This document shows positions 1-32,548 of a stretch of 32,548 nt of DNA, piece by piece. Both the position numbers and the translations under genes were made by a program. Source of the DNA: Marilutibacter aestuarii (lineage in GTDB: Bacteria; Pseudomonadota; Gammaproteobacteria; Xanthomonadales; Xanthomonadaceae); contig NZ_VICE01000060.1 in assembly GCF_006546775.1 (NCBI RefSeq), positions 1 through 32,548 on the forward strand, given 5' to 3'. The number at the start of each line of letters is the position of its first letter. Positions within the stretch are counted from its first letter, which is position 1. The notes beneath the pieces are model-generated. The model did no database searches. It was not told where the DNA came from and saw nothing but the letters and a program-made list of their open reading frames with translations.

Positions 1-161
1 GGGGGGGGGGGGGAGCGGCGGAGGCCGTGGCGGCGCTTGCCGCGACAAGAAGGCAGGCCGCCTTCAGGAATATCGGTCCATACATACAAACACTCTCCTT
101 AGCATTGGGCTTCATTGCCCTGGGAGAGTCTTGCCACCAGACCCGGCAAAGTCAATCCGCC
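1..161. other. Left-edge non-coding stretch
   Basis: The window opens with 13 consecutive G residues, followed by about 145 bases in which I see no gene. The only structured element is the hairpin at 92-129, listed separately. A G13 run at the very first base more likely marks a contig edge or a homopolymer assembly artefact than a biological feature. Confidence 0.5.
92..129 (-). terminator. Candidate terminator after the GNAT gene
   Basis: Two-tier hairpin: outer arms ACTCTCC (92-98) and GGAGAGT (123-129), inner arms GGGC (107-110) and GCCC (117-120) around a TTCATT loop. Read on the minus strand it lies about 30 bases past the stop of the acetyltransferase gene and is followed by the modest T-rich stretch GTTTGT. 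The T tract is short, so intrinsic termination is plausible but not certain. Confidence 0.4.
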
Positions 162-647
162 TCAGAACTCGGCTTCGAAGATGTGGTAACCCGCATCGTC
201 CATGCCCAATGCACGGTAGGTGCGCTGGGCGTTGTCGTTCTCGCGTTCGACGTACAGGCGCAGGCCGACCACGCCGTCGGCGTCGCGGGCCTGCTGTTCG
301 ACATGGCGGTAGAGCGCGGCGAACACGCCCTGGCGTCGATGGGCCGGGGGCACGTACACGCTCTGGATCCACCACCATTCGCCGTTGCGCCAGTCGCTCC
401 ACTCGCGCGTCAGCATCAGCGTGCCGACCGGCACCGAGAGCACTTCGCGGCCCGCAAGCGGCGCATCGCGCATGGCGACCAGGTAACGCGCCTTGGCGGG
501 ATCGCCGATTCCGGCCTGGACGCCGGCCAGCACGATGGCCGCGTCCAGACGCTTGTGCTCGGTTTCCCAGGCCATCGCCGACGCCCACTCCGCGAGTAGT
601 GGGGCGTCGGCGGGATGGGCATCGCGAATGCGCAGGGGATGGCTCAC
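162..647 (-). CDS. GNAT family N-acetyltransferase
   Basis: A 161-aa cytosolic protein with the GCN5-related acetyltransferase fold, which transfers an acetyl group from acetyl-CoA to an amine. The acetyl-CoA pyrophosphate-binding motif A is visible as VYVPPAHRRQGVFAALY (residues 97-113, RRQGVF at 104-109). Motif B follows as YVERENDNAQRTYRALGM (132-149), with the usual N..A...Y...G spacing. Length is normal for a single-domain GNAT. The start is GTG at 645-647, preceded by a GAGGGG ribosome-binding site; no better ATG is available in frame. It begins 17 bases after the sodC stop on the same strand, so the two are probably co-transcribed. The substrate cannot be predicted from sequence: it could be an amino acid, a small molecule or a protein N-terminus. 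Confidence 0.85.
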   Translation of the reverse strand: MSHPLRIRDAHPADAPLLAEWASAMAWETEHKRLDAAIVLAGVQAGIGDPAKARYLVAMRDAPLAGREVLSVPVGTLMLTREWSDWRNGEWWWIQSVYVPPAHRRQGVFAALYRHVEQQARDADGVVGLRLYVERENDNAQRTYRALGMDDAGYHIFEAEF

Positions 648-664
648 GGGCGCCCCTCGCCGAA

Positions 665-1258
665 CTACTCGGTGACCTGGATGATGCCGCAGGCGACCCG
701 CTTGCCGGCGTTGCCGGACGGCTGGCTGGTGTAGTCGTCGCCGGCGGCGTGCACGATCACGGCGCGCCCGGCGACGTCGTTGAAGGCACCGCCTCCAAGC
801 GTCACGCCCTCGGCGCGCACGTTGACCTGGGCGACGCCTTCGCCGTTGGCATTGATGTTGTCCATGTCGCCGCCATGGTGGGCGCCCTGCCCGACCCGGC
901 CATGCGGATTGCCCGCGGGATTGAAGTGGCCGCCCGCGCTGCTGGCGTCGACCGCGCTGCAGTCGCCGTTCTCATGGATGTGGATCGCATGCAGGCTGCC
1001 CGGGGAGAGCCCGCCGACCTCGCCGCTGAGATAGACGCCATCCGCGCCGGGCCGCACGTTGAGCTTGCCGCTCACCAGGCTTGCCGAAGCTGAGGTCAGG
1101 ATGACTTCGGCGGCCTTGGCGGTGGAAACCGGCGCGGGCGCGGGTGCCGGCGCGGGCTTCGGCGCCGGCGCGGTGCTGCAGGCGGCCAGCAGGCCCAGGC
1201 TGGCGAAGGCGGCCGTGGCCAGTGCCTGGCGTCGGAATCGGGGGGCGGCTTGGATCAT
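665..1258 (-). CDS. sodC: Cu/Zn superoxide dismutase, lipoprotein
   Basis: A 197-aa exported Cu,Zn superoxide dismutase, converting superoxide to oxygen and hydrogen peroxide outside the cytoplasm. The N-terminus has an Arg-rich start, a hydrophobic stretch and a lipobox ending LLAAC (Cys27), followed by a Pro-Ala linker (about 31-44), so it is probably lipid-anchored. Metal ligands are recognisable: the HIH pair (His93, His95) in HAIHIHENGDC, GGHFNP (His111), His119, an HHGGD segment with Asp131, and His170 in GRAVIVH. Cys100 and Cys190 are placed for the conserved disulfide. I chose the start at 1258 because AAGGAG lies just upstream and the signal peptide follows at once; the longer in-frame extension upstream looks non-coding. 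It is followed by the GNAT gene after 17 bases. The same-strand ntrC ends about 110 bases upstream, leaving room for a separate promoter. Confidence 0.93.
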   Translation of the reverse strand: MIQAAPRFRRQALATAAFASLGLLAACSTAPAPKPAPAPAPAPVSTAKAAEVILTSASASLVSGKLNVRPGADGVYLSGEVGGLSPGSLHAIHIHENGDCSAVDASSAGGHFNPAGNPHGRVGQGAHHGGDMDNINANGEGVAQVNVRAEGVTLGGGAFNDVAGRAVIVHAAGDDYTSQPSGNAGKRVACGIIQVTE

Positions 1259-1367
1259 TGGAATCTCCTTGCGGTTCGATCGGAATCTCGGGACACGGGT
1301 GCCCGGCACCCCACGGTACGCAGGGGCGGGTTCAATGCAGGTGAATCGCACGACGCACGTGCGCAAC

Positions 1368-2782
<1,415 letters not shown>

Positions 2783-2786
<4 letters not shown>

Positions 2787-3829
2787 GCCGTGGCCTCCGT
2801 CGCCGCCGGCATCGGCAGCAGCAGGGTGAAGACGGTGTGCCCCGGCCGCGAGCGATAGGCCAGCGAGCCGCGGTGTTCGCGGGCGACCTGCTGCGCGAGC
2901 GCCAGGCCCAGGCCGCTGCCCTCCGCGCGCCCGGACACCAGCGGCAGGAACAGGCGCTCGGCCAGTTCGTCGGGAATGCCGCGGCCGTCGTCGATGATCT
3001 CCAGCCGCAACGCCATCGGGTGCACGTCCTCGCCGATGCGCACGCCATGCTCGGCGCGGGTGCGCAGGCTGACGTGGGTGGCGCCGGCCTCGATCGCGTT
3101 GCGGGCGAGGTTCCAGACCGCCTGCACGAGGCGGTCGGCGTCGCCCATGACGTCGGGCAGGCTGGGGTCGTAGTCGCGCAGCAGGCGCACGGCCCAGCCG
3201 GCGTCGCTCTCGGCCAGGCGCAGGACGCGCTCGAGCACGGCATGGATGTTGATGGGCGCGTGCGGACGCGATGGCGCCGGGCTCAGCAACTGGTCGAGCA
3301 GGCCGGTCAAGCGCGCGACTTCGTCCTCGATCAGGCCGATGAGCTCGCGCGATTCGGCATCGTCGACGCGGCGCGCCAGCAACTGCGCGGCACCCTTGAG
3401 CCCGGCCAGTGGATTGCGCAGTTCGTGGGCCAGGCCCTTGAGCGAGGCCGACAGCGCCGAGGGCAACAACAGGGCCGGGTCGTCGCCCGGGAATTCGTCG
3501 ACCGGGTGCGCTTCCATCCGCCATCCGCCATCGACGAGGCGGGTCAGCCAGACGTCGGCGAAGCACTCCTCATGGTCGGTGAAGCGCAATCGCGCGCGGC
3601 GTACGCGCAGGGGTGCGTCGACCTCGGCAGGCCGCGACAGCGCTTCGGCGAGGCGGCCATCGCCGGCATCAAGCGCGGCCATCGGCCAGTCCTTCAGCCG
3701 TCGCGCACCCACCCCGAGCCAGCGCGACATCGCCGCGTTGGAGCCGACGATCCGACCCTCGCCATCGCTCCAGGCCATGGGCGTCGTCAGGCTGTCGAAG
3801 GGGGGGTCGGGCGGGAGGGTCGGGGCCAT
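2783..3829 (-). CDS. ntrB: Nitrogen sensor histidine kinase NtrB (NR-II)
   Basis: A 348-aa soluble two-component kinase/phosphatase that sets NtrC phosphorylation and is controlled by PII. An N-terminal PAS-like region (about 15-110) is followed by the phospho-acceptor helix LAHELRNPLAGLKGA (His135), the N box (WNLARNAIEAGA), the G1 box DDGRGIP and the G2 box GSGLGLALAQ. No membrane segment or signal peptide is visible, as expected for NtrB. The gene ends in a 4-base ATGA overlap with ntrC. No Shine-Dalgarno sequence lies before the ATG. Instead TAATAT sits six bases upstream, so the message may be leaderless, and a consensus NtrC site overlaps this promoter. This points to negative autoregulation. 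Confidence 0.94.
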
Positions 3830-3846
3830 TGCACCATATTAGTGCA
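3830..3846 (-). promoter_or_regulatory. NtrC operator overlapping ntrB promoter and start
   Basis: On the minus strand this reads TGCACTAATATGGTGCA, an exact match to the enterobacterial NtrC consensus TGCACYA-N3-TGGTGCA. It ends directly at the ntrB ATG and encloses TAATAT (3836-3841), a good -10 hexamer; no convincing -35 was seen. The arrangement resembles the E. coli glnL promoter operator, where NtrC represses its own operon. The inferred role is autorepression of ntrBC. Confidence 0.8.
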
Positions 3847-3942
3847 AGGCCAGCGCAAAGCAGCGCATGCTTCGTGCGTGCGGCGGCCGCGGAACGGGTG
3901 GCACGCACTCCGCCGGGGTCGCTCGGCCCGCAGCGCCAACCG

Positions 3943-6900
3943 TCATGCCTGCCCGGCCGATCCCCTGTCAGTTTGGGCGGCATTCGCCCTTAGCAGGCCG
4001 ACCAGTTCGCTCAACCGGGTCCCCGCCGAACTCTTGACCAGGACCAGGTCGCCATCGCGCAGCAGGTCGGGGAGCACCTCGCCCAGGGACTCCACGTCGG
4101 CGAACCAGTCCAGGTTGCAGGCGTCGCCGAGTGCCTCCTGCAGGGTCGCCATGTAGGGGCCGCACAACAGCACGCGCTCGCTTCCAACCCCGCGCACGGC
4201 ATCGGCGAGCGAGGCGTGCAGGGCCTCGGCCTCGGGTTCGAGCTCGCGCATGTCGCCCAGCACCAGCACCCGGCGACCTCCCGGCAACGGCGTCGTGCTG
4301 TCGCGGACCAGCGCGAGCGCCGCCGTCATGGAGGCCGGATTGGCGTTGTAGGCGTCGTCGATCAAGCGCAGCCGCTTGCCATCGACCTCGAGGTCGCTCA
4401 CCTCGCCCCGGCCTGGCAGTGGCCTGAACGCGGCCAGCGCGGGCAAGGCCGCGTCCAGCTCCAGGCCCATGCCGCTCAGGGCGGCCAGGCAGGCCAGGCT
4501 GTTCATCGCCATGTGCCCACCGGGGGCTCCCAGACGGTAGGCGAACTCGCGCCCGGTCACCCGGGCCCGCACGCGGCCGGTCGCGGCGTCGTAGTCCAGG
4601 AGCCGGACGTCCGCGCCCGCGGCCCGCCCGTAGCGGAGTATCCGCAAGCCGTAGCGCGCGGCCTGCGAGGCGAAGATGCTGCATTGGGGCAGATCCGCGT
4701 TGAGGACCGCCAGGCCGCCCGGCCGCATGCCGCTGAAGATGCGGGACTTGCGCCGCGCGACTTCGTCGACGCTGCCGTGGTAGCGGAGGTGCGCCGCCGT
4801 CACGTTGGTCACCACCGCGACATCGGGACGCGCCAGCCGGGCCCCCTGCCCCATGCGCCCAACCGCCATTTCCAGCACCGTGAAACGCGCATCCCACGCC
4901 ATCGAGGCGAGGTTCCAGGCGATCCCGGGCGGCAGGTTGGCGTTGTGGCGGGTGCGATTGGTGGGCCCGTAGCACGCCAGTACGTCGGCCAGCATGGCCA
5001 CGGTGGTGGTCTTGCCCGAGCTGCCGGTCACCCCCAGCACCTGTCCCGCCATGCGCGAACGCGCGTATTCCCCCATCGCGAGGACGGCATGCTTTCGATC
5101 GTCCACCCCCAGCACCGGCACGCCCGTCTCGATCGAGCGAACATCCTCCAGGTCGACATCGACGATGACGGCCGCGGGTCGATCGTGCAGGCGCGCCAGC
5201 GTCGTGGGGGCCAGGCCGAGCGGCTGGTCGTCGAAGCGGGCGACGACCATGTGCCCGGGCAGCATCGACGGGCTCCAGTAGCACAGGCCGGTCGCACGCC
5301 AGGACGGTTCCCGCGGCGGCCGCAGCCAGGTACCGCCGGTGGCCTCCTCCACGGCACTCGCGGTCCAGCCGCACGTTGCGTCCGGCGGTGACGCCCGGGC
5401 TCGCCGGGCATGGGCGACGACGGGAGCCGGCCAGTGGTCGCCCGCCACGTAGCACAGGTGCCAGGGCTCGCCCTCGACCGGCCAGCACCAACCGAATGCC
5501 GACGCGTGCTCGCGCAACCAGCGCCAGCGCGCCTCCTGGCGCACCCGGTCGACATCCACGGCCAGGCCCCAGCCATGCATGGACGATCCCGGCAAGGCCG
5601 CGGGCGCGAGGCCGGGCCGAAGCCACCAGGGGCTGCCACGCCACTGCACGCAAGCGCCGCCATTGCCACGCGCCGGGGGCTGCGTGGTGTAGCGCTTTTC
5701 GAACAGCCGCATCTGCAGGCCCAGGTTGCGATAGGTATCGAGTACGTGCGTCGGTTCGATGAGCACGCCATCGGCTTGCGCGGCGAGGCGCATCGCATCC
5801 CAGGCCATCGCCGCGCGCCAGTGCAGGCGGCCGCCGTGGATGGGCCGCAACAGGCCCTCGTCGAGGCGGCCGTTGGCCTGTCCCTCCAGGTCCGCGGGCA
5901 ACGCCAGCGGCGGTGCCATCTCCGGTGACTTCGTGGGGGGCGGCGTGGTGGGCTCGCGCACCGCGCGCCCGGACAGGACGAGGTGCTTCCAGTACGCGAC
6001 ATAGCCCGAGAGATAGTGCTCCACGTCGTCGATGCGCACCCGGAAACCATGGTGCCGGATGAAGAATCCGTCCAGCACGCGGCGCGGATTGCGGAAGAAC
6101 ATCGCCAGCTCGGGCCAGAAGAATCCCGAAAGCAGGTAGCGGGCCCGTGCTTCCAGGGCTTCGTCGAACTTGCCCAGGTCGAAGCCGTCAAGGAGCCGCG
6201 CATGGTCCTGGTCGGCAGCAAGGCGGTCGATCATGTTCCGGGCCGCCATCATCAGTTCCAGCAGGGTCGGGAATGTGGTGATGCGGTCGCGGACGAAGTC
6301 CAGGTGGCCCTGGACGTTGTCCAGCCCGAAGCGGTAGTAGCGGGACAGCGGGCGGTGCATCGTCAGCTCGTTGACGCAATAGCCGAGCCAATGGTCGTGC
6401 GCGCGCCAGTGCTCCACTGCGATGAAATGCCCGAAGGCCTTCTCGACCGCTTCGAGCCAGCGCGCGTTCCTGTCAAGCGCATACAGCCGCATCAGTCCGA
6501 ACGCCGCCTCGCCGTCGTAGTACACGATCCGCTTGCGTGCCTTCAGCGCGAGCGACGGGAATGCCAGCACGTGCACGAACTCCCCGCTGGAGGCATCCTG
6601 CATGTGGACGATGCCCGTCGCCAGCCGTTCCATCAACGGCAGGTCGCCGCGCTCGCCGGTCAGCTCGGCATGCTTGGCCAAGGCGAGCAGGGCCACCGCG
6701 TTGCCGCCCAGCTTGATCTCGTCGCCGACGTCCACCAGGAAGGCTGCGCGCGCGCCTCCCGGCAGCCTGGCGTCGCGGACAAGGTCCCGTCGAAGGCAGT
6801 CCAGCGCCCGGTCGATGGCGGCCTTGTGCGCGCCATCGCGCGTGAGCTCCCAACCCTCCAGCAGTGCATAGGTCGAACTGGCATGGCGCAGGGTGTTGTA

Positions 6901-7743
6901 ATGGGGGATCTCGCGATCGAAGCAGGGAAAGCATCCGTAGGCGTAGCGCCCGTCCGCGCGCACCTGCCGGGCCAGGTAACCGGTGCTCTTGCGGATCACC
7001 TCCATCACTCGCGCGGCACCCCAGTCGGGCACCGTCCTGTAGCCACGGTTGCGGCCTGCATGCTCGATCGCATGGACGCCATCGGCGTCGGCGAACACGG
7101 CGCGGGTATCGAACAGCCACACCGGCCGCTCCGGGTCCTCCGGCCATGCCATTCCCGCGCCGAAGCGGCGCCTGGCGTAGGCGCGCAGGTTGACCGGGTT
7201 GGGCGTGGCCACGGCGCTCCGGTTGTCGTAGAGCAGGGCGTTGCCGGCGATCTCCAGGGGCAGGAAGGCGCGCTCCAGGCGTGCGTCGAATGCGATTCCG
7301 CGTCGCCAGTAATTGCGCTTGGTCGCGGCCATCTGCTTGTGGACGCGCGCCCATGTGGTGGCCTGCACGGCACAGGCGAACTCCACCCGAAGCCAACAGG
7401 GCGCATCACCCCGGGCGGCCCGGTCGTGCTCCAGTCGCGCCGCACCCAGGGCCCATGCACCCTCGAAATCCGAGGCCCGCACGTCGATCACGTGGGCACG
7501 CTCGTCACCGTTGCAAGTGGCGAAGAACAGCATGCAGTTGGCCGGATCGGCCAGGCCGCTGGCCGTGCATTCGCGCCACTGCTGTTCCAGCATGCCCCGC
7601 GCGCGGTCCAGCAGGAACGCCAGCCCCGGCGACGGCGGCCGCGTCGCGTCTGCGGCCGGCGCGAGCGCGCGACGGGCTTCCCCGGCGCTGCTCGCGGACA
7701 TCGGCTCGCCTCGGGGTGCGGGCGTATCTTCCAAACTGTTCAT
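3943..7743 (-). CDS. Fusion: unassigned N-terminal region, M15 D,D-peptidase, MurF-like ligase
   Basis: A 1266-aa protein with no signal peptide or membrane segment, so probably cytosolic. Residues about 40-240 are not recognised. About 245-590 look helical and rich in aromatics (for example HYNTLRHASSTYALLEGW) and may be an alpha/alpha-toroid, but this is a guess. About 640-775 form an M15-type D-Ala-D-Ala peptidase: SMHGWGLAVD (His723, Asp730) and GEPWHLCY (Glu759, His762) supply the zinc ligands and catalytic Glu. About 825-1255 form a Mur ligase closest to MurF: P-loop GVTGSSGKTTT (904-914), a central Glu (958) before PDVAVVTNVTAAHL, DDAYNANPASM and LGDMRELEPEA. The start follows the hlyD-like stop by 35 bases, making it the last gene of the secretion operon. 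MurF joins D-Ala-D-Ala to a muramyl tripeptide and M15 enzymes cleave such bonds, so one chain holds opposing chemistries. The true substrate is unknown. Confidence 0.8.
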   Translation of the reverse strand: MNSLEDTPAPRGEPMSASSAGEARRALAPAADATRPPSPGLAFLLDRARGMLEQQWRECTASGLADPANCMLFFATCNGDERAHVIDVRASDFEGAWALGAARLEHDRAARGDAPCWLRVEFACAVQATTWARVHKQMAATKRNYWRRGIAFDARLERAFLPLEIAGNALLYDNRSAVATPNPVNLRAYARRRFGAGMAWPEDPERPVWLFDTRAVFADADGVHAIEHAGRNRGYRTVPDWGAARVMEVIRKSTGYLARQVRADGRYAYGCFPCFDREIPHYNTLRHASSTYALLEGWELTRDGAHKAAIDRALDCLRRDLVRDARLPGGARAAFLVDVGDEIKLGGNAVALLALAKHAELTGERGDLPLMERLATGIVHMQDASSGEFVHVLAFPSLALKARKRIVYYDGEAAFGLMRLYALDRNARWLEAVEKAFGHFIAVEHWRAHDHWLGYCVNELTMHRPLSRYYRFGLDNVQGHLDFVRDRITTFPTLLELMMAARNMIDRLAADQDHARLLDGFDLGKFDEALEARARYLLSGFFWPELAMFFRNPRRVLDGFFIRHHGFRVRIDDVEHYLSGYVAYWKHLVLSGRAVREPTTPPPTKSPEMAPPLALPADLEGQANGRLDEGLLRPIHGGRLHWRAAMAWDAMRLAAQADGVLIEPTHVLDTYRNLGLQMRLFEKRYTTQPPARGNGGACVQWRGSPWWLRPGLAPAALPGSSMHGWGLAVDVDRVRQEARWRWLREHASAFGWCWPVEGEPWHLCYVAGDHWPAPVVAHARRARASPPDATCGWTASAVEEATGGTWLRPPREPSWRATGLCYWSPSMLPGHMVVARFDDQPLGLAPTTLARLHDRPAAVIVDVDLEDVRSIETGVPVLGVDDRKHAVLAMGEYARSRMAGQVLGVTGSSGKTTTVAMLADVLACYGPTNRTRHNANLPPGIAWNLASMAWDARFTVLEMAVGRMGQGARLARPDVAVVTNVTAAHLRYHGSVDEVARRKSRIFSGMRPGGLAVLNADLPQCSIFASQAARYGLRILRYGRAAGADVRLLDYDAATGRVRARVTGREFAYRLGAPGGHMAMNSLACLAALSGMGLELDAALPALAAFRPLPGRGEVSDLEVDGKRLRLIDDAYNANPASMTAALALVRDSTTPLPGGRRVLVLGDMRELEPEAEALHASLADAVRGVGSERVLLCGPYMATLQEALGDACNLDWFADVESLGEVLPDLLRDGDLVLVKSSAGTRLSELVGLLRANAAQTDRGSAGQA

Positions 7744-7778
7744 GGGCCTCCGAGGAAGGGTCTTGACCGCTTCATGCT

Positions 7779-8969
7779 TCAGCGTTCGCGCAGGGCTTCA
7801 CCTGCGCGATTGAGGGGTTTCACCAGGTAGCTCATGATCGTCTTGCTCCCGGTCTGGATGTCGGCGGTGGCGACCATGCCAGGGAAGATCCCGAACGTGC
7901 GGCCGCGCGCATTGGTCAGGTGGTCGCGATCGGTGCGGATGAAGACCCGGTAGTAGTAGACCTCGGGCTTGACTTCGTCCTGGATGGTGTCGGGCGAGAT
8001 CATGGTGACCTCGCCCTCGAGCCCGCCATAGATGTGGTAGTCGTACGCCGTGATCTTGACCATGGCGCGCTGCCCCGGATGCAGGAAGGCCACGTCACGC
8101 GGGGCGATTCGCGCTTCGATCAGCAACTGGTCGTCCAGGGGGACGATCTCCATGAGCTTGCCGTTGGGCGGGATGACGCCGCCCACCGTCGTGACCTCGA
8201 TGTTCTTCACGATGCCCTTCACCGGCGAGACGATCGTGGAACGCGCCAACGCATCGGCACGCCCGCGCGTCACCGACTTCTGCTCCAGTACCTGCGCGTT
8301 CGCCAATGCCAGCTCCTCGCGTGCGCTGACGAGGTACTGGGTCCGCAGGTCGGTGATCTTGTTCTGCAGTTCGTTGGCCTGCCGGCGCAGTCGCAGCACC
8401 TCCACGTCGCTCGCGGCGCCACGTGCGGCCAGCGGCTCGGTCAACCCGATTTCCTGGTTGACCAGCGCGAGCGCGCGGCTCAGGCCGCCCACGCTTTCAT
8501 TCAGGCTTTCCCGGCGCGAGCGATACAGGGCGGTCTCTGCCTGGACGAGTGCGGCATCGTCGGCGACGGCCGGGGGGAACTCCAGTTCGCCGCCGCCCAC
8601 CTCCGCCCGAAGCCGGGCAGCCTTGGCCAGCGCGGCGCGCATCCTGGACGCGCTTTCCTCGACCGTCGCTTCCGCCCGGGTCGGGTCGAGGCGGGCGAGC
8701 ACCTGCCCCGCCTCCACCACGTCGCCCTCGCGCACCTCCAGCTGGGCGACGATGCCGCCCTCCAGCGACTGCACCACCTGTTCGCGCGAGCTGGGCACCA
8801 CGCGGCCGGGGCCGGAGGTCACCTCGTCGAGTTCGAACAGGCAGGCCCAGAGCAGCAGGGCGCCCAGGCACAGGACGCTCGCCCAGACGACGCGCGAAGC
8901 AAGCGGCGGCGGCAGCGTGCCCAGGCCCATGCCACCCCGTGTCCAGTCGCTGCCCTGACGAATCGTCAT
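7779..8969 (-). CDS. HlyD-family type I secretion membrane fusion protein
   Basis: A 396-aa periplasmic adaptor linking the inner-membrane ABC exporter to the outer-membrane channel. A short cytosolic N-terminus precedes one transmembrane helix (about 25-46, ending LWACLFELDEV). The first biotinyl/lipoyl half follows (GPGRVVPSSREQVVQSLEGG), then a long coiled coil (about 100-240), the second lipoyl half and the beta-barrel domain. The C-terminus SYLVKPLNRAGEALRER is typical of RTX/LapC-type adaptors. The start at 8969 overlaps the ABC gene stop in an ATGA junction; the longer upstream reading frame is out-of-frame ABC sequence. Together with the preceding two genes it makes a complete type I secretion system. 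The likely cargo is the BapA-like protein at the head of the operon. Confidence 0.93.
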   Translation of the reverse strand: MTIRQGSDWTRGGMGLGTLPPPLASRVVWASVLCLGALLLWACLFELDEVTSGPGRVVPSSREQVVQSLEGGIVAQLEVREGDVVEAGQVLARLDPTRAEATVEESASRMRAALAKAARLRAEVGGGELEFPPAVADDAALVQAETALYRSRRESLNESVGGLSRALALVNQEIGLTEPLAARGAASDVEVLRLRRQANELQNKITDLRTQYLVSAREELALANAQVLEQKSVTRGRADALARSTIVSPVKGIVKNIEVTTVGGVIPPNGKLMEIVPLDDQLLIEARIAPRDVAFLHPGQRAMVKITAYDYHIYGGLEGEVTMISPDTIQDEVKPEVYYYRVFIRTDRDHLTNARGRTFGIFPGMVATADIQTGSKTIMSYLVKPLNRAGEALRER

Positions 8970-11134
8970 GGTCGTCGCTCCGACGCCGGGCGGACGACGC
9001 GACTTGCCGACGCAGGCCGCACCAGCACTTCGTCCTTGCGGCCATCGCGCAGCACGCGACCGCCGTCGATGACGATGATGCGATCCACGCACTTGAGCAC
9101 CGCCGGTCGGTGCGTGGCCACGACCAGGGTGCGTTCGCCCAGCCATTCGCCGAGACTGGTGATGAAGCGGCGCTCGCTGGCGTCGTCCAGCCATGCCGTG
9201 GGCTCATCCAGCAACAGCACGTTCGGCTGGCCCAACAGGGTGCGCGCCAGCAGCAGCAACTGCCGCTGGCCGCCCGAAAGCCCTCGCCCGCCTTCCTGGA
9301 CGCGATGGTCGAGGCCATCGGGAAGCGCACGCACGACGCTCTCCGCACCGCTGACGCGCAGCGCTTTCAACAGGTCCGCGTCGGTGGCGTGCGGCCGGCC
9401 CAGGGTGAGATTCTCCCTGAGCGTCCCGAAGAACAGGCTTGCATTCTGGTTGAGCAGTCCCACGTCGCGACGGGTGTCCATCGGATCCAGGACGGAGGTC
9501 TTCACCCCATCGAGCACGACCCGGCCCTCCCGGGGATACTGCATTCCCGCCAGCAACTGCAGCAGGGTGGACTTGCCGGCGCCGTTGCGACCGAGCAGGG
9601 CCACCCGTTCGCCTTCGGCAATAACCAGCCGGTCTATGTCGAGCACCCGCCTGTCGTCCTCACCCGGATAGCCGAAACGCAGGTCGGTGAGCTCGTAGCG
9701 TCCGCGCAAGGCGGTTCGGTGCACGCGGGCGGCGCGTTCGGGCTGGTCGACCGGCTTTGACATCAGCTCATCCAGGCCCTCGCGCGCGACCTTCGCCTGC
9801 TGCCAGCGCACCATCACGCCGGTCATCTGCGACAGCGGTGCCACCATCCGCGAGGCCAGCATCGAGCAACCTACCAGGACGCCCACCGACAAGGCCCCAT
9901 CCATCACCGCGTATGCCCCGACCAGGACCACGCAGGTGTAAACCAGTTGCTGGACTTCCTGGGTCCAGGCCACCAGCACGCCGCTGATCCCCCGCAACCG
10001 CATGCCCACGTCGGCCGTGGTTTCGTTGAGGTGGTTCCACTGGTTCTGGAAGCGCGGCTCGGCGCGCAGCAGCTTGATGTCGTCGAGGTTGTGGACGGTT
10101 TCCACGAGCATGGCGCTGCGCAGCGAGGACTCGCGCATGCCTTCCCTGGCAAGCCGGGCGAGGGGGCGCTGCGCGAGCAGGCCGGGTACCAACAACACGG
10201 GGATGGCCAGCAGGGGCACGAGCGCGAGGTGGCCACCAATCAGCCAGATGACGACCAGGAACAGGAAGAAGAAGGGCAGGTCGGCGATCGCCCCGACCGT
10301 GGTCGAGGTGACGAGCTCCCTGATCTGCTCGAGCTCGCGAATCTGTGCGATGAAACTCCCGGTGGAACGCGGACGCGCGTCGTTGCGGATGCGCAAGGCG
10401 TGGCCAAAGACGCGATCCGAGACACGCAGGTCGGCGCGCTTGCCGACCACCTCGGAGATGTGCGTCCTGAGCACGCGCATGACGAAGGCGAAGCTCAACG
10501 CAACGAGCAGTCCGCCGAACAGCACCCACAAGGTCGGGATCGACTGCGCCGGGATGACGCGATCGTAGACCTGCATGGTGAACAGCATCGCCGCAAGCGT
10601 GAGGATGTTGGCGACCACCGATGCCAGCATGACGTCCAGGTAACGCGGCCAGTCCTGCAGCACGGTCCTGAGCAGCCAGTCGCCCTTGACCGGCTGGATG
10701 TACTCGTCCACGCGCGCATCGCTCACTTCCGATGCCGGCTTGACCAGCAGGACCCGCTCGACCCGCGCCTGGAGGGCTTCCCGGTCCAGGCGGGTGACCA
10801 GGCCCTGCTCGCCGCTCAGGCGCACGCTGGCGACGCCGTCGGCATCGACCTGGTCGACGACGCCGACCAGACCGTCGTCGATGCCGATCACCAAGGGCAC
10901 CCGCCAGGGATCCAGCATGCCTGGCTCGAAGGCCATGGGCACCGCGACCAGGCCGAGTTGCCGCGCCATCAATTCGACCACTTCCTCCAGCGGAGCGTCG
11001 CGCGCCCGCCACTGTGCTTCCACCCGTACGCGCTCCTCGGAGGCATCGATCCGGTAGTGGCGGGCGATCGCCAGCAGGGCTTCCAGCCATGGCGCGTGGT
11101 CCGGCGTGGACACCTGGCCGCGGACGGTGCTCAT
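8966..11134 (-). CDS. Type I secretion ABC transporter, LapB/RtxB-like permease-ATPase
   Basis: A 722-aa inner-membrane exporter. The N-terminal about 150 residues have the length and position of a C39 peptidase-like domain but contain no cysteine, so this is the non-catalytic type that docks cargo. A transmembrane region follows (about 165-440). The ATPase domain carries Walker A GRNGAGKST (Lys521), signature LSGGQRQ, Walker B VLLLDEPTAWLDD and the switch His in ATHRP. It overlaps the tolC-like stop by 4 bases (ATGA at 11131-11134) and the hlyD-like start by 4 bases, so the three subunits are translationally coupled. Lack of the C39 cysteine fits adhesin/RTX exporters rather than bacteriocin exporters that cut a double-glycine leader. 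Confidence 0.94.
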   Translation of the reverse strand: MSTVRGQVSTPDHAPWLEALLAIARHYRIDASEERVRVEAQWRARDAPLEEVVELMARQLGLVAVPMAFEPGMLDPWRVPLVIGIDDGLVGVVDQVDADGVASVRLSGEQGLVTRLDREALQARVERVLLVKPASEVSDARVDEYIQPVKGDWLLRTVLQDWPRYLDVMLASVVANILTLAAMLFTMQVYDRVIPAQSIPTLWVLFGGLLVALSFAFVMRVLRTHISEVVGKRADLRVSDRVFGHALRIRNDARPRSTGSFIAQIRELEQIRELVTSTTVGAIADLPFFFLFLVVIWLIGGHLALVPLLAIPVLLVPGLLAQRPLARLAREGMRESSLRSAMLVETVHNLDDIKLLRAEPRFQNQWNHLNETTADVGMRLRGISGVLVAWTQEVQQLVYTCVVLVGAYAVMDGALSVGVLVGCSMLASRMVAPLSQMTGVMVRWQQAKVAREGLDELMSKPVDQPERAARVHRTALRGRYELTDLRFGYPGEDDRRVLDIDRLVIAEGERVALLGRNGAGKSTLLQLLAGMQYPREGRVVLDGVKTSVLDPMDTRRDVGLLNQNASLFFGTLRENLTLGRPHATDADLLKALRVSGAESVVRALPDGLDHRVQEGGRGLSGGQRQLLLLARTLLGQPNVLLLDEPTAWLDDASERRFITSLGEWLGERTLVVATHRPAVLKCVDRIIVIDGGRVLRDGRKDEVLVRPASASRVVRPASERRP

Positions 11135-12561
11135 GGCGCATGTCCATCGCCGCGGAAGGCATCGTCATGAACCCCGAACGCAGCGCGCGCGCGGCCCGTC
11201 GCCAGCAGGAGGCCCAGCCTCGCATCCCAAAGATCGTGACGCGCGTTGACCAGGTCCTCCCTCGACAATCCGATTTCCTGTTCAGCGTTCAGGAGGTCCA
11301 GGGCATTGCGCGTGCCCAGCGAGAGGTACTGGTCCCAGTACAGGCTGCGGGTCTCGGTGATGCTGTTCACGCGGGCCTCCAGCACGTCCATCCGCGCAAG
11401 GAGGCCCTGGATCTGTTCCACGTGCCGCTGCTGTTCGTCGCGCGCGGACAGCCGTTCTGCCTGCAGCCGCGCCTCGGCTGCCTGCAACGCGGCCGCGCTC
11501 GCCCGTGATCGCGCCGACAGCTCCCCGCCCTGGTAGAGGGGGCTGCGCAAGGAGATGAACGCCGTGCTGTACTGCTCATCGCCGTAGACCTGCTCGTAGC
11601 GATCGCTGGTACCGCCAAGCCTCATGTTGGCGTTGGCTTCCAGCACGATCGTGGGATAGCGTTGCGCGCGGACATTCCGCAGTTCGGCCTGGGCGGCTTC
11701 GCGGTCGGCCCTGGCGACCTGCAGCGCGGGCACTGAGTCGAGGTCGAATCCTTCCGTCGCCGCATCCAGCAGCGCAGCCGGCGCCGGGGCGACCGCCTGC
11801 AACGCGTCGGGGCCGATGTAGATCGACAGGCGGCTGCGCCATTGGCGAAGCTGCGACTCGATCCCCAGCAGGCGTGCCTGCGTCGCTTCCATCCTCGAAC
11901 GCGCCTGGAGCGGGTCGCTTCGCGTTGCCGCGCCCGCGTCCGCGCGCAACTCGGTGATCTCCCGGATGCGGTCCAGCGCCTCCAGTTGCGCCTGCACGCT
12001 CTCGCGCAGCGCCTGGTTTCGATGGATCTCGATCAGGGCCCGGGTGGTGTCCTCGACCACCTGGTCCACCGCCCGCAACGCAAGCGCACGCTCGCCACGT
12101 TCCCCTGCGCGCTCCCGCTCGACCGCACTGCCGGTCTTGCCGAAGTCGTAAAGGGTCTGGCTGAGTCCGAGCGTGGCGACCTGGCCCGTGCCGAACTGAT
12201 CGGGCTCGCCGCTGCTGAGTTCCGCCTGCAGCCGAGGACGATAGCCGGCGCGCGCCGCCCGCACGAGGCTCGACTGCGCATCGAGCGCGGCCCGGGCCGC
12301 GGCGACGCTGGGATGCCGCGCCACCGCGGTCCGTATCGCTTCGCGCCAGTCCAGCCCCGGACCCGCCCGCGAAGACAGTACGCCGGTTGCCGGCGCGGGA
12401 GCGGCATGGAGCTGCATGCCCGCCCGACCGGCCTCCCGTGGCGCTTCGCCATGTTCGCGCCAGGCAGGGCCCGCGCGTGGCCCCGCCGACAGCAGCGCCA
12501 GCACCATCAGCGCGGCGACAGAGAGCGCAGCGGGGCCGCGACTCAAACCGCCCCCCGCCAC
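11131..12561 (-). CDS. TolC-family outer membrane efflux/secretion protein
   Basis: A 476-aa outer-membrane channel of the type I secretion system. The N-terminal hydrophobic run (SVAALMVLALLSAGPRAGPA) is a signal peptide. The mature part has the two repeated OEP halves: DWREAIRTAVARHPSVAAAR near the start and long amphipathic helices with GYRPRLQAELSSG and RAQRYPTIVLEANANM. These are the Y-P/R-P entries to the beta strands typical of TolC. The start is GTG (12559-12561) and is uncertain: purine-rich sequence lies somewhat far upstream, and an internal Met inside the hydrophobic run is possible but would weaken the signal peptide. It follows the adhesin gene after 106 bases. Within the cluster it supplies the exit duct for the adhesin. 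Confidence 0.9.
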   Translation of the reverse strand: MAGGGLSRGPAALSVAALMVLALLSAGPRAGPAWREHGEAPREAGRAGMQLHAAPAPATGVLSSRAGPGLDWREAIRTAVARHPSVAAARAALDAQSSLVRAARAGYRPRLQAELSSGEPDQFGTGQVATLGLSQTLYDFGKTGSAVERERAGERGERALALRAVDQVVEDTTRALIEIHRNQALRESVQAQLEALDRIREITELRADAGAATRSDPLQARSRMEATQARLLGIESQLRQWRSRLSIYIGPDALQAVAPAPAALLDAATEGFDLDSVPALQVARADREAAQAELRNVRAQRYPTIVLEANANMRLGGTSDRYEQVYGDEQYSTAFISLRSPLYQGGELSARSRASAAALQAAEARLQAERLSARDEQQRHVEQIQGLLARMDVLEARVNSITETRSLYWDQYLSLGTRNALDLLNAEQEIGLSREDLVNARHDLWDARLGLLLATGRARAAFGVHDDAFRGDGHAP

Positions 12562-12667
12562 GCCAAAGCACGCGCCCTCCCTCGTTCCCTCGGCCGGGCG
12601 AGTTCAGTGGTGGGGCTCGCCGCGCCAAAAAGGGCCTGCCTCGGAGACACCACGCTTCTCCCTTGGT

Positions 12668-16159
<3,492 letters not shown>

Positions 16160-16870
16160 GACCCGTTCTCCCTGGAATCCCGGTGTTCATATGAGACCGC
16201 GGCCCGCTGAGCCGCACTCGACCCTTGGCGTACTCCTGCAACTTCCGAAAACCCGTTCAATCCGTGCGTGGTGGGAACGACCACACGCCGTCCCACTCAG
16301 CTTCGAGGTGACCGCCGTGGGGGGGCTGGCGCGACTGGGTGGCGCTGTTCAGGTAGCCCGCCCCAGCCTCCTCCTGTGACGCGGCGGCCCGTCCTCCCCG
16401 GGGCGACGCTTGGATCCCTTGCCATGCACAGGGGTAGAGGCGCCCAAGTCCACGATTCGTGAAGGAACGCGTCTGAAACGCGCGGAGCGTTACTTGCGCT
16501 GTCATTGGCGTCTGGCTTGCCCCGAATGGATCAGCCAAACGTAGAATGAACAGGGTTTTGCGGGTGGCGACGGCGGCCGGGTCGCGATCCTTGCGTCCGT
16601 TGCCCATATCCGGCAATCGCGGAATTTTTGGGAGACCCATCACAATAATGGGAGTGATGAACGGGCGGTTACGACCGATGAACGGTAAGTCAAGGCATGT
16701 GGGCGGCCCGCGCGAACCGTGCGCCTGCACCGCCGGCTGCGCGGCGAGATGCGACGCGCCGCCGTCGGCCGGGGTGCGTCGGCACCGCCAGCGCACACGG
16801 CGATTGGTCGACCCAGGGGACGGAAACGCCCTCTGGGCCGCGCCGCCCGGGAGGCGATAGACTCGATCGC
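16160..16870. promoter_or_regulatory. Divergent intergenic region, adhesin operon / GT41 gene
   Basis: About 710 bases separate the divergent adhesin and GT41 starts. No convincing gene was found on either strand: the open frames present have no recognisable protein features and run into the GT41 gene in the wrong frame. Visible structure includes an inverted repeat CCCAT-N7-ATGGG (16636-16652) and a direct repeat GATGAACGG at 16656-16664 and 16677-16685, 21 bases apart and so on the same DNA face. These may be regulator sites for one or both genes. The bases around 16426-16520 could fold, but I could not match them to a riboswitch class. Confidence 0.5.
16656..16685 (+). repeat. Direct repeat GATGAACGG, 21-base period
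   Basis: Two exact 9-base copies at 16656-16664 and 16677-16685 with a two-helical-turn period, 186 bases upstream of the GT41 start and about 500 bases upstream of the adhesin start. This spacing is typical of paired response-regulator binding sites. The binding protein is not identifiable from sequence. Confidence 0.45.
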
Positions 16871-18631
16871 ATGGATCATCAGATCGTCGCCCAGGCCCAC
16901 CAGCTGCTCCGCCGCGGCGACGTGGGCGCCGCCATTCGCCAACTCGCCCCGGCGCTGCAGGCGTCAGCCCCGCAACCGCAATCGCTCCGCCTGCTGGCGC
17001 GCCTGGCCCTGCACCAGCAGGACACCGCCCTCGCCTCGCGTGCCTTGCAGACCGCCTTGGCGGCATGGCCCGACGACGCCGAACTGCATGCCCTGAGCGC
17101 TGCGGCGGCGAAGATCGCCGGCGATCCCGACGCCCTGGTGGGCGCTGCGCGCCGGGCGGTCGCGCTCGATCCCGGCGAGCCGCTGGCCACCGCCCTGCTG
17201 ACCGAGGCGCTTCGCGATCGTTTGCAGGTCGGGGAGGCGATAGAGGTGGCCAGCGCCGGTCTGTCCCGACGGCCGGACGACTGGGGTACCCGGCTGGCGC
17301 GCGCCGACGCCCTGCAATTCGCAGGAGAGGCGGAGGCGGCCGAGCGCGACGCCCGCCATGCCGCGGGGGCCGGCGGTTCGCTGCAAGCGGTGCAGATGGC
17401 GTGTTCGACCCTGCTCTACCTCGATGAGCCCGGCCCGGACGTGCCCGCAGATCCGTCCCGTCCCGATGCCGAAACCGTGCTTGCCCGCCACCGCGAACTG
17501 TCGGCCAGGATGCCGCCGCTGCTGCTGCCGCCGCCACCGGGCAGCGGCGATGCCCCCGGCAGTCGCCCACTACGGGTAGCGCTGCTGTCGCCGGACCTGC
17601 GCCGCCATCCGGTCGGACAGTTCGTCGAACCGCTGCTGGCCGCCTGGGACCGCGAGCGCATCCGCCCCTTCTGCTACAACGACGGCTCGCCCGATGCCGC
17701 CACCGCGCGACTGCGGGCGCGCTGCAGCGACTGGCGCGACATCCGCGGCGAACACGACATGCGGGTCATCCAGCGCCTGCGCGAGGATCGCATCGACGTG
17801 CTGGTCGACCTCGCCGGGCACACCCATGGCAGCCGTCCGCAGCTGCTGGCCTCGCGCTGCGTGCCACGGCAGTTCGGCTACCTGGGCTATCTCTTCGACA
17901 CCGGCCTGGACACCTGCGACGGGGTCATCGGCGACGCCTTCAACCTGCCGCCGGGTACCCCGTCGGCCCGACGCCCACTCCACGTTCCCGGCAGCTTCCT
18001 GTGCTACACGCCACCGGCGGACGCGCCCGCGGTGGCCCCGGGGACAGCGCGCGACGGCGTGGTCTTCGGCAGTTTCAACCATCTCGCCAAGCTCTCGCCC
18101 CGCACCGTCGCCCTGTGGAGCCGGACGGTCCTTTCCCTCCCCGGGGCGCGCCTGGTGCTCTGTGCGCTGGGCCTGGCCGATCCGGCGATCCGCACGCGCA
18201 TCCAGGCACGCTTCGCCGCGGCGGGCCTGCCCGCGGACAGGCTCGAGCTGCGCCCGCCAGTGACGTCGGGGCTGCCGGCGTTCCTGGCGCAGTACGCGGA
18301 CGTGGACATCGCCCTGGACCCGCTGCCGTTCAACGGCGGCACGACCACCTTGCAGGCCCTGTGGCAGGGCGTGCCGGTGTTGACCCTGCCGGGCGAGCGC
18401 ATGGCCGCGCGCAGCGGGCTGTCGATCCTCGCGGGGGCGGGGCTGTCGGAGTGGGTGGCGGAGGACGAGGACGACTTCGTGGCCCGCGCCTGCCGCCTCG
18501 CCGACGACGGGCGGGCGCGCGCCGCATGGCGCCGGGGACTGCGGGATCGCCTGCGCGACGCCGGCAGCTGCGACGCAGCGCGCTTCGCGGATCGTTTTGC
18601 CCACCTGCTCGAGGACGCCGTGACTCGCTAG
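16871..18631 (+). CDS. TPR/GT41 glycosyltransferase, SPINDLY/OGT-like
   Basis: A 586-aa predicted cytosolic glycosyltransferase of CAZy family 41, which usually transfers GlcNAc or another sugar from a nucleotide sugar to Ser/Thr of proteins. Residues about 1-205 form tetratricopeptide-like helical repeats. About 225-580 form the catalytic region: LAGHTHGSRPQLL (His317), RQFGYLGYLFDTG, FGSFNHLAKLSPRTVALW (Lys407, matching the OGT Lys that contacts the nucleotide phosphate), and DPLPFNGGTTTLQALWQGVP. The start ATG at 16871 was chosen because the TPR region begins directly after it; the upstream extension has no protein features. It diverges from the adhesin operon and converges on amt. It could glycosylate the adhesin or its exporter. 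The alternative is that it is an old member of the nitrogen neighbourhood with an unrelated target. Confidence 0.88.
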   Translation: MDHQIVAQAHQLLRRGDVGAAIRQLAPALQASAPQPQSLRLLARLALHQQDTALASRALQTALAAWPDDAELHALSAAAAKIAGDPDALVGAARRAVALDPGEPLATALLTEALRDRLQVGEAIEVASAGLSRRPDDWGTRLARADALQFAGEAEAAERDARHAAGAGGSLQAVQMACSTLLYLDEPGPDVPADPSRPDAETVLARHRELSARMPPLLLPPPPGSGDAPGSRPLRVALLSPDLRRHPVGQFVEPLLAAWDRERIRPFCYNDGSPDAATARLRARCSDWRDIRGEHDMRVIQRLREDRIDVLVDLAGHTHGSRPQLLASRCVPRQFGYLGYLFDTGLDTCDGVIGDAFNLPPGTPSARRPLHVPGSFLCYTPPADAPAVAPGTARDGVVFGSFNHLAKLSPRTVALWSRTVLSLPGARLVLCALGLADPAIRTRIQARFAAAGLPADRLELRPPVTSGLPAFLAQYADVDIALDPLPFNGGTTTLQALWQGVPVLTLPGERMAARSGLSILAGAGLSEWVAEDEDDFVARACRLADDGRARAAWRRGLRDRLRDAGSCDAARFADRFAHLLEDAVTR

Positions 18632-18667
18632 TCCGCCAACACTCGGGCCGTGGTCCGGGCTACCGGG

Positions 18668-18820
18668 TTACTGGACAGCCCCCGCCAGGGCGGCGTAGGT
18701 CGCGAATGCCAGCCACGATACGAGCCAGCGCATCCGCTGCCACATCTGGCGGCGGTGCAGGGAGCGGCGGCGGGCGATCCCGGATTCGTGGTGTCGCGCG
18801 TGTGGCAGGGGCATGTGCAT
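18668..18820 (-). CDS. Possible 50-aa single-span membrane peptide
   Basis: A small open frame with ATG at 18818-18820, purine-rich AGAGGATCG upstream and stop at 18668-18670. The first 31 residues are basic and rich in His and Arg (HARHHESGIARRRSLHRRQ); the last 19 (about 32-50) are hydrophobic and could form one membrane helix (WLVSWLAFATYAALAGA). The positive-inside layout looks like a real small membrane protein. It lies downstream of amt on the same strand, beyond a strong hairpin, so it may have its own promoter or depend on read-through. I know of no family for it; it could be chance. Confidence 0.5.
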   Translation of the reverse strand: MHMPLPHARHHESGIARRRSLHRRQMWQRMRWLVSWLAFATYAALAGAVQ

Positions 18821-18893
18821 GGCGTTCGATCCTCTGGCGGGCTTATCGCATGCGCTGGATCACTACCACGTGACGGCCGTGGCGGCCGGGACC

Positions 18894-18924
18894 GATCCGG
18901 GCGGCGACTCGCGCCGCCCGGATC
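18894..18924 (-). terminator. Strong hairpin after amt
   Basis: A perfect 13-base-pair stem, GATCCGGGCGGCG and its complement, around a 5-base ACTCG loop. It lies about 40 bases past the amt stop. Neither side has a T run, so classical intrinsic termination is doubtful. It could instead stabilise the 3' end of the amt message or attenuate expression of the small ORF that follows. Confidence 0.5.
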
Positions 18925-18962
18925 GCCCTCGGGCCGGCAAACATCCCGGCCCACCCCCTGTT

Positions 18963-20378
18963 TCAGCCCTCGTAGGCCGACTCGCCGTGCGAGGTGATGT
19001 CCAGGCCCTCGCGCTCGGCTTCCTCGGGCACGCGCAGGCCGATCGTCGCCTTGACCAGCATGAAGGCGACTACCGAGACCACCGCCGACCAGACGATGGT
19101 GATGACGACGCTGAGCGCCTGCACGCCCACCTGCGAGCCGATCGAGAAATCGTCGCCGCCGGTGCCGCCCAGCGAGGGCGCGGTGAACACGCCGGTGAGG
19201 ATCGCGCCGATGATGCCACCCAGGCCGTGCACGCCGAAGACGTCCAGCGAGTCGTCGGCATTGAGCAGTCGCTTGAGGCCGGTCACGCCCCAGACGCAGA
19301 TCCCGCCGGCCAGCGCACCGATGACGATCGCCCCCATCGGCCCGACCGAACCGCACGCCGGGGTGATCGCGACCAGGCCCGCCACGACCCCCGAGGCGGC
19401 GCCGAGCACCGACGGCTTGCCCTTCAGCACGGCCTCCACGCCGCTCCATGCCAGCGCCGCCGCGGCCGGGGCCAGCAGGGTGTTGAGGAAGGCCAGGGTC
19501 GCGCCCGAGGTGGCCTCGAGGTTGGAGCCTGCATTGAAGCCGAACCAGCCCACCCACAGCAGCGAGGCACCGACCATGCAGAAGGTCAGGCTGTGCGGCT
19601 TGATGGCCTCGCGCCCGTAACCGGTGCGCTTGCCCACGAGCCAGGCACCCACCAGGCCGGCGACGCCGGCGTTGATGTGCACGACGGTACCGCCGGCGAA
19701 GTCCAGCGCGCCCTTGTCGAGCAGGTAGCCACCGGCGCCCCACACCATGTGCGCGATCGGCAGGTAGGCGAAGGTGAACCACAGCACCGAGAACACCAGC
19801 ACCGCGCGGAACAGGATGCGTTCGGCGAAGGCGCCGACGATCAGCGCCGCGGTGATGCCCGCGAACGTCGCCTGGAAGGCGATGAAGGCGTACTCGGGCA
19901 GCTTCACGTTGTCGGTGAAGGTGTCGGCGAGCGAGTCCGGCGTGACACCGGCCAGGAACAGCTTGTCGAAGCCGGCGATGAAGGTGCCCTCCCCGCCGAA
20001 CGCCAGCGAATACCCGTAGATCGCCCACAGCAGCACGATCACCGAGAACACCGCCAGCACCTGCATCAGCACCGAGAGCACGTTCTTGGCGCGCACCAGC
20101 CCGCCGTAGAACAGGGCCAGGCCGGGCACGGTCATCAACAACACCAGCAGGGTCGAGGTCATCAGCCAGGCGACGTCGCCCTTGTCGACGATCGGCGCGG
20201 CCGCCTCGGCCGCAGCGCTCGCGGCGTCGGCGGCCTGTGCCAGGTCGACCTCCTGCGCATGCGCGCCGCCGGCCAGGGCCAGCAGGGCGAAGGAAGCCGT
20301 GGCCGTGGCCACGCGGGTCCACGGACGGATGGAACGTGCCGGCGTTCCCCGGTGCGGCAGCGGGTTCAAGGCGTTCAT
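18963..20378 (-). CDS. amt: Ammonium transporter
   Basis: A 471-aa inner-membrane channel of the Amt/Rh family, importing ammonium. An N-terminal signal-like segment ends GGAHAQEV, followed by a short Ala-rich stretch and eleven predicted membrane helices starting WLMTSTLLVLLMTVPGLALFYGGLV. The pore twin histidines are recognisable in VVHINAGVAGLVG and VHGLGGIIGAILTG. The start at 20378 has GAGGT upstream and leads straight into the signal segment, so I prefer it to the longer frame. glnK ends 22 bases upstream, giving the conserved glnK-amt pair in which de-uridylylated PII plugs the channel. Confidence 0.96.
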   Translation of the reverse strand: MNALNPLPHRGTPARSIRPWTRVATATASFALLALAGGAHAQEVDLAQAADAASAAAEAAAPIVDKGDVAWLMTSTLLVLLMTVPGLALFYGGLVRAKNVLSVLMQVLAVFSVIVLLWAIYGYSLAFGGEGTFIAGFDKLFLAGVTPDSLADTFTDNVKLPEYAFIAFQATFAGITAALIVGAFAERILFRAVLVFSVLWFTFAYLPIAHMVWGAGGYLLDKGALDFAGGTVVHINAGVAGLVGAWLVGKRTGYGREAIKPHSLTFCMVGASLLWVGWFGFNAGSNLEATSGATLAFLNTLLAPAAAALAWSGVEAVLKGKPSVLGAASGVVAGLVAITPACGSVGPMGAIVIGALAGGICVWGVTGLKRLLNADDSLDVFGVHGLGGIIGAILTGVFTAPSLGGTGGDDFSIGSQVGVQALSVVITIVWSAVVSVVAFMLVKATIGLRVPEEAEREGLDITSHGESAYEG

Positions 20379-20400
20379 CTCGGACCTCGTGGTGTCAGTG

Positions 20401-20781
<381 letters not shown>

Positions 20782-21522
20782 TCAGAACGACTTGGTGACG
20801 GCGAAGGTCCAGGTTTCGTCGGGGCCGATCAGGTCGTTGTCGTTGTAGGCGACGGCGATGTCGAAGCCGTTGTCGAAGCTCTTGCCCGCCCCGACCTTCC
20901 AGTACGCGTAGTCGCCGCCATCGACGTTCTCCACCCACTGCTTGCCCACGGCGGCGTCGAGCGACCACCCCGGCGCGACCTCCCAGCTCGCGCCCAGGTC
21001 GAGGGCGCTGCTTCCGTCGGAATCGGGGATGCCGAACAGGTCGGTCACCGCGTAGGAGTACTTCGCGGACAGGAACGACCACCCCACGCCGAAGTAGACC
21101 TCGGTGGTGTCGGCGCTGTTGAAGCCGGATGGATAGTCGCCGGGGTACCAGTAATAGATCGCGCCGACGTCGTAGCCGACGCCGCTGTCGCCGAAATCGC
21201 CCCGGTAGCCGAGGTAGCCGTCGATCTCGACCTGGCTGGAGATGTCAGGATCGGAATCCGACAGCCAGCTGATGCTGCTGCCCCATGCGCCGGCGTAGAA
21301 GCCGCTGTCGGCAGCGTATTCGATGCCGCCCTGCAGGGCCGGCTCTTCGTTGGTCTGGGTGATGCCGCGGAACAGGTAGTCACTGGTCAGCGTGATCGAC
21401 CCGGAGACCTCCCCGGCCTCCGCGCGCGCCATCCCCATGGCGGCGAACATCGCCATCAGCAGCACCGATGGCATTCCCCTGGTCGCGAACTTGCTTGCAA
21501 CGATCTTGGTGTGAGACGACAT
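20782..21522 (-). CDS. TorF family putative porin
   Basis: A 246-aa outer-membrane beta-barrel protein. A signal peptide (MPSVLLMAMFAAMGMARAEA, about residues 17-36) precedes the family-typical start of the barrel, GSITLTSDYLFRGITQTNEEPALQGGIEY. Alternating aromatic strands and a C-terminal Phe (WTFAVTKSF) are typical of BAM-inserted barrels. GAGGAG lies upstream of the ATG. It precedes glnK by 42 bases on the same strand, so it is probably an operon member. Its place between glnA and glnK suggests a route for nitrogen compounds across the outer membrane, but the solute is unknown. Confidence 0.88.
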   Translation of the reverse strand: MSSHTKIVASKFATRGMPSVLLMAMFAAMGMARAEAGEVSGSITLTSDYLFRGITQTNEEPALQGGIEYAADSGFYAGAWGSSISWLSDSDPDISSQVEIDGYLGYRGDFGDSGVGYDVGAIYYWYPGDYPSGFNSADTTEVYFGVGWSFLSAKYSYAVTDLFGIPDSDGSSALDLGASWEVAPGWSLDAAVGKQWVENVDGGDYAYWKVGAGKSFDNGFDIAVAYNDNDLIGPDETWTFAVTKSF

Positions 21523-21779
21523 GACGCAGGCTCCTCATAAGCGGTGGCCCCTCCCGGTGTCATTGGTTCGTGCTCTGGCGGCGCCGGCGATCTTCGCGCC
21601 GTGCGCTTTTTCCGGGCCGCAGTGGGCCGCGGCGGGCATGGCCCGTCGTTCGAAGTCCTCCTGTCGTTGCAGGGCGGTCGTCCCGCCGGAACGGAAGCCA
21701 CGGCCGGATCGTCGCCCGGTCCGTGGCTCCCCTTGAAGCAGCACGGCCGCATCCTTCGATGCGGCCGTGCGTGGTTCGA
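21523..21779 (-). promoter_or_regulatory. glnA-porin intergenic region with three hairpins
   Basis: 257 bases between glnA and the porin gene. In minus-strand order it holds a 12-bp stem (21741-21770), a stem with 8-bp arms AGCCACGG/CCGTGGCT (21696-21728) and a small GGCGG/CCGCC stem (21673-21687). I searched by eye for a sigma-54 element or NtrC site for the porin-glnK-amt unit and found none. The unit may therefore depend on read-through from glnA or on a promoter I cannot recognise. Confidence 0.5.
21741..21770 (-). terminator. Candidate glnA terminator
   Basis: A perfect 12-bp stem (GCACGGCCGCAT and its complement) with a six-base loop, starting ten bases past the glnA stop on the minus strand. 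It is followed by TGCTT rather than a long T run, so termination may be partial and allow read-through to the porin-glnK-amt genes. Confidence 0.6.
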
Positions 21780-23189
21780 TCAGTTGGCGTAGTACAGCTG
21801 GTACTCGAGCGGGTGGGTCGCGGCGCGGAACTTCGTGACCTCCTGCATCTTCAGCGCGATGTAGCCGTCGATGAAGTCATCGGTGAACACGCCGCCGGCC
21901 TTGAGGAACTCGCGATCCTTGTCCAGCGCCTCCAGCGCCTGGTCGAGGCTGTGGCACACGGTGGGGATGTTCTTCTCCTCCTCCGGCGGCAGGTCGTAGA
22001 GGTCCTTGTCGCTGGGCGCGCCCGGGTCGATCTGGTTCTTGATGCCGTCCAGGCCGGCCATCATCAGCGCGGCGAAGGTCAGGTAGCCCGACTGCATCGG
22101 ATCCGGGAAGCGGAACTCGATGCGGCGCGCCTTCGGGTTGGACACGTACGGGATGCGGCAGCTGGCCGAGCGGTTGCGGGCCGAGTAGGCCAGCATCACC
22201 GGCGCCTCGAAGCCCGGGACCAGGCGCTTGTAGCTGTTGGTGGTGGCGTTGGTGAAGGCGTTGATCGCGCGCGCGTGCTTGAACACGCCGCCGATGTACC
22301 ACAGCGCCATCTGGCTCAGGCCACCGTAGCCATCGCCGCTGAAGAGGTTGTTGCCCCCCTTGGCCAGCGACTGGTGGACATGCATGCCGCTGCCGTTGTC
22401 GCCGACGATCGGCTTGGGCATGAAGGTCGCGGTCTTGCCGTTGCGGAAGGCGACGTTCTTGATGATGTACTTCATCATCAGCAGTTCGTCGGCCTTCTTG
22501 ACCAGCGAATTGAATTTGGTGCCGATCTCGCACTGCCCGGCATTGGCGACCTCGTGGTGATGGACCTCGACCTCGATGCCGACTTCCTCGAGGATCTTGC
22601 ACATCTCGGCGCGGATGTCGTGCAGCGAGTCGACCGGCGCGACCGGGAAGTAACCGCCCTTGATGCCGGGACGATAGCCGCTGTTGCCGCCCTCGTACTC
22701 CTTGGCGGAGTTCCAGTGCGCTTCTTCCGAGTCAATGTGGAAGAACGTGTTGCCCATCTCGTTGGCGTAGCGCACCGAGTCGAAGATGAAGAACTCCGGC
22801 TCCGGGCCGAAGAAGGCCTGCTCGGCGATGCCGCTGGCCTTCAGGTAGGCCTCGGCGCGCTTGGCGACGCCGCGGGGATCGCGCGAGTACGACTGCATGG
22901 TGGCCGGATCGAGGATGTCGCAGGTCATCACCAGGGTCGGATCGGCGGTGAAGGGATCCAGGTAGGCCGTGCTCGGATCGGGCAGCAGCACCATGTCGGA
23001 CTCGTTGATGCCCTTCCAGCCGTTGATCGACGAACCGTCGAACATCTTGCCGTCCTCGAACAGCGAGGCATCGACGATGGACTTCGGGTAGGTGACGTGG
23101 TGCTGCACGCCACGCATGTCGGCGAAGCGCAGGTCGACGAATTCGACCTTGTGGTCACGGACAAGCTTTTCGACATTCTCAAGCGACAT
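21780..23189 (-). CDS. glnA: Glutamine synthetase type I
   Basis: A 469-aa dodecameric enzyme joining ammonium to glutamate with ATP, the entry point of nitrogen assimilation. The length is the same as E. coli GlnA. Visible signatures include [18 protein letters not shown] near the N-terminus, [10 protein letters not shown] (metal-binding Glu), [11 protein letters not shown], the [12 protein letters not shown]-site segment and the adenylylation loop [10 protein letters not shown] with Tyr398. The start ATG at 23189 begins MSLENVEKL as in homologues; an in-frame TTG six codons upstream is less likely. Transcription probably starts near 23219 from a sigma-54 promoter driven by NtrC. Activity should also be set by GlnE adenylylation. 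Confidence 0.98.
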
Positions 23190-23230
23190 GGGATTACGGC
23201 CTTCCAATTGGGGTGGATACCCAAGCTAAC

Positions 23231-23245
23231 GCAAGGGCCGTGCCA
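23231..23245 (-). promoter_or_regulatory. Sigma-54 promoter of glnA
   Basis: The minus strand reads TGGCACGGCCCTTGC, a full match to the TGGCACG-N4-TTGC core of -24/-12 promoters with correct spacing. Transcription should begin about 12 bases further on (near 23219), leaving a leader of about 30 bases before the glnA ATG. The nearby NtrC site supports the call. Confidence 0.9.
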
Positions 23246-23284
23246 AGCCGATGACGCCTGCAAGCCCCTGATTCGATTTAAAGT

Positions 23285-23300
23285 GGTTTCAAGAGAAACC
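23285..23300. repeat. Inverted repeat GGTTTC-AAGA-GAAACC
   Basis: A perfect six-base inverted repeat with a four-base spacer, between the glnA sigma-54 promoter and the NtrC site and about 115-130 bases upstream of the lacI-type start. It could bind the LacI-family regulator or another protein, or be chance. It lacks the central CG typical of LacI operators. Confidence 0.35.
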
Positions 23301-23306
23301 CGTTTT

Positions 23307-23323
23307 CGCACCGGTTTGGTGCA
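23307..23323 (-). promoter_or_regulatory. NtrC binding site upstream of glnA
   Basis: The plus strand reads CGCACCGGTTTGGTGCA, matching TGCACYA-N3-TGGTGCA at all but two fixed positions. Its centre is about 95 bases upstream of the predicted sigma-54 start, a usual enhancer distance. A further GCACCA half-site lies at 23339-23344. It also sits about 95-110 bases upstream of the divergent lacI-type gene. Confidence 0.75.
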
Positions 23324-23415
23324 CCATTTCACACCCTCGCACCATGACGAGGCAGCGAGTCGACCGACCCCGGTTACACTGCCGAGGTTGGCAACCCGGC
23401 AGGAACACGCCCTCG

Positions 23416-24447
23416 ATGGCCCGTAAATCCAAGGTGACCTCCCTCGATATCGCGGACCGCGCGGGCGTGTCCCAGGCCACCGTGTCGCGGGTGCTCTGCG
23501 GCAGTCCGCTGGTCAATGCCGAGACCCGCAAGCGGGTGGAGGAGGCGGTCCGCGAACTGAACTACAAGGTCGATCGCCACGCCTCGAGCCTGCGCACGCA
23601 GCGGTCGGGCACGCTCGCGCTGCTGCTGTTCGAGGACCCGACCCCGGACGACTCCCACATCAACCCCTTCTTCCTGTCGATGCTGGGTTCGATCACGCGC
23701 GCCTGCGCGCGCCACGGCCACGACCTGCTGGTCTCGTTCCAGCAGCTCTCCGACGACTGGCACGCCGACTACGAGGACAGCATGAAGGCCGACGGGCTGA
23801 TCCTGCTCGGCTACGGCGACTACCTGGCCTACCGCGGCAAGCTCGACACCCTGGTCGAGCAGGGTACCCATTTCGTGCGCTGGGGCGCGGTGCTGCCGGG
23901 CCAGCCGGGGATCTCGATCGGCTGCGACAACCACCACGGCGGCCGCCTGGTCGGCGACCACCTCGCGGCACTGGGACGCAAGCGCATCGCCTTCCTCGGC
24001 GATGCCTCCAGCCACTACCCGGAGTTCTTCGACCGCTATCGCGGCTGCGACGCCGCGCTGCAGGCGCACGGACTGCGCATGGAGCCGGCGCTGCAGGTCG
24101 ACGCAGTGAGCTCGGAGGAAGCCGGCTACGAGGCCGCACGCAGGCTGATGGCGCGGCAGGAGCCGTTCGACGCAGTATTCGCCGCCAGCGACCTGATCGC
24201 CATCGGTGCGATGCGCGCATTGACCGAGGCCGGCCATCGCGTGCCGGAGGACATCGCGGTCGCCGGCTTCGACGACATCCCCATGGCGCGCTTCGCACAG
24301 CCGGCGCTGACCACGGTCTACCAGGACACCTCGCGCGCCGGCGCCCTGCTGGTGGAGTCGCTGCTGGCCCAGATCCGCGACCGCCCGGTGCAGAGCACCA
24401 CCCTGCCCGCGTCGCTGGTGGTCAGGCGCTCCAGCGGGGCGGGCTGA
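23416..24447 (+). CDS. LacI family transcriptional regulator
   Basis: A 343-aa sugar-responsive regulator. The N-terminal helix-turn-helix is SLDIADRAGVSQATVSRVL (about residues 9-27), followed by the hinge region and NYKVDRHASSLRTQRSGTLAL. The periplasmic-binding-protein-like effector domain shows ISIGCDNHHGGRLVGDHL, GRKRIAFLGDASSHY, FAASDLIAIGAMRAL and VAGFDDIPMARF. The start at 23416 was chosen because MARKSKVTSLDIA is the standard LacI N-terminus. It lies next to, and convergent with, the amylase gene, so it probably controls the maltodextrin locus. The palindrome at 27932-27947 is a candidate operator. The ligand is likely maltose or a related glucoside, by context only. Confidence 0.93.
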   Translation: MARKSKVTSLDIADRAGVSQATVSRVLCGSPLVNAETRKRVEEAVRELNYKVDRHASSLRTQRSGTLALLLFEDPTPDDSHINPFFLSMLGSITRACARHGHDLLVSFQQLSDDWHADYEDSMKADGLILLGYGDYLAYRGKLDTLVEQGTHFVRWGAVLPGQPGISIGCDNHHGGRLVGDHLAALGRKRIAFLGDASSHYPEFFDRYRGCDAALQAHGLRMEPALQVDAVSSEEAGYEAARRLMARQEPFDAVFAASDLIAIGAMRALTEAGHRVPEDIAVAGFDDIPMARFAQPALTTVYQDTSRAGALLVESLLAQIRDRPVQSTTLPASLVVRRSSGAG

Positions 24448-24489
24448 GCGCCCCTCGCCGGGGGCGGCCGGCACCGCGCCGGGCGTGGC

Positions 24490-26211
24490 TCATCGCGCGG
24501 GTCCGCCCAGGCGGTGGGCCATCGCCTGGTCGAGCGCCTCGCGCAGGTCATCGCGACGTGCCGGTGCATCGAGCACCCAGACTTCGACCCCATGCGCCGG
24601 CACCGTGTCGCGCAGCACGCCCCCCGCCTCGACCGCCTGCGTGCGGCCGGTCAGCGCCGCGCGCCAGGCGCCCGCCTGCAACCAGCGCGAGACCTCGAAG
24701 TCGGCGGCGGCATCGCCCTTGTTGAGCAGGACCAGCGCGAGCTGGGCGAAGCCGCCCTGCTGCAACACCCGGTAGAACACCGCCCGGTCTCCGTGCATCT
24801 GCACGTCGAGCTGCAGGCCCCGCTGCAGCGCCGGGGTGGCTTCGCGGACGCGCGCGATCCGGCGCAGGGACGCGTGGACCGGGTGGCCAGCTGCGGCGTC
24901 GATGCGGGCCTGGCCCAGGTAGTTGCGATTCCCAGCGTGCTCGGCGGCCCCGCGCATGAAACCGATTTCCGAGCCCTGGTAGATCACCGGGATGCCGCGC
25001 GCGGTGAACAGGAAGTTGTGCGCATCGATGAAGCCCTCGTCGCTGGCGTCCATCCGCGGCATGTCGTGGTTGTCGTAGAAGGTCATCAGTTCGTACGGGT
25101 TCGCATACGGACCGTCGGTGAGGTAGAGGCGCTCGGCGATCTTCTCGTAGCCCTGGCGCTGCCGGCCGAACACCGCGTCGATGCGCTCCTTGAGCGGGAA
25201 GTCCAGCACGCTTACCTCGCCCCCGCCGGGCCAGGTGAACGGCGCGATCTTGTCGGCGTCGTGGTCGAAGGCCTCGCCGAACATGAAGAAGCCCGGGTGT
25301 GCGGCGCGGATGCAGTCGCTGAAGCGCTGCCAGAATGCCGGCGGCATGTGCCGGATGGTGTCGATGCGAAAAGCGGCCGCGCCCTCGCCGATCCACTTGG
25401 AGTACGCCCGGCAGTAGTAGTCCAGCACGGCCGGGTTGCCGTCGTCGTTGTTGGACAGTTGCGCCAGGTCGGGCTCGTCGTGGAAGAAGCGGTGCAGGGG
25501 GTTGCCGGCCGGATCCAGGTCCGCCGGGGCCAGGTTCTGGTGGTCGGCGACGAGGCGGCCGTCCTCGTAGATCTCGCCGAACTTGGGCTGGTCGGCCGGC
25601 ATCGTGAACGATGGCGAACCGTGGTTGCCGACGATGTCGAGCACGGTCTTCAGGCCATGCCCGGACAGGCCGGCGGTCAGGCCGGCGAAGTCGAGCCCGG
25701 GGCTGGGCAGGTGCTCGTCCAGGCGGAAGAAGTCCACGCCCCAGTAGCCGTGGTAACCGGTCTTGCCACGGTCCTTGAAGAACGCCTCGGACCCGATCGG
25801 ATCGCCGCCGGTGAAGGCCTCGTCGGGGTTGTCGACGATCGGCGTCAGCCAGACCGCGCCGAAGCCCATGTCGGCGATGTAGCCGGCATTGTCGAGCAGG
25901 CCGCGGAAGTCGCCGCCCAGGTAGCCGATGTTCGCGCCGTTGGCGTCGCCCGGCACCGGCCGGTCGAAGGTCCGCAGCGCCGGATCGCCGCCGCCCTGGT
26001 CGCGCTGGTCGTTGGCCGGGTCGCCGTTGACGAAGCGGTCGGTCATCACGAAGTACACCGCATCCGAGGCGAAGGGCTCGAGCGTGCCGTAGTAGTCCGG
26101 GCGCAGGCTGGGCGCGGGCAGCGGCGACGGTGCAGGATCGGGGGCATGGGCGCAGGCGGCAAGCACCGCGGCCACCGTGGCGCCAAGCATGGCGCGCGAC
26201 GCGCGGCTCAT
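24490..26211 (-). CDS. GH13 alpha-amylase family lipoprotein
   Basis: A 573-aa exported glycoside hydrolase that cuts alpha-1,4-glucans or maltodextrins. The signal peptide ends in lipobox VLAAC (Cys20), so it is probably anchored in the outer membrane. The GH13 (beta/alpha)8 barrel has the nucleophile Asp284 in FRIDTIRH, acid/base Glu313 in MFGEAFD and transition-state Asp383 in YDNHDMPRM. DAVYFVMTDRFVNGDP opens the catalytic domain, and a C-terminal beta domain follows (about 480-560). The start overlaps the stop of the MFS gene in an ATGA junction, so transporter and amylase are co-translated. It converges with the lacI-type gene. Pullulanase or cyclomaltodextrinase activity cannot be excluded. 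Confidence 0.92.
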   Translation of the reverse strand: MSRASRAMLGATVAAVLAACAHAPDPAPSPLPAPSLRPDYYGTLEPFASDAVYFVMTDRFVNGDPANDQRDQGGGDPALRTFDRPVPGDANGANIGYLGGDFRGLLDNAGYIADMGFGAVWLTPIVDNPDEAFTGGDPIGSEAFFKDRGKTGYHGYWGVDFFRLDEHLPSPGLDFAGLTAGLSGHGLKTVLDIVGNHGSPSFTMPADQPKFGEIYEDGRLVADHQNLAPADLDPAGNPLHRFFHDEPDLAQLSNNDDGNPAVLDYYCRAYSKWIGEGAAAFRIDTIRHMPPAFWQRFSDCIRAAHPGFFMFGEAFDHDADKIAPFTWPGGGEVSVLDFPLKERIDAVFGRQRQGYEKIAERLYLTDGPYANPYELMTFYDNHDMPRMDASDEGFIDAHNFLFTARGIPVIYQGSEIGFMRGAAEHAGNRNYLGQARIDAAAGHPVHASLRRIARVREATPALQRGLQLDVQMHGDRAVFYRVLQQGGFAQLALVLLNKGDAAADFEVSRWLQAGAWRAALTGRTQAVEAGGVLRDTVPAHGVEVWVLDAPARRDDLREALDQAMAHRLGGPAR

Positions 26212-27731
26212 CGGGCCACCCCCGCCACCGGCGCGACCGGAGTGGCGACGCGGACCCGGAGCGTGAACAGGCCGGCGACCAGGAGGCTGGCGCCCCCGAC
26301 CGCGAGCGCGTTGATCGGGGCGTCGCCGAGGAAATGCCGGAGCAGGAAACCCAGCAGGCTGGCCGCGACGAGCTGTGGGATCACGATGAAGAAATTGAAC
26401 AGGCCCATGTACACGCCCATCTTCGCGGCAGGCAGGCTGTCGGACAACAGCGCGTATGGCAGCGACAGGATGGACGCCCAGGCGAAGCCCACGCCGACCA
26501 TCGACAGCAGCAGCCAGTGCGGGTCGCGTATCCACAGGAAGGACAGCAGGCCCAGGCCGCCCAGGGCGAGGTTGACCAGGTGGCTGCCGCGCAGGCCCCA
26601 GCGCCGCACCATGAGCGGGATCGCGATCGCCGCGAGCGCGGCGAACCCGTTGTAGGCGGCGAACAGCACGCCCACCCAGTTGGCGCCGGCGTTGTAGGCC
26701 GCCGATCCGGTGTCGCTGCTGCCGAAGTGCACCCCGGTGACCGCACCGGTGGTGTAGATCCACATCGCGAACAGCGCGAACCAGGAAAAGAACTGCACCA
26801 CCGCCAGCTGCACCATCGTCACCGGCATGTCGTAGAGATCATCGACGATGCGGGCGAAGCCACTGTCGCTGCCCACGCGCTGGCGCAACAGCATCGCCAG
26901 GCCCAGGGCCGCGACCAGGCCGCCAAGCACGGTCAGCGCACGGTCCAGGCCGAAGTGGAGGATCGCCGCGATCGCCGCCGCGCCCAGCACCAGGCAGGCA
27001 GTGCCCACGCGACCCAGCAGCACGTCGTTGCGCGGGCGTCGCGGCAGCGCCGGCGCTTCGTCCCAGCGCGCGTTGAGCTCGGGCGGGTACTCGCGCGTGC
27101 TGACCACGGTCCAGCCCACCGCCAGCAGCAGCACCGCACCGCCGAAGTAGAACGCGTAGCGCACCGTGGGCGGTACCTCGCCGGGGGCGGCGGTGTTGGC
27201 CACGCCCAGGTGCTCGAGCACGAACGGCAGCAGGCTGGCCACCACCGCGCCGACGCCGATGAAGAAGCTCTGCATGGCGTAGCCGCTGGCGCGCTGGCGC
27301 ACCGGCAACTGATCGCCGACGAAAGCGCGGAAGGGCTCCATCGAGATGTTGATCGACGCATCGAGGATCCACAGCGTGCCCGCCGCCATCCACAGCAGCG
27401 GGGCGTTGGGCATGGCGAACAGGGCCAGCGTCGACAGCACCGCGCCGACCAGGAAATACGGCCGGCGGCGCCCCAGCCCGGTCCAGGTGCGGTCCGACAG
27501 GTAGCCCACGATCGGCTGCACCAGCAGGCCCGTCAGCGGCGCGGCGATCCACAGCATCGGGATGTCGTCCATCGACGCGCCCAGCGTCTGGAAGATGCGG
27601 CTGGCGTTTGCGTTCTGCAGGGCGAACCCGAACTGGATGCCGAGAAAGCCGAAACACATGTTCCAGATCTGCCAGAACGACAGGGCGGGCTTGGCCGGCG
27701 GGGTGGCGGGAAGCGATGCAGCTGGGTTCAT
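26208..27731 (-). CDS. MFS sugar transporter (SLC45/GPH-like, maltose/sucrose type)
   Basis: A 507-aa inner-membrane permease with about 12 hydrophobic helices. The N-terminus FWQIWNMCFGFLGIQFGFALQNAN and the loop SDRTWTGLGRRRPYFLVGA (the MFS-type loop 2-3 motif with RRRP) match proton-coupled disaccharide carriers of the sucrose/maltose group found in Xanthomonas and Caulobacter. The start at 27731 has AAGGATCC upstream; the longer upstream frame overlaps the promoter region. It is co-translated with the GH13 lipoprotein and diverges from the cytosolic alpha-glucosidase. It likely imports maltose or short maltodextrins; sucrose is a less likely alternative given the hydrolases present. Confidence 0.9.
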   Translation of the reverse strand: MNPAASLPATPPAKPALSFWQIWNMCFGFLGIQFGFALQNANASRIFQTLGASMDDIPMLWIAAPLTGLLVQPIVGYLSDRTWTGLGRRRPYFLVGAVLSTLALFAMPNAPLLWMAAGTLWILDASINISMEPFRAFVGDQLPVRQRASGYAMQSFFIGVGAVVASLLPFVLEHLGVANTAAPGEVPPTVRYAFYFGGAVLLLAVGWTVVSTREYPPELNARWDEAPALPRRPRNDVLLGRVGTACLVLGAAAIAAILHFGLDRALTVLGGLVAALGLAMLLRQRVGSDSGFARIVDDLYDMPVTMVQLAVVQFFSWFALFAMWIYTTGAVTGVHFGSSDTGSAAYNAGANWVGVLFAAYNGFAALAAIAIPLMVRRWGLRGSHLVNLALGGLGLLSFLWIRDPHWLLLSMVGVGFAWASILSLPYALLSDSLPAAKMGVYMGLFNFFIVIPQLVAASLLGFLLRHFLGDAPINALAVGGASLLVAGLFTLRVRVATPVAPVAGVAR

Positions 27732-28030
27732 GCAGGATCCTTGGTGGGCGTCGCGCGCGGCGCCGAATGAAGCGGTGGGTGGAGCCCCGGGACGGCAAGC
27801 CGTCCGCGGGATGCCAGGAACGCGGCGTCCGACTGTCTGCACGACGTTCCCGGCAGGCACGCGGACGCATTCGCCACGTCCGGCAAAAGCATGGACGCAT
27901 GCTAGACAGGCATCGCACTGCAACATGGACGGTGCAAACGTATTCACGCCCCGCAGGGCCCGGTCACACGCGCCGCGGGCATCCCGGCATGGAATAGTGG
28001 CGTCCCGAAATGGATGGCCTGGGGACGGGA
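27732..28030. promoter_or_regulatory. Divergent promoter region of the maltodextrin locus
   Basis: About 300 bases between the divergent MFS and alpha-glucosidase genes. No gene is seen. The clearest element is the LacI-type palindrome at 27932-27947. I could not assign clean -35/-10 pairs to either gene. Confidence 0.5.
27932..27947. promoter_or_regulatory. Candidate LacI-family operator
   Basis: GTGCAAACGTATTCAC is a 16-base imperfect palindrome (12 of 16 positions symmetric) with the central CG step characteristic of LacI-family operators. It lies between the divergent MFS and alpha-glucosidase genes, so one repressor could control both sides. The LacI-type gene at 23.4 kb is the obvious partner. 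Confidence 0.6.
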
Positions 28031-29647
28031 ATGACAACGGCTTCATGGTGGCGCGGCGCGGTGATCTACCAGGTCTATCCGCGCAGCTTCCTCGATACCA
28101 ATGGCGATGGCGTGGGCGACCTGCCGGGCATCGTCGAGAAGATCGACTACATCGCGCGCCTGGGCGTGGATGCGATCTGGATCTCCCCGTTCTTCAAGTC
28201 GCCGATGGCCGACTTCGGCTACGACATCGCCGACTACCGCGACGTCGATCCCCTGTTCGGCACGCTCGATGACTTCGATCGCCTGCTCGCGCAAGCGCAC
28301 GCGCGCGGGATCAAGGTCATGATCGACCAGGTCCTGAGCCACACCTCCGTCGAGCACGCGTGGTTCCAGGAGAGCCGCCAGAGCCGGGACAACGACAAGG
28401 CCGACTGGTACGTCTGGGCCGACGCCCGCGCCGACGGCACGCCGCCCAACAACTGGCTGTCGATCTTCGGCGGCGTCGCCTGGCAGTGGGAGCCGCGGCG
28501 CGAGCAGTACTACCTGCACAACTTCCTGACCTCGCAGCCGGACCTCAACTTCCACTGCCCCGCGGTGCGGCAGGCCACGCTCGACAACGTGGCGTTCTGG
28601 CTCGATCGCGGCGTCGACGGCCTGCGCCTGGACGCGATCAACTTCTGCTACCACGACGCCCAGCTGCGCGACAATCCGGCCAAGCCCGCGCACCTGCGGG
28701 TGGGCCGCGGCTTCAGCGCCGACAATCCCTACGCATACCAGTACCACTACTACAACAACACCCAGCCCGAGACCCTGGAGTTCATGGAGGCCCTGCGCGC
28801 GCTGATGGACCGCTACCCGGACGTCGCGGCGCTGGGCGAGTTCTCGTCGGAGGACTCGCTGGCGACGATGGCCGAGTACGTCGGCCGGCAACGCCTGCAC
28901 ATGGGGTACAGCTTCGAGCTGCTGACCGACGACTTCAGCGTCGATTACATCCGCGGCACCATCGAGAACCTGGAAGCGAAGATGCCGCATGGCTGGCCGT
29001 GCTGGGCGATCTCCAACCACGATGTCGAGCGCGCGGTGAGCCGCTGGGGCGGCGGCGAGGCCTCCGACGCGCTGGCCGCCCAGCTGGTGGCGCTGGTGTG
29101 CTCGCTGCGCGGCTCGGTCTGCCTGTACCAGGGCGAGGAGCTGGGCCTGGTCGAGGCGGACGTGCCCTACGAGGCCCTGCAGGATCCCTACGGCATCTCC
29201 TTCTGGCCCAACTTCAAGGGGCGCGACGGCTGCCGCACCCCGCTGCCGTGGACGGACGGCCACAACGCGGGCTTCAGCACGGGCTCGCCCTGGCTGCCGA
29301 TCCCGGAAGCGCATCGCGCGCGCAGCATCGAAGCCCAGGAACAGGACCCCGCCTCGGTGCTCAACCTGAGCCGGCGTTTCCTGGCCTGGCGGCGCGATCT
29401 GCCGACCCTGGTCGAAGGCAGCATCCGTTTCCTCGACACCCGCGAGCCGGTGCTGGCCTTCGTGCGCGAGCACGGGGCGGATGCGCTGCTGGTGGCCTTC
29501 AACCTCTCCGCCTCGGACGTCGACTGGCGCCTGCCCGACGACATGGAGGCCAGCGCGCTCGACGGCCACGGCCTGGTCGCCGGCACGCTGGACGCGGGCG
29601 AGCTTCGCCTGCCCCCACGCGGCGTGTTCTTCGCCCGCCTGTCCTGA
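28031..29647 (+). CDS. GH13 alpha-glucosidase, cytosolic
   Basis: A 538-aa exo-acting alpha-glucosidase or oligo-glucosidase without a signal peptide. It opens with WWRGAVIYQVYPRSFLDTNG, the hallmark of the oligo-1,6-glucosidase/alpha-glucosidase branch of GH13. Catalytic residues are Asp201 (LRLDAINF), Glu270 (ALGEFSSED) and Asp331 (ISNHDVERAV). The calcium-site-like loop DTNGDGVGDL follows the first strand. The start at 28031 is preceded by GGGGACGG; an ATG seven codons upstream is possible but lacks a site. It hydrolyses the sugars brought in by the divergent MFS permease to glucose. It is followed after 47 bases by the GH97 gene on the same strand, and the two are likely co-transcribed. 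Confidence 0.93.
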   Translation: MTTASWWRGAVIYQVYPRSFLDTNGDGVGDLPGIVEKIDYIARLGVDAIWISPFFKSPMADFGYDIADYRDVDPLFGTLDDFDRLLAQAHARGIKVMIDQVLSHTSVEHAWFQESRQSRDNDKADWYVWADARADGTPPNNWLSIFGGVAWQWEPRREQYYLHNFLTSQPDLNFHCPAVRQATLDNVAFWLDRGVDGLRLDAINFCYHDAQLRDNPAKPAHLRVGRGFSADNPYAYQYHYYNNTQPETLEFMEALRALMDRYPDVAALGEFSSEDSLATMAEYVGRQRLHMGYSFELLTDDFSVDYIRGTIENLEAKMPHGWPCWAISNHDVERAVSRWGGGEASDALAAQLVALVCSLRGSVCLYQGEELGLVEADVPYEALQDPYGISFWPNFKGRDGCRTPLPWTDGHNAGFSTGSPWLPIPEAHRARSIEAQEQDPASVLNLSRRFLAWRRDLPTLVEGSIRFLDTREPVLAFVREHGADALLVAFNLSASDVDWRLPDDMEASALDGHGLVAGTLDAGELRLPPRGVFFARLS

Positions 29648-29694
29648 GCCCGCCACGCGCACTCGCGCCTTTATCTTCCGACACGGGAGTCGCC

Positions 29695-31731
29695 ATGCCC
29701 TGCCTCCGCCTGCCCCGCCTTGCCCTGCTCGTGTTCCCGGCGCTGTTCGCCAGCTTCGGCGCGCATGCCGAGACCGTGGCCCACGTCGATTCGCCGGGCA
29801 AGGTGCTGCGGGTCGAGCTGGACCTCAGCGAGGGGCGCCTGGCCTATCGCGTCCTGCGCCTGGGCGAGCCGGTGATCGACGACTCGCGCCTGGGCTTCCG
29901 CCTGCGCGAGGGCGGCACGCTGGAGCGCAACCTGTCGCTGGTGTCCACCAATACCACCAGCGCCGACACGACCTGGGAGCAACCCTGGGGCGAGAACCGC
30001 TTCGTACGCGACCACCACCAGGAACTGCGCGCGCGCTTCGCCGAGACGATCGCCCCGCACCGCCGCTTCGACGTCGTCGTGCGCGTGTTCGACGACGGCC
30101 TGGGCTTCCGCTACGAGTTCCCGGAGCAGCCCGGCCTTGCACGGGCCACCATCGACGACGAACTGACCGAGTTCGCGGTCCACGCTCCGGCCACCGCATG
30201 GTGGATCCCCGCCGGGGAATGGAACCGCTACGAGTACCTCTACCAGCGCACGCCGCTGGACGCGGTCACCCAGGCGCATACGCCGATGACGGTCCGCACC
30301 GACGACGGCCTGCACATCGCCTTCCACGAGGCCGCCCTGGTCGACTACGCCGGCATGTGGCTGCGCCGCGCGGAGGGCCAGCGCTTCCGTGCCCAGCTGG
30401 CACCGGCCTCGGAGGGCTGGAAGGTCCGTCGCACCCTGCCGTTGGCCACGCCCTGGCGGACGCTTCAGATCGCCGACAGCGCGGCTGCCCTCTACGCCGC
30501 GTCGGACATCACCCTCAACCTCAACGCGCCCAACCGGCTCGGCGACGTCGGCTGGTTCAAGCCGGCCAAATACGTCGGCATCTGGTGGTCGCTGCACCTG
30601 GAGCAGGAGAGCTGGGCGACGGGCCGTAAGCACGGCGCGACCACGGCCAACACGAAGCGCTACATCGACTTCGCCGCCAAACACGGCTTCCGTGGCGTGC
30701 TGGTCGAAGGCTGGAATCCGGGGTGGGACGGCCAGTGGTTCGGCAACGGCTACGACTTCGACTTCACCCGCGCCACCCCGGACTTCGACATCGAGGCGCT
30801 GTCGGCCTACGCCGCGACCAGGGGCGTGCACCTGATCGGCCACCACGAAACCGGGTGTGCGGTCAGCCACTACGAAGACCAGATGGAGGCCGCCTTCGCG
30901 CTCAACGCTCGCCTGGGCATCGATGTGGTCAAGACCGGCTACGTCTGCGACGCCGGGCAGATCGAACGTCGCGACGCCAACGGCGACATCGTGCGCGAAT
31001 GGCACGACGGCCAGTGGAACGCGAACCACCACCTGCGCGTACTGGAAGCCGCCGCACGCCATCGCGTCGCGATCAACGCGCACGAGCCGATCAAGGACAC
31101 CGGCCTGCGCCGCACCTGGCCGAACTGGGTGTCGCGCGAAGGCGCCCGCGGCATGGAGTACGCCGCCTGGGCGAAGCCGACCAACCCGCCCGAGCACGAA
31201 GCCAACCTGGTGTTCACGCGAATGCTCTCCGGCCCCATGGATTACACCCCGGGCATCCTCAGCCTGCAGGGCCGCGGCCAGCCCATCCAGACCACCCTGG
31301 CCAAGCAGCTCGCGCTGTACGTGGTGATCTACAGCCCCGTGCAGATGGCCGCCGACCTGCCGGAAAACTACGAGAAGCACCTCGACGCCCTGCGCTTCAT
31401 CGAAGACGTTCCCGCGGACTGGGCCCAGACCCGCGTGGTCGACGGCGAAATCGGCGACTTCGTCACCTTCGCCCGCAAGGACCGCGCAAGCGAGGACTGG
31501 TACCTGGGCAGCGTCACCGACGAGCAGGGCCGCGTCCTCCAGGTCCCGCTGTCCTTCCTCGAACCCGGCCGCCGCTACACCGCCCAGCGCTACCGCGACG
31601 GCGACGGCGCGCACTGGCGCGACAACCCGACCGCATTCGTGCGGGAAGAGCGCGACGTCACCAGCGCCGACACGCTGACCGTGAAGCTCGCCCCCGGCGG
31701 CGGCGAGGCCATCCGCTTCGTCGCCCACTGA
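29695..31731 (+). CDS. GH97 alpha-glucosidase, inverting type, periplasmic
   Basis: A 678-aa glycoside hydrolase of family 97. A Sec signal peptide (1-25, ending FGAHA) exports it. The N-terminal beta-sandwich (about 26-280) contains TTWEQPWGENRFVRDHH. The barrel domain carries VEGWNPGWDGQWFGNG, HHETG (Glu385), NAHEPIKDTGLRRTWPN (Glu464) and GMEYAAW (Glu488). Conservation of the glutamates matching SusB Glu439, Glu508 and Glu532, including the 24-residue spacing of the last pair, indicates the inverting alpha-glucosidase subgroup rather than the retaining alpha-galactosidase subgroup. A C-terminal beta domain ends the protein. GGGAG lies before the ATG. In this locus it would release glucose from maltooligosaccharides in the periplasm. 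Confidence 0.95.
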   Translation: MPCLRLPRLALLVFPALFASFGAHAETVAHVDSPGKVLRVELDLSEGRLAYRVLRLGEPVIDDSRLGFRLREGGTLERNLSLVSTNTTSADTTWEQPWGENRFVRDHHQELRARFAETIAPHRRFDVVVRVFDDGLGFRYEFPEQPGLARATIDDELTEFAVHAPATAWWIPAGEWNRYEYLYQRTPLDAVTQAHTPMTVRTDDGLHIAFHEAALVDYAGMWLRRAEGQRFRAQLAPASEGWKVRRTLPLATPWRTLQIADSAAALYAASDITLNLNAPNRLGDVGWFKPAKYVGIWWSLHLEQESWATGRKHGATTANTKRYIDFAAKHGFRGVLVEGWNPGWDGQWFGNGYDFDFTRATPDFDIEALSAYAATRGVHLIGHHETGCAVSHYEDQMEAAFALNARLGIDVVKTGYVCDAGQIERRDANGDIVREWHDGQWNANHHLRVLEAAARHRVAINAHEPIKDTGLRRTWPNWVSREGARGMEYAAWAKPTNPPEHEANLVFTRMLSGPMDYTPGILSLQGRGQPIQTTLAKQLALYVVIYSPVQMAADLPENYEKHLDALRFIEDVPADWAQTRVVDGEIGDFVTFARKDRASEDWYLGSVTDEQGRVLQVPLSFLEPGRRYTAQRYRDGDGAHWRDNPTAFVREERDVTSADTLTVKLAPGGGEAIRFVAH

Positions 31732-32077
31732 AAGAGGACCGTGGACAGGCGGGAGGCCACGACCGCGGCGGATGCGGCGAAGACGACGGCCCGTAGCGTC
31801 CAGGCCCCTGGCCGGGCGCCGGGCTCGCGAGCGAATCCTCTGCAAGCCCCCTCACGGCAGGGCGGCGATTCGCCTCCAATTGGCACCCCAAATATGAGTG
31901 TCCCGTCGAGATCACCCCGAATTCGCCTGATAGCCAGGACACATGCCGGGACACCTTACGGCAACATCCCGCTAACCCATTGATGCAACGGGCGTTGCGC
32001 GATTGACGCCGCGCTCTCCGAGCACCGAGAATCCGTTATCACCCCATATTTGGGGTCTACTTGGTGTTAGGCCGCGT
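31732..32077. other. Lower-GC intergenic stretch with inverted repeats
   Basis: About 345 bases follow GH97 without a recognisable gene. From about 31880 the base composition drops visibly. Paired inverted repeats are present: ACCCCAAATATG (31885-31896) with CATATTTGGGGT (32045-32056), GTGTCCCG (31898-31905) with CGGGACAC (31947-31954), and the local palindrome ACCCCA-TATT-TGGGGT (32041-32056). This may be the edge of a small mobile remnant or part of an imported cassette boundary. No transposase or integrase is seen. Confidence 0.45.
32066..32072 (+). other. Integron-type core site GTTAGGC
   Basis: GTTAGGC fits the GTTRRRY core at which integron cassettes join. It lies six bases before the ATG of the next ORF, the short distance usual for cassette genes. 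A full attC upstream is not clearly visible; a weak CGCTAAC near 31970 could be a decayed partner. Confidence 0.5.
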
Positions 32078-32458
32078 ATGCAGATCACGGATGACCAAAC
32101 AGATTCACAGTCCTTAGCCGATCTCGGCTCAGTTGCAGTTCGGCTGCTTTGCTCAGGCGATTTCGGCAATTTGGCTGTGCAGTTCGGCTACGCCCTGGCT
32201 TATGACCGCGACCCGGCTACCGCGATCCGTGAGGAGCTTGTGCTTAGCCTTTTGGACCTCGGAGCTTCCGCTCTTGGTCCGCCACCTGCTCAAGCTCCGG
32301 CCGTTAGCTACTTCAAGCCAAATGACACAGGGTTGTTCGCTCTCGTTGAGCAGCGCATTCCCACAGACAATACTGGGCATGTTCTACTTGAGCTGATCGT
32401 TAGCTCGCAGGGATCGGACAAGCATGTTGTGCTGGAGCAGGTCAGTGCCGCGGCCTAA
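32078..32458 (+). CDS. Hypothetical cassette-like protein
   Basis: A 126-aa protein of unknown function, mildly acidic, with no signal peptide or membrane helix. It starts MQITDDQTDSQSLADLGS and includes FGNLAVQFGYALAYDRDPATA, a pattern suggesting a small alpha/beta or helical soluble domain that I do not recognise. Codon use and GC are clearly lower than in the neighbouring genes, indicating transfer. The start at 32078 was preferred to an upstream ATG at 32003 because the latter would span the GTTAGGC core. The TAA stop lies inside GCCTAAC, the first core of an attC-type site, exactly as in many integron cassettes. Confidence 0.6.
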   Translation: MQITDDQTDSQSLADLGSVAVRLLCSGDFGNLAVQFGYALAYDRDPATAIREELVLSLLDLGASALGPPPAQAPAVSYFKPNDTGLFALVEQRIPTDNTGHVLLELIVSSQGSDKHVVLEQVSAAA

Positions 32459-32548
32459 CAATTCCGTAGGGAGCTTCCCGTCAACCCGGGGCGCATGACG
32501 TCCTTGCCTTGAGCTTGAGGCTTGGCTGTTTCCTCGTTGTAGTGGGTG
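32453..32548 (+). other. Partial attC-like recombination site
   Basis: GCCTAAC at 32453-32459 fits the RYYYAAC core of attC and is the reverse complement of the GTTAGGC before the ORF. It runs on as AATTC, a sequence I associate with chromosomal integron cassettes. The distal GTTRRRY core is not found before the window ends, so the site is incomplete here and the call is provisional. Confidence 0.5.

Follow-up and report, generated by a model that had tools for sequence, protein, structure and literature searches.

Many bacteria have biofilm and surface adhesins with long Asp-Ala or Ser-Asp tracks; in the literature searched, an explanation exists for Ser-Asp glycosylation only. According to the available part of PMC3794999, SdgA and SdgB are dedicated enzymes that glycosylate the Ser-Asp repeats of staphylococcal surface adhesins. 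Cyanophycin synthetase (CphA1) is described in the available part of PMC9262961 as carrying, besides a metallopeptidase-like N domain, a Mur-like domain whose targets are Asp side chains. In Paracoccus denitrificans the Asp-Ala-repeat adhesin BapA (891 Asp-Ala), encoded beside type I secretion genes (BapBCD), is needed for biofilm and gave a band of >300 kDa versus 212 predicted, modification not being excluded by the authors (available part of PMC5588039).

The window analysed here is a stretch of 32,548 nucleotides from Marilutibacter aestuarii (contig NZ_VICE01000060.1), in which a BapA_N adhesin, type I secretion system (T1SS) genes and a fusion enzyme lie together in one gene run. The observed gene context, architecture and intact site residues, together with the modelled barrel and the proposed substrate, are as follows:

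3943..7743 (-): the fusion enzyme (1266 aa), whose gene ends the adhesin run
4027..5031 (-): Mur ligase ATP-binding and C-terminal domains, residues 905-1239
5032..5373 (-): reduced Mur ligase N-domain, residues 791-904; it carries other residues than the invariant D and R of MurF (aligned with 823, 825)
5443..5829 (-): M15 (VanY-type) zinc peptidase domain, residues 639-767; H723, D730, E759, H762
5938..7638 (-): N-terminal module 'NT', residues 36-602, unnamed family (alignments A1 and A2; AlphaFold model)
5959..7026 (-): predicted (alpha/alpha)6 barrel, residues 240-595 (AlphaFold model and fold matches)
7027..7638 (-): predicted alpha/beta sub-domain, residues 36-239 (AlphaFold model)
7779..8969 (-): HlyD-type adaptor of type I secretion, start inferred, named from matching annotated genes
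8966..11134 (-): type I secretion ABC transporter, named from matching annotated genes at other loci
11131..12561 (-): TolC-family outer membrane protein, named from matching annotated genes at other loci
12668..16159 (-): BapA-type adhesin, 1163 aa, with BapA_N, Big_6 and Big_9 domains
14540..15397 (-): Asp-X dipeptide repeat in the adhesin, 143 units, of which 141 Asp-Ala; proposed substrate

As with SdgA/SdgB, so far as the available text of their source describes them, the fusion gene lies near a repeat-adhesin gene; unlike them, the window enzyme has no glycosyltransferase (GT) domain (Pfam) and carries Mur and M15 domains, and the repeat that it is proposed to target is without Ser. With CphA1, as covered by the part of the source cited, it shares a Mur-like and a metallopeptidase-like domain in one chain, but it has no ATP-grasp domain (Pfam), scores 37 bits with TIGR02068 against a cut-off of 850, and the proposed backbone would be ribosomal Asp-Ala. 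Unlike the window, the Paracoccus BapA locus has no Mur or NT-like gene named in the available part of PMC5588039. No published description of an NT/Mur/M15 repeat-enzyme system was found in the open-licence PMC literature. The adhesin next door had not been linked to the fusion enzyme in the sequence-only reading.

The fusion ORF starts with an ATG at 7743 on the minus strand, 35 bp past the HlyD stop, and contains no internal stop. The Pfam content of the chain is VanY, Mur_ligase_M and Mur_ligase_C, with no further family found up to E=1. Third-codon-position GC is 0.82-0.94 along the whole frame, M15 insert included, as expected for one gene, and an artefactual joint between the N-terminal and Mur parts is unlikely since fusions of the two and split gene pairs recur at other loci. 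The three-part architecture reported earlier, for which a frameshift or misassembly had been named as the alternative, is thus real, given the open frame and the domains above their cut-offs. An assembly or sequencing artefact confined to the M15 insert, within an ordinary NT+Mur fusion, would fit the presence of M15 in one of 111 loci (the window only); it is extremely improbable in view of the open frame, the third-position GC through the insert, the intact zinc residues and the position of the domain between the NT and Mur modules. A scan of viral contigs with the M15 domain found no relative, and a promoter/terminator scan gave no signal exceeding shuffled sequence.

Agrobacterium, Nitratireductor and Klebsiella share this gene set (repeat adhesin, TolC, T1SS ABC, HlyD and NT enzyme), with its order unchanged or nearly so. 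We lean slightly towards the reading that the fusion protein acts in the cytosol to mature the co-encoded Asp-Ala-repeat adhesin, which would be modified before T1SS export. The barrel would bind or process the acidic repeat; the Mur domain would use ATP to activate Asp side-chain carboxylates and attach to them an amine, either an amino acid or a short peptide, modelled on the Mur-like domain of cyanophycin synthetase placing Arg on poly-Asp; the M15 domain would trim or edit the product; and the modified adhesin would then leave via the type I secretion system. It is the substrate, the amine donor, the M15 role and the order of steps that we infer here.

The first 600 residues had been described as unassigned, which holds at the level of sequence families: the window N-terminus matched none in Pfam or NCBIfam, and the NT profile gave a single match among PDB sequences (E=0.045), which was disregarded. 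It does not hold for the fold, the AlphaFold model placing an (alpha/alpha)6 barrel in the NT family at residues 240-595; residues 36-239, barely covered by the fold-match rows (VIA-align on the top 1000 Foldseek matches), were not assigned a fold. Fifty-six polar residues are invariant across 44 NT sequences, 48 of them inside the barrel. Among the same top 1000 matches, the predicted barrel resembles 2-epimerases (AGE/cellobiose 2-epimerase), with GH76 mannanases and terpene synthases among the other matches. Unlike the epimerases, the window N-terminus has no sequence-family match; the Listeria NT reaches 20.4 bits of 800. The barrel could on this likeness be the main enzyme, epimerising or isomerising the repeat Asp in a 2-epimerase-like manner, with ligase and peptidase modules from D-amino-acid metabolism acting on the altered chain; however, function is not shown by a fold that mannanases and terpene synthases match too, and we consider this quite unlikely. 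One distant NT relative (L161) has a weak match to AMMECR1 (18.0 bits versus a cut-off of 25), which is a hint only. Stand-alone NT copies are labelled 'poly(glycerol-phosphate) alpha-glucosyltransferase' in several records; the Listeria copy (L184), the one such copy tested, gave no match to NCBIfam glycosyltransferase models.

Regarding the Mur part, Pfam scores were 115.9 bits for Mur_ligase_M at residues 905-1088 (cut-off 24) and 62.1 bits for Mur_ligase_C at residues 1123-1239 (cut-off 28.4). As stated in the sequence-only reading, the ligase appears intact, with P-loop Lys911, Glu958, His985 and Lys999 retained and the DDAYNANP motif present; the equivalents of K911, E958 and K999 are invariant in 52/52 Mur domains of NT loci (window included). 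MurF is the closest ligase family by sequence, and ATP-site residues and a DDxYNANP motif are common to both. Unlike MurF, the window domain is below the model cut-offs (TIGR01143, 263.1 of 288.6; PRK14093, 288 of 544), has lost the N-domain invariants and belongs to a separate clade. The D and R aligned with 823 and 825, which we take to have a nucleotide-binding role, were present in all 16 true MurF sequences, in none of the 22 type-A Mur domains (the window domain and 21 relatives), and in 2/30 and 1/30 type-B domains, respectively. In the tree the window domain fell in a 17-row clade (98/98) separate from true MurF (100/100); the 22 type-A domains did not form one clade, four grouping with type B and that of L106 lying on a long branch near MurF. 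The reading implied earlier, of an enzyme that cuts and makes D-Ala-D-Ala in a VanX/VanY-like manner, or acts on muramyl substrates, would make the fusion a cell-wall enzyme editing or making peptidoglycan precursors or the dipeptide. The domain names and the MurF-type motif speak for it; it was rejected as very improbable because of the missed cut-offs, the lost N-domain residues, the separate clade, the adhesin context and the separate MurF encoded elsewhere in the source genome.

The M15 domain scored 41.6 bits with Pfam VanY (residues 639-767; cut-off 25) and aligns to D-Ala-D-Ala carboxypeptidases of known structure (5hnm, E=0.0013). Like VanY-type M15 enzymes it has a full zinc site, and the earlier description of that site as intact-looking is borne out, His723, Asp730, Glu759 and His762 all being in place. 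Unlike them, it is embedded between barrel and ligase in a protein that has no export signal by eye. The cytosolic location proposed before is likely, as the N-terminus has no hydrophobic stretch by eye and the partner modules use ATP. In Enterobacterales, where Mur ligases carry fused S11-like domains, active S11 peptidases were expected; all nine fused copies lacked SxxK (by eye), and the candidate was rejected, whereas a separate ORF in L092 retains SLTK. Such degenerate-looking domains imply that having a peptidase fold does not guarantee cleavage.

In the survey of homologue neighbourhoods suggested earlier, NT adjoined Asp-X dipeptide-repeat adhesins at about half of the loci: D-[AST] runs of at least 10 were found in 53/105 NT loci (window included) versus 0/20 random 20-kb regions. 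Merging near-identical NT, which allows for duplicates (L151 = L064, L152 = L086, and the L089/L090 copies), gave 53/102 (99.5% identity), 53/99 (97%) and 44/74 (90%). The other 52 loci, 31 of them named Variovorax, had no such run nearby, nor an Asp-rich stretch except in L159 (Asp-Gly); in L044, L054, L059 and L089 the stretch ends within an adhesin-like ORF, and none was in view upstream of TolC in L160. Regarding five distant NT relatives with flanks, repeats were present in L110 and L162 and not in L108, L109 and L161. Conversely, among 22 genomes with BapA_N adhesins, both NT-bearing ones (the window and G657) have the repeat, and the 20 without NT had none at 26 places (three on cut contigs, G764 over 1.5 kb only), which corresponded to p=0.005 using 2 genomes with and 19 without NT. 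The association of NT and Asp-X repeats thus appeared in both tests, the one starting from NT and the one starting from the adhesins. A class sample was uninformative, the one BapA_N match in 370 being the window itself.

The module accompanying NT follows the second residue of the repeat. In 55 repeat-bearing loci labelled by hand (8 without a detected partner), Asp-Ala loci had 28 amide ligases and 2 GTs, and Asp-Ser/Thr loci 3 ligases and 14 GTs (p=2e-7); the counts were 18/2/3/9 by genus (p=3e-4, or 7e-4 with L149 as Klebsiella) and 24/2/3/10 with NT merged at 90% (without L162; p=2e-5). The exceptions were L075, L106 and L158 (Asp-Ser with ligase) and L034 and L053 (Asp-Ala with GT). The GT partners sit mostly beside Asp-Ser adhesins, recalling SdgA/SdgB. 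By these labels six NT-bearing Asp-Ala loci had no detected ligase partner, and in Listeria and Enterococcus no ligase is annotated next to NT, so a ligase is not always needed. Loci where the barrel stands next to an Asp-Ala adhesin and no ligase was detected (L042, L052, L060, L071, L184 and L186), and the degenerate-looking S11-like domains, would suit an export chaperone, in which barrel, Mur and M15 merely bind the acidic repeat and keep hold of it until it is secreted, leaving no lasting chemistry. This is unlikely, given the invariant Mur residues, the intact M15 zinc site, the 48 invariant polar residues of the barrel and a partner module that tracks the repeat residue.

At Gram-positive loci NT is linked to surface proteins that have LPXTG-like ends and whose repeats are Asp-Ala or a mixture of Asp-Ala and Asp-Ser. 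Occurring with both these and T1SS adhesins, the maturation step proposed here must precede two different export routes. If the maturation reading is true, a cell-wall-type ligase has been turned into a protein-modifying enzyme, a shared barrel enzyme with swappable ligase, GT or peptidase modules explains how Asp-Ala tracks are finished, and the oversized Paracoccus BapA band might be accounted for. A bolder version, rather doubtful at present, is a ribosomal cyanophycin-like polymer, in which a MurF-like ligase no longer serving wall synthesis would add D-Ala-D-Ala or an amino acid, in isopeptide linkage, to most Asp of (Asp-Ala)n and the fused D,D-peptidase would trim it, turning an acidic rod into a neutral, protease-proof stalk; the barrel would then mark a general Asp-X maturation system common to Gram-negative and Gram-positive surface proteins. 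At staphylococcal loci Mur as well as NT is linked to such LPXTG-like surface proteins. The C-terminus of the staphylococcal Mur may be S11-like (hhalign probability 14.8, E=0.0018), a match that was not relied on.

The gene at 3943-7743 on the minus strand encodes a single 1266-aa protein with no internal stops and a third-codon-position GC of 0.82-0.94 along the frame. The features of this fusion and of the neighboring adhesin are as follows.

Residues 36-602 of the fusion: N-terminal module (NT; unnamed family), including an (alpha/alpha)6 barrel at 240-595
Residues 639-767: VanY (M15), above the Pfam cut-off
Residues 905-1088: Mur_ligase_M, above the Pfam cut-off
Residues 1123-1239: Mur_ligase_C, above the Pfam cut-off
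12668-16159, minus strand, upstream of the fusion: BapA-type adhesin with BapA_N, Big_6 and Big_9
14540-15397: Asp-X repeat of the adhesin, 143 dipeptides, 141 of them Asp-Ala

No further Pfam family was found in the fusion. With the frame open, the VanY and Mur domains above cut-off and the M15 residues (H723, D730, E759 and H762) all in place, the three-part fusion described in the sequence-only reading is borne out. The window spans all of contig 15 of its genome, which holds only two further matches, both partial and in the Mur region.

TolC, ABC transporter and HlyD genes also lie upstream on the same strand, and the fusion starts 35 bp past the HlyD stop. Agrobacterium, Nitratireductor and Klebsiella plasmid records carry this gene set too, its order unchanged but for locus L005 (TolC first). 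In L052, the NT gene lies ahead of genes for a Peptidase_C93 protein (LapG), a LapD-type protein and a repeat adhesin (LapA), an arrangement that L042, L060 and L071 resemble by eye.

All 105 NT loci, counting the window, again yielded NT, and 53 of them had runs of 10 or more D-[AST] dipeptides, compared with 0/20 random 20-kb regions from G462, G657 and G365, genomes each with NT or one of its distant relatives. After merging of near-identical copies the frequencies were 53/102 (99.5% identity), 53/99 (97%) and 44/74 (90%). Regarding the 52 repeat-free loci, 31 were Variovorax by name, four (L044, L054, L059, L089) had an adhesin-like ORF continuing past the end of the stretch, and none showed an Asp-rich stretch except L159. 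Among five distant NT relatives read with their flanks, repeats were found near two (L110, L162) and not near L108, L109 or L161. The repeat proteins at L159 (5784-8954; Asp-Gly), L110 (11363-17458; Asp-Thr) and L162 (17698-19011; Asp-Thr) have these tracks, not Asp-Ala/Asp-Ser; Asp stays constant among them. NT of A. baumannii (L185) adjoins a protein with a type I secretion target domain; this locus showed no repeat.

The converse comparison covered BapA_N adhesins, present in 22 of 394 genomes of a phylum sample. NT occurred in two (G000, G657), both with a repeat (143 Asp-X dipeptides and a run of 952, respectively). The other 20, negative in the NT search, also lacked both NT and the repeat in the sequence inspected (26 places, three on cut contigs, whereby G764 was covered over 1.5 kb only; the longest adhesin, 7217 aa in G728, was read short of its end). 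The fusion enzyme very probably serves maturation of the adjoining adhesin.

NT partners, fused or in the same stretch, were Mur ligases of two sequence types (A, including the window, and B), GT4 and GT2 glycosyltransferases, YheC/D-type ATP-grasp (in L013 additionally RimK-like), and CapA-like (PGA_cap) and S11-like domains. M15 was found in 0/110 other loci, some overlapping, by phmmer with one query sequence, so that remote relatives could escape (L184-L187 omitted); to date the insert is known from the window alone.

Among 55 repeat-bearing loci labeled by hand, Asp-Ala dominant loci carried a Mur or ATP-grasp ligase in 28 cases and a glycosyltransferase in 2, whereas Asp-Ser/Thr dominant loci carried 3 and 14 (among the latter L162, whose NT is a distant one); 8 loci had no detected partner. 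The association (Fisher p=2e-7) is between loci that still share descent, from a best-80 list skewed towards near relatives. It persisted when collapsed to genera (18, 2, 3, 9; p=3e-4, or 7e-4 with L149, whose NT is 93% identical to that of Klebsiella L009, counted as Klebsiella) and after merging NT copies at 90% identity and dropping L162 (24, 2, 3, 10; p=2e-5). The Listeria, Enterococcus and S. simulans loci L184, L186 and L187 lie outside this table. In Listeria and Enterococcus, NT adjoins Asp-Ala surface proteins with no ligase annotated beside it; in S. simulans, NT and Mur adjoin an Sdr-type protein with Asp-Ala/Asp-Ser. That NT occurs ligase-free next to several Asp-Ala adhesins suggests that the barrel has its own role.

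The Mur domain was compared among 16 true MurF, 22 type-A (window included) and 30 type-B sequences. K911, E958, K999 and D1129 were kept in all type-A and type-B domains, H985 in 22/22 and 0/30, respectively. The MurF-invariant D and R opposite W823 and P825, which we take to be part of a nucleotide-binding motif, occurred in 0/22 type-A and in 2/30 and 1/30 type-B domains. In a 49-row tree with long branches flagged, the window fell inside a 17-row type-A clade (98/98), separate from MurF (100/100); of the remaining type-A rows, L077 and three staphylococcal rows grouped with type B, and L106 lay by MurF on a long branch. The fusion scored below the MurF cut-offs, and a separate MurF is encoded in the genome.

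Mur and ATP-grasp enzymes form amide bonds on carboxylates via acyl phosphates. In Asp-Ala tracks the Asp side chains are the sole groups available; Ser/Thr tracks provide hydroxyls to glycosyltransferases. The observed pairing matches this, with five exceptions. Amidation of Asp side chains is the best predicted chemistry, somewhat favored overall; the donor amine, how far modification goes and the M15 role are inferred. Precedents for modifying Asp-X repeats or Asp side chains are SdgA/SdgB, which add GlcNAc to Ser-Asp repeats and shield these from cathepsin G (PMC3794999), and cyanophycin synthetase, whose Mur-like domain joins Arg to Asp side chains and whose N domain is metallopeptidase-like (PMC9262961). 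Paracoccus BapA has 891 Asp-Ala repeats and a gel size of >300 kDa vs 212 kDa predicted, its authors leaving modification open (PMC5588039). In Listeria, Lmo1799 contains 226 Ala-Asp repeats (PMC8687577).

Several further arrangements were seen. L013 (9968-14950) fuses three ATP-grasp domains (one YheC/D-like, two RimK-like) to NT beside an Asp-Ala adhesin. L184 corresponds, as we assume from gene order, to the Lmo1799 gene; its stand-alone NT (8776-10434), like those of staphylococcal records, is in several records annotated as poly(glycerol-phosphate) alpha-glucosyltransferase, and no such NCBIfam model matched the Listeria NT. At L039 (5634-8993) and eight loci like it, a Mur ligase is fused to an S11-like domain from which, judged by eye, SxxK is gone; most of these proteins also have a CapA-like domain, and their genes are divergent from the barrel gene. 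L161 (7024-12919 and 1328-5539) holds three distant NT relatives in tandem near a Mur+CapA protein; one of the three matches AMMECR1 weakly, close to the N-terminus. One contig of G824 (L150, L158) encodes two NT enzymes ~20 kb apart, one accompanied by CapA and Mur, with no visible repeat, the other with Mur, adjoining an Asp-Ser repeat protein. In the window, an NtrB/NtrC-like gene pair (1368-3829) downstream of the fusion and, further off, a glutamine synthetase-like gene (21780-23207) indicate, by eye, that nitrogen-regulation genes border the adhesin run.
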